Of a DNA stretch of 64,000 nucleotides, positions 1 to 64,000 are shown piece after piece (within the stretch, counting starts at the first letter, position 1; each line of letters begins with the position of its first letter). A program made the position numbers and the translations under genes. The DNA is from Deltaproteobacteria bacterium. GTDB taxonomy: Bacteria; Myxococcota; Myxococcia; Myxococcales; SZAS-1. Below the pieces are notes generated by a model. The model saw only the letters and a list, made by a program, of their open reading frames with translations. It did no database searches and was not told where the DNA came from. The DNA lies in the NCBI GenBank assembly GCA_018266075.1, contig JAFEBB010000002.1, positions 1 to 64,000 on the forward strand, read 5' to 3'.

Positions 1-44
1 GCAACTACGACAAGAAGTGGGTCACTCGGCCGAAGCCTAAGTGA
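1..44 (+). CDS. 3' end of an unidentified gene (partial)
   Basis: An open frame enters from the left edge and stops at TGA 42-44, encoding only the tail NYDKKWVTRPKPK. The basic, proline-containing ending looks like a real C-terminus, but thirteen residues cannot identify a family. It would be the next gene leftward in the integrated element. Confidence 0.35.
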   Translation, partial: NYDKKWVTRPKPK

Positions 45-97
45 ACAGCATTGGACCTAGACCTCCAGCGGAAACGCTACGCGCAGAGACGTACAAC

Positions 98-430
98 TCA
101 TCGGCGGCGGCGCATCGTTGTCGTTGCTGTTCGCGTCGGCGGTCTTCCGGGCCTGGACTGCATCGAACTCGGCTCCTGGAAGAACACATCAAGGTCAACG
201 CCGAGCCCGTTGGCCACCTTCACGAGGGTCTCCAGCGTCAGGTTCTGGCGGCCGCGCTCCACCTTCTGGAGGTACTTCACCGTCACCTCGATGCGCGTGG
301 CGAAGTCCTCCTGTGTGAAGCCGGCCTGCCGGCGCAGCTCCGCGAGCCGGCGCGCGACCTGGAGCTTGACGTTGTCGGGGCGGAGGAGGCGCACGCCACG
401 ACCGTGTTCCGGCAGTGCGCACTCAAACAC
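98..430 (-). CDS. XRE-family helix-turn-helix transcriptional regulator
   Basis: This is a small DNA-binding protein of the Cro/CI (HTH_3) type. The core runs from VARRLAELRRQAGFTQEDFA through the recognition region VTVKYLQKVERGRQNLTLET to a closing LVKVANGLGVDLDVFF, the usual five-helix fold. No second domain is present, only a short Arg-rich tail. The start is uncertain: ATG at 481 would leave no room for a promoter against the divergent gene at 483, so GTG at 430 or GTG at 394 is more likely. It is divergent from the lipoprotein gene, and a perfect palindrome (432-443) lies between them, as expected for an autoregulating repressor. It probably controls that pair or other element functions. 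The family call is secure; the regulon is inference. Confidence 0.85.
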   Translation of the reverse strand: MFECALPEHGRGVRLLRPDNVKLQVARRLAELRRQAGFTQEDFATRIEVTVKYLQKVERGRQNLTLETLVKVANGLGVDLDVFFQEPSSMQSRPGRPPTRTATTTMRRRR

Positions 431-431
431 T

Positions 432-443
432 GCCCTATAGGGC
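432..443. promoter_or_regulatory. 12-bp perfect palindrome, candidate operator of the XRE regulator
   Basis: GCCCTATAGGGC is a perfect palindrome between the divergent XRE regulator and the lipoprotein gene. A -10-like TACAAT follows at 454-459 on the plus strand, so the palindrome would sit in or beside the -35/-10 spacer, a classical repressor position. XRE dimers commonly bind short palindromes of this kind. Binding by the neighbouring regulator is inferred. Confidence 0.45.
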
Positions 444-453
444 GCCAAGCTGG

Positions 454-459
454 TACAAT
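454..459 (+). promoter_or_regulatory. -10-like TACAAT upstream of the repeat lipoprotein
   Basis: TACAAT lies 23 bases before the TTG start at 483. A GGGGGA Shine-Dalgarno (472-477) with a 5-base spacer supports that start. No good -35 is seen at the expected spacing, so the promoter may be weak or depend on a regulator. Confidence 0.4.
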
Positions 460-482
460 GGGGTTCCGCTCGGGGGACCAAG

Positions 483-938
483 TTGAAGACCCTGTTGACC
501 CTCGCGGTGCTGGCGGCGTCCTGCGCTCAGCCGTCTCAATCCCCGACCACGATCACCGTCCGCGAGCTGGTCCTCGTCGATGAAGCAGGACATCAACGTG
601 GTCGCCTCGCCGTTGAGGACGGGGTGGCCGGCTTGTCGCTGTTCGACGCCAATGGCACTCCACGGGTGGGCATCGCCGCGAATCCGGACGGCTCCGCTGG
701 CATCGCCCTCTTCGACGCCTCCGGAAAGAATCGAGGCGCGTTGGCGATCAAGGCCGACGGCAGCGGCAACCTGGGGCTCGTGGATGCTGCCGGCACTCCG
801 CGAGTGCTGCTCAGCGCCAAGGGCGACGGCACGCCGGTGCTCAGCCTGTTCGACGTGGGTGGTGCGAAAAAATGGTCTGTGTCCACCAGCGGCCCGGCGT
901 CCGGCCTGGAGGGCCGCGCGGTCGAGGCAGGTCGATGA
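483..938 (+). CDS. Lipoprotein built of 23-residue LFDxxGxxR repeats
   Basis: This is a 151-residue predicted lipoprotein of unknown function. It starts at TTG 483 behind GGGGGA and has a short signal sequence ending in the lipobox LAASC. The mature part is almost entirely four to five tandem repeats of about 23 residues with the pattern L-[SGA]-L-[FV]-D-x-x-G-x-x-R-x-x-[IL]-x(4)-DG. Examples are LSLFDANGTPRVG, IALFDASGKNRGA and LGLVDAAGTPRVL. This suggests a small beta-solenoid with one or two strands per repeat. Its stop overlaps the next gene's ATG by four bases (ATGA, 935-938), so the two are translationally coupled. It is cargo of an integrated element. I know of no assigned role for this repeat type. 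Confidence 0.75.
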   Translation: MKTLLTLAVLAASCAQPSQSPTTITVRELVLVDEAGHQRGRLAVEDGVAGLSLFDANGTPRVGIAANPDGSAGIALFDASGKNRGALAIKADGSGNLGLVDAAGTPRVLLSAKGDGTPVLSLFDVGGAKKWSVSTSGPASGLEGRAVEAGR

Positions 939-1720
939 GTCGAGGCTTTGAGGAGCTAGCACTCGAATGCTCCGAGTGCGGCCAGGACAACACCAAGCTC
1001 GGGCCCTGCATCAATTGCGGAGCGTTCCTCGTTGAAGGGGCGGTCAAGCAGAAGGTCGGCTTGGCGCCGCCCGCGCCGGAGAAGCCTTGGACCGACCGGG
1101 CGTCGATTGGCGCTGAGAGAACCCCGGAGGGCGCGACCAGTCTCCGGGAGCCGGTCTCGGTAGACGCTTCAGAGACACCCGGGTTCGAACGCGGCGAAGG
1201 GACAGCCACCTCAGGCGGAGCAAACGCCTACGCGGTCGCGAGCATGATCCTGGCGCTGGTCGCCTGGGCGATGTTGTTGCTCGGCGGTCCGATCCCGATT
1301 GCCTGGGCCATCGGAGCGGTGGTCTGTGGGCACGTCGCGCGTCATCAGCGCCCCGGGGACAAGCTCGCCAAGTGGGGACTGATCATCGGGTACGGCTGGG
1401 CCGTCTCTTTGGTGGTGGTCATCGCGGGCATAGGCGGGCTCACCGTCTTCGGCAGCGACATCCGCAAAGTCAGGGGCGCCAGCAAGGACGCGCTCGCCAC
1501 TTCAAGTGCGTCCGCCCATCCTTCGGAGGCGGACTGCAACACCATGGTCGATCACATGGTCGACGTCTTCGAGAGGGCAGGCGACCCAGGCCAAGTCGGA
1601 GCTGGTTTCCGTGCCGGACATCAGAAGGCGGTCAGCGTGTGCTTGACGGACGCGACCCAGGCGGACATGGCGTGCATCTTGAGGGCGACCACGCCCGCCG
1701 AGATCCAGAGCTGCAACTAG
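935..1720 (+). CDS. Zinc-ribbon membrane protein of unknown function
   Basis: A 261-residue protein. The ATG at 935 overlaps the preceding lipoprotein stop. Residues about 10-28 carry a four-cysteine zinc ribbon (CSECGQDN ... CINCGAF). A low-complexity linker leads to a DUF4190-like pair of membrane helices around residues 100-180 (YAVASMILALVAWAMLLLGG, then LIIGYGWAVSLVVVIAGIGG), with the typical GHVARHQ motif between them. The roughly 80-residue C-terminal part has a few cysteines and is probably extracytoplasmic. The co-translated lipoprotein may be its partner at the envelope. The topology is fairly clear; the function is unknown. Confidence 0.75.
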   Translation: MSRGFEELALECSECGQDNTKLGPCINCGAFLVEGAVKQKVGLAPPAPEKPWTDRASIGAERTPEGATSLREPVSVDASETPGFERGEGTATSGGANAYAVASMILALVAWAMLLLGGPIPIAWAIGAVVCGHVARHQRPGDKLAKWGLIIGYGWAVSLVVVIAGIGGLTVFGSDIRKVRGASKDALATSSASAHPSEADCNTMVDHMVDVFERAGDPGQVGAGFRAGHQKAVSVCLTDATQADMACILRATTPAEIQSCN

Positions 1721-1754
1721 GTCTCGTCTGGTGGGGACGTTGGCTGCTGCGTCC

Positions 1755-1783
1755 TTGTGCGGGTCCTCTTCCGTCAGTACAAT
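1755..1783 (+). promoter_or_regulatory. Candidate sigma-70-type promoter
   Basis: TTGTGC (1755-1760), a 17-base spacer and TACAAT (1778-1783) form a reasonable housekeeping promoter just after the zinc-ribbon gene. It points into the poorly coding stretch and the possible small gene at 1875. Confidence 0.35.
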
Positions 1784-1874
1784 GTGGCTCACCATCACGA
1801 GCGCGGGGAGGGGACGGTCCCCACCGATCCGCGCGCCAACCGGCCTCACAGGGCGCGGTGGCAATGGCCGACCG

Positions 1875-2105
1875 ATGGGGAGCGTCATGGCGATTTGGGT
1901 GATCCGGCGTGCGGCCTCGGGCGCGCGCGAATTCCTGTACCACAACGTCATCACCCAGCAGTTCCACCTCCTAGGTGCCGTCGGAGACGTACCGCTCGTT
2001 GATCTCCTGCTCTGGGTCCTCGACCACGGCGAGCCCAACATTGGCGACTTCATCGTTGTGCCCGGGTCGCGGCCCTTGCAGTTGCTGCCGGCCGAGAAGG
2101 AGTAG
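1875..2105 (+). CDS. Possible small hypothetical protein (76 aa)
   Basis: A weak coding call. The frame from ATG 1875 (or 1887) reads MAIWVIRRAASGAREF ... VPLVDLLLWVLDHGEPNIGD and stops at 2105. It has high G/C in third positions and a plausible hydrophobic/charged mix, and a candidate promoter lies about 90 bases upstream. No family is recognised. The same frame continues after the stop with protein-like text (LSADDHNINIVSQTSNGNYM), so it could be the remains of a longer gene broken by a stop codon. Confidence 0.3.
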   Translation: MGSVMAIWVIRRAASGAREFLYHNVITQQFHLLGAVGDVPLVDLLLWVLDHGEPNIGDFIVVPGSRPLQLLPAEKE

Positions 2106-2444
2106 CTGTCAGCGGACGACCACAACATCAACATCGTGTCGCAGACATCGAACGGGAACTACATGGCCAAGAGGAAGGTGATCTTGCTCGCGATGCCCAC
2201 GGGCAGTGCAGGTCGAGGCTCCCCCCGGTTCCCTGAAGGCGGAGTGGCTCTCTTCCAAGATTGGCGGTTGGAGCGGAGACGGCGTCTCCGACGGGTTGGT
2301 GCGCGGCCTCAGGCCGTTCGGCGAAGACCGGGCGCCAGTGCCTGCGAGTCCACGCGCGACCGCCAGACCCTCGGAGGTGTTTCGGTATACCTTGCATATG
2401 AACTTCGAATGCGTCTTGCCGCAGCTCGTCGGGGAGGACTTCCG
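2106..2444. other. Gene-poor stretch upstream of the xis-int pair
   Basis: About 340 bases without a convincing gene. The first 100 bases read like decayed coding sequence in the frame of the preceding small ORF. Near the right end there are three short palindromes close together: GGTATACC (2384-2391), CATATG (2395-2400) and TTCGAA (2404-2409). They lie 36-61 bases before the excisionase-like gene and may be part of its promoter or operator, or integrase arm sites. Confidence 0.4.
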
Positions 2445-2774
2445 ATGAGCATCGAGGACTCGATCCGCGACGCGCTGGAGCGAGTCGCCCGAGAGGTGCT
2501 GGCGAAGCACGCCGTCCCTGCAGACGATCCGCTGCAGCTCCTCGACTCCGCGAAGGTCGCCGAGTTGCTGTGCGTCCAGGAGGACACTGCGCGGGCCTGG
2601 CTCGCGTCGGGGAAACTTCCGGGATTCAAGGTCGAAGGTCACTGGCGCGTTCGGCGCGCTCAGCTTGAGCACTACGTCGCCGCCCAGGCCGCGGGCGGCA
2701 CCACCGCTCCCGACCCCGCGGTAGTCGGGGCGGACCTCGCGCTCGCGATGCGCGGTCACAGAAAGGCAGGCTAG
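2445..2774 (+). CDS. Excisionase-like helix-turn-helix (HTH_17) DNA-binding protein
   Basis: A 109-residue protein. Residues about 30-75 form a MerR/excisionase-type winged helix domain: LLDSAKVAELLCVQEDTARA, then WLASGKLPGFKVEGHWRVRR, the classic layout of helix-turn-helix plus the GxxPGxKVxxxWRV wing. The N-terminus is an acidic amphipathic helix and the C-terminus is Ala/Gly-rich. It ends two bases before the integrase start, so the two are almost certainly one transcript. Given that position, the likely job is recombination directionality (Xis) or control of int; an ordinary regulator is the alternative. Confidence 0.75.
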   Translation: MSIEDSIRDALERVAREVLAKHAVPADDPLQLLDSAKVAELLCVQEDTARAWLASGKLPGFKVEGHWRVRRAQLEHYVAAQAAGGTTAPDPAVVGADLALAMRGHRKAG

Positions 2775-2776
2775 CC

Positions 2777-4150
2777 ATGGGTGTGGTCCGACGGCCCGGC
2801 ACCAAGAGGCTCTACTTCCGCTTCAAGGACGGCGAGGGCGCCTGGAAGACCCAGCCCTCGGAGTACGTCATCGGCCAGGAGAAGCTCGCCAAGGCGGCGT
2901 TCCAGATCGCCGAAGCTGCGGCTGCGGCCGGGCGTACGCCAGCCTTGCTCATGGGCGGCGCGACCAGGCTCGCCGCCTACGTCGAGCACTGGTGCGAGGA
3001 CCGCAAGAAGCGCGAGGTCTCGTCGGCGCGCGTCGAGCGCACGCACCTGGAAATGCATGTCGTGCCCGTGCTCGGCGCGATGAAGCTTCAGGACATCGAC
3101 CGCCTGGCGATCGAGGACCTGGTGCAGAAGCTGCGGAAGAAGCCGCGAGCGCCCAAGTCTGCAGCCGAGAAGAAGGGCGAGGTGCAGGTCTCTGAGCCGC
3201 TGGCCAACCGCACCGTGCGCAACATCTATGGCACCCTCCACGGGATGATGGAGAAGGCCGTGGCCGAAAGGCTGATCTCGGCCAACCCATGCACGCTGGG
3301 GAAGGGCTACTTGCCGCCCAAGAAGGACAAGGACCCCACGTTCCGCCGCCGAGCGGTCTTCGCGCGCGCCGAGCTGGAGCAGCTCCTCTCCGACCAGTGC
3401 ATCCCCGAGCACCGCCGCGTGACCTACGCGATGCTGTTCCTCACCGGCATGAGGCCGGGTGAGCTGATCGCCTTGAGGTGGCGCGACCACGAGGACGACG
3501 CCGAGCCGCTCGGGCGGCTGGTGGTCGCCAAGGCCTACTCGCGCACGCTCAAGAAGGTGAAGGGCACCAAGACCGGCGTCGACCGCGAGATACCGGTGCA
3601 CCCGACGCTCGCGAAGGTGCTCAGAGCGTGGAAGCTGGAGGGCTGGGAACGCCATCACGGCGCCAAGCCCCAGCTCGACGATCTGGTCATGCCCGGCCCG
3701 GAGGGCCAGCAGCTCAGCCCGGACCACCTCTATCGGTTCATGCAGCTGGACCTGGCCGCGGTGGGCTTGAGGCGGCGGCGGCTCTACGACTCCCGCCGCA
3801 CGTTCACGAGCCTGGCGATCGGCAGCGGCGCGAGCAAGGACGTGCTGCGCTGGATCACCCACGGGGTGAGCCGGGACATCCTCGACGAGTACACCACGGT
3901 GCCCTGGCCCGACCTGTGCGCTGCGGTGCTCTGCATCAAGGCCGAGTTGTCCGAAGGCCGCATGCCGGACTCGCAACGGCAGGAGAACCCAGGTCCTCAG
4001 AAATCAGCCGTGCAAGCCGCCGTGCAAGTCACGGACGACGAAAACAAAAAGGCCCCAGGTTTCAACAACCTGGGGCCCGAAGTTCTGGTGAGCGCGGAAG
4101 GAATCGAACCTTCAACCTATGGATTAAGAGTCCATTGCTCTGCCAATTGA
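2777..4150 (+). CDS. Tyrosine-type site-specific integrase, C-terminus overlapping tRNA-Lys
   Basis: A 457-residue phage/ICE-type tyrosine recombinase. The N-terminal part (about 1-65) is an arm-binding-like domain, followed by a SAM-like core-binding domain (about 66-180) and a catalytic domain (about 195-390). Visible catalytic elements are the box I arginine (TGMRPGELIALRWRD), the hairpin lysine (KGTKTGVDREIPVHP), the second box (YDSRRTFTS), the histidine in WITHGVSRD and the tyrosine nucleophile in DEYTTV. The usual HxxR histidine is replaced by Tyr (YDSR). About 70 residues follow the nucleophile. The last of these are encoded antisense to the tRNA terminator and the 3' half of tRNA-Lys, and the stop TGA (4148-4150) lies in the tRNA. 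This marks the element's right boundary and the probable attachment site. Confidence 0.92.
   Translation: MGVVRRPGTKRLYFRFKDGEGAWKTQPSEYVIGQEKLAKAAFQIAEAAAAAGRTPALLMGGATRLAAYVEHWCEDRKKREVSSARVERTHLEMHVVPVLGAMKLQDIDRLAIEDLVQKLRKKPRAPKSAAEKKGEVQVSEPLANRTVRNIYGTLHGMMEKAVAERLISANPCTLGKGYLPPKKDKDPTFRRRAVFARAELEQLLSDQCIPEHRRVTYAMLFLTGMRPGELIALRWRDHEDDAEPLGRLVVAKAYSRTLKKVKGTKTGVDREIPVHPTLAKVLRAWKLEGWERHHGAKPQLDDLVMPGPEGQQLSPDHLYRFMQLDLAAVGLRRRRLYDSRRTFTSLAIGSGASKDVLRWITHGVSRDILDEYTTVPWPDLCAAVLCIKAELSEGRMPDSQRQENPGPQKSAVQAAVQVTDDENKKAPGFNNLGPEVLVSAEGIEPSTYGLRVHCSAN
4041..4077 (-). terminator. Rho-independent terminator of tRNA-Lys
   Basis: A perfect 11-bp stem (GGCCCCAGGTT at 4051-4061 paired with 4067-4077) with a 5-base loop. 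On the minus strand it is followed by TTTTTGTTTT (complement of 4041-4050). It begins nine bases after the CCA end of the minus-strand tRNA and so terminates that transcript. It lies inside the integrase reading frame. Confidence 0.9.
4086..4150. other. Putative attachment site (element/chromosome junction) in the tRNA-Lys 3' half
   Basis: Integrases of this class usually recombine within the anticodon or T-arm of a tRNA and rebuild its 3' end. Here the integrase frame runs into the tRNA, placing the crossover in about this interval. I find no second copy of the tRNA 3' segment in the window, so the other junction must lie beyond the left edge. The exact core cannot be set from one end. Confidence 0.4.
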
Positions 4151-4161
4151 GCTACGCGCCC
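4086..4161 (-). tRNA. tRNA-Lys (anticodon CTT)
   Basis: Read on the minus strand this folds as a complete cloverleaf: acceptor GGGCGCG pairing with CGCGCTC, D-arm TAGCTCAATTGGCAGAGC, anticodon stem ATGGA/TCCAT around loop CTCTTAA (anticodon CTT, reads AAG), T-arm with GGTTCGATTCC, and an encoded CCA end at 4086-4088. A strong terminator follows. An integrase gene is convergent with it and overlaps its 3' half, so this is the probable integration target of the element to the left. Confidence 0.95.
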
Positions 4162-4216
4162 GCGACAAACGGACCGGCAGAACGGCGCGGACAAGTAATC
4201 GATGCCGTGAGCGGTG

Positions 4217-5290
4217 TCAACGGCGATCCGCGGCCGCCACGGTGAACGACGCGCCCCGGGCCAGGGCCTGACGCACCTCGGGCAGCACCCCGGCCGGGCC
4301 GGCGACCACCAGCAGCGCCGTCCGGTCGTCGGGCAGGTGCACGGCCGTGGCGCTCGCCACCCGGCCTCCGCCCAGCGCGATCTCGTACGCCACCTGACCG
4401 GAGCCGGGCAGCCCGCGCAGCTCGTCGTGCACCAGCACCGCCTCGCCGCCCTCGGACGCGAGCAGCTCCGAGGCCGCCTCGGCGAGCTTGCCCGGCGTGA
4501 TCTGGTTCCGCGCGGCCAGGCTCCAGAAGCCGCCCACCGCGCGCGCCGGATCGGCGAACGCGAACGTCTGCAGGCGGCCATCCATGCCCTGGATGGGCAA
4601 GTAGACGAGCAGCTGCTCCGGGCGCTGCAGGAGCTCGAAGCCGCTCGGGAGCTGGAGCGCGAGCCCCGGGCCGGTGGCGTGGGGGCCGGGCTGGTTTCGA
4701 CGCAGCACGCGCACCGTCCCTGCGAAGGTGCACAGCCCGAGCACCGCCACCAGCACCAGGCTGCGTCGCCGCGGGCCGGTGGCGCCGCTCACGCCCGCGA
4801 GCACGCCCAGCGGCAGGATGGCCACGGAGATGATGGGAAACGAGGGCAGGGCGTGCCGGCCGAGCCAGAGCCAGGTGGCGGTCTGCAGCGGCGCGGAGAC
4901 GATGACCAGCGGCCGCGCGAAGCCCGGCGCGACCAGCAGCGCCAGCGCGAGCCCGAGGTTGGCGACGCCGAGCACCGCGAAGCCGGCGGGCTCCGGGCCC
5001 ATGGGTACGGCGCCGGTGGCGGAGGCCAGCGCGAGCGCGCCCAGGGCGCCGAGCGCGGCCACCATCGTGCCCGGGTGGACCTCGGCGTCGGAGGTGAGCA
5101 GGTCGAGGCCGCCGATGCGCGTTCCGAACTCGGCGTCGACGGGCGCTTGCTCGCGGTCGTTGTGCCGCAAGAGCCCGCTCGTGACCTTGAACGCGCGCAT
5201 GCACTTCGGACAGCGTTCTTCTTCGGCGGCGATCGGCGAGTGCCCGCAGTACGGACACGCCGTCTCGACCGTGTAGGCGCGCTTGGCCAC
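4217..5290 (-). CDS. Zinc-ribbon multi-pass membrane protein
   Basis: A 357-residue protein of unknown function, start GTG 5290. Residues 13-30 form a zinc ribbon (CPYCGHSPI ... CPKCMRAF). A cytoplasmic linker follows, then about four hydrophobic helices between residues 80 and 210 (VAALGALGALALASATGA, FAVLGVANLGLALALLVA and ISVAILPLGVLAGVSG among them). The last 150 residues form a globular domain with alternating strands (LALQLPSGFELL, GEAVLVHDELRGLPGSG, DRTALLVVAGPAG), which may sit on the far side of the membrane. It is first after the tRNA, convergent with the integrase, and separated from the next minus-strand gene by 79 bases holding seven-base repeats. Confidence 0.75.
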   Translation of the reverse strand: MAKRAYTVETACPYCGHSPIAAEEERCPKCMRAFKVTSGLLRHNDREQAPVDAEFGTRIGGLDLLTSDAEVHPGTMVAALGALGALALASATGAVPMGPEPAGFAVLGVANLGLALALLVAPGFARPLVIVSAPLQTATWLWLGRHALPSFPIISVAILPLGVLAGVSGATGPRRRSLVLVAVLGLCTFAGTVRVLRRNQPGPHATGPGLALQLPSGFELLQRPEQLLVYLPIQGMDGRLQTFAFADPARAVGGFWSLAARNQITPGKLAEAASELLASEGGEAVLVHDELRGLPGSGQVAYEIALGGGRVASATAVHLPDDRTALLVVAGPAGVLPEVRQALARGASFTVAAADRR

Positions 5291-5303
5291 GGGCAGATGC
5301 TAG

Positions 5304-5368
5304 TTCAGTTCCTGGTTCCTCGTTCCTGGTTGTGAGGACCCAAGTGGGCTGCTGCCACGAGCCACGGC
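5304..5368. repeat. Intergenic seven-base repeat cluster a
   Basis: On the minus strand, 5304-5333 reads as heptads CCAGGAA, CGAGGAA and CCAGGAA. On the plus strand, 5354-5368 is GCCACGAGCCACGGC, two more heptads (CCACGAG, CCACGGC). The 15-mer recurs exactly at 41056-41070, in both cases beside a minus-strand stop codon. Five further clusters of the same period occur in this window. Confidence 0.65.
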
Positions 5369-5369
5369 T

Positions 5370-6371
5370 TCACTTCTTCGCGGGCACCGTCGGCGCGAAC
5401 TGCGCAGTGCGCACCGTCCAGCCCTCGCCGCCGCGGCCGTCGCGCACGACCACGAAGTAGGTCACGTTCTGCGGGCCGTCGGAGGCCTTGGGCGTCCACT
5501 TCGAATCGGTGGGGTTGTCGCCCGAGCCGATGTTGGAGCTGCCGCCGGAGCCGAAGCTCGAGAAGCCGCCCGCGGTGGCGAAGAAGTTGTAGCGCCAGCT
5601 CTCGTGGAAGCTGATCTCGCCGCCGGTGAAGAGCGGCCGGCTGTAGGCCTCCTCCGCGGCCGTGGGAATGACCGGCGCGATGTCGTACGCGCGCCGGTCG
5701 ACGAGCACTGGCGGCAGCGTGTCGCTCCAGATGTCGCCGTCGAGGTTCAGCGCGGGGATGTACGGGTTCTGGTTGGGAGTCTGGGACGCGTCGCCGATGA
5801 GTACAATCGTGAAGACCAGCCGCTTGTAGCCGTAGACCTCTTCGTCGCCCGCCTTGATGTGCAGCTGCACGGGCACGGTGATGAACCCGCCCGCGCCGAA
5901 GTACGGATCGTCCGAGAGCGCCGCGGCCATCAGCTCCAGCTTCGGCGTGAAGGTCACCGGCAGCTCCGCCCAGCCGCCGTCGGGCACCAGATCGCCCTCG
6001 GAGAGCGCGTAGGAGTTCTGCTCCGTGAGATCGCACCGGCCGCCGTCGCCGAACTTGGCGCAGATGGCGTATTGGTAGTGGATGCTGCGTCCGCCGCCGT
6101 CGGGATCCGCGATCAGCGACGTGACCGTGATGGGTTGCACGCTCGAGAGCGCGGCGCTGATGGCAAAGATGGCGTTGGGATCAACGCCGCCGTCCGCGTC
6201 GAAGAGCCCGCCGCCGTCGCGGTTGATGGGCAGGTTGAAGACCTGATCGGCCGGATCCGCGCGCTGGGCCAGCAGCCGCAGGTCGTGAACGAGATCTGGC
6301 GAGTCGAGCGAGCCGCAGCCCGCGAGCGTCGCCGCGGCCAGCACCGCCAGGATTGCGCGTGCGGGCCGCAT
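5370..6371 (-). CDS. Lipoprotein co-transcribed with the TonB receptor
   Basis: A 333-residue predicted lipoprotein. The ATG at 6371 shares its A with the receptor's stop (TGATG), so the pair is translationally coupled and this start is well supported. The signal sequence MRPARAILAVLAAATLAGC ends in a clear lipobox. The mature protein is rich in Asp/Gly (NRDGGG, DADGG, DPDGGG), predicted mostly beta, with a cysteine pair in ICAKFGDGGRC and a Ser/Gly-rich segment near the C-terminus. No family is recognised. By position it is probably a surface or periplasmic partner of the receptor, perhaps binding its substrate. Confidence 0.8.
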   Translation of the reverse strand: MRPARAILAVLAAATLAGCGSLDSPDLVHDLRLLAQRADPADQVFNLPINRDGGGLFDADGGVDPNAIFAISAALSSVQPITVTSLIADPDGGGRSIHYQYAICAKFGDGGRCDLTEQNSYALSEGDLVPDGGWAELPVTFTPKLELMAAALSDDPYFGAGGFITVPVQLHIKAGDEEVYGYKRLVFTIVLIGDASQTPNQNPYIPALNLDGDIWSDTLPPVLVDRRAYDIAPVIPTAAEEAYSRPLFTGGEISFHESWRYNFFATAGGFSSFGSGGSSNIGSGDNPTDSKWTPKASDGPQNVTYFVVVRDGRGGEGWTVRTAQFAPTVPAKK

Positions 6372-9040
6372 CAGAACGAACCTTTCACGCCCAGTGTCGG
6401 CAAGAAGGGAATGCCCGGCACCGTCTCCGACGTCTGGAAGCGGTAGTCGTTGATCACGCCCTCCTGGTTGGTCTCGTTGAGCACGTTCTGCACGTCGAGG
6501 TACACGCCCAGGCTCCAGCGCTCGAAGAGCCAGCTCTTGTCCACGCGCAGGTCGAGCTGGCTGAACGTCGGCTGCCGCGTCGAGCCCGCCGCGCCGCTGA
6601 TGGGGTGGTAGCTCTCGGTGTCGGCGTCGAAGGTGGCGCCGACGGTCGGCGTCGCGGGCACACCCGTCGCCAGGCGATAGCGGCCGCCGAGCTCCCAGCC
6701 GTTGCCGAACTTGTACTGCGCGATGAGCGTGAGGATGTGCCGCTCGTCGTAGGTCGAGGGCGAGTAGTCGACGTTCGAGTTCGGCCGCTCGTAACTCCAC
6801 GAGAGCGTGTACGCGATCCACCCGAAGAAGTGCTTGGTGATCTCATGCCGCGCGAGCAGCTCCAGGCCGTACGCGCGCCCCAGGCCACTCGGCGCCACGA
6901 GCTGGCGGTGCAACGAGCCGTCCTTCTCCTGGACGATGATGTTGGAGGGCTCGGCGAGGTCGTAGCGCCGGTTGAAGAAGCCGGTGAGGTCGATGTTGAT
7001 GGCGTCGGTGATTCGCTTCTCCACGCCGAGCGAGCTCTGGAAGGCCCACTGCAGCGGCTCCTGCGGGTAGCCGAAAACCGGGTCGAGGTTCTGGGCACCC
7101 GGGCTCTCGTTGTAGATGCCGACCGCGGCCTTCACGGTGAGCGGCTTGTCCTCGCTGCCGAAGTCCTGCCGGATCGTGAGGCGCGGCGCGACGCCGTTCC
7201 GCGAGAGGCCGTGCAGCCGGTAGTAGTCGTAGCGGACGCCGGGGAAGATCTTCATGCGCCAGGGCAGGTGGATCTCGCCCTCGGTCCAGAAGCCGTAGTC
7301 GAGCTCGTTGATGATGCCGCCCAGCGTCTGCAGCGGCGCGTCGGGCTGCTCGCCGGGGAACGGCCGGTACGAGAGCGGCACCGCGGGGAAGTGCGCGTCA
7401 TACGTGGAGCGGTAGAGCTCGAAGTCCAGGCCGCTCCGCAAGATGAACCATTTGGTCAAGTCGAGCTGGAGGTTCTCGCGGTGGCCGACGACGACATCGT
7501 TGGCGTCGATCTGGAACTGGCCCACGCCGACCGAGAGATCGTCGAGGCCCACGTAGGGCGCGGTGGAGAGCGTGGTGATGCCGTCGTGCCAGATCCACGC
7601 GCCCTGCAGGCGCTGGAAGCCCTGGTGGTCGTTGATGGTGAACTGCGCGCCGCCGGGGAGCGCGCCCGGCGCGACGACGGTGAGGTAGTCGTCGGAGCCG
7701 AAGAAGAAGAGCTTGAACTTGTTCTTCTTCATGTCCGGCGGCGCGTAGTCCACGCGCAGCTGGTAGTCGTAGTAGACGGGCGCCACGGTCACCGACGCAC
7801 CCGCAATCGGCAGCGCCACGCCGAGCACGGCGTCGAGGTAGCTGCGGCGCGCCGCGGCCGAGACGCTCAAGCCGTCGGCGATGGGCATCGCCACGTACAC
7901 GCCGGTGTCGATGAGGTCGATCTTCGCCGAGCCGTGCCACTCGTTCGGCTTGGGCGCGCGGGTCTGCACGTCGACGATGCCGCCGATGGCGCGGCCGTAC
8001 TCGGGGCCGAAGCCGCCGGGGAAGAAGTCGATGCGGTCGAGGAACTCCGGGTTCACCACGCTCGGTCCGCCGAAGAAGTGGAAGAGCAGCGGGATCTCCA
8101 CGCCGTCGAGGTAGCTGCCGGTGTCGGTGGGCGCGCTGCCGCGCACGATGAGCTGGCCGGAGAGGAACGGCGCGCGCGCCACGCCAGGCAGGTCCTGGAT
8201 CACGCGAATGGGATCGCCGAGCGAGCCCGGTACTTTTTCCAGCTCCTCACGATCGAGCGTGTAGCGGTTCACTTCCTTCTGGTCGCGCTGGCTGCGAACG
8301 GACGACTCGTAGAGCCCGTACGTCTTGGGCATCACGAAGTAGGTGACGTCGAGCCGCTCGGTCTGCGTGAGGTTCTCGGTCGTGTGGTACAGCTGGTAGT
8401 TCGCGGCGCGCACGGTGACGCCCACGTTTCCCGGCGGCAGGTGCAGCTCGAAGTGGCCGTCGGCGTCGGTGACGGCCTCGCCCTTCACGTCGGTGCCTTC
8501 TGCTTCGACTTGAGCGCCGGCGACGGGCTTGCGGCTGGCGCGCTCGAGCACGCGGCCGGCGAGGCGAATGGGCCACTGCGGTCCCGCGTCGACGACTTCA
8601 CCCGCGTCGGTCAGCTCGGGCGGCCCCGCGTCGACCACGGGCGCGGTCCAAACGAAGTGCTCGGTGTACGTGATGCGCACCGGCGCAGGGACGTTGTCGA
8701 TCTCCGCGGCCGAGAACGTGAACTGCTTCACCGCCGCGACGGCCGCTTCGTCGAAGCCGTGTCCTGCAGGCTGCAGCACCTGGACGTCGGTCACCTTGCC
8801 GTCGGCGCCGATGTCCACCTGCATGACCACGTCGCCCTGGAGCTGCTGGGCCTTCGCGTCCTCGGGAAAGATCGGCTCCACGCGCTGCAGCAGTGCGGGC
8901 GGCTTGGTGAGCACCGGCGTGTGACCGGCGTCGGGCACTTCCATGTGCTCGGTGGCGCCGCCGTACGCGTCGTCGGCGCGCGCGCTCGCGCTCCAGCCAA
9001 GGAGCACGGCCACCACGAGGAGAAGTCGGGCACGAAACAC
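6371..9040 (-). CDS. TonB-dependent outer-membrane receptor with N-terminal TonB C-terminal-type domain
   Basis: An 889-residue protein if started at GTG 9040, which directly precedes a good signal peptide (FRARLLLVVAVLLG ... SARA). Upstream in-frame ATGs would add about 60 uncharacteristic residues. Order: signal peptide (1-22); a TonB C-terminal-like domain (about 45-125; RVEPIFPEDAKAQQLQGDVV, VLQPAGHGFDEAAVAAVKQF); a carboxypeptidase-regulatory-like Ig domain (about 150-230; RLAGRVLERASRKPVAGAQV); a plug (about 265-370; LIVRGSAPTDTGSYLDGVEI); and a 22-strand-type barrel ending in a terminal Phe. The family imports large ligands across the outer membrane using TonB energy. Here the energy-transducer fold is fused to the receptor itself. 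The substrate is unknown. Confidence 0.92.
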   Translation of the reverse strand: MFRARLLLVVAVLLGWSASARADDAYGGATEHMEVPDAGHTPVLTKPPALLQRVEPIFPEDAKAQQLQGDVVMQVDIGADGKVTDVQVLQPAGHGFDEAAVAAVKQFTFSAAEIDNVPAPVRITYTEHFVWTAPVVDAGPPELTDAGEVVDAGPQWPIRLAGRVLERASRKPVAGAQVEAEGTDVKGEAVTDADGHFELHLPPGNVGVTVRAANYQLYHTTENLTQTERLDVTYFVMPKTYGLYESSVRSQRDQKEVNRYTLDREELEKVPGSLGDPIRVIQDLPGVARAPFLSGQLIVRGSAPTDTGSYLDGVEIPLLFHFFGGPSVVNPEFLDRIDFFPGGFGPEYGRAIGGIVDVQTRAPKPNEWHGSAKIDLIDTGVYVAMPIADGLSVSAAARRSYLDAVLGVALPIAGASVTVAPVYYDYQLRVDYAPPDMKKNKFKLFFFGSDDYLTVVAPGALPGGAQFTINDHQGFQRLQGAWIWHDGITTLSTAPYVGLDDLSVGVGQFQIDANDVVVGHRENLQLDLTKWFILRSGLDFELYRSTYDAHFPAVPLSYRPFPGEQPDAPLQTLGGIINELDYGFWTEGEIHLPWRMKIFPGVRYDYYRLHGLSRNGVAPRLTIRQDFGSEDKPLTVKAAVGIYNESPGAQNLDPVFGYPQEPLQWAFQSSLGVEKRITDAINIDLTGFFNRRYDLAEPSNIIVQEKDGSLHRQLVAPSGLGRAYGLELLARHEITKHFFGWIAYTLSWSYERPNSNVDYSPSTYDERHILTLIAQYKFGNGWELGGRYRLATGVPATPTVGATFDADTESYHPISGAAGSTRQPTFSQLDLRVDKSWLFERWSLGVYLDVQNVLNETNQEGVINDYRFQTSETVPGIPFLPTLGVKGSF

Positions 9041-9252
9041 GGGACCGAGAAAATTGAACAAGCGTTCGGTCCGGTCAAGCGACGACGTCGATGCGGTCGA
9101 TTTTCCCGTCCCGCCGCAGCTCGTGCGCCCGCGAACCGGAAGATTTTCCGAGCGCCGCTTGCACGCTCGCTTCAAGTGTCCGTCGCTTGGGACGTAGCGA
9201 AGAGGGCACGCGCGGTGCAACCGCCTTCGAGTCGTCCACGAGGGGAGTGCGC

Positions 9253-9444
9253 ATGCACAGCCGAGGCAAGCAGACCCGGAAGCCGAACCCGCGCAAGAAC
9301 ACCAAGCGCGTGCGCACCACGCTGGGCGAGCTCCTCGCCGCGGCCTACGACGCGACCGGCGGCAAAGCCGAGCGCGCCGCCGAGTTGCTCACGCGCGGCC
9401 CGCTCAAGGGCTTCGTGCTCGGGCCGCGCCTGCGGTTCGTGTAG
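9253..9444 (+). CDS. Small basic hypothetical protein (63 aa)
   Basis: The start ATG 9253 has a strong Shine-Dalgarno, AGGGGAG, with a five-base spacer. The product begins with a Lys/Arg/Asn-rich stretch (HSRGKQTRKPNPRKNTKRVR). It continues with a predicted helix (TTLGELLAAAYDATGGKAER), then RAAELLTRGPLKGFVLGPRL. It has no membrane segment or cysteine. The basic N-terminus suggests nucleic-acid binding. It is divergent from the TonB receptor. I do not recognise a family. Confidence 0.7.
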   Translation: MHSRGKQTRKPNPRKNTKRVRTTLGELLAAAYDATGGKAERAAELLTRGPLKGFVLGPRLRFV

Positions 9445-9523
9445 CGCCGAAACCCATCCCCGTCTTCCGCGGGAAGGGAGCGGAGTGGCTGTCAGGTGCG
9501 GGACGCCTGCATCGGCCGCACGA

Positions 9524-9545
9524 ACCACGACCCACGGACCACGAT
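9524..9545. repeat. Intergenic seven-base repeat cluster b
   Basis: Three consecutive heptads, CCACGAC, CCACGGA and CCACGAT, between the convergent small protein gene and the metallo-hydrolase gene. They have the same period and CCA core as the other clusters in this window. Confidence 0.55.
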
Positions 9546-9568
9546 CGGGGAAGACCACTCTCGTTTGA

Positions 9569-10495
9569 TCAGCGCTGGTGACCGAGCCGCACCTCCATCT
9601 TGGGATGCTCGGCGGCGAGCTGGCGCAGCTTCTCGAGGCTCACGCGGCTCTGGGCCTGGTCGTCGGAGAACGTGCCGGGCTCGACGTCGTTCTCCCAGCC
9701 CCAGCGCGTGTGGCACGCGTCGCCGGTCAGAAGCACCGGGCCGTTCGGCGTGCGCACCACGAACGCGACGCTGCCCGACGTGTGCCCCGGCACCCAGAGC
9801 GCCCAGACCGAGCCGTCGCCGAAGAGATCGAGCACGCCGTCGAAGCGGCCGCTCGGGTCCGGCTGGAACTGCAGCTCCGAGAGCGCCGGCTTTCCTTCGA
9901 GCGCGCGGTCGTTGTTGCCTTGAACGAACATGTTCATGAACGCATGCGAGGTGGCTTCGGCCGGGCCCACGTAGATCGGCGTCGACGCCGGCAGGTCGCG
10001 CGCGCCGGCCACGTGGTCCAGGTGCAGATGGGTGAAGAAGACGCCGTCCGGCTTCACGTCCTTGTGGGCGGCCAGCCACTCGCCGAGCGGGGCGTTGAAC
10101 TTCATCTTCTCCAGGTGCATCACCGACGCGACGATGCCCTGGATGGCGGCCCTGTCCGGGTGATCGCGCAGCGCGGTCTCCACGCCCGTGTCGACGAGGA
10201 ACGTGCCCTTCGTCGGATGGCGGATCACGTGGAAGAAGATCTGGATGGGCTCGTCGCCATCCTTGAGACCGGCGGCCTTGGCCTTGGGGTTGTCGAGGTT
10301 GATGAGCCCCGCGCGCGTGACCTGCCAGTCGGCTGAGGCCACGGTCTCGACACTGGCCGGCCCGGGCTGATCGATGACGGCGAGCATGTCCGCGGTGGAG
10401 CGGGGCGTGCCGAAGCTGACCTTCTGTGTGGCGTGGCTGGTGGTGGCGCAAGCGCTCCCGAGCAACGCGACGGCGACGACGAGTGCGTTCTTCAT
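9569..10495 (-). CDS. Secreted metallo-beta-lactamase-fold hydrolase (lipoprotein)
   Basis: A 308-residue protein. ATG 10495 is chosen because GGAGG lies 7-8 bases upstream and a lipoprotein signal follows at once (KNALVVAVALLGSAC). The MBL core shows the metal-binding signature THLHLDHVAG (HxHxDH), the upstream strand FLVDTGVET, a later histidine in VPGHTSGSVAF, the aspartate in LLTGDACHTRWG and a C-terminal GHQR. The overall layout resembles the lactonase/AttM-like branch of the superfamily, so a lactone or ester substrate in the periplasm is plausible but unproven. It is divergent from a LysR gene across 81 bases, which predicts control by that regulator. Confidence 0.85.
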   Translation of the reverse strand: MKNALVVAVALLGSACATTSHATQKVSFGTPRSTADMLAVIDQPGPASVETVASADWQVTRAGLINLDNPKAKAAGLKDGDEPIQIFFHVIRHPTKGTFLVDTGVETALRDHPDRAAIQGIVASVMHLEKMKFNAPLGEWLAAHKDVKPDGVFFTHLHLDHVAGARDLPASTPIYVGPAEATSHAFMNMFVQGNNDRALEGKPALSELQFQPDPSGRFDGVLDLFGDGSVWALWVPGHTSGSVAFVVRTPNGPVLLTGDACHTRWGWENDVEPGTFSDDQAQSRVSLEKLRQLAAEHPKMEVRLGHQR

Positions 10496-10576
10496 GTCGA
10501 CCTCCAAGTGATGGGTCAACCGTAGCCATGCGCGAACGGATTGAAATCAGCAGATTCGTCATGGTGTCATGCATCC

Positions 10577-11476
10577 ATGGATATCCCCTGGGACGACGTG
10601 CGGCTCTTCCTGGCCGTGGCCGAGACCGGAAGCGTGAGCAGCGCGGCACGCCGGCTTCGCATCGGCCAGCCCACCGTGAGCCGTCGCTTGGCGGCGCTGG
10701 AGTACGCGCTCGGCGAGGCGCTCTTCCGGCGCAGCGTCAGCGGGACCGCGTTGACCGCGGCCGGTGAGCGGCTCCTGGCGCCGGCGAAGCGGATGGCGGA
10801 GTGGGCGGGCGAGGTTGGGCGCGCGGCGGACGTGACCGATCGCGAGCCGCGCGGGCTGGTGCGCGTGACCGCGGCGCCCTTCGTGGCCGCGGACTTCGTG
10901 GCGCCCTTCGCGGCCTGGCTGGCGACCAAGCACCCCGGGCTGCGATTGGAGGTGCTCTGCAGCACCCAGTACCTGGACCTCGGGCGCGGCGAGGCCGACC
11001 TCGCGCTGCGTCCGCGCGCGCCGAGCTCGGCGGATCTCACGCTGGTGCGCTCGGTGATGGTGGAGAACGCGGTGTTCGTGGCGAAGTCGCTGGCCGAGCG
11101 GCTGCCGCGCAAGCCCAAGCCGAACGAGATCCCCTGGGTCGCGTGGGCGCCGCCGATGGATATGCTGCCGCCCAATCCGCAGCTCGAGCAGATGGTGCCG
11201 GGCTTTCAGCCGTCGTTCACCTCGGACAACTACCTCGTGAACCTCGCCGCGGCCGAAGCAGGCGCGGGCGCGATGGTGCTGCCCCGCGTGCCGCACCGCT
11301 TCTCGCGGCCGACATCGCTGGTGGCGCTCGATGTCGATCTCGGGCCGTACAAGGTCGCGCCGATGCACCTGGTGTGCGCGCGCTCGGCGCTGGACGTCCC
11401 GCGCATTCGAAAGGTCGCGCAGCTGATCGAAGTCGAGATGGCGAAGCTGGAGCGCAAGCCGGGGAAGGCGCGCTAG
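10577..11476 (+). CDS. LysR-family transcriptional regulator
   Basis: A 299-residue protein, starting at ATG 10577 so that the N-terminus is the standard MDIPWDDVRLFLAVAETGSV. Residues about 5-63 are the winged helix-turn-helix (SSAARRLRIGQPTVSRRLAA) and about 88-290 the periplasmic-binding-protein-like effector domain (GLVRVTAAPFVAADFVAPFA). It is divergent from the metallo-hydrolase, the usual LysR arrangement, and nine bases upstream of the TatD gene, which may be read through. The effector is unknown. Confidence 0.92.
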   Translation: MDIPWDDVRLFLAVAETGSVSSAARRLRIGQPTVSRRLAALEYALGEALFRRSVSGTALTAAGERLLAPAKRMAEWAGEVGRAADVTDREPRGLVRVTAAPFVAADFVAPFAAWLATKHPGLRLEVLCSTQYLDLGRGEADLALRPRAPSSADLTLVRSVMVENAVFVAKSLAERLPRKPKPNEIPWVAWAPPMDMLPPNPQLEQMVPGFQPSFTSDNYLVNLAAAEAGAGAMVLPRVPHRFSRPTSLVALDVDLGPYKVAPMHLVCARSALDVPRIRKVAQLIEVEMAKLERKPGKAR

Positions 11477-11485
11477 CGTGCACGT

Positions 11486-12277
11486 GTGATCGACACCCAC
11501 TGCCACCTCGACGACGCGCGCTACGACGCCGATCGCGCCGAGGTCGTCGCGCGCGCGAAGGCCGCGGGCATCACGCGGCTCGTGGTGCCCGGCGTCGGGC
11601 CCGAGAAGTGGGACGCGCTCGTGGACGCATCGCGCGCGGATCCGTTCATTCAGGCCTGCGCGGGCATCCATCCGCAGCTGCTTCCGGAGCTCGATGCGTC
11701 GCGCGACGGCGAGAACCTCGAGAAGCTCGACGCGCGGCTCGTGGCCGGCGGCTGCATCGCCGTGGGCGAGTGCGGCATCGACGGACCTTCGGTCGCGCTG
11801 GGTGCGAGCATGGAGCGACAGATCGCCGTGTTCCGCGCGCACCTCACGCTCGCGCGCAAGCACGGGCTGCCGGTCATCGCCCACTGCCTGCGCGCGCATC
11901 CCGAGCTGCGACAGGTGCTGGAAGAAGACGGCGTCCCCGAGGCGGGGCTCGAGATCCACAGCTACTCGGGCGGTCCGGAGCTGGTGAAGATCTTTGGGCC
12001 GATGGGTTGCTACTTCGGCGTGGCAGGGCCGGTCTCGTACGCGGGCGCGCGCAAGCCGATTGCGACCGCGGCCGCGATTCCCTCAGACCGATTCCTGCTC
12101 GAGACCGACGCGCCGGATCAATCGCCGACGCCACTTCGCGGCCAGCGCAATGAGCCAGCGAACCTGATTCACGTCGCCACGGCGCTCGCAAACGTTCGCG
12201 GCGTGCCGCTCGCGGAGCTGGTTGCCCAGGCTTCCGCGAACGCACGCCGCTTGTTCCGCAAGCTGCCGTCCGATTAG
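11486..12277 (+). CDS. TatD-family metal-dependent hydrolase (DNase)
   Basis: A 263-residue TIM-barrel hydrolase with a GTG start at 11486. The TatD signature residues are visible: MIDTHCHLDD (first His pair), GECGID (Glu ligand), IAHCLRAHPE, EIHSYSG and LETDAPD (final Asp). Members are two-metal 3'-5' exonucleases acting on DNA or RNA, cytoplasmic, linked to DNA repair and oxidative-damage response. The length is normal. Its stop codon overlaps the stop of the convergent membrane protein gene. Confidence 0.93.
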   Translation: MIDTHCHLDDARYDADRAEVVARAKAAGITRLVVPGVGPEKWDALVDASRADPFIQACAGIHPQLLPELDASRDGENLEKLDARLVAGGCIAVGECGIDGPSVALGASMERQIAVFRAHLTLARKHGLPVIAHCLRAHPELRQVLEEDGVPEAGLEIHSYSGGPELVKIFGPMGCYFGVAGPVSYAGARKPIATAAAIPSDRFLLETDAPDQSPTPLRGQRNEPANLIHVATALANVRGVPLAELVAQASANARRLFRKLPSD

Positions 12278-12864
12278 GCGGTCGCGTCGAGGGTGACGGT
12301 GGTGACTGCGGCGCTCGGCGGGGTGACCGTCGTCGACTCGAGCGTGCACAGCGCCAGGTACGCCATCGCCACCGGCATCGCGATCACCGTCAGCACCGCG
12401 CTGAAGCTGGAGGCCAGCGCGCAGGCCACGATGATGAGGCTGTTGAGCAGCGTGGCCACGTAGTCGTCGGGGCGGTGGAGCTGGTGGTAGCTGTCGGCGA
12501 GGGCCTGGAACACCGGCTGGCCGCGCGCCACGTACGTCGCCGCGTGGAACCAGGCGATGGCGAGCAGCACGCCGGGCACCACGCACATCATCAAGCCAAT
12601 CGCGACGCCAATGGTCATCACCGATGCGAGCCCCCAGGCCGGCAAGAAGGTGCTCGTCCGCTCGTAGGTGGTCTTCCAGTTCAGCGGACGCTTCTGGTCC
12701 AGGGCGTCGTGAATTTCGCCGAGGAGGTTGATGGCCACCCAAGGTCCCGGGATGACCAGGGCGAAGCCCAGGCAGACGATCAGCGAGCCGAGCACCAGGC
12801 TGGCCGCGTTGGTCGTGAAGAAATCCCAGGCGCGCTTGAAACGACGGTCGATTTGGGTGTCCAT
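12274..12864 (-). CDS. Integral membrane protein of unknown function
   Basis: A 196-residue protein. The ATG at 12864 has GGGAGG five bases upstream. It has a basic N-terminus (DTQIDRRFKRAWDFFTTN), then about five hydrophobic segments: LVLGSLIVCLGFALVIPGPW, LASVMTIGVAIGLMMCVVPG, VLLAIAWFHAATYVA, LNSLIIVACALASSFSAVLT and VIAMPVAMAYLALC. The arrangement, with a conserved-looking PGPWVAINL turn, resembles small DUF4013/YciC-like membrane proteins, but I cannot assign one. It is divergent from tcdA with only ten bases between the two start codons. Confidence 0.7.
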   Translation of the reverse strand: MDTQIDRRFKRAWDFFTTNAASLVLGSLIVCLGFALVIPGPWVAINLLGEIHDALDQKRPLNWKTTYERTSTFLPAWGLASVMTIGVAIGLMMCVVPGVLLAIAWFHAATYVARGQPVFQALADSYHQLHRPDDYVATLLNSLIIVACALASSFSAVLTVIAMPVAMAYLALCTLESTTVTPPSAAVTTVTLDATA

Positions 12865-12874
12865 TGTGCCTCCC

Positions 12875-13726
12875 ATGCACCACACAGCCCTTCCTACGCA
12901 GCCGGCCGAGCCGAATTTCAAGCTGCACCGCCGCTTCGACCGCGCGGCCCGACTCTTCGGAGAGCCCGCAATGGCGCGGCTTTCCCGCGCACACGTGGCC
13001 GTCATCGGGCTCGGCGGCGTGGGCAGCTTCACCGTCGAGGGGCTGCTGCGCTCGGGCATCGGCGCGGTCACGCTCATCGACTTCGACAAGGTCTGCGTCA
13101 CCAACACCAACCGCCAGCTGCACGCGGTGCACGGCGCGGTGGGCAAGTCGAAGGCGATGTTGATGGCGGAGCGCGCGCGCGCGATCAACCCGCTCGCCGA
13201 GGTCAACGCGATCGAGGAGTTCTATCGCGCGGACGTCGCGGAGCAGCTCGTGCCCGAGGGGCGCTTCGACTTCGTCGTCGACGCCATCGACAACATCAAG
13301 GCCAAGCTGCACCTGCTCGCGCGCTGCGTGCAGCTGCGGATTCCCGTGGTGTCGAGCATGGGCGCGGCGGCGCGGCTGGATCCGACGCTCGTCCGCGTGG
13401 CGGATCTCTCGGAGACGCACTCGGACGCCATGGCGCGCGACGTCCGCAAGTTCCTGAAGGTGAAGTACGGCGTGGACACCTCGCAGCGCACGGGCATCCA
13501 GGCGGTCTTCTCACTGGAGCGCCGGCGCGATCCGGAGCCCATCGGCTACGACCACGAGGGCTTCCAGTGCGTCTGCCCCCAGGGCGACAACGAGTTCCAC
13601 ACCTGCGAGAAGCGCGCGTCGATCGACGGGACGGCCGCGTTCGTGACCAGCGTCTTCGGAATGACCGCGGCCGGCGTGGTGGTGCGCGCGCTGGCGGCGC
13701 AGGCGCAGCGGCCGCAGGTTCGTTAA
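12875..13726 (+). CDS. tcdA: tRNA threonylcarbamoyladenosine dehydratase (TcdA/CsdL)
   Basis: A 283-residue E1-like enzyme that cyclises t6A37 to ct6A in ANN-decoding tRNAs using ATP. Visible features are the family N-terminus RRFDRAARLFGEPAMARLSR, the nucleotide loop VAVIGLGGVGSF, the adenylation-site motif NTNRQLHA, VVDAIDNIKAK, the family block SSMGAAARLDPTLVRVADLS and a C-terminal Cys-rich stretch (CVCPQGDNEFHTC). The start at ATG 12875 is needed to keep the RRFDRAARLFG segment; a later ATG (12971) would cut it. Other E1-like proteins (ThiF, MoeB) differ in the C-terminal half. Confidence 0.93.
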   Translation: MHHTALPTQPAEPNFKLHRRFDRAARLFGEPAMARLSRAHVAVIGLGGVGSFTVEGLLRSGIGAVTLIDFDKVCVTNTNRQLHAVHGAVGKSKAMLMAERARAINPLAEVNAIEEFYRADVAEQLVPEGRFDFVVDAIDNIKAKLHLLARCVQLRIPVVSSMGAAARLDPTLVRVADLSETHSDAMARDVRKFLKVKYGVDTSQRTGIQAVFSLERRRDPEPIGYDHEGFQCVCPQGDNEFHTCEKRASIDGTAAFVTSVFGMTAAGVVVRALAAQAQRPQVR

Positions 13727-13742
13727 CCGGATTGTTAAGCGG

Positions 13743-14333
13743 TCAGGGCAGGCCCTGCACCGGCGACGGCTCCATGCCTTGCTCGGGCAGCATGGAGAAG
13801 ACGGCGTCGTCGAGCATGTCTCCGGCGAGCGCCTCGCACGTCGACGGATCCAGGAGCGTCCGCGCGCGCGGGAAGATCTGGCCTTCCAGCCGCTCCAGGT
13901 GCCCCCGGTACAAGGCGTCGAGCGAGGCCACGGCGTCGGCGAACTCGGCGTGCGCGCCGTCGTAGCTGCCCGCCACGGCCGCCCGTGCGCCCAGCGCCGC
14001 CCGCGCGTGCAGCGCCTCGGCGAGCACGCGATCGCGCGAGAGCGAGCGGCAGGCGAGGGCCAGCTCCTGGTCGCCCGGCGAGGCCTGGAGCAGCCGCGGG
14101 AAGAGCAGCTCGTCCTCCTCGCGGAACGGGTCGTCGGCGGCGCGGGCGAAGAACTCCAGCGCCTCGGCCAATCCGCGCAGCGCGCGGGAGCGGGTCTCCA
14201 CATCGGGGTCGCGCAGGTGGCCCGCGGCGAACCAGAGCGCGCGGAGCTTGGAGAGGTGTCGGCGCAGGCTGGTCGCGAGAAGGCCCAGCGGGTCCTTCTC
14301 GTCGGGGACGCGCACCGCGATCTGCAGCAACAT
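13743..14333 (-). CDS. Hemerythrin-like (HHE) four-helix protein with incomplete metal ligands
   Basis: A 196-residue protein. ATG 14333 has GGGAG seven bases upstream. It has the helical pattern of HHE proteins: a first helix with RRHLSKLRALW, a middle FREEDELLFPRLL, and a later YRGHLERLEGQIFPRARTLL. The LFP and IFP turns are typical of the family. The second-helix histidine that normally precedes the EE pair is missing (DDPFREED). A diiron centre is therefore doubtful and the protein may bind a different metal or none. It is probably cytoplasmic. It is convergent with tcdA. Confidence 0.65.
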   Translation of the reverse strand: MLLQIAVRVPDEKDPLGLLATSLRRHLSKLRALWFAAGHLRDPDVETRSRALRGLAEALEFFARAADDPFREEDELLFPRLLQASPGDQELALACRSLSRDRVLAEALHARAALGARAAVAGSYDGAHAEFADAVASLDALYRGHLERLEGQIFPRARTLLDPSTCEALAGDMLDDAVFSMLPEQGMEPSPVQGLP

Positions 14334-14531
14334 GGTCGGCTCCCACTCACTGGGGGCGGTTGCCCACCCACCTGCTCCACGCCCAACACCTGAGCCAAGA
14401 CGTATGCGGGAAGTTAGGCACGCGCGTTCGCGAGGGAAGCCTGGGCCCACCCGTCGCTCGTGAGCCCGCAGACTCCGCCCGGGCGAACGCGCGAGCCGCC
14501 GCCAGCCCGCGCGCTGTGCTCTAATCCAGGA

Positions 14532-15899
14532 ATGCGTGTTTTATCGGCAATCGTTTTGGCGCTGCTCGCGCTCGGCTGTTCCAAGAGCCCCGGCTCGACC
14601 GATGGTGGTCCGCTCGACGGCGGCACAGCCGACGGCGGTCCGCTCGATGGCGGGAGCGTCGTGTGCACCGTGGGAGCGCCCGCGCCTGTCTCTGCGGGCA
14701 CGTTCTGCGATCAGTTCATTGGCGCGCTCTGCGACGAGGCGATCCGTTGCAAGTTCATCGGCCTGAGCCGCGACGCGTGCATCGGCACGTACCAGACCGG
14801 CGTTCCAGAGTGCGACCGCGGCGTGCTGGCCTCTGGCGGCGTGGACGTGAGTCCCGCTGCGGGCTGCTGCCTCGCTGCGATTCAGGCCAACGACTGCACC
14901 GGCGCCGCGTTCTCGCGGATGCAGGAGACCTGCAACGGCAGCGCGCTCTTCGTCCCCAAGCTCGCGCTCGGCGCCGCGTGCACCCTCGACGAGGAGTGCA
15001 TCCCCGCCGACGGCGGCAGCACCGGCTGCTATCGCGGCGAGACCTGGACGAGCTGCGGCGGGACCTGCACCAACGGCCAACCCGTCGGCTCGCCCTGCGA
15101 CGACTTCTACCCGGGCGCGCAGTGCCTCTCGGGCTGGTGCCGGATCGATGCGGGCTACCAGGGCGTGTGCGCGCCCTTCACCGCGCTCGGCGCCGCGTGC
15201 AGCGGCCCAACCTGCGACGCGGATTCGTTCTGCGACACGACGCAAGCGCCGGCGGTCTGTGCCCCGCGCATGGCGATGGGGCAGGCGTGCGCGAGCGAGA
15301 GCTGCGTCGCGGGCTTGCATTGCAGCAGCGGCACCTGCCGAGGCGCCGCGGGGGACGGCGGCGCGTGCGATCCCAACGACGCGCGGAGCTGCAGCTACCC
15401 GCTCGGCTGCTACGGCGGGATCTGCAAGCCGGCCCAGTACCTGCCGGGCGACGCCTGCTCGATGGACGGCGGCAACCCATGCGCCGATTCGCTGTGCACG
15501 CCAAGCGCGAGTGGGGACACGTGCCAACCGTTCCCCGGCCTCGGCGAGCCGTGCACCGAGTTCTGCACGTCGCCCTATCAGTGCACGGCAGGCGCGTGCG
15601 TCGCTCTGGCGGACGTGGGCGAAGCGTGTTCGTCGCTGCAGTGCCGGTGGGGGCTGTACTGCGCGTCGGGCACGTGTGTGGCCGACCCGGACCTGGGCGA
15701 GCACTGCGGCGATCCCGGCTCGATGTGCCGCACCGGTTACTGCGATGCCGCGAGCCAGACCTGCAAGCCCTGGCAGGCTCCGTTCGGCCCATGCACCGAT
15801 GACCTCCAGTGCGCCGACGCTTATGACGCCAACCTCTGCCGCGACATCCCGCCGGATGGCGGCTCGGGTTACTGCAACACCTGCGAGCCGCTGAATTGA
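14532..15899 (+). CDS. Cysteine-rich lipoprotein, tandem copy 1
   Basis: A 455-residue lipoprotein: MRVLSAIVLALLALGC, then a Asp/Gly-rich spacer (DGGPLDGG repeats). Two parts follow. The first (about 50-150) is a conserved head: FCDQFIGALCDEAIRCKFIG, ASGGVDVSPAAGCCLAAIQA, ECIPADGG. The second (about 150-450) is a series of short disulfide-rich modules of the form G-x-x-C-x(3-5)-C-x(3)-x-x-C-x-x-G-x-C (CVAGLHCSSGTC, CRWGLYCASGTC). It ends with PPDGGSGYCNTC. This resembles the Dickkopf-like Cys-rich proteins common in Myxococcota; function unknown. A -10-like TCTAAT ends six bases before the ATG, suggesting a leaderless mRNA. Its stop abuts the next gene's ATG. Confidence 0.85.
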   Translation: MRVLSAIVLALLALGCSKSPGSTDGGPLDGGTADGGPLDGGSVVCTVGAPAPVSAGTFCDQFIGALCDEAIRCKFIGLSRDACIGTYQTGVPECDRGVLASGGVDVSPAAGCCLAAIQANDCTGAAFSRMQETCNGSALFVPKLALGAACTLDEECIPADGGSTGCYRGETWTSCGGTCTNGQPVGSPCDDFYPGAQCLSGWCRIDAGYQGVCAPFTALGAACSGPTCDADSFCDTTQAPAVCAPRMAMGQACASESCVAGLHCSSGTCRGAAGDGGACDPNDARSCSYPLGCYGGICKPAQYLPGDACSMDGGNPCADSLCTPSASGDTCQPFPGLGEPCTEFCTSPYQCTAGACVALADVGEACSSLQCRWGLYCASGTCVADPDLGEHCGDPGSMCRTGYCDAASQTCKPWQAPFGPCTDDLQCADAYDANLCRDIPPDGGSGYCNTCEPLN

Positions 15900-17222
15900 A
15901 TGAGAGCTCTTCTTGTCATCGCAGCGATCGCCTTGGCGATGGGCTGTTCGAAGCACCCCGCGGCGACGGATGCCGGTCCGCTCGTGACGTGCCCGGTGGG
16001 ACCGCCGGTCGCGATCTCCACGAGCACGTTCTGCGATCAGTTGACCGCCGCGTTCTGCGACTACGAAATCCGCTGTAAGCAGGTCGGGGTGCCGCGCGAC
16101 GTGTGCATCTCCAACAGTGAAGGCAGTCCGGAGTGCACCCGAGGCTTGCTTGCGAGAGGAACCGTCGCCGTGAGTCCTTCGGCGGGTTGCTGCCTCGCGG
16201 CCCTCCAGGCGGACGACTGCAGCGGCGCGGGGTTCGCGAGGATTGAGGAGCTGTGCGGAAGGTCGCTCTTCGTCCCCAACCTGGCGCTGGGCGCGGCGTG
16301 CACCTCCGACGAGGAATGCATCCCTGCCGATGGCGGTACCACCGCCTGCTATCGCGGCAGCACGTGGACGTCTTGCAGCGGGACATGCTCAAGCGGGCAG
16401 CCGCTCGGCGCTGCTTGCGATGATTGGCCCGGTGGCCAGTGCCAGTCGGGCTGGTGCGACGCCGGCGTGTGTCAGCCGTTTGTCCCGCTCGGTGGCGAAT
16501 GCGCGAACGCTCAGTGCAACCCCGATGGTTGGTGCCAGACGGGATTGTCGCCCCCTGTCTGCGTGAAGCGAATCGCTGCCGGCCAGCAGTGCTGGGGCGA
16601 CGAATGTGTGGTGGGTACGCATTGTGCGAACGGGGTCTGTCGAACCGCGGCCGGTGACGGCGGGGCATGCGATGAAACCGACCCCGCTGCCTGCGTGGCT
16701 CCTCTCAAGTGCTACGCCGGAATCTGCCAGCTCTACCCGTACGCAGCCGGCGAGGCCTGCCCGACCGACGCCGGCGTCGTCTGGTGCGACGCGTTCGGTT
16801 CGCTGTGCACGGCCGTCCCGGATGGAGGTGCGGCCTGCCTTCCGGCGCCTGGCCTGGGCGAGGCGTGCACGCAGATCTGCGCGCCCTGGTATTCGTGCAC
16901 GGGCGGCACATGCACCGCTCCAGCGGGCCTGGGCGATTCGTGCTCGAGTCAACCGTGCGGCGGATTTCTCTACTGTGCGTCGGGGACCTGCGCGCTCGAG
17001 CCCAAGCTGGGCGAGCCCTGCAACGACGCAGGCCCGATGTGTCTCGCCGGCTTCTGCGACGTCGACAGCGGGATTTGCACGGCCATACAGCCGCCCTTCG
17101 GTCCCTGCACCGAAGACGTGCAGTGCATTGGCGCAGGTACACCCGGTTACTCGGGCTTCAATTGCCGCGGCGTCCCGCCTGACGGCGGCTCGGGCTACTG
17201 CGACACCTGCGAGCCGCGCTAG
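15900..17222 (+). CDS. Cysteine-rich lipoprotein, tandem copy 2
   Basis: A 440-residue paralogue of the preceding gene, starting on the base after its stop (TGAATG). The signal sequence is MRALLVIAAIALAMGC. The same landmarks occur in order: FCDQLTAAFCDYEIRCKQVG, VAVSPSAGCCLAALQADDC, FVPNLALGAACTSDEECIPA, CYRGSTWTSCSGTC, the Cys modules (CGGFLYCASGTC) and the same ending PPDGGSGYCDTC. The pair is a clear tandem duplication that has since diverged. It is probably exported to the outer membrane or cell surface. Function unknown. Confidence 0.85.
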   Translation: MRALLVIAAIALAMGCSKHPAATDAGPLVTCPVGPPVAISTSTFCDQLTAAFCDYEIRCKQVGVPRDVCISNSEGSPECTRGLLARGTVAVSPSAGCCLAALQADDCSGAGFARIEELCGRSLFVPNLALGAACTSDEECIPADGGTTACYRGSTWTSCSGTCSSGQPLGAACDDWPGGQCQSGWCDAGVCQPFVPLGGECANAQCNPDGWCQTGLSPPVCVKRIAAGQQCWGDECVVGTHCANGVCRTAAGDGGACDETDPAACVAPLKCYAGICQLYPYAAGEACPTDAGVVWCDAFGSLCTAVPDGGAACLPAPGLGEACTQICAPWYSCTGGTCTAPAGLGDSCSSQPCGGFLYCASGTCALEPKLGEPCNDAGPMCLAGFCDVDSGICTAIQPPFGPCTEDVQCIGAGTPGYSGFNCRGVPPDGGSGYCDTCEPR

Positions 17223-17227
17223 GGGAA

Positions 17228-18868
17228 TCAGAACTTGGCGATCACTTCCGCGCGCCCGCCCTCGAACGCCGGGAAGTTGCGGCACACGCCGTTGACGCAC
17301 TTGATGCCCGCGCGCTGGCCGCCGATGAAGAGCCGCACGAGCACGTTCGACGTGATTTGCCAGGTGCCGCTCACGTTCTCGTAGTGCGGGCGGATCGCCT
17401 CGGGCGCCTCGGTGTAGTACTCGAAGCCCAGCGCCGCGCTGAACAGCTCCGCGCGTTTGAACGACAGGTAGGCCTGGCCCTCGGTCCACACCAGCTGCTG
17501 ATACGAGGTGTGGTCGTTGTGGCGCTGGTGCTGGCCGTCGAGCTCGATGGAGTAGGGCCCGGTCAGCCACTGGTTCACGTCGTACTCGAGGTGGGTGTTG
17601 TCCTCGAACACGCTGCCGTTGTACCCGGGGTTCGTGTAGCGCTGCAGCCGCCGTCCGCCCGAGAACGCGGCGCGCGAGTGCTGATCCTGCCAGTGCAGCT
17701 CGATGCCCGCGTACGGATCGTAGATGTCCACGGTGAGCACGCGATCGTGGAACACGGCCATCGACACGTACGGGTTCACGTTCGGCGACACGGCCCAGTC
17801 GACGCGCACGTGCGGACCGGTGGTGTCCGAGTTGTCGAGCACGGCCTGGTACACGCGCTCCAACGTGGGCGGGGCGTTGTAGAAGTTGGAGAGCGCCAGC
17901 TCCGGTACGGCCAGCGGGTCGAGCGAGGTCTTGAGGGGCGCGAAGTGACGGTAGTTCTTGAACTCGGCCAGCACCGTGACCGGCCCGAAGTAGGCCGTCC
18001 CCGCGGCGTAGAAGGCAGTGGGCAGGGGCGTGATGTCCTGGTCGAGGTAGTGGCCCAGCTGCTGGGCGTACTCGAAGTAGAGGTTCCCGTGGCCCCAGAG
18101 GTCGGGGAACTCCAGCGTGCCGGAGTAGGTGATCTCCCGGTCGTGCGTGGACGACACCGGGATGTCCTCGACCAGGTTCTGCGTCGGAAAGGCATAGCGG
18201 ACGAAAGAGACATCGGCGCCGGGCACCACCCACTTGCCGAAGCGGTACTCCGCGCGTGCGCCAGCGATCACGTCGCCCGGGTCGTCGGCCTCGCGACCAG
18301 TGCCGGTGTCCACGTTCATGATGTTCGCGTAGCCGGCCACCACGTTGGCGTTGAGCCCGGCCACGTGGCCCGTCACCGACGCGCCGCGCAACGTGGTGTC
18401 CACGCCCAGCTCGTCGTACTTGCGAATGGCCAGCACCAGCCCACGCCCGTAGGTGACGTAGAAGTCGCCGAGCGTCACCTCCAGTTGCCGCGAGTTGTAG
18501 GCCACGTTGATCTTCTCGAGATCGATGCGGTCGGCGTAGCGGTTCTGCAGGAGCAGGGCGATGCGCTCGTCGCCGGGCGCGGCCACCGGCTGGTGAAAGA
18601 AGAGATCCGAGTCGATGCGCAAGAGCGCGGTGAAGTCGCCCCACGAGCCGTCGGCCTGGAAGCGGTTCAGCCAGTCCACGTAGTTGGAGCCCGTGGGGTC
18701 GTAGCTCTGCGTGCCCGGGAGCGTGCCGTTGTCGAGGTGGTACGCCGTCGCGCCGTACTCGGTGAAGTTCAGGTGCAGCGGCTGCTGGCCCAGCGTGAGG
18801 TCAATCGCCTCCGCGCGCGCCGCAACGACGAGGATGAAGCCGGCAAGAATCGCCTTCGTCAGGTTCAC
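17228..18868 (-). CDS. Outer-membrane beta-barrel protein (DUF6029-like)
   Basis: A 546-residue protein with a cleavable signal peptide (MNLTKAILAGFILVVAARAEA). A long run of amphipathic strands follows, typical of a large barrel: LEVTLGDFYVTYGRGLVLAI, VAGLNANVVAGYAN, HGNLYFEYAQQLGHYL, SIELDGQHQRHNDHTSYQQL. It ends RAEVIAKF with a terminal Phe. The LGDFYVTYGRGL block is what suggests the DUF6029 group. It is the last gene of a three-gene minus-strand operon; its ATG overlaps the stop of the thioredoxin-fold lipoprotein by four bases. It may be a channel or anchor for the two redox lipoproteins. The substrate is unknown. Confidence 0.8.
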   Translation of the reverse strand: MNLTKAILAGFILVVAARAEAIDLTLGQQPLHLNFTEYGATAYHLDNGTLPGTQSYDPTGSNYVDWLNRFQADGSWGDFTALLRIDSDLFFHQPVAAPGDERIALLLQNRYADRIDLEKINVAYNSRQLEVTLGDFYVTYGRGLVLAIRKYDELGVDTTLRGASVTGHVAGLNANVVAGYANIMNVDTGTGREADDPGDVIAGARAEYRFGKWVVPGADVSFVRYAFPTQNLVEDIPVSSTHDREITYSGTLEFPDLWGHGNLYFEYAQQLGHYLDQDITPLPTAFYAAGTAYFGPVTVLAEFKNYRHFAPLKTSLDPLAVPELALSNFYNAPPTLERVYQAVLDNSDTTGPHVRVDWAVSPNVNPYVSMAVFHDRVLTVDIYDPYAGIELHWQDQHSRAAFSGGRRLQRYTNPGYNGSVFEDNTHLEYDVNQWLTGPYSIELDGQHQRHNDHTSYQQLVWTEGQAYLSFKRAELFSAALGFEYYTEAPEAIRPHYENVSGTWQITSNVLVRLFIGGQRAGIKCVNGVCRNFPAFEGGRAEVIAKF

Positions 18869-19413
18869 GGCGCGGCCGCAGGGGGCGTCGTCGCCAGCAG
18901 CGTCTCCAGCTCGGCCTCGAGCGCCTTCTCGGCGCCCGGCTCGTAGCCGGCCTTCTCGCTGTGGATATGACCCCCGCGGTCAATCACCACCGTGTACGGC
19001 GCGTTCTTCTGCCGGTTGTAGAGCGCCGCGGCCTTGGTCTCCGAGTCGAGCAGCACCGGGAAGGTGAAGCCCGAGCGGTGCGCGAACGCCGCCACCTGCG
19101 ACATCGTGGTGGGATCGTCCATCGCCAGCGCCAGCACCGTGAGGCCCTGGCCCTTGTGCTTGGCGTAGAGCTCCTGCAGGTGCGGCAGCTCCGTCTTGCA
19201 GGGCTCACACCACGTGGCCCAGAACGAGAGCACGATCACGCCCTTGCCCAGGTAGTCGCTGAGGTGCACGGTCTCCCCGTCCACCGTGTTGAGCGCGAAG
19301 TCGGGCAGCGCCGTCGCGTTGGCCGCCGGTGTCGAGTCCGCGACAGCGCCCGTGGAGGCAGTCGTGGCGCAGCCCGCGCAGAGCGCGAGGACGAGCAGGA
19401 GGGAGCGGTTCAT
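18865..19413 (-). CDS. TlpA/ResA-type thioredoxin-fold lipoprotein
   Basis: A 182-residue lipoprotein (MNRSLLLVLALCAGC) with a TlpA-like redoxin domain from about residue 37: LPDFALNTVDGETVHLSDYL, active site FWATWCEPCKTELP (WCxxC), LTVLALAMDDPTT, and the cis-proline region NAPYTVVIDRGGHIHSEKAG. Such proteins reduce or isomerise disulfides in the periplasm. The C-terminus is a Pro/Ala tail. It overlaps the barrel gene by four bases (ATGA) and follows the second thioredoxin lipoprotein by 31 bases, so all three form one operon. Confidence 0.9.
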   Translation of the reverse strand: MNRSLLLVLALCAGCATTASTGAVADSTPAANATALPDFALNTVDGETVHLSDYLGKGVIVLSFWATWCEPCKTELPHLQELYAKHKGQGLTVLALAMDDPTTMSQVAAFAHRSGFTFPVLLDSETKAAALYNRQKNAPYTVVIDRGGHIHSEKAGYEPGAEKALEAELETLLATTPPAAAP

Positions 19414-19444
19414 GTGAAAGGCCGGGTGCTTCGCGGTCTTGCGG

Positions 19445-20230
19445 CTACTGGTTCAGCCGCGCTTCCCACGAGTTGGTGATCTTGCTGTCGTCGAGGCCGT
19501 ACCAAGCGTCGAGGATGGTCATGCTGTTCAGGTCGATGACGAGGTTGGCCGGGAACGCCGACTGCGGGATGGAGCCGAACACCTGGCCGTCGAGGTCGCC
19601 GGCCAGGCCCGACTGCACCTGGTGCGCGTTCATCCACTGATCCACGTCGGCCTGCGTCGGCGAGGCCGCGTTCGACTCGTGGTAGTTCTGCACCAACACC
19701 GTCACGTACAGGCCGCCCTTGGAGAGCCACTGGCCCACGGCGGCGGAGTTGGTGGCGTCGCTGTTGAGGCCGTACTCCTCCGCCTCGGAGTTGCAGGGGC
19801 CGCACCAGCCCGCCGCGAAATCGAGCAGCAGGTAGCGGAAGCCGTTGCCATTGGCGTCCTTGAAGTTGCGGATGTCCTGCAGGCTGAAGGTGTTGAAGCC
19901 GGTGACGCTGTTGATGGGCACGCCCGAGCTCGGCGTGACGTAGCCGTGGAAGGTGTAGTTGCTGATCACGTGGTTGATGGTGACCGCGTAGCCCGAGCCG
20001 GTGGGCGCCGGATACGTCTCGCGGCCGGGGACGCCGGTGGTGCCGCCGGTGGACCCGCCCGTGCCGGTGCTGCCGCCCGTGGTGCTGCCGCCGGTGGTGC
20101 TGCCGCCCGTGTCGGTGCCGGTGGTGCCGCCGGTGGTGGTGCCGCTGGTGCTGCCGCTGCTGCCAGAGACGACGTTGCTGCCGCAGCCGACGGCGAAGAG
20201 CACAGCGAAGACGAGGACGGGGAGCTTCAT
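19445..20230 (-). CDS. Lipoprotein with Gly/Ser/Thr linker and thioredoxin fold
   Basis: A 261-residue lipoprotein: MKLPVLVFAVLFAVGC, then a 50-residue Gly/Ser/Thr linker (repeats of GGSTTGGSTTGG type) that would hold the domain away from the membrane. A thioredoxin-fold domain follows with FRYLLLDFAAGWCGPCNSEA (WCGPC) and a later PANLVIDLNSMTILDAWYG. It is first in an operon with a TlpA-like lipoprotein and an outer-membrane barrel. The CGPC motif argues for a reductase-type potential. The linker DNA is highly repetitive and may vary in length between strains. Confidence 0.85.
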   Translation of the reverse strand: MKLPVLVFAVLFAVGCGSNVVSGSSGSTSGTTTGGTTGTDTGGSTTGGSTTGGSTGTGGSTGGTTGVPGRETYPAPTGSGYAVTINHVISNYTFHGYVTPSSGVPINSVTGFNTFSLQDIRNFKDANGNGFRYLLLDFAAGWCGPCNSEAEEYGLNSDATNSAAVGQWLSKGGLYVTVLVQNYHESNAASPTQADVDQWMNAHQVQSGLAGDLDGQVFGSIPQSAFPANLVIDLNSMTILDAWYGLDDSKITNSWEARLNQ

Positions 20231-20499
20231 GGGTTTCTCCTGGGCCAGGGCGGATTAGCTGCGCGCGCGATGCAGAGTCAAGGGACCGGCCTGCGGGCCG
20301 AGGCTCTTACCACTTTATCGCCTCCAAGATCTCAGGACCATGGCTCGGCTGCCTGCTTGGGTTGCGGAATTTTCGACTGCCCCCGGCGCCCACTTGCGGA
20401 AGGAACTTCAGTCCGAGGCACCGGGAAGATGTGCCGGGTCGAGGCGGTGGCGCTGGCATCGGCGTTGCTGTCTCTCTGGGAGGCGGCGTCGAGGGGGCG

Positions 20500-22575
20500 A
20501 TGGGACTTCGGGCGGCGATGGTCGTGGCGGGTGCGGTGCCTCCGCAGGCGCTGGCTGGCGCTGTCGTTCGCCGAACGCTCGGGGCCCTGCGGCGCGCGCG
20601 CAACCGCCTCCTTCCGCCGGTGGATGACGCGGGGCTCCTCGGGGCCTTCGGGGCGCGCGACGTCGCCGAGCTGACGCAGGTGCTGGCGCGGCCGCGGCTC
20701 GCGGCGCACTGGAGCGATGCGGGGCGCGCCGAGGCGCTGCGCGTGATTTCCCAGCGTGATCCCGATTTTCGCGACCGGGTGCTCGCGCGCGCCCAGTCGA
20801 TCGTCGACGGCGAGCTCGAGGTCTTCGGCCGGCGGATCCGCTTTCCGGATCAGCACGTGCGCTGGTGCGCGGATCCCATCGCCGGCGTCGCGTTTCCCGC
20901 GCGCGGACGGCCGTCGTTGCTGAGGGCAGGCCGCGGCGATCCCAAGCGCGTCTGGGCGCTCTCGCGCATGGACTGGGCTGTCGCGCTCGCCCAGGGCGCG
21001 TGGCTGGCCGAGCCCGAGCGCGGCCAGACGTTCACGTCGACGTTCGTCGCCCTCGCGGATTCGTTCTTTCGCGAGGTGCCTCCGGGCGAGGGCATCCACG
21101 CGGCGAGCCCGATGGAGGTCTCGCTGCGGGCCATGAACCTGGCGCTCGCGCTCTGCATGATGCGCGCGCGCCTCGACGACGGCGCGTTCCTGCTGCGTGC
21201 GCTGCGCCACCTCGCCGAGAGCGCGCGCTTCGTGCACGCGAACCTCGAGGACGGCGGCGCCGTGCCCAACAACCACCTCGTCGCGGATTGCGTGGGCCTG
21301 CTGCACGTGGCGCTGTTCTTCCCCGAGCTGCCCGGCGCTTCGGATTGGCGTGGGGTCGCGCTCACGCGGCTGGCCAACGAGGTCCCCGCGCAGGTGCTGC
21401 CCGACGGGATGGGCTTCGAGGCCTCGACGGGCTACCACCGGCTGCTCCTCGAGCTCGTGCTCGCGGCATTCCTGATTTCGCGCGCGGCAGGTGACTCGCT
21501 CGCGGCGGAGCTCGCGCCCACGCTGCACCGGATGTTCCTCGCCGCGCGCTGCGTCCTGCACGCGGACGGATCCGCGCCGCAGATCGGCGACAGCGACTCC
21601 GGTCGAGCGCTCGCGCTCGCGGATCGCGCGCCGCTCGAGCACGGCTACCTGCCAGCGCTTGGCGCGGCCCTCTTTCACGACGCGCGGCTCCAGGCGCCGG
21701 ACGCTCAGCTTCCCGATGAAGCGCGTTGGCTCCTGGATCGCGCCGAGCTCGAAGGCTTCCATACGCTCGCGCCCACGTCGCAGGGCTCCGCGAGCCTGCC
21801 GGACTTCGGACTGGCGGTGCTGCGTCGCGGGGAGACCACGCTCACCCTGCGCGCTGGGCCGACGGGGCAGCGCGGCGTGGGCGGTCACGGCCACAACGAT
21901 CAGCTCGCCATCACCCTGCACCACGGCGACGCGCCGCTCATCGTCGATCCGGGCACCTGGAGCTACCTCGGCGATCCCGCGGGACGCGATCGCTTTCGAA
22001 GCACGGCCATGCACGCGACCGTTCAGGTGGACGGGCTCGAGCAATCGCCGCTCCTCGAAGGTCGGCCGTTCGCGCTGCCCGATCTCGCGGGCGGAAGGCT
22101 CGTTCGCGTGGAGCGCGGCGAGTCCGTCGAGCGCGCGGAGGCGAAGCACGTCGGCTTCTTGCCGGTGCACGTGCGGCGAACGGTGTGGCTCGCCGAAGCG
22201 GCCGCGCTCGTGGTGGACGACGTGCGTGGGCCAGGCGTGCACCGCTTGGTGTCGCGCTTTCCCTTGGCGAACGAGGAGGCGCGCATTCGCCCATTGAACG
22301 AGGCCGAGCGCGCGCGGCTCGCGCAGCTGCCGCAGCACGCGAGGTGGGACGTCGCACGAGGCGTGGAGCTGGGGCCCGTCGATGCGCCGCGCGCGATCTG
22401 GGTCGCGCCGGAGGGCGGCACGCTGCACCTCGCCGAGAGCGCGTACTCGCCCGGCTACGACGAGCGAATTCCGACGTTGTGCATCGAGCTCGAGCTGCAC
22501 GTCGTGCTGCCCGTGCGGCTCGCGGCCGCGGTGCTGATTTTGACGACAAGGGGAGGGCGACCAACATGCGCATGA
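20500..22575 (+). CDS. Heparinase II/III-family protein (polysaccharide locus)
   Basis: A 691-residue protein if started at ATG 20500, just after GAGGGGG; in-frame ATG 20362 would add 46 uncharacteristic residues. The N-terminal half is the helical toroid (WALSRMDWAVALAQGAW, VPNNHLVADCVGLLHVALFF, PDGMGFEASTGYHRLLLELV). The C-terminal half is the beta-sandwich with the family signature GHGHNDQLAITLHHG, IVDPGTWSYLGDP and FRSTAMHATVQVDG. Members cleave uronic-acid glycosidic bonds by beta-elimination; in capsule/exopolysaccharide clusters they trim polymer during export. The end overlaps the UDP-sugar dehydrogenase gene by ten bases, so a uronate-containing polymer made nearby is the likely substrate. 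Confidence 0.88.
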   Translation: MGLRAAMVVAGAVPPQALAGAVVRRTLGALRRARNRLLPPVDDAGLLGAFGARDVAELTQVLARPRLAAHWSDAGRAEALRVISQRDPDFRDRVLARAQSIVDGELEVFGRRIRFPDQHVRWCADPIAGVAFPARGRPSLLRAGRGDPKRVWALSRMDWAVALAQGAWLAEPERGQTFTSTFVALADSFFREVPPGEGIHAASPMEVSLRAMNLALALCMMRARLDDGAFLLRALRHLAESARFVHANLEDGGAVPNNHLVADCVGLLHVALFFPELPGASDWRGVALTRLANEVPAQVLPDGMGFEASTGYHRLLLELVLAAFLISRAAGDSLAAELAPTLHRMFLAARCVLHADGSAPQIGDSDSGRALALADRAPLEHGYLPALGAALFHDARLQAPDAQLPDEARWLLDRAELEGFHTLAPTSQGSASLPDFGLAVLRRGETTLTLRAGPTGQRGVGGHGHNDQLAITLHHGDAPLIVDPGTWSYLGDPAGRDRFRSTAMHATVQVDGLEQSPLLEGRPFALPDLAGGRLVRVERGESVERAEAKHVGFLPVHVRRTVWLAEAAALVVDDVRGPGVHRLVSRFPLANEEARIRPLNEAERARLAQLPQHARWDVARGVELGPVDAPRAIWVAPEGGTLHLAESAYSPGYDERIPTLCIELELHVVLPVRLAAAVLILTTRGGRPTCA

Positions 22576-23891
22576 TGAAGACGACGCTCCTGGACCGCAT
22601 CCAGGCGCGCGAGGCCCGGGTGGGCGTGGTGGGGCTGGGCTACGTGGGGCTGCCGTTGGGCATGGCCTTCGCGGAAGCGGGATTTCCGGTGGTGGGCCTC
22701 GACGTCGACGCGAGCAAGGTCGAGAAGGTCACGCGCGGCGAGAGCTACATCAAGCACATCCCCAGCGCGCCGCTTGCCAAGCTTGCGAAAGAGAAGAAGC
22801 TCACCGCGACGACGGACTTCAGCAAAGCGAGCGAGCTCGACTGCCTCATCGTCTGCGTGCCCACGCCGCTCACCGCGCAACACGAGCCGGACATGAGCTT
22901 CATCATCGCCACCGCCGAGGCGCTCGCGCCGCACGTGCGTGCGGGCCAGCTCTTCGTCCTCGAGAGCACCACCTATCCGGGCACGACCGACGAGGTGTTT
23001 CGTCCGATCCTCGAGCGCGGCGGGCTCCTGGCCGGTCGCGACTTCCACCTCGCCTTCAGCCCCGAGCGCGAAGATCCGGGAAACGCGCGCTTCCAGACGA
23101 CGACCATCCCCAAGCTCGTCGGCGGCCATACGCCCGCATGCGCGGAGGCGGCGTGTGCGCTCTACGGCTCGGCGCTGCAGAAGGTGATCCCCGTCTCGAG
23201 CACGCGCGTGGCCGAGCTGGCCAAGCTGCTGGAGAACATCTTCCGCTGCGTGAACATCGCGCTGGTGAACGAGCTGAAGATGCTCTGCGACCGCATGAAC
23301 CTCGATGTCTGGGAGGTGATCGACGCGGCCTCCACGAAACCGTTTGGTTATATGCCGTTCTATCCGGGGCCCGGGCTGGGCGGGCACTGCATCCCCATCG
23401 ATCCGTTCTACCTGACGTGGAAGGCGCGCGAGTTCGAGTTCCAGACCAAGTTCATCGAGCTCGCCGGCGACATCAACATCCACATGCCGCACTACGTGGT
23501 GCAGCGCACGATGCACGCGCTCAACCAGCAGAAGAAGGCGCTCAACGGCGCGCGCGCGCTGGTGCTGGGCGTGGCCTACAAGAAGGACGTCGACGACATG
23601 CGCGAGTCGCCGAGCTTGCGGGTGATGGAGCTGCTCAAGGCTGAGGGCGCGCAGGTGAGCTACCACGATCCGTTCGTGCCCATCGTGAAGCCGGGCCACG
23701 AGCACAAGCTCGACATGAAGAGCGTGCCGCTCACGCGCGAGGCGCTCGCCAGCGCCGACGTGGTGCTCGTGCTCACCGACCACTCGGTCATCGACTACGC
23801 GGACGTGGTGAAGAACGCGAAGCTGGTGGTCGACACGCGCAACGCCACGCGGAAGGTCACCGACGGCCGCGACAAGATCGTGAAGGCCTAG
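22566..23891 (+). CDS. UDP-N-acetylglucosamine 6-dehydrogenase (WbpA-like nucleotide-sugar dehydrogenase)
   Basis: A 441-residue NAD-dependent enzyme that oxidises C6 of a UDP-HexNAc sugar to the uronic acid. The N-terminal Rossmann domain carries VGVVGLGYVGLPLGMAFAEA; then VCVPTPLTAQHEPDMS, the substrate loop FVLESTTYPGTTDE and FHLAFSPEREDPGNA. The catalytic cysteine lies in GPGLGGHCIPIDPFYLTWKA, wording closest to the WbpA group, and VLGVAYKKDVDDMRESPS is in the C-terminal domain. The length is normal. It overlaps the heparinase-family gene by ten bases and so is co-translated. Its stop overlaps that of the convergent FkbM gene. Vi-antigen TviB-like enzymes are close alternatives. Confidence 0.92.
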   Translation: MRMMKTTLLDRIQAREARVGVVGLGYVGLPLGMAFAEAGFPVVGLDVDASKVEKVTRGESYIKHIPSAPLAKLAKEKKLTATTDFSKASELDCLIVCVPTPLTAQHEPDMSFIIATAEALAPHVRAGQLFVLESTTYPGTTDEVFRPILERGGLLAGRDFHLAFSPEREDPGNARFQTTTIPKLVGGHTPACAEAACALYGSALQKVIPVSSTRVAELAKLLENIFRCVNIALVNELKMLCDRMNLDVWEVIDAASTKPFGYMPFYPGPGLGGHCIPIDPFYLTWKAREFEFQTKFIELAGDINIHMPHYVVQRTMHALNQQKKALNGARALVLGVAYKKDVDDMRESPSLRVMELLKAEGAQVSYHDPFVPIVKPGHEHKLDMKSVPLTREALASADVVLVLTDHSVIDYADVVKNAKLVVDTRNATRKVTDGRDKIVKA

Positions 23892-24826
23892 CCTGCTGAC
23901 GGCACCATGATGGTCGCTGCGTGTCCCTGGGCGCGCAGCGAGCCGATGTACTGGTCGGGCGCGTCCGCGGCGACGGCCTTGCGCGCCTCGAGCAGCATCA
24001 AGCAGCGAAGCACGAGATCCACCGAGCCGTACACGTGCTCGGCGATCAGCGCGAGATGCACCAGCTGCTCGTTGCTGAGCGCCTCGGGATGGATGAAGTC
24101 GCGCACGTAGACCACGTCGGCCTCGAGGAGCTGCTGCACCGGCTTCTTGGGGCCTTCGTCGTGCAGATACAAACCGATCGGCCAGTGCTTCACCGCCGCG
24201 AAGCAGTGCGGCAGAAAGCCCATGCCGCGCAGCTCCTGGTCGACCTGCGCGAAGGTGGCCTGGTTCTCGTAGAGCGTGAGGAACGAGACCTCGGTCTGGA
24301 TGGCGACGGCGCTGGCGAGCTTCTTCGTCGCGCCGCGGAACACGGAGACCTCGGCGCCCTGCACGTCGATCTTGAGCAGATCGAGCGCGCTCACTTCTTC
24401 GACGTCGTCGAGCCGCTTGGTCGGAATCTGAAGCTCCTTCTCGACGTGGCCGAGGTAGTCGAGGAACGGAAATGCGGCGAGCGTCTTCTTGTCGGGCGTG
24501 AGCAGGCTGGTCATCCCCGACGCGCGGCAGATGTGCAGCGTGTGCGTGCCACCATCGCCGATGGCGTAGGGCAGGTAGCGCTCGTGCGGACCCTTCGCGG
24601 CCTGCAGCTTGGCGAGCGCCTCCGCTTGCGGCTCGAAGCCCACGACCTCGCAGAGACCCTGGCCGAGCATCGGCTTGTAGGGCGGATCGCCGTCGATGGG
24701 GTTGGCGCCGATGTCCACCACGCGCGTGAGCCGCGCGGGCTTGAGCAACGCGTGGAGGATGCTTCCGGCGACGGGCTTGGGCGCCGCGGGCTTGAACGCA
24801 CCCTTGAGCTTGTCGAAGAGGGCCAT
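23888..24826 (-). CDS. FkbM-family SAM-dependent methyltransferase
   Basis: A 312-residue protein, started at ATG 24826 (MALFDKLKGAFKPAAPKPVA); upstream starts would translate the seven-base repeat array. The methyltransferase core shows TRVVDIGANPIDGDPP (SAM loop), CEVVGFEPQAEALAKLQ (acidic end of strand 2) and the FkbM block ALDLLKIDVQGAEVSVFRGA, followed by AIQTEVSFLTLYENQATFAQ. FkbM proteins O-methylate sugars or secondary-metabolite hydroxyls. Lying back-to-back with a UDP-sugar dehydrogenase and a heparinase-type protein, sugar or polysaccharide methylation is most likely. Confidence 0.88.
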   Translation of the reverse strand: MALFDKLKGAFKPAAPKPVAGSILHALLKPARLTRVVDIGANPIDGDPPYKPMLGQGLCEVVGFEPQAEALAKLQAAKGPHERYLPYAIGDGGTHTLHICRASGMTSLLTPDKKTLAAFPFLDYLGHVEKELQIPTKRLDDVEEVSALDLLKIDVQGAEVSVFRGATKKLASAVAIQTEVSFLTLYENQATFAQVDQELRGMGFLPHCFAAVKHWPIGLYLHDEGPKKPVQQLLEADVVYVRDFIHPEALSNEQLVHLALIAEHVYGSVDLVLRCLMLLEARKAVAADAPDQYIGSLRAQGHAATIMVPSAG

Positions 24827-24849
24827 GGAGGCGGATGGTAGCGGAACTG

Positions 24850-24891
24850 CTGGGGGCTGGGGGCTGGGGGCTGGGGACTCGGGGCTGGTCT
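24850..24891. repeat. Intergenic seven-base repeat cluster c (six CTGGGGG-type units)
   Basis: Three exact CTGGGGG units followed by CTGGGGA, CTCGGGG and CTGGTCT, all in phase. Read on the other strand the unit is CCCCCAG. It lies between the divergent FkbM and GNAT genes. The four-plus G-runs could form a G-quadruplex on the plus strand. The period matches the other clusters of the window. Confidence 0.75.
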
Positions 24892-24950
24892 GTTCGATCT
24901 TCCCGAACTGGCACATTTGGTCAGACCAGTTGCAAGGCATGCTCTCGCTC

Positions 24951-25580
24951 ATGAACGCCTTCCCCATCACCCTCTCTGGCCAGCGCGTCCGCCTCGAGCC
25001 GCTCGCGATCTCGCACGTGGACGCGCTCTGGCGCGCTGCGAGCGAGTCGGCCGAGAACTACAAGCTCACCAGCGTGCCCGCGAGCGAGCCGGCCATGCGC
25101 GCCTACGTCGAGACCGCGCTCGCCGACACCGCCAAGGGTCTGTTCGTGCCCTTCGTGACCGTGGATCTGGTGCGCGATCGGGTCGTCGGCGCCACGCGCT
25201 TCGCCACGCTCGAGCGATGGAGTTGGCCGAAGCCGCCCGCCGATCCGCGACCGCTCTTCGACGGCGTGGAGATCGGCTGGACCTGGCTCGCCGCGAGCGC
25301 CCAGCGCACCCACGTGAACAGCGAGGCCAAGCTGCTCATGCTCGCCCACGCATTCGAGACCTGGCGCGTGCGCCGCGTGATGCTCAAGACCGACGCGCGC
25401 AACTTTCGCTCGCGCAACGCCATGCTCCGCATCGGCGCGAAGTTCGACGGCGTCATTCGCGCGGCCATGCCCGCGTTCGACGGCGGCATCCGCGACAGCG
25501 CCTACTTCAGCATCCTCGAGAGTGAGTGGCCCGAGGTGAAGGCGCATCTGTCGAAGCTCGTCAGCCGTGGCACTTCTTGA
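24951..25580 (+). CDS. GNAT-family N-acetyltransferase (RimJ/RimL type)
   Basis: A 209-residue acetyltransferase; ATG 24951 is used, with ATG 24939 as an alternative. It begins in the usual RimJ/RimL manner, FPITLSGQRVRLEPLAISHV. It has GVEIGWTWLAASAQRTHVNS in the core (strand 4 and the acetyl-CoA-binding helix), EAKLLMLAHAFETWRVRRVM, and KTDARNFRSRNAMLRIGAKF with the Asn-x-x-S pattern of the C-terminal half. It acetylates an amino group from acetyl-CoA; whether the target is a protein N-terminus or a small molecule is not clear. It overlaps the convergent YchJ-like gene by 20 bases. Confidence 0.88.
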   Translation: MNAFPITLSGQRVRLEPLAISHVDALWRAASESAENYKLTSVPASEPAMRAYVETALADTAKGLFVPFVTVDLVRDRVVGATRFATLERWSWPKPPADPRPLFDGVEIGWTWLAASAQRTHVNSEAKLLMLAHAFETWRVRRVMLKTDARNFRSRNAMLRIGAKFDGVIRAAMPAFDGGIRDSAYFSILESEWPEVKAHLSKLVSRGTS

Positions 25581-26007
25581 ACTTCTCGCCGCTGCCACAC
25601 GGACACGGATCGTTCCGGCCGATGACGACCGGTGACACCCGCCCGTCGCCGCCGACGTAGTTCCATCTTCCTTCGCGTCGTTCGAAGCGAGACCGCTCGC
25701 GCAGCTCCTGCAGCTTGCCCCCCTCGACGAAGCGCGCGCGGAAGGTCACGAAGCCCTCGCTGTCGGTTTCGCCGCCGGCCTCTTTCGACTCGACCACGAG
25801 CCCAAGGAACTTCGCCCGCGAGCACCACGCGGCGATGCCAGCTCGATCGCTGTCGACGCCCGTGCTCGCGAGAAAGTCGACCACGCCCGTGGCGTACGCG
25901 GCGTAGCGCGCGCGCATGAGCGCCTCGGCCGTCGGTGGCGCGGCGCCGCGGTGGTAGCGGCCGCAGCACGACTCGAGCGCGCTTGCGCTTCCGCACGGAC
26001 AGTTCAT
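25561..26007 (-). CDS. YchJ-like (UPF0225) protein with two SEC-C zinc motifs
   Basis: A 148-residue cytoplasmic protein. A SEC-C type motif stands at each end: NCPCGSASALESCCGRYHRG at the N-terminus and GRNDPCPCGSGEKFKKCHG at the C-terminus. The middle is the NTF2-like domain of the YchJ family (EALMRARYAAYATGVVDFLA, VTFRARFVEGGKLQELRERS). SEC-C motifs bind zinc and are shared with SecA and some chaperone-linked proteins. The function of the family is not firmly established. Confidence 0.92.
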   Translation of the reverse strand: MNCPCGSASALESCCGRYHRGAAPPTAEALMRARYAAYATGVVDFLASTGVDSDRAGIAAWCSRAKFLGLVVESKEAGGETDSEGFVTFRARFVEGGKLQELRERSRFERREGRWNYVGGDGRVSPVVIGRNDPCPCGSGEKFKKCHG

Positions 26008-26117
26008 GCGTCGAAGCTTAGGCGCGTTTCCGCGGCTGGATTAGTGTCTCGCGGCCCGCGGGATGAAACCCGCGCGCCTGGCCGTTGTCTGGCCTCTCGC
26101 CCTGCCTGGAGCCTCGA

Positions 26118-27839
26118 ATGATGCTGCACGCGCTGCTCGCTGCCTCGCTCGTCGCGCAGGCGAGCCCCACGCCACGCGAGGGGTCGGTGACGCTCGCCGA
26201 CCGCACCCAGACCACCCTCGATGCAATGGACGCCGAGCTGACGCGCTCCATGAAGGAGCTCAGGCTCGAGGGCCATGAAGCGCCGTATTTCATCAGCTAC
26301 GCGGTGTACGACCACGACACGCGCATCGTCGACGCGCACTACGGCGCGCTCTTCAACGACGACTCGCACCAGGAGCGCCGGCTCTACGTCGACGTTCGCG
26401 TGGGCAGCTACGACTTCGACAGCTCCGGCACGGATCCGATGATGGACTTCGATCTCTCCGCGCCGGATCCCGGCTACGAGGTTCGTCGCGAGGGCCCGCT
26501 CGACGGCGATCCTGCGGCGCTCCGCAACGCGCTCTGGCTGCTCACCGACGACAAGTACAAGAAGGCGCTCTCCACCTATCTCAAGAAGCGCGCAAAGCAG
26601 GTCTACAGCGTGGAGGACAAGAGCGAGGCGGCGGCGTCGTTTTCGAAGGAGCCGCCGTCGAAGCACATCGACCCGCCGCAGGCCTTCACCTTCGATCACA
26701 CGCGCTGGGCCGAGCTCGCGCGCAAGCTCTCCGCAGCGTTCAAGGCGCATCCCGAGATCTTCGACTCCGACGTGAAGATCGATGCCGATCGCCAGGTGCG
26801 CTACTTCGTCTCCAGCGAGGGCACGCGCGTCTCCACGGTGAGCACGGTCTTCGGCATCCACCTCGACGCCGTCGCGCGCGCCACGGATGGCCAGCTCCTC
26901 GAGGATGGCCGCGATGTGTACGCGCCTGTCGAGGACGGCCTGCCCGACGAGGCCAAGCTGCAGAAGATGGTCGACGAGGTGATCACCGAGCTGGTGGCGC
27001 TGCGCAGCGCGCCGGTCGTCGATCCGTACACCGGGCCCGCGCTCCTCGCGCCCGAGGCCACCGGCGTGCTCTTCCACGAGGCCGTCGGCCATCGCCTCGA
27101 GGGCGACCGCCAGGACGACGACACCGAGGGCCGCACCTTCAAGGGCCAGGTGGGCCACGCCATCCTGCCTGCGTTCATCAGCGTCGCCGACGACCCCACG
27201 CTCGCGCGCTCGGGGCCGCAACCGCTCAATGGCTTCTACGGCTACGACGAGCAGGGCATCCCCTCGACCCGCGTGCAGCTCGTGGATCACGGCGTGCTCA
27301 AGGGCTTCCTGCTCTCGCGGCACATGGTGAAGGGCTTCTCGCACTCCAACGGCCACGGCCGGGCGTCGGTCGGTCGCCAGCCCGCGGCGCGCATGGCGAA
27401 CCTGGTGGTCACCAGCGAAGGGCAGGGCGCGCTGAGCTGGGCGGAGCTGAAGAAGAAGCTCATCGAGACCGCGAAGAAGCAGGGCAAGCCCTACGGCCTC
27501 ATCATCCAGGACATGACCGGAGGCAACACCAACACCTCGGGCTCGGGCTACCAGGCCTTCAAGGCCCAACCGCGCCTCGTGTACCGGGTGGACGTGAACA
27601 CCGGCAAGGAGCAGCTCGTGCGCGGCGTGGAGATGGTGGGCACGCCGCTCACCGTCATCAACAAGATCTCCGCGCTGGGCAACGCGCCGGGCGTCTTCAA
27701 CGGCTACTGCGGCGCCGAGAGCGGGTTCGTGCCCGTGTCGACCGTCGCGCCGGCGGCGCTCATCTCCGAGGTCGAGCTCCAGCGCACGACGAAGACCAAC
27801 GCCCGGCCGCCGCTGCTCGGCAGCCCCTGGGCGAAATAG
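26118..27839 (+). CDS. tldD: TldD/PmbA-family metalloprotease (TldD-like)
   Basis: A 573-residue protein with a short signal-like N-terminus (MMLHALLAASLVAQASP), so it may be exported, unlike E. coli TldD. The zinc motif HEAVGH (HExxxH, residues 320-325) sits in ATGVLFHEAVGHRLEGDRQD. Family blocks follow: PQPLNGFYGYDEQGIPSTRV, SRHMVKGFSHSNGHGRASVG, GLIIQDMTGGNTNTSG, and the C-terminal Cys-containing NGYCGAESGFVPVS. TldD pairs with TldE to degrade unfolded peptides and mature microcin-type peptides; no partner gene is adjacent. The length is above the usual 480, mainly from a 70-residue insertion around residues 120-190. Confidence 0.88.
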   Translation: MMLHALLAASLVAQASPTPREGSVTLADRTQTTLDAMDAELTRSMKELRLEGHEAPYFISYAVYDHDTRIVDAHYGALFNDDSHQERRLYVDVRVGSYDFDSSGTDPMMDFDLSAPDPGYEVRREGPLDGDPAALRNALWLLTDDKYKKALSTYLKKRAKQVYSVEDKSEAAASFSKEPPSKHIDPPQAFTFDHTRWAELARKLSAAFKAHPEIFDSDVKIDADRQVRYFVSSEGTRVSTVSTVFGIHLDAVARATDGQLLEDGRDVYAPVEDGLPDEAKLQKMVDEVITELVALRSAPVVDPYTGPALLAPEATGVLFHEAVGHRLEGDRQDDDTEGRTFKGQVGHAILPAFISVADDPTLARSGPQPLNGFYGYDEQGIPSTRVQLVDHGVLKGFLLSRHMVKGFSHSNGHGRASVGRQPAARMANLVVTSEGQGALSWAELKKKLIETAKKQGKPYGLIIQDMTGGNTNTSGSGYQAFKAQPRLVYRVDVNTGKEQLVRGVEMVGTPLTVINKISALGNAPGVFNGYCGAESGFVPVSTVAPAALISEVELQRTTKTNARPPLLGSPWAK

Positions 27840-27895
27840 ATATATCGATAACCGGCGCCTTTTCTTTCCCGAACGCCGGGCGTATTCGATCGCGC

Positions 27896-29458
27896 ATGCC
27901 CAACCAGCCCAAGCTCACGCCCATCGAGGTGCCGGCGGTGAACGCGCTGGCCCGCGCGGAGCGCGTGATCCGCTGGAACAAGTCGGTGGGCGAGCCGGTC
28001 ATCGCCAACGAGACGCTGGTGGTGGTGGAGGTGGACGGGCGCGAGGTGGAGATCCCCGCGCCGGCCTCGGGCGTGCTGGTGCGCATCGACAAGCCCTTCG
28101 GCGAGCGCGTGGACGCGGGCGAGGTGATCGGCCAGGTGGAGGTGAGCAGCCACGCCACGCGGCTCATTCCGGCTGCGAACGCCGCGGTGGCGATCGCGGA
28201 TCCGCCCACCATCCCGCCGACCATCGTCCACGCGCCCGGCGCGCGCGCACCCTCGGGCGCGACGCCGGCTGCGCATCGACCGCACTCGGCCGACGCGCCG
28301 CAGGGCCGGGCCATGAGCCGCAAGCTCGCTGGCTTCGGGACGACGATCTTCACGGAGATGACGGCCCTCGCGAACCAGCACCAGGCCATCAACCTGGCGC
28401 AGGGCTTCCCCGACTTCGACGGGCCGGACTTCGTGAAGAACGCGGCCATCGAAGCGGTGAAGGCGGGCCACGGCCAGTACGCGCCGATGTCGGGATTGCG
28501 CGCGCTGCACGAGGCGCTCGCGGCCAAGTACGAGCGGTTCTACGGGCTGCGCTACACGCCGGGCGAAGAGATCACCATCACCGCCGGCGCCACCGAGGCC
28601 ATCTTCGTCGCGCTCCAGGGCCTCTGCGACGTGGGCGACGAGGTCGTCCTCTTCGAGCCGTACTACGACTCGTACCGCGCCAGCGTGTGCATGGCCGGCG
28701 CGACGCCACGGGTGGTCACGCTGCGCACGCCGGATTGGCACTTCGATCCCGACGAGCTCCGCCGCGCCTTCGGGCCGCGCACGCGCGCCATCGTCCTCAA
28801 CTCGCCCCACAACCCCACGGGAAAGGTGTTCGCGCGGGAGGAGCTCGAGCTCATCAGCGCGCTCTGCGTGGAGCACGACGTGGTGTGTATCTCCGACGAG
28901 GTCTACGAGCACCTCGTGTACGACGGAAAGCACCTCCCGGTCGCGACCATCCCCGGGATGCGCGAGCGCACCATCACCATCTCCAGCATCGGCAAGAGCT
29001 ACTCGCTCACCGGCTGGAAGATCGGCTGGGCCTGCGCGCCGCGGATCCTGACGCAGGCCATTCGCGCCGCGCACCAGTTCGTGACCTTCGCCGTGGCCAC
29101 GCCGCTGCAGCACGGCGCGGTGGCGGCCATCGAGGCGCCCGACGCGTACTACACGCAGCTCCTGAGCGAGTACCGCGCGCGCCGCGACCAGCTCGCCGCT
29201 GGCTTGAGCAAGGCGGGCCTGGGCGTGCGCATGCCGCAGGGCAGCTACTTCATCTGCGCGGACATCCGCGTGCTCGGGCACTTCGACGACGTGCGCTTCT
29301 GCAAGGACCTCATCGAGAAGGTCGGCGTGGCCGCGATCCCGCCGAGCGTGTTCTACGAGCGCAGCAACGAGGGCAAGACCTACGCGCGCTTCGCCTTCTG
29401 CAAGAAGGAAGCGACGCTGCGCGCGGCGGTGGAGCGCCTCGGGAAGCTGGGCTCATAA
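27896..29458 (+). CDS. Fusion: lipoyl-like domain lacking the lysine + class I/II PLP aminotransferase
   Basis: A 520-residue protein. Residues 1-84 have the fold signature of a biotinyl/lipoyl domain (RVIRWNKSVGEPVIANETLV, VEIPAPASGVLVRIDKPFGE, VDAGEVIGQVEV). At the position of the modified lysine of the E2 motif E-T-D-K-V-T-V, the sequence reads E-V-D-G48-R-E-V, so it cannot be lipoylated there. A 55-residue Pro/Ala linker leads to a full fold-type I aminotransferase from M140: INLAQGFPDFDGPDFV, ITAGATEAIFVALQGL, LNSPHNPTGKVFAREE, the PLP lysine K367 in SSIGKSYSLTGWKIGWA, and KTYARFAFCKKE at the end. The catalytic part is closest to YbdL/kynurenine-methionine aminotransferases. An internal ATG at 28313 could also start the enzyme alone. 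Confidence 0.9.
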   Translation: MPNQPKLTPIEVPAVNALARAERVIRWNKSVGEPVIANETLVVVEVDGREVEIPAPASGVLVRIDKPFGERVDAGEVIGQVEVSSHATRLIPAANAAVAIADPPTIPPTIVHAPGARAPSGATPAAHRPHSADAPQGRAMSRKLAGFGTTIFTEMTALANQHQAINLAQGFPDFDGPDFVKNAAIEAVKAGHGQYAPMSGLRALHEALAAKYERFYGLRYTPGEEITITAGATEAIFVALQGLCDVGDEVVLFEPYYDSYRASVCMAGATPRVVTLRTPDWHFDPDELRRAFGPRTRAIVLNSPHNPTGKVFAREELELISALCVEHDVVCISDEVYEHLVYDGKHLPVATIPGMRERTITISSIGKSYSLTGWKIGWACAPRILTQAIRAAHQFVTFAVATPLQHGAVAAIEAPDAYYTQLLSEYRARRDQLAAGLSKAGLGVRMPQGSYFICADIRVLGHFDDVRFCKDLIEKVGVAAIPPSVFYERSNEGKTYARFAFCKKEATLRAAVERLGKLGS

Positions 29459-29471
29459 CCAAACGGTTATG
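29454..29471. terminator. Short hairpin across the convergent stops of the aminotransferase and rlmL genes
   Basis: CATAACC, a four-base loop AAAC, and GGTTATG form a perfect 7-bp hairpin that includes both stop codons. There is no clear T-run on either side, so it may be a weak bidirectional terminator or only a stabilising 3' structure. Confidence 0.35.
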
Positions 29472-31629
29472 TCGACTTCTTCTGGATGCGCCAGCAGCGG
29501 TGGATGCGCGGATTCCGCGCGAAGTCGGGCGGCAGGGTGAGCGCGCTGATGTCCTCGATGGCGAGGCCGGGAAGCGCGGCCTCGTCGAGCTTGAAGCGGC
29601 GATAGTTGTTGCTGAAGAGCAGCGTGCCGCCCGGCGCGAGCCGCGCGGCCGTGAGCTGCAAGAGCTTCACGTGATCGCGCTGGATGTCGAAGTCCTCGTC
29701 CATGCGCTTGGAGCGCGAGTGCGTCGGCGGATCCAGAAAGATCAGGTCATAGGTGTCACGAGATTTCTCGAGCCACTTCATCACGTCGTCGCGAACCAGC
29801 TCGTGCTTCTTGCTGAGCCCGTTGAGCTCGAAGTTGCGCTTGGCCCAGTCGAGGTACGTGTTCGACATGTCGACCGTGGTCGACATCGACGCGCCGCCCG
29901 CCGCTGCGTAGACCGTCACCGAGCCCGTGTACGCGAAGAGGTTCAGGAAGCGCTTGCCCATCGCGAGGCGCTCCACCATCGCGCGCGTGGGCCGGTGATC
30001 GAGGAACAGGCCGGTGTCGAGGTAGTCGGTGAAGTTCACCCAGAACTTGTGCCCGCCCTCGTGCACCGTGTGGAACTTGCCGGTGTGATCGAGCTTCTCG
30101 TACTGGGTGTTTCCCTTCTGCCGCGAGCGCGTCTTCACGAACACGTTCTCGCGCGGCACCTCGAGCACGTCCGGGATCACCGAGATGGCGTCGCGCAGGC
30201 GCTCCTCGGCCTTCGCGGGCTCGACGGTCTCCGGCGGCGCGTACTCCTGCACGTGCACGAACTGCTCGTAGAGGTCCACCGCGACCGCGTACTCGGGCAG
30301 ATCCTTGTCGTAGATGCGGAAGCAGCTCACGTTCTCTCGGCGCGCCCACTTGCGGAGGTGCTTCACATTTTTGTTAATGCGATTCGCGAACGGCGCCGCG
30401 CGGGCCTCGCGCTCTTTCACTTTTTGCGGCCGCTCCACGTCGCGCTGGGCGGCCGTCTTCGCGCGCTCGTCCGCCGTCCGGAGCGGGTAACGGAGCAGCC
30501 GACACTCGATCGGCCCGTTGAAGAGCGGGAACTTCCGCGCCGGCTCGAGCCGCAGCTCCTTCGAGAGCTCCACGTTCCCCGTGAAGACCCACGCCTCCCA
30601 GCCGCCGAAGCGCTCGCGGAGGACCTCGCCGAGGCGCCGGTAGAGCGGCTCGAGCTCGAGCTTCTCGCCCAGGCGCTCGCCGTACGGCGGATTGGTCACG
30701 AGCAGCCCGCGGGGGATCTCATCGCGCGCGGCGGGCGGCTGGGCGACGTCGAGCTCGCGCTTCTCGAAGTGCACCGCTCCGCGTGGCAGCCCCGTCTTTT
30801 CCAGATTGGAAAGCGCGGCGCGAATCGCGCGCGAATCGTGGTCGGTCCCGAGGATCGTGGGCAGCTTCTCGCGGCGGACGTGCGCCTTGGCGTCCTCGAG
30901 GACCTTCGTCCACACGTCGGGCTGGTGGCCGCGCCAGCCGAGAAAGCCCCAGTAGGTGCGCTGAAGGCCCGGCGGCAGGTGCGCGGCCATCATCGCCGCT
31001 TCGATGCAGAGCGTGCCCGAGCCGCACATCGGGTCGTAGAAGCTCGCGCCCGCTTCGGCGACCTTGGGCCAGCCCGCGAGCAGCAGGATTCCCGCGGCGA
31101 GGTTCTCTTTGAGCGGCGCGTTCGCGGCGTCCTCGCGGTAGCCGCGGCGGTGCAGGCTCTCGCCGGAGAGGTCGATGCTCACCGTGGCCACGTCGTTGGC
31201 GAGGTGGACGTTCACCTGCACGTCGGGCCGGTCGGGCTGCACGTTGGGCCGGCTGCCATAGCGGTCGCGCAGCTGGTCGACGATCGCGTCTTTGACCTTC
31301 AGCGCGCCGAAGTGCGTGTGCGTGATGGCCGAGCGCGTGCTTGTGAATTCGACCGCGAGCGTCTGCGCGGCGCGGAGGTGGTCGCTCCAGGGAATCCGCT
31401 TGGTGCCCTCGTAGAGCGCCTGCGCGTCCTTGGCTTCGAACGTGGCCAGCGGCAGCAACACCCGGTTCGCCACGCGCGCGTGCAGGCAGGCGCGATAGCC
31501 GGCCTCCAGCTCGCCGTGGAAGCGCACGCCGCCCCGCTCGGCGCGGACCTCGCCCAGGCCCAGGGTAGAGAGCTCGTCGGCCAGGGGCTGCTCCAGGCCC
31601 TTGGGCGCGGTGGCGAAGAAGGCGTGCAC
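29467..31629 (-). CDS. rlmL: Bifunctional 23S rRNA methyltransferase RlmKL
   Basis: A 720-residue fusion enzyme that methylates 23S rRNA at G2445 (RlmL, m2G) and G2069 (RlmK, m7G) in E. coli numbering. The N-terminal THUMP region is about 1-160 (ATAPKGLEQPLADELSTLGL). The RlmL methyltransferase is about 165-380 with DPMCGSGTLCIEAAMMAAHL and the catalytic VTNPPYGERLGEK. The RlmK half is about 440-720, with NLFAYTGSVTVYAAAGGASM, SNTYLDWAKRNFELNGLSKK and LIFLDPPTHSRSKRMDED. The length matches the E. coli enzyme (702). It is cytoplasmic and convergent with the aminotransferase fusion. Confidence 0.95.
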   Translation of the reverse strand: MHAFFATAPKGLEQPLADELSTLGLGEVRAERGGVRFHGELEAGYRACLHARVANRVLLPLATFEAKDAQALYEGTKRIPWSDHLRAAQTLAVEFTSTRSAITHTHFGALKVKDAIVDQLRDRYGSRPNVQPDRPDVQVNVHLANDVATVSIDLSGESLHRRGYREDAANAPLKENLAAGILLLAGWPKVAEAGASFYDPMCGSGTLCIEAAMMAAHLPPGLQRTYWGFLGWRGHQPDVWTKVLEDAKAHVRREKLPTILGTDHDSRAIRAALSNLEKTGLPRGAVHFEKRELDVAQPPAARDEIPRGLLVTNPPYGERLGEKLELEPLYRRLGEVLRERFGGWEAWVFTGNVELSKELRLEPARKFPLFNGPIECRLLRYPLRTADERAKTAAQRDVERPQKVKEREARAAPFANRINKNVKHLRKWARRENVSCFRIYDKDLPEYAVAVDLYEQFVHVQEYAPPETVEPAKAEERLRDAISVIPDVLEVPRENVFVKTRSRQKGNTQYEKLDHTGKFHTVHEGGHKFWVNFTDYLDTGLFLDHRPTRAMVERLAMGKRFLNLFAYTGSVTVYAAAGGASMSTTVDMSNTYLDWAKRNFELNGLSKKHELVRDDVMKWLEKSRDTYDLIFLDPPTHSRSKRMDEDFDIQRDHVKLLQLTAARLAPGGTLLFSNNYRRFKLDEAALPGLAIEDISALTLPPDFARNPRIHRCWRIQKKST

Positions 31630-31814
31630 GTCAGGGATGTAGCACGCGTCGGCCAGCCGACCCGACGACCAAAAAGGCGATCTCTTTCCGCCGCCCGGTT
31701 ATCTTTTATCGGCTGTCCCGCCGGCGGATGACGCAGCGCGCCGGAAAAGGCAGACTATGCGCCGACTTGGCGGTAGAAGTGCCTCTGCGCGGGCGGGAAG
31801 CAGGGAAGTGGAAA

Positions 31815-34704
<2,890 letters not shown>

Positions 34705-34715
<11 letters not shown>

Positions 34716-35937
34716 GATCGTCGTGCCGCCGCTGGGCGAGAGCATCAGCGAAGCGGTCATCGGCAAGTGGAACAAGAAGGTCGGCGATGCGGTGAAGAAC
34801 GAGGAGTCGCTCGTTGTCCTCGAGACCGACAAGGTCACCGTCGAAGTGCCTGCGCCCAGCGCCGGCGTCATCACCGACATCAAGGTCAAGCAGGGTGACA
34901 GCGTCAAAGTGGGCGCGGTCATCGCCGTGATCGACGCGGCCGGTGCGGCCAAGGCCGCTGCGGCGGCTCCGGCTCCGGCTCCCGTCGCGGCGGCTCCGGC
35001 TCCTGTGGCTGCGACCGCGGCGGCGAGCGATGAGCGCGTGACGCCCGTCGCGCGTCGGCTCATCGAGGAGAAGGGCCTCGACCCGAGCAAGATCGCTGGC
35101 ACCGGCGCCGGCGGAAAGATCACCAAGGAAGACGTTCTCGCCTACGGCCAGAACGGCACCGCCATGCGCCTGCCCACGCCCACGCCTCCCGCACCGACGC
35201 CGACCGTCTCCATTCCGAGCGGGCCGCGCAAGAACGCCGACCGCGAGGAGCGCGTGCGCATGACGCCGCTGCGCAAGCGCGTGGCCCAGCGCCTCGTGGA
35301 AGCGCAGTCCACCGCCGCCATCCTCACCACCTTCAACGAGGTGGACATGGGGCCGGTGATGGAGCTCCGCAAGAAGTACCAGGAGAAGTTCACGGCCAAG
35401 CACGGCATCAAGCTGGGCTTCATGAGCTTCTTCATCCGCGCGTCGATCGAAGCGCTCAAGGCCTTCCCGGTGCTCAACGCGGAGATCGAAGGCGACGACG
35501 TCATCTACAAGCGCTTCTACGACATCGGCGTGGCCGTCTCCGGCTCGCGCGGTCTGGTGGTGCCCGTCGTTCGCGACGCCGACAAGCTGTCGCTCGCCGA
35601 CCTCGAAAAGAAGGTGGGCGAGCTGGGCACCAAGGCCCGCAACGACAAGCTCAGCCTCGACGACCTCCAGGGCGGTACCTTCAGCATCACCAACGGCGGC
35701 ATCTTCGGCTCGATGCTCTCCACGCCCATCATCAACCCGCCGCAGACGGGCATTTTGGGGATGCACAACATCGTCGAGCGCGCGGTGGTGAAGAGCGGCC
35801 AGATCGTGGCCACGCCGGTGATGTACGTGGCCCTGAGCTACGACCACCGCCTGGTCGACGGCAAGGAGGCGGTGAGCTTCCTCGTCCGCATCAAGGAGTG
35901 CATCGAGGATCCCGAGCGCATCTTGCTCGAGGTCTGA
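34705..35937 (+). CDS. sucB: Dihydrolipoyllysine succinyltransferase, E2 of 2-oxoglutarate dehydrogenase
   Basis: A 410-residue acyltransferase. GTG 34705 is chosen because GGAGG (34695-34699) lies five bases upstream. It has one lipoyl domain (about 1-75) with the modified lysine K43 in [15 protein letters not shown], an Ala/Pro hinge ([14 protein letters not shown]), a peripheral-subunit-binding domain (about 110-150; [20 protein letters not shown]), and the catalytic domain (about 185-410) ending in the active-site motif [20 protein letters not shown]. It is co-translated with sucA. A strong terminator follows, so sucAB form the unit. Confidence 0.97.
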
Positions 35938-35957
35938 GCCGCGACGATCGGAAAACC

Positions 35958-35996
35958 AGGGGCCTGCCTGCTCTGCAGGTGGGCCCTTGTCGTTTC
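35958..35996 (+). terminator. Rho-independent-type terminator after sucAB
   Basis: A 14-bp stem (35958-35971 with 35975-35988, three G-U pairs and no mismatches) closes a three-base TCT loop. It is followed by a modest T-containing tract (TTGTCGTTTC). It begins 20 bases after the sucB stop and separates the suc genes from the sigma-factor operon. Confidence 0.65.
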
Positions 35997-36056
35997 GGGC
36001 GCACATGCGCCTGGCGCGAACCTGGCCCCGGGGTGTGGTGTTATCCCTGCCGAGCG

Positions 36057-36590
36057 ATGGAGACCGACGAAGAGCTCTTTCGGCGCGCGCGGCAGGGCGA
36101 CCTGGCCGCGTTCGACCAGCTCTACCTCCGCCACGAGCGGCGGCTGTTCGGCTTCATCCTCCGGCTGCTCGGCGATCGCGCCGACGCCGAAGAGATCTTC
36201 CACGACGTGTTCCTCTCCGCGTTCAAGGCGCGGCAGGTGCAATTGGAGGAGGCCCGCTTTGCCGCGTGGATCTACCGCATCGCCCGCAACGCCTGCGCCA
36301 ACAAGGTGCGCAGCCGCCGCCGCGGCGCGAACGCGCTCTTCAAGCTGGGCGAGGAAGAGCCGCCGGTGGCCAGCGCCGAGGACCTCTTGCGCGAAGAGCA
36401 GCGAACTTTGGCCGTCGCGAGCGCCGTCGAGAAGCTGCCCCAGACGCTGGCCAGCGTGTTCCACCTGCGCACGTCGGGGTTGTCGTATGAGGACATCGCC
36501 GCCGCGCTGGGTATCCCCATCGGCACCGTGAAGTCGCGCATGCATGCGCTCGTGCAGCACCTGCGAGGAGAGCTGGACCATGACCTGTGA
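36057..36590 (+). CDS. ECF-type RNA polymerase sigma factor
   Basis: A 177-residue sigma-70 family protein. Region 2 (about 8-80) reads LFRRARQGDLAAFDQLYLRH, FILRLLGDRADAEEIFHDVF and ARFAAWIYRIARNACANKVR. Region 4 (about 115-170) reads VEKLPQTLASVFHLRTSGLS and IAAALGIPIGTVKSRMHALV. Regions 1 and 3 are absent, as in ECF sigmas. The stop overlaps the anti-sigma gene by 11 bases. No Shine-Dalgarno is seen, and a GTTATC hexamer lies 11 bases before the ATG, so the message may be leaderless. It probably directs an envelope-stress or similar regulon including its own operon. Confidence 0.93.
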   Translation: METDEELFRRARQGDLAAFDQLYLRHERRLFGFILRLLGDRADAEEIFHDVFLSAFKARQVQLEEARFAAWIYRIARNACANKVRSRRRGANALFKLGEEEPPVASAEDLLREEQRTLAVASAVEKLPQTLASVFHLRTSGLSYEDIAAALGIPIGTVKSRMHALVQHLRGELDHDL

Positions 36591-36987
36591 AGCCATCAAG
36601 CCCGAGCTCGTGGGCTACCACCTGGGCGCGCTGGATCTCGTCTCGCGCGACGGCATCGACTCGCACCTGCTCCGTTGCAAGGGCTGCCTGACGCGGTACT
36701 TCGAGGTGAAGCGCGCGCTCGAGGACGGCCAGCTCCCCGACGAGCTGCCCTCGCCGGCGCTGCGTGCGCGCGTGCGCGCGGACGTGGCCGCCACCGTGGC
36801 CCCACAGCCCAGGCGCATCCGGGCGGCGTACGTGGTGGGCCTGGCCGCGGCGGCCGCGGCGCTCTTCGTCTTCGCCTTCGAGCTTGGCGCGGGGAAGCTG
36901 CACCTCAAGCCCGCGCCCAGCCCCACGCAAACCGAGGCCCCGCTGATCGACGCGCAGCAGGCCGACACCAGCTTGAAGGTCCTGTGA
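36580..36987 (+). CDS. Zinc-binding transmembrane anti-sigma factor
   Basis: A 135-residue protein whose ATG overlaps the sigma gene by 11 bases. The N-terminal cytoplasmic part has the ZAS/zf-HC2 signature HxxxCxxC (SHLLRCKGC, about residues 28-36) after a helix YHLGALDLVSRDGIDSH. One membrane helix follows at about 85-105 (YVVGLAAAAAALFVFAFELG), then a short Pro/Thr-rich periplasmic tail. This matches membrane-anchored anti-sigma factors that hold the ECF sigma until a signal releases it. The co-transcribed S41 protease is a candidate for processing the tail. Confidence 0.88.
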   Translation: MTCEAIKPELVGYHLGALDLVSRDGIDSHLLRCKGCLTRYFEVKRALEDGQLPDELPSPALRARVRADVAATVAPQPRRIRAAYVVGLAAAAAALFVFAFELGAGKLHLKPAPSPTQTEAPLIDAQQADTSLKVL

Positions 36988-37018
36988 TCCGGACCGCGAC
37001 TTTTCTGGAGACGCAACG

Positions 37019-38239
37019 ATGAACCGAACCCGAATTCCCCTCGCGCTCGCGGCCCTGGCGCTCTGCTTCGCCGGGCCGTCGCACGCCAGCGACGTGGGCG
37101 AGTACGAGGACTGGGCGGGCCAGCCACACGAGCCCTTCACCCACGGCGAGGAGTCGCTGCGCCAGATCCGCGAGCACCTCCTGCGCGAGTACTACCGCTC
37201 GGACATCACCGAAGAGGACCTCGATCGGGCCGCCGCCCAGGGCATGCTCAGCTTCATCGACGCCAAGACCAAAGGCTGGAACAAGCTGGTCTCGCCCGCG
37301 GAGTACAGCGAGCTGCAGACGGATCTGAAGGGCCAGCTCGTCGGCATCGGCGTGCTCATCGACTTCGACGCGGTCACCGGCGTGGTCGACGTGAACGGCA
37401 TCATCCCCCACTCGCCAGCGGCCGCGGCCGACGTGCGCGAGGGCGACAAGATCCTCGCGGTGGACGGTCGCGTCTTCAAAGGCCTCACCATCCGCGACAT
37501 GGCCTACGCGATGCGCGGCAAGGAGGGCACCCAGGTGCACCTCAACATCCTCCGCGACGCCAACGTGATCGAGAAGACCATCACCCGCGCGCGCATCACC
37601 TACGACCCGGTGATGAGCATGATGCTCCCCGACGGCATCCTCTATCTGCAGATCGCAGCCTTCGTGGACACCACGCCCGCCGGCGTGCGCGCCGCGCTGG
37701 ACCAGGCCGCCAAGGGGCACGTGCGCGGCATCGTGGTGGACCTGCGCGACAACGCCGGCGGCATCCTGGACAGCGCCATCGACACCGCGCAGCTCTTCGT
37801 GCCCAGGGGCAAGCTCATCGCCCAGGTGCAGAAGCGCGGCAACAAGGTGGACAAGCTGGCCTCCAAGGCCGACCCCATCGCGCCCGCGGTGCCGGTGGCG
37901 GTGCTCATCAACGGCGACTCGAAGTCGTCGGCGGAGCTCATGGCCGCGGCTCTGCGCGCGAACCTCACCGCGCCGCTCATCGGCCAGAAGACCTTCGGCA
38001 AGTGGAGCGTACAGAGCCTGGAGGAGCTGCCGAACAAGTACGTCATGAAGTACACGGTCGGCCTCCTCGAGGACCCCGCGGGCAGGAGCTACGAGGGCGA
38101 GGGCGTGCCGCCCGACATCGAGGTGCCCATGGACAGCAAGCTCCTCGACCGGGCCCAGCGCGAGAAGGCCGCGGACGGCCGGCTCGCCGCGGATGTGCAG
38201 CTCCGGGCTGCGTACAACCTGCTCCGGCTGCGCAAGTAA
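37019..38239 (+). CDS. Exported S41-family C-terminal processing peptidase (CtpA-like)
   Basis: A 406-residue protease with a signal peptide (MNRTRIPLALAALALCFAGPSHA). Residues about 100-180 form a PDZ domain (GIGVLIDFDAVTGVVDVNGI, SPAAAADVREGDKILAVDGR). The catalytic domain follows: ILYLQIAAFVDTTPAGVRAA, VDLRDNAGGILDSAI, the serine nucleophile in NGDSKSSAELMAAAL, and the lysine base in IGQKTFGKWSVQ. Family members cleave near C-termini in the periplasm. It is third in the operon with the ECF sigma and anti-sigma, 31 bases after the latter, suggesting a role in the stress response or in cleaving the anti-sigma factor. Confidence 0.92.
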   Translation: MNRTRIPLALAALALCFAGPSHASDVGEYEDWAGQPHEPFTHGEESLRQIREHLLREYYRSDITEEDLDRAAAQGMLSFIDAKTKGWNKLVSPAEYSELQTDLKGQLVGIGVLIDFDAVTGVVDVNGIIPHSPAAAADVREGDKILAVDGRVFKGLTIRDMAYAMRGKEGTQVHLNILRDANVIEKTITRARITYDPVMSMMLPDGILYLQIAAFVDTTPAGVRAALDQAAKGHVRGIVVDLRDNAGGILDSAIDTAQLFVPRGKLIAQVQKRGNKVDKLASKADPIAPAVPVAVLINGDSKSSAELMAAALRANLTAPLIGQKTFGKWSVQSLEELPNKYVMKYTVGLLEDPAGRSYEGEGVPPDIEVPMDSKLLDRAQREKAADGRLAADVQLRAAYNLLRLRK

Positions 38240-38294
38240 TCGCTGAAATAGACGTGGGGGGGCGTGCGTAGGGTCGCTCGCCAGGAGGTGCTGC

Positions 38295-38675
38295 ATGGAC
38301 GCAATCGGCTGCGTGGCGCTGGGCGTGGGCTCGCTGGTCTTCGGCTGGACCGGGGGCTGGGCGGCCGCGCGTCGCCGCGTCTCGAGCGCGGTGGCGGTGA
38401 GCGAGGTCGTCGTCGCGGCGCCAGCCAATGAAGCGCCGCCTGCGGCTGCACCGGTGGAGCCGCCCGCGCCCGTCGTGGACTCCGGCCGCTGCGCCGTGCC
38501 GGAGTGCGCGCGCGATGCCAAGCTGCGTGGGTTGTGTCGCGGCCACTATGGCAAGGCGTATCGGCTGGGCTTCCTGGACGCGCTCACGCCGGACCAACTC
38601 CAGCGCCTCGCCGAGGACAAGCGCCGCCAGCCGCGCGCGCGTCCGGTGCTGCGCCTCGTCGACGGTCCGCGCTAA
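38295..38675 (+). CDS. Membrane-anchored small protein with a Cys/His zinc motif
   Basis: A 126-residue protein; ATG 38295 has AGGAGG six bases upstream. It has an N-terminal membrane helix (IGCVALGVGSLVFGWTGGWA), a Pro/Ala linker, then a compact metal motif CAVPECARDAKLRGLCRGHY (C-x4-C-x7-C-x3-H) of the kind seen beside HNH nucleases and in phage proteins. A basic C-terminus (AEDKRRQPRARPVLRLVDG) follows. DNA or RNA contact at the membrane is conceivable; no function is known. Its stop directly abuts the stop of the convergent glycosyltransferase gene. Confidence 0.72.
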   Translation: MDAIGCVALGVGSLVFGWTGGWAAARRRVSSAVAVSEVVVAAPANEAPPAAAPVEPPAPVVDSGRCAVPECARDAKLRGLCRGHYGKAYRLGFLDALTPDQLQRLAEDKRRQPRARPVLRLVDGPR

Positions 38676-40082
38676 TCAGGCCGCGCGGGTCGACGCGGAG
38701 GGCGCTTCGTTCGCCGCGAGCGCGCTCGTTTGCCAGCGCGGCTGCTCCCAGCGGTGCGTGCGGCGGAAGAACCAGACGTACGCGCGGATCACCGCAACCT
38801 GACGGAGCCAGTTGAAGCCCAGGCTCTCGGTGGTGCACGTCGAGAACTGGGTGAGGGTGCGCGGCACCGGCTTGCGCTCGGGGAACGCGCGCGCGTGCCA
38901 GGCCACCATGCCCGCGTACATCGCGGCGTCCACGAGCCACTTGCCGAAGAAGAGCGCGGCGGCCCAGAGCTCCCACTTCTCGTGGCCCGTCGCCGCCGAG
39001 ACGATGAGGAAGATGAGCGACGTCAGTCCCCAGAAGGGAAGCGTGGCGTCCACGCACTTGATGGGGAGCATGAACAAGCCGACCGCGCCGTGGAGGCGGC
39101 TGCCGATCATGCGCCGGTAGTCCCAGAGCGTCTGCAGGAAGCCGGTGAACCAGCGCGTGCGCTGCTGGATGAAGTTGCCCCACTTCTCGGGGACCTCGGT
39201 GAACGCCGCGGCGCCCGGTACGGCCACGATGCGATACGGCTGAGCGAGCGTGCGCCGCGCGTCGTGCAAGCGGTAGATGACCTCGTAGTCCTCGACGAGG
39301 CTGTTCTCGGAGAAGCCGCCCAGGGCCTTGAGCGTCCGCGTGCGCAGCGCGCCGAAGGCGCCCGAGACCTGCAGGCAGACGCCCAGCCGCGCCAGGCCGA
39401 TGCGCCACACGAAGTTCTTCACGTACTCGGTGAACTGGTAGCGCGTCAGGAGATTTGCCCGCGCGTTGCGCACGTAGACGAAGCCGGCGGCCGCATCGAC
39501 GTCGGCGTCCCGGAACGGCGCGACCAGCTCACGCAGGGCGTCCTCGCCGAGGGTGGTGTCCGCATCGAGCGTGGCGACCACGTCGGCATCCACGAGCTCC
39601 AGCGCGCGGTTGAGGACGGCGCCCTTGCCGAGCTTGGGCAGCGCGAGCAGCCGGATGGTGGGCGTCGCCGAGGTTCGGAAGCGGCCCGGCCCATCGGCGA
39701 CCATGCTCAGCTTCTGCACGAGCAGCTCGTTCATGCCGTCGGTGGAGCCGTCCGACGCGATGACCACCTCGCAGGGCAGGCCGCCCTTTTCGCGGATGCT
39801 GGCGAGGGTGCCGAGGATGAAGTCGCGCTCGTTGTGGGCGGCGATGAGCACGGCCACGCTGGGCAGCGGGGCGTCCGAGGGCCTGGCCTTGCGCCAGCGG
39901 GCGATGCCCAGGGCGGCCGCGAAGGTGAGCAGCGCGGCGATCGCGAGCTCGTAGGTCATGTAGGCGAGCGCGACGCCGAGGATGGCCGCGGGGCTCCCTG
40001 CGGCGAGCGCATAGGCGCTGCCCGCGAAGATGCCCGCGAGCACCAGGCCGACGATCCACAGCCGAAAGGCAGAGAGGTTCAT
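38676..40082 (-). CDS. Processive family 2 glycosyltransferase, membrane protein
   Basis: A 468-residue enzyme with two N-terminal membrane helices (LWIVGLVLAGIFAGSAYALA, LAYMTYELAIAALLTFAAAL), a GT-A domain and three to four C-terminal helices (about 345-425). The GT2 signature is complete: VAVLIAAHNERDFILGTLAS, VVIASDGSTDGMNELLVQ, VVATLDADTTLGEDALREL, the base in ENSLVEDYEVIYRL and the processive motif QQRTRWFTGFLQ (Q-x-x-R-W). It resembles PgaC/chitin-type synthases that build and extrude beta-linked polymer from a UDP-sugar. No PgaB or similar gene is adjacent. Confidence 0.92.
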   Translation of the reverse strand: MNLSAFRLWIVGLVLAGIFAGSAYALAAGSPAAILGVALAYMTYELAIAALLTFAAALGIARWRKARPSDAPLPSVAVLIAAHNERDFILGTLASIREKGGLPCEVVIASDGSTDGMNELLVQKLSMVADGPGRFRTSATPTIRLLALPKLGKGAVLNRALELVDADVVATLDADTTLGEDALRELVAPFRDADVDAAAGFVYVRNARANLLTRYQFTEYVKNFVWRIGLARLGVCLQVSGAFGALRTRTLKALGGFSENSLVEDYEVIYRLHDARRTLAQPYRIVAVPGAAAFTEVPEKWGNFIQQRTRWFTGFLQTLWDYRRMIGSRLHGAVGLFMLPIKCVDATLPFWGLTSLIFLIVSAATGHEKWELWAAALFFGKWLVDAAMYAGMVAWHARAFPERKPVPRTLTQFSTCTTESLGFNWLRQVAVIRAYVWFFRRTHRWEQPRWQTSALAANEAPSASTRAA

Positions 40083-40219
40083 GCGCGCGCCGCGTCTTCA
40101 TCAACCGACGGGCGCGCACCATCTTCCATTCAACCGTTCAGGGCAAGGCTTGGTCGCTGGGCAGCCGGTCTTGACGATCTGGAAACGTAACCAGTGCTTC
40201 GGCTGTGGCCACGAGGGCC

Positions 40220-40969
40220 TCAGGGCTTGTCGACGATGACCCGGATGATGGGGTCGCTCGGCTCGACCACCGGCCCCTCGGACATGACCCACCGCGGCTC
40301 CGGTCCCGTGGTGAACCACAGCCGGTAGTCCTTCGGCTTGGCGACCATGCGCGCGATGGCGTTGAGCTCCGGGTGCACGTTGAAGCGCAGCGTGGGCACG
40401 GCCTTGTCGCCCTGGTGCATGATCTCCTGGCCTTCGCTCTTCACCGACACGCTCGCGCCCACCGGCCGGGGGATGAACCCCTGCGCGTGGAAGTCGAGCT
40501 GCTTCTGGCTGGCCTCGCTGATGCGCGGCAGGAGCGCGTACACGAAGCCGATGCCCGAGAACATCTGGCCGGGGTCGTTCTTGAAGTTGTTGGTCCAGGT
40601 CTCGACCTTGCCGTCGTCCTTGAGCTTCATGCCCCGGGCGGTGCCGGCGTCGAAGTTCACGTAGAACTGGCGGAGCTGCTTCTGCGGCGTGCGCTCCTCG
40701 AAGGTCCAGCTGTGCTGCACCACGCGGGGTTCCACGGTGAACGTGGCCGACTCGGTGCTCACCTTCCCGTCGGGGAAGTGGAACTCGATCTTCACGTTGA
40801 GCTTGTCGCCCGCGCGCTCCTGGTTGAGCGTACCCTTGGCCAGCAGGTGGCCCTGCGGGTCGGTCATGCGCACGGGCACGTTGCGGGTGCCGAGCGCGTC
40901 GTCGGCGAAGGCCGGAAGGGCGAGCGCCAGGCTGGCGAGAAGGATCGCGATCGAGAGCGTTCTTTTCAT
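40220..40969 (-). CDS. Secreted hypothetical protein
   Basis: A 249-residue exported protein with a clear signal peptide (MKRTLSIAILLASLALALPAFA). The mature part is mixed alpha/beta without cysteines: DKLNVKIEFHFPDGKVSTES, FTVEPRVVQHSWTFEERTPQ, LRQFYVNFDAGTARGMKLKD, DYRLWFTTGPEPRWVMSEG. I do not recognise a family. It stands alone between the glycosyltransferase and the oxidoreductase, separated from the latter by about 100 bases that hold seven-base repeats and an inverted repeat. Confidence 0.75.
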   Translation of the reverse strand: MKRTLSIAILLASLALALPAFADDALGTRNVPVRMTDPQGHLLAKGTLNQERAGDKLNVKIEFHFPDGKVSTESATFTVEPRVVQHSWTFEERTPQKQLRQFYVNFDAGTARGMKLKDDGKVETWTNNFKNDPGQMFSGIGFVYALLPRISEASQKQLDFHAQGFIPRPVGASVSVKSEGQEIMHQGDKAVPTLRFNVHPELNAIARMVAKPKDYRLWFTTGPEPRWVMSEGPVVEPSDPIIRVIVDKP

Positions 40970-41030
40970 GCAGGCAAGATGCGCATCGGCGCCTTGCCTG
41001 GAACGCGACGGGCGCTCGGCCGCTCGCCTG

Positions 41031-41070
41031 CCACGGCTCGTGCGGCTTCGAACCAGCCACGAGCCACGGC
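41031..41070. repeat. Intergenic seven-base repeat cluster d with inverted repeat
   Basis: CCAGCCA (41053-41059), CGAGCCA and CGGCC.. follow in phase. The 15-mer GCCACGAGCCACGGC at 41056-41070 is identical to 5354-5368. An inverted repeat GGCTCGTG (41035-41042) / CACGAGCC (41058-41065) could form an 8-bp hairpin just after the stop of the oxidoreductase gene. Confidence 0.6.
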
Positions 41071-41072
41071 CG

Positions 41073-42086
41073 TTAAGCGGTCTTCACCACGATCTTGCCG
41101 AAGTGTGCGCCCGAGCCCATGTGCTCGAACGCCGCGACCGCGTCCGCAAACGGAAAGACCCGATCGATGACCGGCTTGAGCTTGTGCAGCGCGATGGCGC
41201 GGCACATGGCCTCGGCGCTCTCGCGGCTGCCGACGAGGATCCCCTGCACGCGCACGTTCTGCATGAGGATGGGGATGAGGTTCACCTGCGCGGCGTTGCC
41301 GGTGAGCTGGCCGATGACGGAGATCGTCCCCGCCACGCGAATGGCCTTCAGCGAGCGCTCGAAGGTGCCCGCGCCGCCCACCTCGACGATCTGGTTGGGG
41401 CCCAGGCCGTCGGTGAGCGCGCGCGCGGCCTTGTCCCAGTCGGCGTTAACCGAATAGTTAATGCCTTCGTCGGCGCCGAGTGTCTTTGCGCGCGCGAGCT
41501 TGTCGTCCTTGGACGAGGTGATGATCGCGCGCAGGCCGAGGAGCTTGGCGAACTGGAGCGCGAAGATGCTCACCCCGCCGGTGCCCTGGAGCAGCACGGT
41601 GTCGCCGGCCTTGCAGCTGCCGTAGGTGACGAGCGCGCTCCACGCCGTGGCCGCAGCGCAGGGCAGGGTGGCGGCCTCCTCGTCGGTGAGGTGGTCGGGG
41701 GTTCGAACCACGCCGTCTTCGTGGAGCATCATCGTGTCGCCGAGCGCGCCGTCGAGCGGGCCGCCGAGCGTGGTGCGCAGCTTGTCGCGCGTCGGCTCGC
41801 CGGAGATCCAGCCTTGGCTGAACGCGCCGAAGCAGCGGTCGCCCACCTTCACCCGCGTCACGCCCGGGCCCACCGCGTCCACGACGCCCGCGCCGTCGGA
41901 GCAGGGGATGAGCGGCAGCTTCTGCTTGGGGTTGTAGAAGCCGCGCACCATCAACAGGTCACGGTAGTTGAGCGACGCGGCCTTCACCCGCAGCCGCACC
42001 TGGAACGGTCCTGGCGTGGGATCGGGCCGCTCGGCGACCTTCAGGTTCTCGAGGCCGAAGCCGTTCTGGATCTCGTAGGCGCGCAT
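41073..42086 (-). CDS. MDR-family NAD(P)-dependent alcohol dehydrogenase / quinone oxidoreductase
   Basis: A 337-residue protein started at ATG 42086 (MRAYEIQNGFGLENLKVAER). It has the GroES-like domain (about 25-130: VKAASLNYRDLLMVRGFYNP, LIPCSDGAGVVDAVGPGV, DRCFGAFSQGWISGEP) and a Rossmann domain (AATLPCAAATAWSALV, GDTVLLQGTGGVSIFALQFA). It lacks the structural-zinc cysteine cluster, so it belongs to the zinc-independent quinone-oxidoreductase-like branch. The substrate is unknown. The promoter region ahead of it carries the triple 27-28 bp repeat shared with the divergent ankyrin gene. Confidence 0.9.
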   Translation of the reverse strand: MRAYEIQNGFGLENLKVAERPDPTPGPFQVRLRVKAASLNYRDLLMVRGFYNPKQKLPLIPCSDGAGVVDAVGPGVTRVKVGDRCFGAFSQGWISGEPTRDKLRTTLGGPLDGALGDTMMLHEDGVVRTPDHLTDEEAATLPCAAATAWSALVTYGSCKAGDTVLLQGTGGVSIFALQFAKLLGLRAIITSSKDDKLARAKTLGADEGINYSVNADWDKAARALTDGLGPNQIVEVGGAGTFERSLKAIRVAGTISVIGQLTGNAAQVNLIPILMQNVRVQGILVGSRESAEAMCRAIALHKLKPVIDRVFPFADAVAAFEHMGSGAHFGKIVVKTA

Positions 42087-42103
42087 GGGCCTTTCTAGAC
42101 CGA

Positions 42104-42207
42104 GAGAACGAGCGGCGCCGGAAAAATCAAGCGGCCGCCGCGAGAACGAGCGCGCCGGACAAATCAAGGCCCCAAGCTGAGAGAACCGTCGTGCACCAGG
42201 AATCAAG
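42104..42207. repeat. Three direct repeats of a 27-28 bp unit in a divergent promoter
   Basis: Units start at 42104, 42142 and 42181 (period 38-39 bp). Each begins GAGAAC and ends AATCAAG with 14-15 bases between. Units 1 and 2 also share GAGCG(G)CGCCGGA; unit 3 is more diverged inside. A 13-base inverted copy of the unit core, GATTTTTCCGGCG, lies at 42219-42231. The array sits between the oxidoreductase start (42086) and the ankyrin gene start (42279). This looks like binding sites for a shared regulator. Confidence 0.7.
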
Positions 42208-42278
42208 TCGGGCCGCGCGATTTTTCCGGCGATCGGGCTGGCTAGCATGGGTTCCGTACCAGGGAAGGGGAGAACGCA

Positions 42279-42821
42279 ATGCCCAGCATCCGGAAGGCCG
42301 GAGTCCGGACCATCTCGCCGGTCCTTGCAGCCGTGTTCGTCGACGACGCCAAGGCGCTCCGCGTGGCCATCGACAAGGGCGAGCCCATCGACGAGCGCGA
42401 CGGCGAGGGGCGCACGCCGCTCTGCCACGCGCTCGTGGACGGCCGCACCTCGCTCGTTCGCGCGCTGCTCGCCGCCGGCGCCGACCCGAACGCCATCGAC
42501 GGCAAGGGCGAGACGCCGCTGCACCTCGCCGTGCGCCACCACCGCGGCAACGAGGCGCGGCTGCTCTTGCAGCGCGGCGCGCTCGTCGACGCCCAGGACG
42601 GCAATGGCAACACCCCGCTGTGGCGCGCGGTGTTCGCGCACCAGGGCAACGAGGAGCTCATCTCGTTGCTCCTCGAGAATGGCGCCAGCCCGGATCGCGC
42701 GAACCGCGACGGCGTCTCGCCGCGCTCACTGGCCGAGTCGGTGGCCGACCCCGAGGTGCGCCACCTCTTCGACCAGGACCTCGCCATGGTTCCGGCGTTC
42801 CCGGCCAAGAGGAAGCGCTAA
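42279..42821 (+). CDS. Ankyrin-repeat protein
   Basis: A 180-residue cytoplasmic protein with no signal peptide. There are about four ankyrin repeats from residue 17 to 160: SPVLAAVFVDDAKALRVAID, GEGRTPLCHALVDGRTSLVR, GKGETPLHLAVRHHRGNEAR and GNGNTPLWRAVFAHQGNEEL, each with the xG-x-TPL-x-x-A pattern and following LLxxGAxxDxxxxxG turns. It ends in a basic tail (FPAKRKR). Ankyrin repeats serve protein binding; the partner is unknown. It is divergent from the oxidoreductase, sharing the repeat array as its promoter region. Confidence 0.9.
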   Translation: MPSIRKAGVRTISPVLAAVFVDDAKALRVAIDKGEPIDERDGEGRTPLCHALVDGRTSLVRALLAAGADPNAIDGKGETPLHLAVRHHRGNEARLLLQRGALVDAQDGNGNTPLWRAVFAHQGNEELISLLLENGASPDRANRDGVSPRSLAESVADPEVRHLFDQDLAMVPAFPAKRKR

Positions 42822-42826
42822 AGCCG

Positions 42827-42840
42827 CGGCTGGTGGCTGG
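42827..42840. repeat. Intergenic seven-base repeat cluster e (two units)
   Basis: CGGCTGG and TGGCTGG in phase, read on the other strand as CCAGCCA and CCAGCCG. They lie in the 44 bases between the ankyrin gene and the TlyA-like gene. Two units alone would not be convincing; it is listed because the unit matches the longer clusters. Confidence 0.35.
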
Positions 42841-42865
42841 CCGATAAACCTGCTACGTGCGCGCC

Positions 42866-43672
42866 ATGTCGGAATCGGGCGAGTACGTCGGGCGCGGCGG
42901 ATTGAAGCTGGAGGCCGCGCTCAAGCTGCTGGGCGGCGGTGAGCGCATCCAGAACGCGCGCGCCGTCGACATCGGCGCATCGACCGGCGGCTTCACCGAG
43001 TGCCTCTTGCGCCACGGCGCGAAGCAGGTCACGGCCATCGAAGTGGGCCACGACCAGCTCCACGAGAAGCTCCGCAACGATGCGCGCGTGGTCAATCTGG
43101 AGCGCACCAACTTCAAGACCGTGTCGCTCAAGGTCGCGCCCGGGCCGTTCGACTACTTCGTCATCGACGTCTCGTTCGTGGCCGCGCGCACCATGCTCCG
43201 GCCGCTCGCGTTCCGGCTTCGGCCCGGCGCGGAGGGCGTGATCCTGGTCAAGCCGCAGTTCGAGCTCCCCGACGCCTTCGTGCACGAGGGCCAGGTGAAG
43301 AGCGAGAAGCTGCGCAGCTGGGCGCTCCAGCGCGTGCGCAAGAAGGGCATCGAGCTCGGCTTCCGCTTGCTCAAGCAGGCCGACTCACCCGTGCAGCTCG
43401 AGAGCGGCACCGTGGAGCTGCTCACCCGCTGGCGCTACGACGGCCCCACCGCGAAGCTCAAGGGCGAGGACAAGAAGCCCGCGCACGTGCCGTCGACTTC
43501 GCCGTCGCAGAAGCCGAAGTTCCAGGCGCCGAAGGGCAAGCCGCATCACGCGTCGACGTCGGCGCCGATGCCGGAGAAGAAGCCCGCGCCGGCGCTGCCG
43601 TTCGAGACACCCGCGCTGCCGCCTCGGCCGCAGAAGCCGGCGAAGCGGCCGTGGAAGCCGAAGAAGCGCTGA
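42866..43672 (+). CDS. TlyA-family RrmJ/FtsJ-like methyltransferase without S4 domain
   Basis: A 268-residue protein (ATG 42866; GTG 42857 is possible). It begins at the segment that normally follows the S4 RNA-binding domain of TlyA: YVGRGGLKLEAALKLLGG. The methyltransferase core is complete: ARAVDIGASTGGFTECLLRH (SAM loop), VTAIEVGHDQLHEKLRNDAR, LERTNFKTVSL, FDYFVIDVSFVAARTMLRPL, EGVILVKPQFELPDAFVHEG. The last 85 residues are a Lys/Pro-rich disordered tail (KKPAHVPSTSPSQKPKFQAP). TlyA enzymes 2'-O-methylate cytidines in 16S and 23S rRNA. Here the basic tail may replace the missing RNA-binding domain. Confidence 0.85.
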   Translation: MSESGEYVGRGGLKLEAALKLLGGGERIQNARAVDIGASTGGFTECLLRHGAKQVTAIEVGHDQLHEKLRNDARVVNLERTNFKTVSLKVAPGPFDYFVIDVSFVAARTMLRPLAFRLRPGAEGVILVKPQFELPDAFVHEGQVKSEKLRSWALQRVRKKGIELGFRLLKQADSPVQLESGTVELLTRWRYDGPTAKLKGEDKKPAHVPSTSPSQKPKFQAPKGKPHHASTSAPMPEKKPAPALPFETPALPPRPQKPAKRPWKPKKR

Positions 43673-43675
43673 GCG

Positions 43676-44011
43676 TCAGCTGAAGCCGAGCTTGTGCGCC
43701 GCGAAGTAGCCCGCGCCCACCAGCGCGATCCCCAGCCCGAACGCGGCCCAGAAGCCCAGCCGGAGCTGCGGCGCGAGCGCGAAGGGCAACAGGAACGTCG
43801 AGCCCAGCGGCAGCCCGAGCAGGATGCCGCGCGCGAGCTTGGTGGTGTCCACGCCGCTGCCTTGCTCCACGCGCGTGAGCAGCAGCAACAACAGCGACGT
43901 CAGCGGCAGCGCGGCGATCATCCCCGCGGTGCCGGGCGCGCGCCTGGCGAGCCAGCTGCAGAAGGCGATGGCCGTCGCCGAGATGGCCAGGTTGAGCGCG
44001 AAGCTGAGCAT
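43676..44011 (-). CDS. Small membrane protein (DUF3147-like)
   Basis: A 111-residue protein with four hydrophobic helices (LNLAISATAIAFCSWLARRA, AGMIAALPLTSLLLLLLTRV, ARGILLGLPLGSTFLLPFAL, FWAAFGLGIALVGAGYFAAH). The helix pattern and the RxPGTAGMIAALPLTSL segment fit the DUF3147 group of inner-membrane proteins with no assigned function. It lies 12 bases after the methyltransferase gene on the same strand and is convergent with the tlyA-like gene. Confidence 0.75.
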   Translation of the reverse strand: MLSFALNLAISATAIAFCSWLARRAPGTAGMIAALPLTSLLLLLLTRVEQGSGVDTTKLARGILLGLPLGSTFLLPFALAPQLRLGFWAAFGLGIALVGAGYFAAHKLGFS

Positions 44012-44023
44012 GTCGGGCGCCCC

Positions 44024-44698
44024 TCAGCGCTTGGTGGCCACCACCAGCACCAGCCGGTTGAACGGCGGCGGCGGCAGGTTCTCGTGCACGCTCACGTCGA
44101 AGCCCGCGGCCTCCAGCAGCGTCGTCGCGCGATCTAACAAGAAGGTTAAGTAGTACATGATGAACGGCGGGTGGATGAGCGCGTTCCGCACCCGCATGGC
44201 CGCGTTGAAGCCCTTGGCGAGCCAGAGGCCGGGGTTCGTCAGCTTCGGCTTGTGCGCGGTGTAGAAGGCGAAGCGCCCGCCCGGCTTGAGCAGGGCGTGC
44301 ACGCTCTTCACGAAGCGCGGCTCGTCCTCTTCGAGGATGTGGCCGAACGCGCCGAAGCACGTCGCCAGGTCGAAGGCATCTCGGAACGGCGAATCCAGCA
44401 CGTCGCCGCGCACGAGCACCAGCGGCGCGCCCGGACCCGAGAGCCGCGTCCGTGCCTCGGCGAGCATGCCCTGCGAGCGATCGATGCCGACGACCTCGTC
44501 GCGACAGAGCGGCCGCAGGAGCTTGAGCCCCGCGCCGGTGCCGCAGCAGAGGTCCACCGCGCGCGCGATGGAGCGATCGTTGCCGAGCACCGGGACGGCC
44601 GCGTTGAGCACCGCGTCGGGCGTGCGGAAGGGCGTGAGCTCGAACTTGGGCGCGAGCAGGTCGTAGCCCTTGTCCGTGGAGGACAGGGCCTGGCGCAT
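44024..44698 (-). CDS. Class I SAM-dependent methyltransferase
   Basis: A 224-residue enzyme; ATG 44698 has CTGGAG a few bases upstream. It shows ARAVDLCCGTGAGLKLLRPL (SAM loop with CGTG), VGIDRSQGMLAEARTRLS, LVRGDVLDSPFRDAFDLATC, FGAFGHILEEDEPRFVKSVH and LLKPGGRFAFYTAHKPKLTN, the methyltransferase 11/25 pattern. A hydrophobic stretch FIMYYLTFLL near residue 185 might rest on the membrane. The substrate is unknown. It is followed by the DUF3147-like gene in the same direction. Its start region lies opposite the leader of the arylsulfotransferase gene. Confidence 0.87.
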   Translation of the reverse strand: MRQALSSTDKGYDLLAPKFELTPFRTPDAVLNAAVPVLGNDRSIARAVDLCCGTGAGLKLLRPLCRDEVVGIDRSQGMLAEARTRLSGPGAPLVLVRGDVLDSPFRDAFDLATCFGAFGHILEEDEPRFVKSVHALLKPGGRFAFYTAHKPKLTNPGLWLAKGFNAAMRVRNALIHPPFIMYYLTFLLDRATTLLEAAGFDVSVHENLPPPPFNRLVLVVATKR

Positions 44699-44834
44699 CA
44701 ACTCCAGAAAGGTCGGGCCGCCGCGTGCGAACACGCAAGGATTCTCGCGCCGCCGGGGCCGCTCGCGCCAGGCCCGGTTGCGGGAGCCCGTCGGCTGTGC
44801 CAAGAACTTCTCCTTGTCGACGCTGGAGAGGTTC

Positions 44835-46424
44835 TTGAGGCTGCAGCTCGCCGCCGCCGTGTTCCTGCTCGCTGCGTGCAGCGGTGGACGCGCGGGCTCC
44901 ACCAGCGGGAGCGCGTCGTCCACGTCATCGGGAAGCTCGAGCGGGAGCGGCTCTGCGTCGAGCTCGAGCGGCTCGAGCACCGGCAGCTCCGGCTCGTCGG
45001 GCGGGCTCACGCTGGTGGACTGCGACGTCGACGGCGGCCCGGCGTGTGCCGGTCCCGTGGCGAGCTTCAACGGCGCCAACGTCGCCCAGGACCCCAACGA
45101 CACGCTCGCGGCCGAGGTCTATGGCCTTGCGAGCGGAGCCGCTTCGGTCACCGTGCTCTACCAGCTCGACGGCGGCCCGGTGGAGCAGACGCCTGCGTTC
45201 CAACCGAGCGTTCGGCCCTTGCCGGTGCTCGGCCTGCAGGCCTCGTCGAGGTACGCGATGCAGGTGCTGGCCACCGCTGACGACGGCAGCGTGGGCCGAA
45301 GCCCGATCTTGCAGCTCTCCTCCGGCGTGCTGCCCGCGGCGGCAGATCCGTCGTTCAGCGTCACCGCGACCGGCGCGTACCAGCCGGGCTACGTGCTCAT
45401 CGGCAAGCTGCCGCTGAACCCCACGCAGTCGTCCACCGCCGGTGTGGTGGTGGATCGCAGCGGCCGCGTGGTCTGGTACGCGGAGTGCCCCACCTCGCTC
45501 TACGGCGACTTCGAGAAGCAGCTCGACCACAGCTACTCCCTGGGCTGCTTCACCGCGACCAGCACCTTCCTCGCGAGCATCACCACCGTGTGGCAGGTGG
45601 TGGATCCGCTCAGCCAGGTCACGGGCTACTTCACCGTGCCGGACAACGATGGCGGCACCGACAACCACGAGTTCAGCTACCTCCCGGATCACGACGTCTT
45701 GATGATCGGCGAGACCGGCCAGCAGCTGGACACCACCGCGTACGGCGGCCAGCCGAACACCACGGTGGTGGAGCAGACGCTCTGGCGCATCCACCCGGAC
45801 GGCGGGGTGGTCTTCTTCTGGAACGCGTTCGACCACACCGACCTGGGCAACGTGAGCCCGGTCTACGGCAGCGTGGGCAACAACCCGCTCGACGCCTCGC
45901 ACATCAACGCCTTCTCCCAGGCCGCCGACGGCAACTACCTGGTGAGCCTGCGCGAGATGAACCAGGTGATGAAGATCGACGCGTCGACGGGCGCCGTGAT
46001 CTGGACGCTCGGCGCCGCCGGGGACTTCACCTTCCTGAGCGATCCGCTGCTCGGCTTCTCGGGCCAGCACGACGTGCGCGAGGTGGCCCCGGACGATCTG
46101 CTCTTCTTCGACGACGGCGACGCGCACACGCCGCCCCAGAGCCGCGCCGTGGAGTACAAGCTGAGCTTCAAGCCCGACGGCGGCCCCGACGCGGCGACCT
46201 TGATTTGGTCGTATCAGCCGCCACCCGCGAGCAGCGGCACGCCGCAGTTCGCGTTCGCGCTCGGCTCCACCCAGCGCCTGCCCAACGGCGACACGCTCGT
46301 CTGCTCGGGCACGCTCTCGCGCGTGGACGAGGTGGACCCCATGGGCAACGTGGTGTGGTCGCTCGTGGATACCGAGCCGGGCTTCGGCTTCTTCCGCGCC
46401 CGCTGGCTCGACACGCTCTACTGA
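44835..46424 (+). CDS. Arylsulfotransferase (ASST)-family lipoprotein
   Basis: A 529-residue lipoprotein. TTG 44835 is preferred: GGAGAGG lies three bases upstream and a lipoprotein signal follows (RLQLAAAVFLLAAC). A Ser/Gly linker of about 45 residues (codon repeats) leads to a C-terminal beta-propeller of the arylsulfotransferase type. Its blocks are VVVDRSGRVVWYAECPTSLY, DNHEFSYLPDHDVLMIGETG, DASHINAFSQAADGNYLVSL, VMKIDASTGAVIWTLGAAGD and GFSGQHDVREVAPDDLLFFD. PAPS-independent ASSTs move sulfate between phenols in the periplasm. It lies 9 kb from a PAPS sulfotransferase and a type III PKS, with the sulfate-activation operon between, so a shared phenolic-sulfate pathway is possible. Confidence 0.82.
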   Translation: MRLQLAAAVFLLAACSGGRAGSTSGSASSTSSGSSSGSGSASSSSGSSTGSSGSSGGLTLVDCDVDGGPACAGPVASFNGANVAQDPNDTLAAEVYGLASGAASVTVLYQLDGGPVEQTPAFQPSVRPLPVLGLQASSRYAMQVLATADDGSVGRSPILQLSSGVLPAAADPSFSVTATGAYQPGYVLIGKLPLNPTQSSTAGVVVDRSGRVVWYAECPTSLYGDFEKQLDHSYSLGCFTATSTFLASITTVWQVVDPLSQVTGYFTVPDNDGGTDNHEFSYLPDHDVLMIGETGQQLDTTAYGGQPNTTVVEQTLWRIHPDGGVVFFWNAFDHTDLGNVSPVYGSVGNNPLDASHINAFSQAADGNYLVSLREMNQVMKIDASTGAVIWTLGAAGDFTFLSDPLLGFSGQHDVREVAPDDLLFFDDGDAHTPPQSRAVEYKLSFKPDGGPDAATLIWSYQPPPASSGTPQFAFALGSTQRLPNGDTLVCSGTLSRVDEVDPMGNVVWSLVDTEPGFGFFRARWLDTLY

Positions 46425-46426
46425 AG

Positions 46427-47323
46427 CTACTGGTTCGGAGCGGCGTCCACGGCGGTGACCGCGCCGGCCTTGACCATCACCGTGTTCACCGCGGTCACCC
46501 CACCGTCGGCGAGGAAGGCCGTGGCCTGGACCGACGTGCCCGGCGGGACGTTGATGGCCAGGTATTGCCCACTCGCGTCGGTGTCCGGCTGGGAGGTCGA
46601 GGGCAGCACGCCGTAGACGTAATAGAGATGCGTGTTCGCGTCGGTGGGACTGAGCGACGCGGTGGCGCCCACCACGCGCGCGCCCGAGCAGTCGGTGATG
46701 CGGCCGTCGAGCGCGCCGTGGGTGGCGAAATCCTGGGTGCCGATGAGCGCGGCCAGGGTGTTGAAGTCGCCGAAGCCCACCGCCTCCACCGCGAGGTTGG
46801 GATCGCTCACGAACGGCCGCGGGTAGACGAGCAGCTCGGGCGTGTTGCCGCTCGGGTCCACCGCGTCCAGGTAGCCCACGTACGCGGCCCCTGCGAGCGG
46901 CGCGGTGAGCGTGACGGTGCCCGTGGAATCGGTGGTGCCCGTGTCGTCCGGGTTGGCGCAGGTGGTGTCCGCGACGTGGCAGAGCTTCACCTGCAAGCCG
47001 GCTTGCGGGCCCGTGCGCGGATCGGCGTAGACCGCGGTGAACGGCGTGCTCGAGCTGGTGGGAACGGGCGCGACCTCGTGGCCGAGACAGCTCCAGTCCG
47101 CGGGCGTGCCCGAGCTGCCGCCGCTGGAGCCCGAGCTCGAGCTTCCCGAGCTTCCCGTCGACGCGCTTCCGCTGGAGCCCGAGCCGCTCGAGCTCCCCGA
47201 CGACGAGCTGCTGCTGGACGCGCTGCTGCCGGAGCTGGACGACGAGCTGCTGGAGCTCGTGCCCGAGCAAGCCGCCAGCGCGAGCAGCGCGGCCGCGGCG
47301 AACGCCCGCGTGATGGAGTGCAT
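46427..47323 (-). CDS. Ser/Gly-linker lipoprotein with Ig-like domains
   Basis: A 298-residue lipoprotein started at ATG 47323 (GAGG a few bases upstream): MHSITRAFAAAALLALAAC. A 60-residue, almost pure Ser/Gly linker follows, then two carboxypeptidase-regulatory-like beta-sandwich regions (LQVKLCHVADTTCANPDDTG, STGTVTLTAPLAGAAYVGYL; then ALDGRITDCSGARVVGATAS, SGQYLAINVPPGTSVQATAF). It is convergent with the arylsulfotransferase lipoprotein (two bases between) and uses the same type of linker, so the two may be exported together. No enzymatic motif is seen. Confidence 0.78.
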   Translation of the reverse strand: MHSITRAFAAAALLALAACSGTSSSSSSSSSGSSASSSSSSSGSSSGSGSSGSASTGSSGSSSSGSSGGSSGTPADWSCLGHEVAPVPTSSSTPFTAVYADPRTGPQAGLQVKLCHVADTTCANPDDTGTTDSTGTVTLTAPLAGAAYVGYLDAVDPSGNTPELLVYPRPFVSDPNLAVEAVGFGDFNTLAALIGTQDFATHGALDGRITDCSGARVVGATASLSPTDANTHLYYVYGVLPSTSQPDTDASGQYLAINVPPGTSVQATAFLADGGVTAVNTVMVKAGAVTAVDAAPNQ

Positions 47324-47432
47324 GGAGCCTCGCGAGCGCGCCGGGCCAGGGCGGCCAAGGAGGCGGCGGTTGTAGCCCACGCTGCGCAGCAGTGACAACC
47401 CGCGGTGTTCGGCCGGTAGAATCCCGCGCTCG

Positions 47433-48749
47433 ATGTCGCAGGGAAGCTCCATCGTGCCCGTGGTGATCGTCGGCGGCGGCTTTGCCGGTGCAGCGATGGC
47501 GTATCACCTGCTGCAGCGCGCGCCGTCGGAGCTGCCGATCGTGCTCGTGGAGCGCGGGCCACGGGTGGGCCGCGGGGTGGCTTTTTCGGCGGAGCATCCG
47601 CTCCTGCGGCTCAACGTCCCGGCTTCGCGGATGAGCCTGGATCCGGCCAAGCCCGATGACTTTGTCACCTGGGCCGGCGTCCCGAGCACGCCGAATGTCT
47701 TCCTGCCGCGCGCGCGATACGCGGCGTACGTGCAGGAGCGCTTGCAGCAGGCGTCGCGCGATCGTCCGTTGAGTGTGGTCCGCGGCGATGCCATCGACGT
47801 CCGGGATCACGCCGTGCACCTCGCGGACGGCCGCCGCATCGAAGGCTCTGCGGTCGTTCTTGCCACGGGGTTGGGCGCGCCAAGCCGACCCGCTGCGCTC
47901 GTCGGCGCACGGGTGATCGATGCCTGGGACGAGGCGGAGGTGGCCGCGATTCCGTCGGCCGCGCGCGTGCTGCTCGTGGGCTCCGGGCTGACCGCACTGG
48001 ACGCGCTGGTGCTCCTGCGCTCGCGCGGCCACGCGGGCGAGGTCACCATGCTCTCGCGACGCGGGCTCTTGCCGCGGCCGCACCTCGAGCCCTGGCGTCC
48101 GGCGTCGCCGCTGCCGGAGAGTGTGCTCGCCGCCGCGCCCGCCACGCTGCGCGGCCTGCTTCGCTGGGGCCGGACATGGGTTCGCGAAGCGGGCGTGCCC
48201 TGGCAGCTCGCGGTGGACGCGCTCCGGCCGCACCTGCCGCGGTTCTGGCGCTCGCTCTCGCCGGCAGATCGGGTTCGCTTCGTGCGCCGCGTGCGGCCGT
48301 TCTGGGAGGTGCTTCGCCACCGCGCGCCGAGCGAGCTCCTCGCGCTCACGGATTCCGGACTTCGGCGACTCCAGGGCCGGCTCGTGCGCGCGAGAGATGG
48401 GGAGGCGGCCGTGGACGTCGAGCTCCAGCTCCGCGACGGCGTACACCGCGAGCGCTTCGACGCCGTGGTGGTCTGCACCGGCCCGGCGCTCGAGCGGCTC
48501 GACGAAGTGCAGCCGCTCGTGCGCGCGCTCGTGAGCTCGGGGACCGCGGTGCGCGATCCTGCGGGGCTCGGGCTCGAAACCGACGAGGGCGGGGCGCTGC
48601 TCGAGCCAAGCGGCCAGCCGTCGAGCTGGCTCTTCGGGCTGGGGGCGATGCGAAGGGCGTCGAGGTGGGAGACGACTTCGGTGCCCGAGATCGCCTCGCA
48701 CGCGCGCGCGCTCGCCGAGCGGCTCCTCGCCGCGCGCGGTGTACGCTAG
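47433..48749 (+). CDS. FAD/NAD(P)-binding flavoprotein, first gene of the sulfate-activation operon
   Basis: A 438-residue flavoprotein. The N-terminal FAD site is [20 protein letters not shown] (GxGxxG), followed by [20 protein letters not shown], a second dinucleotide motif [20 protein letters not shown], and a C-terminal block [20 protein letters not shown] before [15 protein letters not shown]. This is the NAD_binding_9/HI0933-like layout of uncharacterised oxidoreductases. It is 21 bases upstream of cysC in the same direction. It might act on the sulfated product or on sulfur redox. A TAGAAT hexamer ends ten bases before the ATG with no Shine-Dalgarno, suggesting a leaderless operon promoter. 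Confidence 0.82.
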
Positions 48750-48770
48750 CCTGGCTCTTCGAGGCGAACC

Positions 48771-49367
48771 GTGACCGCAGCTCCCCAGATCATCCCGAAC
48801 GGCGTGGTGCGCCGCGACGAGCGCGAGCTGCTGCTCGGACAAAAGGGCCTCGCGGTGTGGATGACCGGGCTCTCGGGCGCGGGCAAGACCACGCTGGCGC
48901 GCGCGGTGGAGCGGCGGCTTCACGATTCCGGGCGCCTCGCTGCGGTGCTCGACGGGGACGTCCTGCGCGCGGGCCTCAACGCCAACCTCGGCTTCAGCGA
49001 CGCCGACCGCGCCGAGAACATCCGCCGCGTGGCCGAGACCGCGCGCCTGCTCGTGAGTCACGGCGTGATCGTGGTGGTGGCGACGATCTCGCCCACCGAG
49101 AATTTGCGCGCGCTGGCTCGCGGCATCGTCGGCGAGGCCGACCTGTTGGAGGTCTTCGTGCACTGCCCGCTGGAGGTGTGCGAGCGCCGCGACGTGAAGG
49201 GCCTCTACCGCCGCGCCCGCTCGGGCGAGCTCTCCGGCTTCACCGGCGTGAGCGCACCCTTCGATGCACCTGCCGCACCTGCGCTGACGCTTCATACCGA
49301 ATCGCTCTCCATCGACCAGGCTGCGGGTGCGCTCCTCGAGGCGATTGCCGCGCGAGCCACCCGCTGA
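48771..49367 (+). CDS. cysC: Adenylylsulfate (APS) kinase
   Basis: A 198-residue kinase, GTG 48771 behind GAGGCG. It phosphorylates APS to PAPS. The P-loop is [20 protein letters not shown]; then [60 protein letters not shown] and [20 protein letters not shown], all standard. The stop shares a base with the cysD start (TGATG, 49365-49369). With cysD and cysN it makes PAPS, the donor used by the sulfotransferase encoded at 53112-54272. Confidence 0.96.
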
Positions 49368-50287
49368 TGTCCGGTGCCCCCTTGAACGATCGCCTCACCC
49401 ACCTGCGCGCGCTGGAGTCGGAGAGCATCCAGATCATCCGCGAGGTGGCGGCCGAGACCGCGAAGCCGGTGCTGCTCTACAGCATCGGCAAGGACTCGGG
49501 CGTGCTGCTCCACCTCGCGCGCAAGGCGTTCCACCCCGGGCCGCTGCCGTTCCCGCTGCTGCACATCGACACCACCTGGAAGTTCCGCGAGATGATCGCC
49601 TTCCGCGATCGCTACACGCGCGAGCTCGGGCTCACGCTGCAGGTGCACACCAACCGGGCCGCGGTCGCCGAGGGCATCAACCCGCTCGACCACGACAGCC
49701 GGCGTTACACCCACGCCATGAAGACCGTGGCCCTGCTGCAGGCGCTCGAGCAGGGCGGCTACGACGCGGCGTTCGGTGGCGCGCGCCGCGACGAGGAGAA
49801 GTCGCGCGCGAAGGAGCGGGTGTGCTCGTTCCGCAACGCCGCCGGCCAGTGGGATCCGCGCAACCAGCGGCCCGAGCTCTGGGACCTCTACAACTGCCGG
49901 CTCGACAAGGGCGAGAGCGTGCGCGTCTTTCCGCTCTCCAATTGGACCGAGCTCGATGTGTGGCACTACGTCTGGCAGGAGAAGCTGCCGGTGGTGCCGC
50001 TCTACTTCGCCGCCGAGCGCCCCATCGTGGAGCGCGACGGAAATTTAATCATGGTCGACGACGCGCGGCTGCGGCTGCGGCCCGGCGAAGTGCCGGCGAT
50101 GCGACGCGTGCGCTTCCGCACCCTGGGCTGCTACCCGCTCACCGGCGCCATCGAGTCCAGCGCGACGACGGTGCCGGAGATCATCGCGGAGATGCTGCAC
50201 AGCCGCATGTCGGAGCGGCAAGGCCGCCTCATCGATCACGACGAGGAAGGCTCGATGGAAGTGAAGAAGCGCGAGGGCTACTTCTGA
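49367..50287 (+). CDS. cysD: Sulfate adenylyltransferase subunit 2
   Basis: A 306-residue ATP-pyrophosphatase-type subunit that makes APS from sulfate and ATP with CysN. It has the PP-loop [20 protein letters not shown], then [60 protein letters not shown] and [20 protein letters not shown]. The C-terminus [20 protein letters not shown] is typical. It is translationally coupled at both ends (TGATG overlaps with cysC and cysN). No APS or PAPS reductase gene is nearby. Confidence 0.97.
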
Positions 50288-51912
50288 TGGCCGTCGAGCG
50301 CGAGACCGCCGATGCCGACACGCTCGACGCGCTCCGCGCGCGCGACGAGGCCGAGGTGCTGCGGCTCGTCGTCGTGGGCTCGGTGGACGACGGCAAGTCC
50401 ACGCTCATCGGCCGGCTGCTCTACGAGACCGGCGGGCTCTTCGAGGATCAGATCGCGCAGGTGCGGCGCGCGTCGCGGCTGGGCGGAGAGCTCGACTTCT
50501 CGCTCTTCACCGATGGCCTCCGCGACGAGCGCGAGCAGCGCATCACCATCGACGTGGCCTATCGTTTCTTCTCGACCCATAAGCGTCACTTCATCATCGC
50601 GGACACGCCTGGCCACGAGCAGTACACGCGCAACATGGCCACGGGCGCGTCGACGGCGGAGCTCGCGGTCATCCTGCTCGACGCGCGGCTCGGCGTGCTG
50701 CCGCAGAGTCGACGCCACGCGGCGATTGCCGGGCTGCTGGGCATCCCGCGGCTGGCGGTGGCCGTGAACAAGATGGATCTCGTGGGCCACGACGCCGCCG
50801 TGTTCGACGCGCACACGCGGGCGCTCGGCGAGTTCGCGAGCAAGCTGGGCTTCGAGGAGGTTCGGTACTTCCCCGTGGTCGCGCCCCAGGGCGACAACCT
50901 GGTGCAGCGCAGCGCGCGCATGGACTGGTACCGCGGGCCGACGCTGCTCGAGTACCTGGAGTCGGTGCCCGTGGGCCGGCGCGCGCCGCAGCGGCCGTTC
51001 CGATTTCCGGTGCAGAGCGTGCTCCGGCCGGATGCGTCGTATCGCGGACTCGCGGGGCGCATCGTCTCCGGGCGCGTGGCCGTGGGCGATGCAGTGCAGG
51101 TGCTGCCGTCGGGTCGGCGGACGACGATCGCGGCCATCGACACGTTCGAGGGAGCCCTGTCGCACGCGTTCGCGCCGATGTCGGTGACGCTGCGGCTGGC
51201 CGAGGAGATCGACGCCGGTCGCGGCTCGGTGCTCGCGTCGCCCGATGCGCTGCCGAAGGTCGCGGAGCGGCTCGAGGCCACGCTGGTGTGGCTCTCGGAG
51301 AAGCCGCTCGATGTCACCCGCGGATATCTGGTGAAGCACGGCGCGCGGCTCGCGTCGACACGCATCGAGCAGGTGCAGGCGCGCGTGGAGCTGGCCACGC
51401 TCGAGGAGAAGTCCGCGCCGACGCTGCAGCTCAACGACATCGGCCGGGTGGCGATGCAGTGCCACCCGGGATTGATCTTCGATCCCTACGCGACCGATCG
51501 CGCGACGGGCGCGTTCATCCTCATCGATGCCATCACCAACGCCACCGTGGCCGCGGGCACGCTGCTCGGCGTGCAATCGGCGCCGGCACCTGAGGCGCTG
51601 CAGAGTCGCGTGAGCGCCGAGGCTCGCGCGCAGCGGCTGGGGCACGCGGCGGCGGTGGTGGAGCTCGGCGCGGGTCGGCGCGAGCAGGCCTACGCGCTCG
51701 AGGCAGCGCTGTTCGATGCGGGCGTCGCGGCCGTGGTGGTGGACGACGCGCGCGCCGCGCTGGCCTGTGCGCGCGCGGGCCTGGTGGCGCTCGTCGCCGA
51801 CGAGCTGCCCACCTCCACGCGCCAATTGCTCGCGGACGCGCTCGGCGCGCGGCTCATCGACGCGCGTGTGGCCGCGGATCCGCTGGCGCTCGTGCGCGCA
51901 GCGATTCGCTAG
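50287..51912 (+). CDS. cysN: Sulfate adenylyltransferase subunit 1 with degenerate APS-kinase-like tail
   Basis: A 541-residue GTPase that drives APS formation with CysD. The GTPase motifs are G1 VVGSVDDGKSTLIGRLLYET, the DFSLFTDGLRDEREQRITID block, G3 IADTPGHEQYTRNMATGAST and G4 VAVNKMDLVGHDA. Two beta-barrel domains follow to about residue 430. The last 110 residues are extra relative to CysN (about 475): they align with the start of an APS kinase (AAAVVELGAGRREQAYALEA, AALFDAGVAAVVVDD), but the GLSGSGKS P-loop has become LGAGRREQ. This looks like a decayed CysC domain from a CysNC/NodQ-type ancestor; the separate cysC gene supplies the activity. The stop overlaps the convergent PKS stop. 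Confidence 0.95.
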   Translation: MAVERETADADTLDALRARDEAEVLRLVVVGSVDDGKSTLIGRLLYETGGLFEDQIAQVRRASRLGGELDFSLFTDGLRDEREQRITIDVAYRFFSTHKRHFIIADTPGHEQYTRNMATGASTAELAVILLDARLGVLPQSRRHAAIAGLLGIPRLAVAVNKMDLVGHDAAVFDAHTRALGEFASKLGFEEVRYFPVVAPQGDNLVQRSARMDWYRGPTLLEYLESVPVGRRAPQRPFRFPVQSVLRPDASYRGLAGRIVSGRVAVGDAVQVLPSGRRTTIAAIDTFEGALSHAFAPMSVTLRLAEEIDAGRGSVLASPDALPKVAERLEATLVWLSEKPLDVTRGYLVKHGARLASTRIEQVQARVELATLEEKSAPTLQLNDIGRVAMQCHPGLIFDPYATDRATGAFILIDAITNATVAAGTLLGVQSAPAPEALQSRVSAEARAQRLGHAAAVVELGAGRREQAYALEAALFDAGVAAVVVDDARAALACARAGLVALVADELPTSTRQLLADALGARLIDARVAADPLALVRAAIR

Positions 51913-53108
51913 ATCTTCTCGAGGAGCGCGCCGGTCACGGTCAGCCCGGGCCCGAACGACGCGCTGATCACCGGCGTGCCCGGCGCGATGCGGGCGTCAT
52001 TCACGACGTCATTCCAGATGTACGGCACCGTCGCCGAGGCCATGTTGCCGTGCTCGCGCAACACGCGCGTCCCGTGCTCCATCCGCGCCAAATCGACGCC
52101 GAGCGCCTCGGCCGCCACCTGCAAGATCTTGGTGCCGCCCGCGTGGATGGCGAAGGTGAACTGCTCGCGCTCCGCGTCGAAGTCGCGGCCTCCCTTGCGG
52201 CAGAGCTCACGCACGAAGGGCAGGATGCCGTCGCGGATCTTGATGGGCACCCGCAGCGAGAGGTGCATGTCGAACTGGTGCGGACCGGGCGTGAGCTTCA
52301 TGTCCTCGGCGGAGTCGGGGATCAGCGACTCGTGCATGGCCACCACGCGCAGCCCGTGCACGCCGTTCGCGCGGGCGTGGGCCTCGGTGAGCGCCGAGTA
52401 GGTGATGAAGCCGTCGCCGAAGAGGGTGGAGGTGACGAGATTTCCCGGCGTGGCCAGCGTGGGATCGAGGTGCAGCGACGCCGCCTCGGCGTGCACCAGG
52501 TCCACGCGCGTCTTGGGCGGATCCCCGAGCTGGCCCGCCGCGAGCAGGCCCACCGCGGTCCGCACCGCTGGAAACGCGCCGTAGCAACCCATGTGGTACG
52601 AGTGCGTGACCACCGTGCTCCACCCGCGGGCGGCCACGGCGCGCTGCACCGGGCTGGGCAAGAGATAGCCGGTGGTGCTCACGTGAATCAGATCGTCGGG
52701 AGGCGCGAGCGAGGCCGGGTAGTGCGCCGCGAGGTACGCGTCCACCAGCTCCCGGTAGCGCGCCAGGCGCACGTCGAGCCCGGGGCCGGCAGGCTTCTCG
52801 CGCAGTGAGCCGAAGATGCCGTGCAGCGCGTGCTCGGGGACCTTGCCCGGCTCGAACGCCGGCAGAACCGTGGCCTGACGCTGGGCGATGATCTCCGGCG
52901 AGACCCCATAGCGCTGCACCTGCTTGCGGACGTCGTCGAGCGCGAGCTGGAACGAGCGGTCGTCGTGGAGCCCGTCGCGGGCGCAGCGCGAGACGGCCAT
53001 CAGGTGCGCGGTGTGATCCAACAGCCAGCGCTGCGGCAGCGGCGGCTGGAGCTCCACCGGCCGGAAACCGGCGAGCACGGCGCCCAGGCTGTGTTCGCGA
53101 CGAGGCAT
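51909..53108 (-). CDS. Type III polyketide synthase (chalcone/stilbene synthase family)
   Basis: A 399-residue thiolase-fold homodimer that extends an acyl-CoA starter with malonyl-CoA and cyclises it, usually to a phloroglucinol, resorcinol or pyrone. The triad is visible: C175 in SYHMGCYGAFPAV, H322 in FAIHAGGTKILQVAA and N355 in REHGNMASATVPY. FGDGFITYSAL is the usual glycine-rich block. The ATG at 53108 lies three bases after the sulfotransferase stop, so the two are coupled, sulfotransferase first. The starter and chain length cannot be predicted here. A 3-oxoacyl-ACP synthase III-like role is a less likely alternative. Confidence 0.85.
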   Translation of the reverse strand: MPRREHSLGAVLAGFRPVELQPPLPQRWLLDHTAHLMAVSRCARDGLHDDRSFQLALDDVRKQVQRYGVSPEIIAQRQATVLPAFEPGKVPEHALHGIFGSLREKPAGPGLDVRLARYRELVDAYLAAHYPASLAPPDDLIHVSTTGYLLPSPVQRAVAARGWSTVVTHSYHMGCYGAFPAVRTAVGLLAAGQLGDPPKTRVDLVHAEAASLHLDPTLATPGNLVTSTLFGDGFITYSALTEAHARANGVHGLRVVAMHESLIPDSAEDMKLTPGPHQFDMHLSLRVPIKIRDGILPFVRELCRKGGRDFDAEREQFTFAIHAGGTKILQVAAEALGVDLARMEHGTRVLREHGNMASATVPYIWNDVVNDARIAPGTPVISASFGPGLTVTGALLEKI

Positions 53109-53111
53109 GGT

Positions 53112-54272
53112 TCAGCCTACCAACCGATTCTCGCCCAGCGCCTCGGCGGCGCTCTGGTCGTAACCGTAGGATCTGCGGGTGGTCGCCGTGAGCGTCTCGA
53201 GCTCGTTCAGCTCGGCGGCGTCGAAACGGGGCTTGTAGTACGTGGGCTCGGCGAGGCGCTGCAGGGAGCGCTCACGCTCGGCCGCGAAGGGCGCGGGATC
53301 GAGCTCGCAGTGCCCGAGGATGCGGTCGATGGTCTCGCCCGGCGCGTGGCAGAGATCTTCGTAACGCACCACCAGCGTGCGCGCGGCCAGGCTCGGGTTC
53401 GCGTCGAGCTGGCTCTTCACGAGGTCGTAGACGGTGGACCAGTGCATGGCCCAGGAGCGCGCCTCCTGGCCTCGCTCGTAGGCGCCGCGGATCTCGCCGA
53501 TGTTGTCGGCCACGCGCGCCCAGCGCTTGGCCGGGCCGAACTCGAAGTGCCCGGTGAGCGCCGTCATGCGGCCTACGCGCGCGTCGTCGTGCGCGAGCTT
53601 GTTGAAGAGCCGATCCGTCTTCATCAGCGACGCCACGTGGTGCACCGGGTGCCGAATGAAGAGCAGGAAGCGCGCCTCGGGGAAGAGGCGGTGCAGGTAC
53701 AGCAAGCGCGTCACGTTCTCGTTGGCCTTCGAGAGAAACCGGCTGCGTCCGCGCGCGAGCAGCAGCTTCTGGATCGTCGCGGTGTAGAAGCGATCGAAGG
53801 CCGGCTGGGCGTCGTTCGCGCCGAGCACGCACGAGACCTCCGGCGAGTGCAGCTGGTCGAAGAACGCCAGCCAGAGCAGCTCCTCGGCGCCCTCGGGGCT
53901 GGCCTTGGTGACGATCAGCCCATCCTGGTGGATGCGCTCCTGCGGCTCGTCGGGGATGACCTTGAGGAGCTGCTCCGCGAGCGCGTTCCACACGTATGGC
54001 GCGTACGGCAAGAGCATGTCCGCGTAGCGCTGCGTGGCGACGCTCGGGTGCGCGCTGAGCAGATCGAGCGTGACCGTGGTGCCGCAGCGGGGCACGCCAC
54101 AGATGTAGATGGGCCGGTCGAGCGGATTGGCCGCGAGCCGCCGCGACATCAGCGCCGACTCCAGCTTGCCCAGGCCCACGAAGAGCGGCCGCAGTGCGTT
54201 CACCACCCGAAGCCCGAAGAAGAGCGGGCCAGGCAGAGAGAAGCGTTGAGCGGATTTCGACTCGGCGGCCAA
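53112..54272 (-). CDS. PAPS-dependent sulfotransferase
   Basis: A 386-residue sulfotransferase (Sulfotransfer_3 type). TTG 54272 is the start, with GAGG four bases upstream. The 5'-phosphosulfate-binding loop is PIYICGVPRCGTTVTLDLLS (about 54-73). The 3'-phosphate-binding region is FPEARFLLFIRHPVHHVASL with Arg and Ser in place. Late blocks are TLVVRYEDLCHAPGETIDRI and PTYYKPRFDAAELNEL. It transfers sulfuryl from PAPS to a hydroxyl or amine. It is co-transcribed with a type III PKS (three bases apart) and faces the cysCDN operon that makes PAPS, so a phenolic polyketide is the likely acceptor. Confidence 0.88.
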   Translation of the reverse strand: MAAESKSAQRFSLPGPLFFGLRVVNALRPLFVGLGKLESALMSRRLAANPLDRPIYICGVPRCGTTVTLDLLSAHPSVATQRYADMLLPYAPYVWNALAEQLLKVIPDEPQERIHQDGLIVTKASPEGAEELLWLAFFDQLHSPEVSCVLGANDAQPAFDRFYTATIQKLLLARGRSRFLSKANENVTRLLYLHRLFPEARFLLFIRHPVHHVASLMKTDRLFNKLAHDDARVGRMTALTGHFEFGPAKRWARVADNIGEIRGAYERGQEARSWAMHWSTVYDLVKSQLDANPSLAARTLVVRYEDLCHAPGETIDRILGHCELDPAPFAAERERSLQRLAEPTYYKPRFDAAELNELETLTATTRRSYGYDQSAAEALGENRLVG

Positions 54273-54373
54273 AATGCCTCACTGCGACACGGCCCCGGCC
54301 CAACCGTCGCGCGATCGATTGTTTCCTGCGCTCCGGGGGTTGGCAAGGTTGGGCGGCCGCTGGTGGACTGCCG

Positions 54374-54408
54374 CCACGAACCAGGAACCAGCCACCAGCC
54401 ACTCACCC
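54374..54408. repeat. Intergenic seven-base repeat cluster f (five units)
   Basis: Units CCACGAA, CCAGGAA, CCAGCCA, CCAGCCA and CTCACCC follow each other exactly in phase between the divergent sulfotransferase and metH genes. CCAGGAA also makes up cluster a, and CCAGCCA occurs in clusters d and e. Confidence 0.7.
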
Positions 54409-54449
54409 GATTGGCGCTCCATGACGCTCTGCGCTAATTAGTGCACGCC

Positions 54450-57400
54450 ATGTCATCTTCTCCTCGAGCCGCGCGTGTCGCGGCGCTGCGTCAGGCCCTC
54501 GAGCGCCGCGTGCTCGTCCTCGACGGCGCCATGGGCACCGCCATCCAGGCGCTCAACCTCGGCCCGGACGACTTCGGCGGCGTCGATCTCGAGGGATGTA
54601 ACGAAAATTTGAACACCACCCGGCCCGCGGCCATCGAGGGCATTCACAAGCGCTACTTCGAGGCCGGCGCCGACATCGCCGAGACCAACAGCTTCGGCTC
54701 CACGCCGCTCGTGCTCGCTGAGTACGGCCTGAGCGAGAAGGCGTTCGAGATCTCCAAATTGTCGGCGGAGATCGCGCGCCGCGCGGCCGATGCCGCGAGC
54801 ACGCCGGAGCGTCCGCGCTGGGTGGCGGGCTCCATGGGCCCGACGACGAAGGCCATCTCCATCACCGGCGGCGTGACGTTCGACGAGCTCGTGGCGCACT
54901 TCCATGAGCAGGCGCGCGGGCTTCACGCGGGCGGCGTCGACTATTTCCTCATCGAGACCTGCCAGGACACGCGCAACATCAAGGCCGCGATCCTCGGCAT
55001 CGAGAAGCTCTTCGCCGAGGGCGCGGAGCGCATTCCGGTCGCGGTGAGCGGCACCATCGAGGCGATGGGCACCATGCTGGGCGGGCAGGGCGTCGAGGCG
55101 CTGGCGACGTCGCTCGAGCACGTGGACCTGCTCTACATCGGCCTCAACTGCGCCACCGGTCCGGAGTTCATGACCGACCACCTGCGCTCGCTCGCGCGCA
55201 TGGCTCGCACGCGCGTGGCCGTGGTGCCGAACGCGGGCCTGCCCGACGAGAACGGCCACTACCTCGAGACGCCGGAGATGATGGCGCGCACGCTCTCGCG
55301 CTTCGGCGAGGAGGGCTGGCTCAACCTCATCGGCGGCTGCTGCGGCACCACCGACGCGCACATCCGCGCTCTCTCGAGCATCGCCCCGAAGCTCAAGCCG
55401 CGCGTGATCCCCGTCGAGCGGCGCAGCGCCTTGAGCGGCGTGGACTACCTCGAGATCGCCGACGACAACCGGCCGGTGATCGTGGGCGAGCGCACCAACG
55501 TGCTCGGCAGCAAGAAGTTCAAGGAGCTCATCCGCGACGGCAAGATCGACGAGGCCACCGAGATCGCCAAGGCGCAGGTGAAGCGCGGCGCCCAGGTGAT
55601 CGACGTCTGTGTGCAGGACCCCGACCGCGACGAGAGCGCCGACATGCGCGCGTTCCTCGACATGGTCATCAAGAAGGTCCGCGTGCCGTTGATGATCGAC
55701 ACCACGGACGCCAAGGTCATCGATCTCGCGCTGACATACTGTCAGGGCAAATCGATTATCAACTCTGTCAATTTGGAAGATGGCGAGGAGCGCTTCGAGC
55801 ACGTCGTGCCCATCGCGCGGAAGTACGGCGCGGCGCTCGTCGTGGGCTGCATCGACGAGGACAAGAAGCAGGCCCAGGCCATCACCCGCCAGCGCAAGCT
55901 CGACATCGCCATTCGCTCGCGCGACATCCTCACCAAGAAGTACGGCGTCGCCGAGGAGGATCTGTACTTCGATCCCCTCGTGTTCCCGTGCGCGACCGGC
56001 GATCAGAACTACGTGGGCAGCGCTGTGGAGACCATCGAGGGCGTGCGGCTCATCAAGCAGCACCTGCCCCGGTGCAAGACCGTGCTCGGCATCTCAAACG
56101 TGTCGTTCGGGCTGCCCGCGGCCGGCCGGGAAGTATTGAATTCGGTATTTCTTTATCACTGTGTCCAGGCCGGCCTGGACATGGCGCTCGTCAACGCCGA
56201 GAAGCTCGAGCGCTATCCGCAGATCCCGGCCGAGGAGCGCAAGCTCGCCGAGGACCTCATCTGGAACCGCGGCGCAGATCCCATCGCCGCGTTCGCCGCG
56301 CACTTCCGCGACCGCAAGGCCAAGGTCGCCGATCGCTCCACGCTCCCGATTGAAGAGCGCATCGCCCGCTGCGTGATCGAGGGCTCCAAGGACGGCCTCT
56401 TCGACGACCTCACCGAGCAGCTCAAGAAGCAGCGCCCGCTCGACGTGATCAACGGCCCGCTCATGGCCGGCATGGACGAGGTGGGACGGCTCTTCAACGC
56501 CAACGAGCTCATCGTGGCCGAGGTGCTCCAGAGCGCCGAGGTGATGAAGGCAGCCGTGGCGTTCCTCGAGCCGCACATGGACAAGGCCGACGTGGCCACG
56601 CGCGGCAAGGTGGTGCTCGCCACGGTGAAGGGCGACGTCCACGACATCGGCAAGAACCTGGTGGACATCATCCTCACCAACAACGGCTTCCAGGTGGTGA
56701 ACCTGGGCATCAAGGTGCCGCCCGAGAAGATCATCGAGGCCGTGAAGGAGCACCGGCCGGACATCGTCGGCTTGTCGGGACTGCTGGTGAAGAGCGCGCA
56801 GCAGATGGTGGTGACGGCCGAAGACCTCTCGCGCGCGGGCGTGCAGGTGCCCATGCTCGTGGGCGGCGCGGCGCTGTCGGCGAACTTCGTCGACAAGCAG
56901 ATCGCCAACGCCTACTCGGGCACCGTGGCCTATGCGAACGACGCCATGAGCGGCCTCGAGCTCGCCAAGCAGATCACCGACCCCGAGCGCTTCCAGAAGC
57001 TGCAGGGCGATCTCGCCGCGCGGCGCGCCAAGCTCAAGAGCGTGGACGTGTCCGCGCCGGTGAAGAAGGTGGGCCAGAAGCGCTCCGGCGCGATCAGGCC
57101 GCCCGCCGACTTCCCGAAGCCGCCCGACCTCGATCGGCACGTGCTCACCCAGACGCCGCTCGACCAGATCTGGGGCTTCATCAACCCGGTCATGCTCTAC
57201 GGCCGCCACCTGGGATTGAAGAGCAGCGTGGTCCGCCAGATCGAGACCGCCAGCGTTTCCGAGCTCGCGCAGACCGAGGCGGGCCGCAAGGCCATCGAGC
57301 TCAAGGAGATGATGGACGCGCTGCGCGCCGAGTGCCGCACGGGCCTGATGAGCGTGAAGGCCGTGTACCGCTTCTACCGCGCGGCCAGCGAGGGCAACGC

Positions 57401-57944
57401 GCTGCACCTCTACGACCCGAGCGGCGCCAAGCTCACCACCTTCGAGTTCGGGCGCCAGCCGGGCGCCGAGGGTCTGTGCCTCGCCGACTACGTGAAGCCC
57501 GCGAGCGAGGGCACCGACGACACCGTGGCGCTCTTCGTGACCACCGCGGGCGCCGGCATCCGCGACGCGGCCGAGAAGTTCAAGCGCCAGGGTGACTATC
57601 TTCGCTGTCACGCCTTGCAGGCTTTGGCGCTCGAGACCGCCGAGGCCTACGCCGAGCTCCTCCACACCCAGCTCCGCACCCTTTGGGGTTTTCCCGATGG
57701 CCCGAATGTGGACATGCTTGACCGCTTCAAGGCCAACTACCGCGGCAAGCGGTATTCGTTCGGGTATCCCGCATGCCCACGTCTCGAGGATCAGCAGCAG
57801 CTCTTCTCGGTGCTCAGGCCCGAGGAGATCGGCGTGCAGCTCACGGACGGCTGCATGATGGACCCGGAGGCGAGCGTGTCCGCGGTGGTGTTCCACCACC
57901 CGCAGGCCAGCTACTTCTCGGTGCACGACTTGTCGCAGGGCTGA
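54450..57944 (+). CDS. metH: Cobalamin-dependent methionine synthase
   Basis: A 1164-residue four-module enzyme (ATG 54450; GTG 54441 possible). The homocysteine-binding domain is at about 10-320, with zinc cysteines in YIGLNCATGPEFMT and LIGGCCGTTDAHIR. The methyltetrahydrofolate domain is about 345-620 (VIVGERTNVLGSKKFKELIR). The B12 domain is about 640-870, with the cobalt-ligand histidine in VKGDVHDIGKNLVDIILTNN. The SAM-reactivation domain is about 910-1164 (CRTGLMSVKAVYRFYRAASE, GKRYSFGYPACPRLEDQQQL). The C-terminus stops at ASYFSVHDLSQG, shorter than E. coli MetH. The lipoprotein gene downstream overlaps its last 170 bases in another frame. Confidence 0.97.
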   Translation: MSSSPRAARVAALRQALERRVLVLDGAMGTAIQALNLGPDDFGGVDLEGCNENLNTTRPAAIEGIHKRYFEAGADIAETNSFGSTPLVLAEYGLSEKAFEISKLSAEIARRAADAASTPERPRWVAGSMGPTTKAISITGGVTFDELVAHFHEQARGLHAGGVDYFLIETCQDTRNIKAAILGIEKLFAEGAERIPVAVSGTIEAMGTMLGGQGVEALATSLEHVDLLYIGLNCATGPEFMTDHLRSLARMARTRVAVVPNAGLPDENGHYLETPEMMARTLSRFGEEGWLNLIGGCCGTTDAHIRALSSIAPKLKPRVIPVERRSALSGVDYLEIADDNRPVIVGERTNVLGSKKFKELIRDGKIDEATEIAKAQVKRGAQVIDVCVQDPDRDESADMRAFLDMVIKKVRVPLMIDTTDAKVIDLALTYCQGKSIINSVNLEDGEERFEHVVPIARKYGAALVVGCIDEDKKQAQAITRQRKLDIAIRSRDILTKKYGVAEEDLYFDPLVFPCATGDQNYVGSAVETIEGVRLIKQHLPRCKTVLGISNVSFGLPAAGREVLNSVFLYHCVQAGLDMALVNAEKLERYPQIPAEERKLAEDLIWNRGADPIAAFAAHFRDRKAKVADRSTLPIEERIARCVIEGSKDGLFDDLTEQLKKQRPLDVINGPLMAGMDEVGRLFNANELIVAEVLQSAEVMKAAVAFLEPHMDKADVATRGKVVLATVKGDVHDIGKNLVDIILTNNGFQVVNLGIKVPPEKIIEAVKEHRPDIVGLSGLLVKSAQQMVVTAEDLSRAGVQVPMLVGGAALSANFVDKQIANAYSGTVAYANDAMSGLELAKQITDPERFQKLQGDLAARRAKLKSVDVSAPVKKVGQKRSGAIRPPADFPKPPDLDRHVLTQTPLDQIWGFINPVMLYGRHLGLKSSVVRQIETASVSELAQTEAGRKAIELKEMMDALRAECRTGLMSVKAVYRFYRAASEGNALHLYDPSGAKLTTFEFGRQPGAEGLCLADYVKPASEGTDDTVALFVTTAGAGIRDAAEKFKRQGDYLRCHALQALALETAEAYAELLHTQLRTLWGFPDGPNVDMLDRFKANYRGKRYSFGYPACPRLEDQQQLFSVLRPEEIGVQLTDGCMMDPEASVSAVVFHHPQASYFSVHDLSQG

Positions 57945-60900
57945 GCCTGCTGCTCGCGGCGGGCTGCGGTCGCGACTTCGCGGCGCCGAACCAACAAGCC
58001 CACCCGCTCTTCGCCCAGGCGGATCCGAGCAGCGTGGCCCCCCGCGCCGTCTCGCACATCGAGGTGAGCGGCGGCTCGGGCCACTACACCGCCCAGCTGC
58101 TGATCGAGACCGGCAACAGCGGCGACCCCGTCGTGGACGCCACGCCCACCGACCCCGCCGACGGCGGGCCGCTCTTCTTCACCTACAAGGCCGGCGGCGT
58201 GGGCGGCGTGGTGGACAAGGTGCAGGTGTCCGACGGCTCGACCACCGCGGTGGTGCAGATTCGCGTCGGCCAGTCGCTGGCCATCACGCCCGAGCAGCTC
58301 AACCGCGCGCCCCTGCAGAGCTGGGCCTTCAACGTGAGCGGCGGCCAGGCGCCGTTCTGCTTCAGCGTCGCGACCGAGGAGTCGCATGGCGGCGCGTGCG
58401 ACGGCGCCGCCCTGGGGCTGGGCTGCACGAGCGACGGCGGTGCGGCCTGCGTGATTTCCGACGGCGGGACGGGCTCGTGCATCGTGGCCGCGCCCCCCGA
58501 CGACGCCGGGAACTCGAACTCGGCCAGCTACCAGGCGCGAAGCTGCGGCGACGGGTTCGACGTCATCACCGTCACCGACGCCACCGGGAGCTCGGCGACG
58601 GCGCGGGTGGGCGTGAGCGCCGAGCTCATGCTGCTCACGGGCTCCAGCTCCACCAATCCCCGGGGAACGGTGCTCCTGCAGGCCAGCGGCGGTGTGCCGC
58701 CGTACCTCTTCTCCCTGGACGACCGGGGAAACCGCAGCGGGGGCTCCGTCGACACCGGTGGCGTGTATACGGCCGGGCCAAACGCCAACGTCAGCGACGT
58801 GGTTCAGGTGGTGGACGCGGTGGGCGCGCGGACCGTCGCGGGCATCGACGTGGGCGACAACGAGGTGCAGGTCCCCCGCTCGGCAGGCGTGATCGTGGTC
58901 AGCGGCGACTTCAACGGCGACGGGCTCTCCGACGTGGCAGCCGTGGTGAACACGCTGCTCGGCACGCAGCTCCTCCTCGCAGCGGGCGATGGCACCGGTT
59001 TGTCCCCGGTGCGGACCTTCTTCTTGTCGCAGGACTTTCCCGACCAGGTCCTGGTGGGCGACTTCGACGGCAGCGGCACCGCAGACCTCCTCCTGGTCAC
59101 CTCCATCAACACGGGCTACGAGCTCCGGTTCGTGAGCGGCCGGCGCGACGGGAGCTTCGACTTCCCCGTGCCCATCGCGGCGCGGTTCGATCAGATCCGG
59201 GAGCCCTTGGTGGTGATGCACGCCCACAACGGCCTGCAGCTCGTCCAGGACATGGTCCTCACCATGGAGCCAGGTGACGGCGGCAACGATCCGCGCTCCG
59301 GCGTCGCGGTGGACCTCGATCCCCACACCCTGGGCATCAACTACGTCAGCCGGTTCGACCTGCCCTTCTCAGGCACCTGGGACGCCGAGCAGATCCTCGC
59401 TGCAGACTTCGAGGGCAACGATACCCAGGTGGTGGTCGTGCACGGCGGGGCGCCGAGCACCGGCGCGAGCGCGTGTCCGGGTGGAGCGGCCCAGGCGGCC
59501 TGGTTCCTCACCTTCCAGGTCGATGACGATGGCGGCATCGAGCAGACCACCTACGCCGATGCAGGCGCGCTTTGTGTCCCCGTGTCCGACCCTGAGTTCG
59601 ACACGCTGACCCCGCTCTTTCACGACCCCAATCAGGCGCTGCCGGACTTCCTGGTCACCCACTCCGACGACACCGCGGGCTCAAACTCCTTCTCCTACGC
59701 CGTGCAGGAGTACAGCGACCAGACCGGGCAGTACCACGCGGTGAACATCCCCGAGGAGGCGCCGGACCACGCCGTGGGCTACTACGGCAACTGGATCGAC
59801 GACGCGAACGGCTACCCCGCCGGGATCCACGCGGAGGTGATTACCCTCGGCGAGACCGGCAACCACCGCTACATGCTCCCCGTCGATGGCGGGCAGGCGG
59901 TGCTGCGCAGCGACGCCTTGCCTCCCCTGGCGAGCGCAGTTTTCGCCGTCGACGTGGACAACGACGCCTACCCCGACGCGGTGATCCTCGAGGGCGACGC
60001 CGGGCTGGTGCGGGTGCAGCGCGGCGGGCCCGATGCGCGGCTGGGGTTGGGCCACACCCGGCAGCTCGTGGCCAACGCGCAGCTCGCCGTCGCCACGGAT
60101 CTCGACGGGGACGGGCGCGCAGACCTGGTCGTCGCCGACGATGCGTTGCGCATCTGGTGGGGCTCGGCCGACGGCGGCATGGCGCAGGACCGCGCGGCTC
60201 CACTGCTCGGCGGCTCGGTGATTGACCTGACCGCCGGCACCGGAGAGGTCTGGGCCTTTGGGCAGGACAGCAGCTTCAACTGGCTCATGGGCCGGCTCGC
60301 TTGGACCGCCGATGCCGGGCTGGGCATGGCCACGCTGAGCATCGACCCCTCCAGCACCACGCTCTTGGCGACAGACACCCTCTCCATGCAGCCCATGAAC
60401 GCAGGGGGCCCCGGCTTGCTCTTCCAGGAAGTGGGGTTTCAGGACTTCGCCCAGCCCAACGCGGGCCTGGTGATCACCAGCCCGGACGGCGGTCTGATGG
60501 CGGTGGACGATCCGCTCTTCGCCGGGGCGAACGACGGCGCGCTCTACGCCCCGGTGCACGTCAGCGGCGCGGATGCAGACGACCTGGTGGCGGCGAGCTA
60601 CGACAGCAACCAAGGCGCCTGGACGCTCGCGCTCTACCCGGCGACGTCGTCGGCGGGCAGCCGTTGGGCTGCGGCGCCGAGCGCCACCACCGCCGTGTCG
60701 GTGCGCTCGAGCTTCGATGGCAGCGACTATCCCATGGTGGCCGGAGGCATCTTCGGCTTCGCGTCCACGCCGGGCGGAGCGCTCGATTCGGTGCTGGTGG
60801 CAGGCGCGTTCGACGACGGCTCGGGGGGCTGCGACGCGTCCAACAACGGCGAGGCCTTCGCGGTCTACAAGGTGGTGGGTGGCCAGTTCCAACGGGTCGC

Positions 60901-61279
60901 CTCCACCGACACCGGCCTCATGGACGACCCGTGCTACGCGCAATACGCGCTGCGGCTCCAGGCCGCCGACTTCAACGGCGACCACCAGAACGAGCTGCTC
61001 CTCCTCGATCGAGGCACCTTGCAGAACTACGACTACGGCACCGGCTCGCTGAGCGACCTCGACCTCCCGCTGTACCGGGTGGATCTCACGTCGAGCGGCG
61101 ACATGGGCGTCACGCCGCTGGTGCTCGCGGGCTACAACGCCGACGCGGCCGCCGCCGACTTCGATGGCGACGGACGGGGGGATCTGGGCATTTGCAAGCT
61201 CTCGTTCCCGCTGCAGAGCCCCGATTCGGCGGATCAGCTCCTCTTTGCGTTCAGCCATCCTGACGGGTCACTGTACTGA
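57773..61279 (+). CDS. FG-GAP/VCBS-repeat lipoprotein, copy 1, with unclear start inside metH
   Basis: A large surface-type lipoprotein. A lipobox lies in AGLSLLLAAGCGRDF (codons about 57928-57972), but there is no ATG, GTG or TTG between 57773 and that point. Only ATG 57773, 160 bases inside metH, or a CTG near 57934 is available. Two Ig-like/bacterial-adhesin type segments follow (SSVAPRAVSHIEVSGGSGHY, SSTNPRGTVLLQASGGVPPY). At least six FG-GAP-like units come next: VVSGDFNGDGLSDVAAVV, VLVGDFDGSGTADLLLV, VDVDNDAYPDAVILEG, VATDLDGDGRADLVVADD, LQAADFNGDHQNELLLLD and AAADFDGDGRGDLGI. They form a beta-propeller with Ca-binding-like DxDxDG loops. Adhesion or glycan binding is plausible. It is a paralogue of the next gene. 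Confidence 0.82.
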   Translation: MPTSRGSAAALLGAQARGDRRAAHGRLHDGPGGERVRGGVPPPAGQLLLGARLVAGLSLLLAAGCGRDFAAPNQQAHPLFAQADPSSVAPRAVSHIEVSGGSGHYTAQLLIETGNSGDPVVDATPTDPADGGPLFFTYKAGGVGGVVDKVQVSDGSTTAVVQIRVGQSLAITPEQLNRAPLQSWAFNVSGGQAPFCFSVATEESHGGACDGAALGLGCTSDGGAACVISDGGTGSCIVAAPPDDAGNSNSASYQARSCGDGFDVITVTDATGSSATARVGVSAELMLLTGSSSTNPRGTVLLQASGGVPPYLFSLDDRGNRSGGSVDTGGVYTAGPNANVSDVVQVVDAVGARTVAGIDVGDNEVQVPRSAGVIVVSGDFNGDGLSDVAAVVNTLLGTQLLLAAGDGTGLSPVRTFFLSQDFPDQVLVGDFDGSGTADLLLVTSINTGYELRFVSGRRDGSFDFPVPIAARFDQIREPLVVMHAHNGLQLVQDMVLTMEPGDGGNDPRSGVAVDLDPHTLGINYVSRFDLPFSGTWDAEQILAADFEGNDTQVVVVHGGAPSTGASACPGGAAQAAWFLTFQVDDDGGIEQTTYADAGALCVPVSDPEFDTLTPLFHDPNQALPDFLVTHSDDTAGSNSFSYAVQEYSDQTGQYHAVNIPEEAPDHAVGYYGNWIDDANGYPAGIHAEVITLGETGNHRYMLPVDGGQAVLRSDALPPLASAVFAVDVDNDAYPDAVILEGDAGLVRVQRGGPDARLGLGHTRQLVANAQLAVATDLDGDGRADLVVADDALRIWWGSADGGMAQDRAAPLLGGSVIDLTAGTGEVWAFGQDSSFNWLMGRLAWTADAGLGMATLSIDPSSTTLLATDTLSMQPMNAGGPGLLFQEVGFQDFAQPNAGLVITSPDGGLMAVDDPLFAGANDGALYAPVHVSGADADDLVAASYDSNQGAWTLALYPATSSAGSRWAAAPSATTAVSVRSSFDGSDYPMVAGGIFGFASTPGGALDSVLVAGAFDDGSGGCDASNNGEAFAVYKVVGGQFQRVASTDTGLMDDPCYAQYALRLQAADFNGDHQNELLLLDRGTLQNYDYGTGSLSDLDLPLYRVDLTSSGDMGVTPLVLAGYNADAAAADFDGDGRGDLGICKLSFPLQSPDSADQLLFAFSHPDGSLY

Positions 61280-61352
61280 CGCGCGCTGCTGTCGAAGGGC
61301 TTTCCGCTCGGCCCGAATCTGGCGATGCTAGGGCGCCAATCCGGGGTTCCGC

Positions 61353-64000
61353 ATGTCCTCCACGTTGAAGACCCCTCGAGCGTCGTGGGTTCCGCTCGCC
61401 GCGGTGGCCCTGTTGGCTGCGGGCTGTGACCGCAGCTTCACCGCGCCCCAGAACAACGCCAACCCGTCGGACAAGCTCGAAGCGCTTGCGCTCCCGTCGG
61501 AGGTCGCGCCGGGCGGCGTCTCGCTCATCGATGTGTCTGGCGGCGCTCCGCCGTATGAGGTCGACGTCCGGCCCGAGGACAACAAGAGCGGCGGCGCCAA
61601 CGCGGACTCACACAGCGCCACCCACCCCACCGACGGCGGCTCGCACATCTACTTCCAGTACAAGGCGGGGCCCCTCGGCGGAAAGACCGACGTGGTCACG
61701 GTCACCGACAGCGACGGCGGGCTCGTGGACGTGCAGGTGCGGGTGGGCGACCCGCTGACCATCTCGCCGGAGCTCCAACAGCGCGCGCCCCTCCAGAAGC
61801 AGAGCTTTGCCATCCGCGGGGGCGAGGCGCCCTACTGGGTGTACATCAAGTCGGACAACAACGATTGCGCGGGCAGCACCACCGACGCCGGCCCGATCGA
61901 CCAGCTCACCACCCCCGACTGCGTCATCGTCGACGGCGGCCAGGGCTCGTGCATCGACAGCACGGGCACGCTCACCGTGCGCTCCTGCGGCGGCGGCACC
62001 GACACCATCACCGTGTACGACCAGGCGGGCGCCAAGGCCGAGGCCACGGTCCCGGTGAGCGAGGCCCTCCAGCTCCAGGCGGCCCACCCGAGCACGGTGC
62101 CCGGCGGCTCGGTGCAGCTCGAGGCGGTGGGCGGCGTGCCGCCCTACATCTACAGCTACGCGCCGCGCGGCAACCACAGCGACGGCCGCGTGGACGTGGA
62201 CGGCATCTTCACCGCTGGACCCAACCCCAACGTGAGCGACCAGCTCCAGGTCTCGGACAACGTGGGCGCCTCGCAGACGGTGAGCGTGGAGATCCAGAGC
62301 CCGTCGGTGGCGCTCCCCAGGGGCGACACGTACCAAATCGTCACCGGCGACTTCAACGGCGACAGCACCCAGGACGTGCTGGCCATCAGCCAGGGCGAGA
62401 ACGCCATCGGTCAGCCGCTGATGGTGCTGGTCACCGGCAGCGGCAGCGGCTTCACCGGCTCCCGCGAGTTCACGCTGCCCTTCCAGCAGACCCAGGCCTT
62501 GGTGGGCGACTTCAACGGCGATGGCACCACGGACCTGCTCCTCACCGACACGCGAAACGACACCATCTCGTTTGGCCTGCAGCTGGTGTCGGGTCGCCGC
62601 GACGGGAGCTTGGACTTCTTGCCCGAGGTCAGCATCCCCACCAACACCGTCTTCTCGCAGCTGGCGGAGTACGACTTCTCCCCGGAGTTCGGCTCCGGGA
62701 CGACGGCGTACGCCTTGTCGCTCACCCAGCTCGCCGACGGCGGCGTGGGTCAGCTGACCGCGATCACCGCCGACGCGAGCGGCAAGCTCAGCATCGCCAC
62801 GGTCATGGACATTCCCCAGACCGGCGACGGCTCGAACGAACAGCTCATCGTCGCGAAGGACTTCCAGGGCTTTGAGCAGGTGCTGTTGGCGTTCGCGCCG
62901 CAGGCGGGCTCCGGCTGCACCTCGCAGCAGCTGGAGGTGGTTGCCCTGGCCTTCGCCGACTCGGGTGACGGGGGCATCGCCCGCGATCCCGCCACCGACC
63001 AGCACTTCTGCGTCCCCGTGCCGGACCCCTCCTCGTCGACGCTCACGCCGGTCACGTTCACCAACCAGACCGACTTCCCCGACTTCGTGGTGTCGGGCAA
63101 CTCCGGGTTCCCCTTCAGCCTCGCGCTCAACGACGGGAACAACCAGTACCAGGCGGTGAGCTTCGATGGTGGCGGTGCCTACCAGGACCTTCTCTTCAGC
63201 TATGACCCCGTGGTTCGCATCTCCTACATGGGCTCGACGAACGTGGGCGTGGAGACCGAGGTTCAGGTGATCTGGCCGGACACCGTGGACCGTTGGTTCT
63301 TCCCCCAGGACGGCGGGCCGTTCTCGCTCCGCACCGACGGGCTGGTCGGCGGCTTCGAAGACGTGACCTCGACCGACTTCGACGGCGACTCGCGCCTCGA
63401 CGAGTTCGCGGTCTTGACCGACGGCGGCCTGCTCGAGTTCCTCCGCGGCGGCCGCGACGCCCACCTCGCCACGGGCCACAGCCGCGCCCTGCAGGGCTAC
63501 AGCAACATGGTGGGCATGGCCGACCTCGATCACGACGGTGTGGACGACGTGATCGTGACCGACGACTACAGCGTCCGCGTCTTCTGGGGCGACCGCACCC
63601 AACCCCTGGCCGTGGGCCCACAGCTCGACCTGGGGTTCAACGTCGACGACATCGCGCGCGGCAAGACGGGCGGCTGGGTGGCCGTGGATGACCCTGGGTT
63701 CTCGGACAATCCGCAGACGCGCGTACAGCACATCTCGCAGGACGACGGCGGCCTGACCCAGAGCGAGGCGAGCCAGCCGCTGTCCGGCTACACCTACCTC
63801 TCGTCCATCGACCTCGGCCCTCAGGTTGGCGATGCCGTGCTCATGCTCGAGTTCTTCGATGAGCCGCTCTCCGGCCAGGACGTCGCGCCTGCAGACACGC
63901 AGGCCACCGTCGTCGTCAACGCCGGCGGGCGAACCACCTTCGTGGACGACCCACTGCTCTTCAACTCGGCCATCATCGCCGGCGTGAACATCGGCTCGGT
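61353..64000 (+). CDS. FG-GAP/VCBS-repeat lipoprotein, copy 2 (runs off the window)
   Basis: The 3' end is missing; 882 complete codons are present without a stop. ATG 61353 gives a regular lipoprotein signal (MSSTLKTPRASWVPLAAVAL, then LAAGC). The layout matches the preceding gene landmark by landmark: EVAPGGVSLIDVSGGAPPYE, LTISPELQQRAPLQKQSFAI, STVPGGSVQLEAVGGVPPYI, then FG-GAP units IVTGDFNGDSTQDVLAI, ALVGDFNGDGTTDLLLTD, TSTDFDGDSRLDEFAVLTD and GMADLDHDGVDDVIVTDD. This copy has a proper start region, unlike copy 1. It is probably displayed on the cell surface. Confidence 0.88.
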   Translation, partial: MSSTLKTPRASWVPLAAVALLAAGCDRSFTAPQNNANPSDKLEALALPSEVAPGGVSLIDVSGGAPPYEVDVRPEDNKSGGANADSHSATHPTDGGSHIYFQYKAGPLGGKTDVVTVTDSDGGLVDVQVRVGDPLTISPELQQRAPLQKQSFAIRGGEAPYWVYIKSDNNDCAGSTTDAGPIDQLTTPDCVIVDGGQGSCIDSTGTLTVRSCGGGTDTITVYDQAGAKAEATVPVSEALQLQAAHPSTVPGGSVQLEAVGGVPPYIYSYAPRGNHSDGRVDVDGIFTAGPNPNVSDQLQVSDNVGASQTVSVEIQSPSVALPRGDTYQIVTGDFNGDSTQDVLAISQGENAIGQPLMVLVTGSGSGFTGSREFTLPFQQTQALVGDFNGDGTTDLLLTDTRNDTISFGLQLVSGRRDGSLDFLPEVSIPTNTVFSQLAEYDFSPEFGSGTTAYALSLTQLADGGVGQLTAITADASGKLSIATVMDIPQTGDGSNEQLIVAKDFQGFEQVLLAFAPQAGSGCTSQQLEVVALAFADSGDGGIARDPATDQHFCVPVPDPSSSTLTPVTFTNQTDFPDFVVSGNSGFPFSLALNDGNNQYQAVSFDGGGAYQDLLFSYDPVVRISYMGSTNVGVETEVQVIWPDTVDRWFFPQDGGPFSLRTDGLVGGFEDVTSTDFDGDSRLDEFAVLTDGGLLEFLRGGRDAHLATGHSRALQGYSNMVGMADLDHDGVDDVIVTDDYSVRVFWGDRTQPLAVGPQLDLGFNVDDIARGKTGGWVAVDDPGFSDNPQTRVQHISQDDGGLTQSEASQPLSGYTYLSSIDLGPQVGDAVLMLEFFDEPLSGQDVAPADTQATVVVNAGGRTTFVDDPLLFNSAIIAGVNIGS

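Follow-up and report, generated by a model that had tools for sequence, protein, structure and literature searches.

A class I aminotransferase fused to a lipoyl-type domain that has glycine at the lipoyl-lysine position

What does a lipoyl-type domain do in front of an aminotransferase when the lysine that would carry lipoate is replaced by glycine? The question is raised by one gene in the 64,000-nucleotide stretch of a Myxococcota genome analysed here (the window; contig JAFEBB010000002.1, positions 1 to 64,000). Its open reading frame (27896-29458, plus strand) begins with ATG and encodes 520 amino acids, with the lipoyl-type domain and the aminotransferase in one frame. The features discussed below are as follows, with the basis for each in brackets.

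27896..29458, plus strand: fusion gene, pseudo-lipoyl domain + linker + class I aminotransferase (single ORF, Pfam, codon-position GC)
27923..28144, plus strand: lipoyl/biotinyl-fold domain, residues 10-83 (PF00364, AF2 model, Foldseek)
27938..27961, plus strand: beta1-beta2 surface loop, residues 15-22 (alignment; loop role from PMC6270654)
28031..28045, plus strand: lipoyl turn, residues 46-50, with G48 at the lysine site (alignment)
28148..28312, plus strand: Ala/Pro-rich linker, residues 85-139 (composition, 79% G+C; low pLDDT in the full-length model)
28313..29455, plus strand: aminotransferase domain, residues 140-520 (orthologue starts, alignment; PRK09082 above cut-off)
34693..35937, plus strand: sucB (E2o), with an intact, lysine-bearing lipoyl domain; comparison copy outside the fusion

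A preliminary description of this DNA had assigned residues 1-84 to the lipoyl domain. The fold stands, but its extent is corrected to residues 10-79/83; after it come about 55 residues of linker, Ala/Pro-rich as in E2 proteins, and then the enzyme, from M140 onward. Codon-position composition follows the order GC3 > GC1 > GC2 throughout the frame, as is usual for a gene, with GC3 highest in the lipoyl-type domain (1.00), slightly lower in the aminotransferase (0.96), and lowest in the linker (0.87); the 56-base intergenic gap upstream has 55% G+C. All 84 third positions of the lipoyl-type domain are G or C, a GC3 of 1.0 that is seen in 0.6% of the 84-codon windows of neighbouring genes, and because of this saturation the domain resembles maintained coding sequence rather than decaying DNA. 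That an assembly or sequencing error joined two separate genes is very improbable: the arrangement is known from one genome, assembled into 166 contigs, but the locus lies well inside a 224-kb contig, the frame is continuous across the junction, and no stand-alone gene elsewhere encodes a close relative of the domain.

The domain itself reaches 46.5 bits with the Pfam profile Biotin_lipoyl (PF00364; cut-off 22.1; E = 3.4e-12) over residues 10-79 and also matches the NCBIfam profiles for the pyruvate dehydrogenase E2 (E = 3e-13) and SucB (E = 1e-11), and a PDB sequence search with it returned matches to lipoyl domains. It is 38% identical to the window's SucB over 100 columns, or 44% over 57 amino acids by BLASTP (E = 1e-12). 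An AlphaFold2 model of the domain, built on an alignment of two sequences only, has six strands, with pLDDT of 86-91 in ten-residue blocks across residues 21-80, and Foldseek ranks lipoyl domains of E2 proteins and biotin-carrier domains highest as matches to this model (1qjo, 3crk, 2evb). The lipoyl/biotinyl fold proposed earlier is thus upheld by a profile match above cut-off and by similarity of the predicted structure, and the structure prediction called for at that time gave a lipoyl-type barrel and no other outcome. In the full-length model, pLDDT falls below 50 at the lipoyl-type domain, so that the domain is not placed relative to the enzyme, and in a tree of lipoyl domains its branch (length 4.1) is too long for it to be placed. 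It is a diverged lipoyl domain uninterrupted by a stop, rather than a fresh insertion.

The divergence falls largely on the end of the domain that does the work in an E2 protein. In the alignment, E-T-D-K-V-T-V of the window's SucB stands exactly opposite E-V-D-G-R-E-V of the fusion, and each of 31 lipoyl domains aligned with it has lysine where the fusion has G48; these domains come from the same genome and phylum, are mostly SucB of one family, and are not independent. Because glycine replaces lysine in this D47-G48 turn, lipoate attachment at the usual site would be impossible, as the preliminary description held; on this alignment lipoylation there is excluded, and hence a swinging arm at that position as well. 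According to the NMR literature, recognition by E1 depends mainly on the beta1-beta2 loop and on residues to either side of the lipoyl-lysine, and further E1 contacts are spread over the whole domain (PMC6270654). The fusion has V-N-A-L-A-R-A-E in the loop (residues 15-22) where E2 domains have L-G-E-S-I-x-E-A, and V-D-G-R-E in the turn (residues 46-50) where they have T-D-K-V-T. Of the conserved positions in loop and turn, 11 of 12 are changed, against 4 of 23 in the scaffold, the latter class being the other 23 conserved positions with two at the extreme N-terminus left out; the associated P value (Fisher one-sided, P = 3e-5) is a guide only, since the classes were set post hoc and the sequences are related. 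In the AlphaFold2 model, two strands (40-46 and 49-54) still form the hairpin around D-G, a turn suited to a tight hairpin. Because these strands are kept, the scaffold looks maintained with its working end gone, and we infer that maintenance of the scaffold has gone together with loss of the carrier and E1-substrate functions.

The genome also encodes lipA and lysine-bearing E2s, and ordinary lipoyl domains would therefore be available to its dehydrogenases. A second divergent E2-type lipoyl domain was observed elsewhere in the same genome (locus L037, 1501-1716; genome G000, contig C8), with the turn E-T-E-K-G-A, the lysine present, and a low lipoyl domain profile score (53 bits).

Judged from profile matches and active-site residues, residues 140-520 form a class I aminotransferase that is complete and belongs to the YbdL/kynurenine-aminotransferase group. 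Pfam places Aminotran_1_2 (PF00155) at residues 164-515 (E = 2e-62; 212 bits against a cut-off of 19.7), and the NCBIfam profile PRK09082, 'methionine aminotransferase', is matched above its cut-off (438 against 420 bits), whereas PRK07777 is matched below its own (516 against 553). A structure search identified Rv0858c (2o0r), YbdL (1u08), and KAT I as the closest solved relatives, at about 39-48% identity. In a 21-sequence alignment, N306, D334, Y337, K367, and R498 are invariant, K367 being the PLP lysine; together with a frame that is coding throughout, this confirms the earlier claim of a one-frame fusion to a PLP enzyme whose active-site lysine is intact. A 111-sequence tree groups the enzyme with sequences from Myxococcota and Acidobacteriota MAGs (a 32-row group with SH-aLRT 97), and identity to these MAG enzymes (L070-L081, L199-L217) is mostly 61-68%, against at most 56% within its own order. 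This placement, apart from the enzymes of the order to which the genome belongs, could reflect lateral gain or differential loss. Two of the MAG records collected, L080 (CAMAXZ010000006.1) and L097 (CAMBEL010000067.1), are titled Klebsiella pneumoniae and Bifidobacterium breve; the aminotransferases they contain resemble those of uncultured environmental lineages, and the record titles look mislabelled.

Orthologues of the enzyme start at the position of M140, where the linker ends, and M140 (ATG 28313) is a possible internal start. This raises the alternative that the aminotransferase is made mainly from ATG 28313, with the fusion protein as a minor product. The orthologue starts are compatible with two such products, as is the lack of a clear Shine-Dalgarno sequence at either ATG 27896 or ATG 28313, with a weak CAGGG upstream of the latter. 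However, the coding signal is strong in both domain and linker, which share the enzyme's frame, and a linker of E2 type is sensible only within a fusion; we regard predominant internal initiation as improbable.

The preliminary description had called the combination of domains unexpected, and the same domain order was found in no relative searched. No fusion was detected among 60 relatives from the order, among 195 genomes from the phylum (queried with the lipoyl-type domain only), in the genomes that encode the 12 nearest aminotransferases, or in two further phyla sampled with 396 and 379 genomes (775 in total). Besides the window's own copy, the matches listed in the 195-genome search were at most 46% identical, and those aligned were ordinary, lysine-bearing domains. 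The best 80 aminotransferase matches in genome contigs have no lipoyl domain, and a lipoyl profile run over 169 collected aminotransferase loci and the window's own matched only the window's copy. Searches of viral contigs and plasmids likewise yielded no fusion; one record of the plasmid search spans 80% or more of the query, and none of the 13 plasmid matches to the domain by itself is annotated as an aminotransferase, several of them being without annotation. No report of a lipoyl-aminotransferase fusion was found in the open-access papers searched. The source genome is the sole member of its family in the genome collection searched, and the fusion is a new combination of known parts, a singleton in all data searched.

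As the fusion is present in only one of the genomes searched, the domain may be a neutral appendage, that is, an in-frame fusion that drifts without function in front of an enzyme that works without it. Such drift would be in keeping with a singleton that has no conserved relative showing selection, and with the loss of the lipoyl-specific residues. Nonetheless, scaffold positions, hairpin, and 100% GC3 have been retained in a domain only 38-44% identical to SucB, and this deeply diverged domain is free of stops and not freshly inserted, so that we consider a functionless appendage rather unlikely, although it is the likeliest of the alternatives weighed here.

A more specific function had been suggested earlier, namely that the domain could act as a pseudo-swinging arm that docks the enzyme to a dehydrogenase complex. 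Under this proposal, the pseudo-lipoyl domain would recruit the enzyme to a 2-oxo acid dehydrogenase complex, and the 2-oxo acid made or used by the aminotransferase would be channelled. Some observations point this way: the domain is E2/SucB-like; D47, which occupies a turn position reported to contact E3 (PMC6270654), is kept; and an aminotransferase-dehydrogenase metabolon is known in mammals, where BCATm binds the E1 of BCKDH (as cited in PMC8329528). In addition, sucA starts (31728) 2.3 kb downstream of the fusion gene, with an opposite-strand gene in between, and sucA lies tail-to-tail with the orthologous aminotransferase gene in four related genomes, all without the fusion, at spacings of about 30 to 120 bp (L074 6001-9968, L075 6001-9874), 0.9 kb (L242 3990-8782), and 2.9 kb (L246 710-7470). 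These four form one small subclade among the 169 relatives, beyond which no conserved gene neighbourhood was found; because proximity to sucA is limited to this subclade, none of whose members has the fusion, and because of the intervening opposite-strand gene, it carries little weight. The residues of the E1-recognition loop and turn are gone, moreover, and no peripheral subunit-binding domain follows the lipoyl-type domain. Since the recognition face of the domain is lost, the preliminary description overrated the likelihood of docking to E1; the changes at 11 of 12 recognition positions weaken the proposal, which received no direct support, and we consider it unlikely, though not impossible given the further contacts reported across the domain (PMC6270654). 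A repurposed docking or sensing module that uses a new face to place the enzyme at a 2-oxo acid dehydrogenase complex or at lipoyl-handling partners seems slightly less likely still. A role in oligomerisation or ligand binding, which the preliminary description also suggested, may still apply.

We favour a more modest reading, which we hold to be probable: an ordinary, active aminotransferase that carries a repurposed, unlipoylated lipoyl-fold appendage as a structural module or a contact module of another kind. Gene fusion would have put an E2-type lipoyl domain and a flexible Ala/Pro linker before an ordinary PLP-dependent aminotransferase of the YbdL/methionine-kynurenine group. The enzyme would form a normal fold-type-I dimer and exchange an amino group between an amino acid, possibly methionine, glutamine, or an aromatic one as in its group, and a 2-oxo acid. 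Two pseudo-lipoyl domains would be tethered to this dimer, never lipoylated and not substrates of E1, and the appendage may persist as a stable beta-barrel that provides structure or solubility or offers a surface for contacts. Its molecular role is probably modest. If the domain is functional, an unrelated enzyme can retain the lipoyl fold as a module without a carrier role, and the gene offers a compact test of physical coupling between an aminotransferase and a dehydrogenase complex in bacteria; if it is functionless, the gene is a further case of lineage-specific domain fusion.

Among known systems, the closest counterpart of the appendage is the lipoyl domain of E2o (SucB; PF00364; 1ghj, 1pmr, 1qjo), with which it has in common the predicted flattened beta-barrel, core residues, the E-x-D turn, the V-E-I-P-A-P-A-S-G strand-turn, and an Ala/Pro linker after the domain. 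Unlike E2o, the fusion has glycine in place of the lysine and lacks the L-G-E-S-I-x-E-A loop, and an aminotransferase takes the place of the subunit-binding and catalytic E2 domains. The enzyme is alike throughout to YbdL (1u08), Rv0858c (2o0r), and kynurenine aminotransferase I, with active-site residues intact, including the PLP lysine, whereas the N-terminal 139 residues of the fusion are missing in every relative examined. The BCATm-BCKDH metabolon, whose BCATm is of fold type IV and lacks a lipoyl domain, would be a functional analogue if the domain of the fusion docks the enzyme; the fusion would in that case constitute a genetically encoded bacterial aminotransferase-dehydrogenase metabolon.

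Follow-up and report, generated by a model that had tools for sequence, protein, structure and literature searches.

The gap between two divergently oriented genes contains three direct copies of a bipartite sequence, in which the blocks GAGAAC and AATCAAG are separated by 14 or 15 bases. The threefold array is genuine and exceeds what is expected by chance and, as far as can be seen, its motif is private to the genome of the window (the whole 64-kb stretch of DNA that was analyzed) among the bacterial genomes searched. Judged by its sequence, the array resembles an operator and is perhaps functional. The best explanation of the array is a locus-specific multi-site operator, a reading adopted tentatively, at slightly less than even confidence. 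The observations behind it are the units themselves, their excess over chance, the non-coding setting, the agreement of the end blocks, and the restriction of the motif to one locus in the bacterial genomes searched.

All three units are on the forward strand. Unit 1 (positions 42104–42131, 28 bp) has the organization GAGAAC-N15-AATCAAG. Unit 2 (42142–42168, 27 bp, GAGAAC-N14-AATCAAG) shares 26 of 27 positions with unit 1 once a single base of the latter is left out of the alignment. Unit 3 (42181–42207, 27 bp) also has the form GAGAAC-N14-AATCAAG, but its middle has diverged and matches that of unit 2 at five of 14 positions. The GAGAAC blocks start at 42104, 42142, and 42181, and the AATCAAG blocks at 42125, 42162, and 42201, giving inner gaps of 15, 14, and 14 bases and start-to-start spacings of 38 and 39 bp. 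The first-pass annotation described these three units, and all of its coordinates for them are correct. AATCAAG occurs four times on the two strands of the window. GAGAAC occurs a fourth time at 42270, not in register with the array and immediately 5′ of the start codon of the ankyrin-repeat gene.

The intergenic gap that contains the array spans positions 42087–42278 (192 bp) and has a GC content of 63%, compared with 69% for the window. It is flanked by a zinc-binding dehydrogenase or quinone-oxidoreductase-like gene (41073–42086, reverse strand; ADH_N and ADH_zinc_N domains), the start codon of which, at 42086, is 17 bases from unit 1, and by a gene for a 180-residue ankyrin-repeat protein (42279–42821, forward strand), which starts at 42279. 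The divergent arrangement proposed earlier for the two genes is thus confirmed. A long open frame on the reverse strand (41073–42641) spans the array, and the open reading frame caller therefore labels the array as coding. This assignment was rejected, because the GC content by codon position in the oxidoreductase frame is flat across the gap (0.65/0.63/0.61, compared with 0.67/0.47/0.93 within the gene), and because the alignments of the best protein relatives begin at residue 1, at position 42086. The flat profile is the reason why the gap is read as non-coding. The only −10-like hexamer of the form TANNNT in the gap, TAGCAT (42243–42248, forward strand), is a possible promoter element of the ankyrin-repeat gene; a promoter scan of the gap did not find a sigma-70 site. 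RNA folding of either strand was no better than that of shuffled sequences (z = −0.21 and −0.05), and thus does not favor a role as an RNA hairpin. The sole Rfam match of the window is a tRNA at 4089–4161.

The excess over chance was measured as the maximum number of non-overlapping copies of any bipartite word of 6+7 bases. When the 192-bp gap was dinucleotide-shuffled 5000 times, the maximum was one copy in 4703 shuffles, two in 297, and three in none, compared with three copies in the real gap. Shuffles of the whole window (n = 105) contained zero triples of a 6+7 bipartite word within 160 bases, and the best ungapped direct pair in the gap was reached by one of 300 shuffles. It could be argued that the array is a chance assembly of similar words picked from 64 kb by the first-pass annotation, since the blocks were selected after inspection, and a scan of this kind also detects just one further triple within the window, a 6+6 word of high GC content that lies at 4889, inside a called open reading frame. 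However, the outcomes of the gap and window shuffles (0/5000 and 0/105) and the concentration of three of the four AATCAAG occurrences of the window in the array make such an assembly extremely unlikely. The other triple, at 4889–5008, consists of the blocks CGGCGC and CCAGCG, repeated three times in a called coding region.

The repeat background of the genome was surveyed in the window and a further 400 kb of its genome, 464 kb in total, using words of 6+7, 7+6, and 6+6 bases. The scan identified 23 clusters including the array, most of them in called open reading frames and spaced by multiples of three. Four others were marked as non-coding: two in locus L119, which are GC-rich and repetitive in composition, and two tandem arrays of 21-bp units, L115:10936–11051 (contig G000:C1) and L128:10945–11061 (contig G000:C11). 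The latter two, on different contigs of the genome of the window, have the core CGCCAGTAACG in common in opposite orientations, and the paired-core pattern of CGCCAGTAACG was found at these two places only in the genome. A long array in L116 (8138–8899, contig G000:C2), with spacings that are multiples of 30 bp, is called coding and likely belongs to a repetitive protein. Non-coding repeats thus occur elsewhere in the genome, but both of those inspected, in L115 and L128, are regular, unlike the array.

The distribution of identity along the array bears on whether it could be a neutral local repeat without function, in which units 1 and 2 arose by recent duplication and unit 3 is a degraded copy of earlier origin. 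The near identity of units 1 and 2 is what a recent duplication would predict, but slippage would also have copied the spacers, which agree at only two of ten positions, compared with 26 of 27 in the units. Between units 2 and 3, the end blocks are identical at 13 of 13 positions and the remaining positions at eight of 26; unit 3 thus has both end blocks intact. Permutation of the match positions yielded p values for this clustering of approximately 0.0002 and 0.0075, which are optimistic, as are the Fisher values, because the block boundaries were set after the sequence had been viewed. Furthermore, the array was not reported by Tandem Repeats Finder at a minimum score of 30. The restriction of the array to its own genome and gap, the presence of other non-coding tandem arrays in the genome (two with 21-bp units in the 400 kb sampled), and a partial inverted copy suggestive of local rearrangement speak for a neutral origin, which is nevertheless considered somewhat unlikely. 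The sharp drop of identity at the unit edges, and its persistence in unit 3 chiefly at the end blocks, agree better with constraint acting on a bipartite site than with a tandem duplication that decays evenly.

The partial inverted copy (42211–42231, reverse strand) corresponds to the right half of unit 1 and its flank, and matches positions 42116–42136 at 19 of 21 bases. The 13-base inverted copy reported at 42219 by the first-pass annotation, GATTTTTCCGGCG, is present at 42219–42231, but it is weak evidence, because a pair of 19 out of 21 bases was equaled in four of 300 shuffles. The inverted pair extends beyond the edge of the unit and does not include GTTCTC. Its core, CGCCGGAAAAATC, has nine sites with at most one mismatch, three of them within the array. 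Reading of the six remaining sites revealed nothing connecting them; one (L075) looks intergenic. The inverted copy is mildly unusual and a weak addition to the triple.

The motif does not extend beyond this locus in the bacterial sequences searched. A search of the 7.84-Mb genome for GAGAAC-N14/15-AATCAAG, a check that the first-pass annotation had suggested, located three exact sites, each of them a unit of the array. A sequence profile derived from the units, with E values up to 10 and 150 of 677 first-look candidates scored, found the same three sites alone. The looser pattern AGAAC-N13-17-ATCAA has 31 sites in the genome; the 30 with assigned loci comprise the three of the array and 27 elsewhere, of which 24 are in called open reading frames, two are outside (L094 and L100), and one (L090) is unplaced. 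Two units in tandem were found in one of 195 genomes of the phylum, namely that of the window. The oxidoreductase has matches in 38 of 40 order-level genomes; in five of these the best match is 61–72% identical over nearly the full length, and the others are lower, many of them probably paralogues. The array was not seen by eye in the 350 bases beside ten oxidoreductase matches, a stretch that is upstream for the forward-strand loci only, which include four of the best five matches (L005–L008). A profile search of 35 whole oxidoreductase loci, on both strands with flanks of 1.3–4 kb and default filters, gave no match. For the ankyrin-repeat protein, the matches elsewhere, in 22 of the 40 genomes, are all partial and of ankyrin type. 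A scan of genome contigs identified six relatives of the oxidoreductase with 54–66% identity, all from other phyla and none of them close. The motif was not matched in plasmids, and no description of it was found in the literature searched. Among viral contigs, 27 stretches contain exact matches to two units in tandem; a rough estimate from the assumed size of the collection puts the number expected by chance at about ten, and no conclusion is drawn from these stretches.

The centers of GAGAAC and AATCAAG in each unit are 20.5–21.5 bp apart, corresponding to 1.95–2.05 helical turns, so that a single protein or dimer could contact both blocks from one side of the DNA. In contrast, the period between units corresponds to 3.6 and 3.7 turns rather than a whole number, and neighboring units therefore point to different sides of the helix. 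On phasing, therefore, the cooperativity argument of the first-pass annotation fails, and the 38–39 bp period lends no support to its "arrangement expected for cooperative binding". What stands of the earlier proposal is a repeated candidate binding site, the likeliest reading given the excess over chance, the non-coding gap, and the retention of the end blocks next to differing middles and spacers.

We infer protein binding, the identity of the binder, and the direction of control as follows. The array would present one bipartite protein-binding site, GAGAAC plus AATCAAG, three times over in a control region common to the oxidoreductase and ankyrin-repeat genes. A dimeric or two-headed regulator may touch both blocks of one unit on the same face of the helix, and several bound copies would increase occupancy and thereby control one or both of the divergent genes. 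In the simplest case they would repress the oxidoreductase, with its start codon 17 bases from unit 1. Several observations oppose the operator reading. The genome contains no second site, and thus no regulon that would back the motif. A rigid dimer would not easily accommodate the variable gap within units (15, 14, and 14 bases), and the period between units is not a whole number of turns. The Pfam scan of 24 proteins of the window recognized no DNA-binding regulator besides an ECF-type sigma factor approximately 5.5 kb away. The fuller proposal, that the three copies form a novel bipartite operator through which a lineage-specific regulator or an ECF sigma factor couples the oxidoreductase to the ankyrin-repeat protein, is possible but rather doubtful.

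A more specific rival to the operator reading is that each unit is an ECF-type sigma promoter directed toward the ankyrin-repeat gene, with GAAC as the −35 and TCAA as the −10 element. The pattern GAAC-N16/17-TCAA is present on the forward strand in all three units and nowhere else in the gap. A spacer that wobbles between 16 and 17 bases is normal for sigma factors, the gap has no detected sigma-70 promoter, and an ECF-type sigma factor is encoded in the same window. The units resemble ECF promoters in their AAC-type upstream and TC-type downstream blocks, 16–17 bases apart, but differ in that there are three in a row at 38-bp intervals, an odd arrangement for full promoters, and in the absence of GGAAC; the stricter pattern GGAAC-N13-18-[CG]TC is unmatched in the gap. 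ECF promoters usually constitute a small regulon that includes the promoter of the sigma gene itself, but the genome has no further profile match, and the motif is not evident by eye upstream of the sigma gene. Promoters of this type are an unlikely explanation of the array. The sigma factor gene (36057–36590, forward strand; Sigma70_r2 and Sigma70_r4_2) is overlapped by a 147-residue open reading frame without a Pfam match, which has a cysteine pair, noted by eye, and is possibly an anti-sigma factor. It is followed by a gene for an S41/PDZ peptidase, and the region 36057–38239 (forward strand) is a possible stress-response cluster.

Binding of a nucleoid protein such as IHF, which would bend the control region, is very unlikely. 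The IHF consensus includes the half-site WATCAR, which AATCAA fits in all three units, but the TTR half is missing from each of them, the full consensus WATCARNNNNTTR has zero matches on both strands of the gap, and the GAGAAC block is left unexplained. Among myxobacterial systems, the CarH/CarA operators consist of multiple direct repeats arranged in tandem within a control region; they are predicted to act on divergent promoters in some species, and their design differs among species (PMC9304148). The array is similar in its multiple direct repeats and position in a control region, but the CarH repeats described there are 11 bp long, placed back to back, and contain TnnACA (PMC9304148), whereas the period of the array is 38–39 bp and TnnACA is absent from both strands of the gap. 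A CarH-type direct-repeat operator was rejected on these two grounds, and the array is assigned to no known operator family.

Direct-repeat operators are of a well-known kind, and operator status of the array would alter no general view. The case illustrates that, when no relatives are at hand for comparison, a private repeat can be judged well enough to exclude chance almost entirely and to disfavor simple tandem duplication, but not to demonstrate function. If the array is an operator, it would provide a handle for fishing out the regulator in a bacterial family represented by a single genome in the collection.
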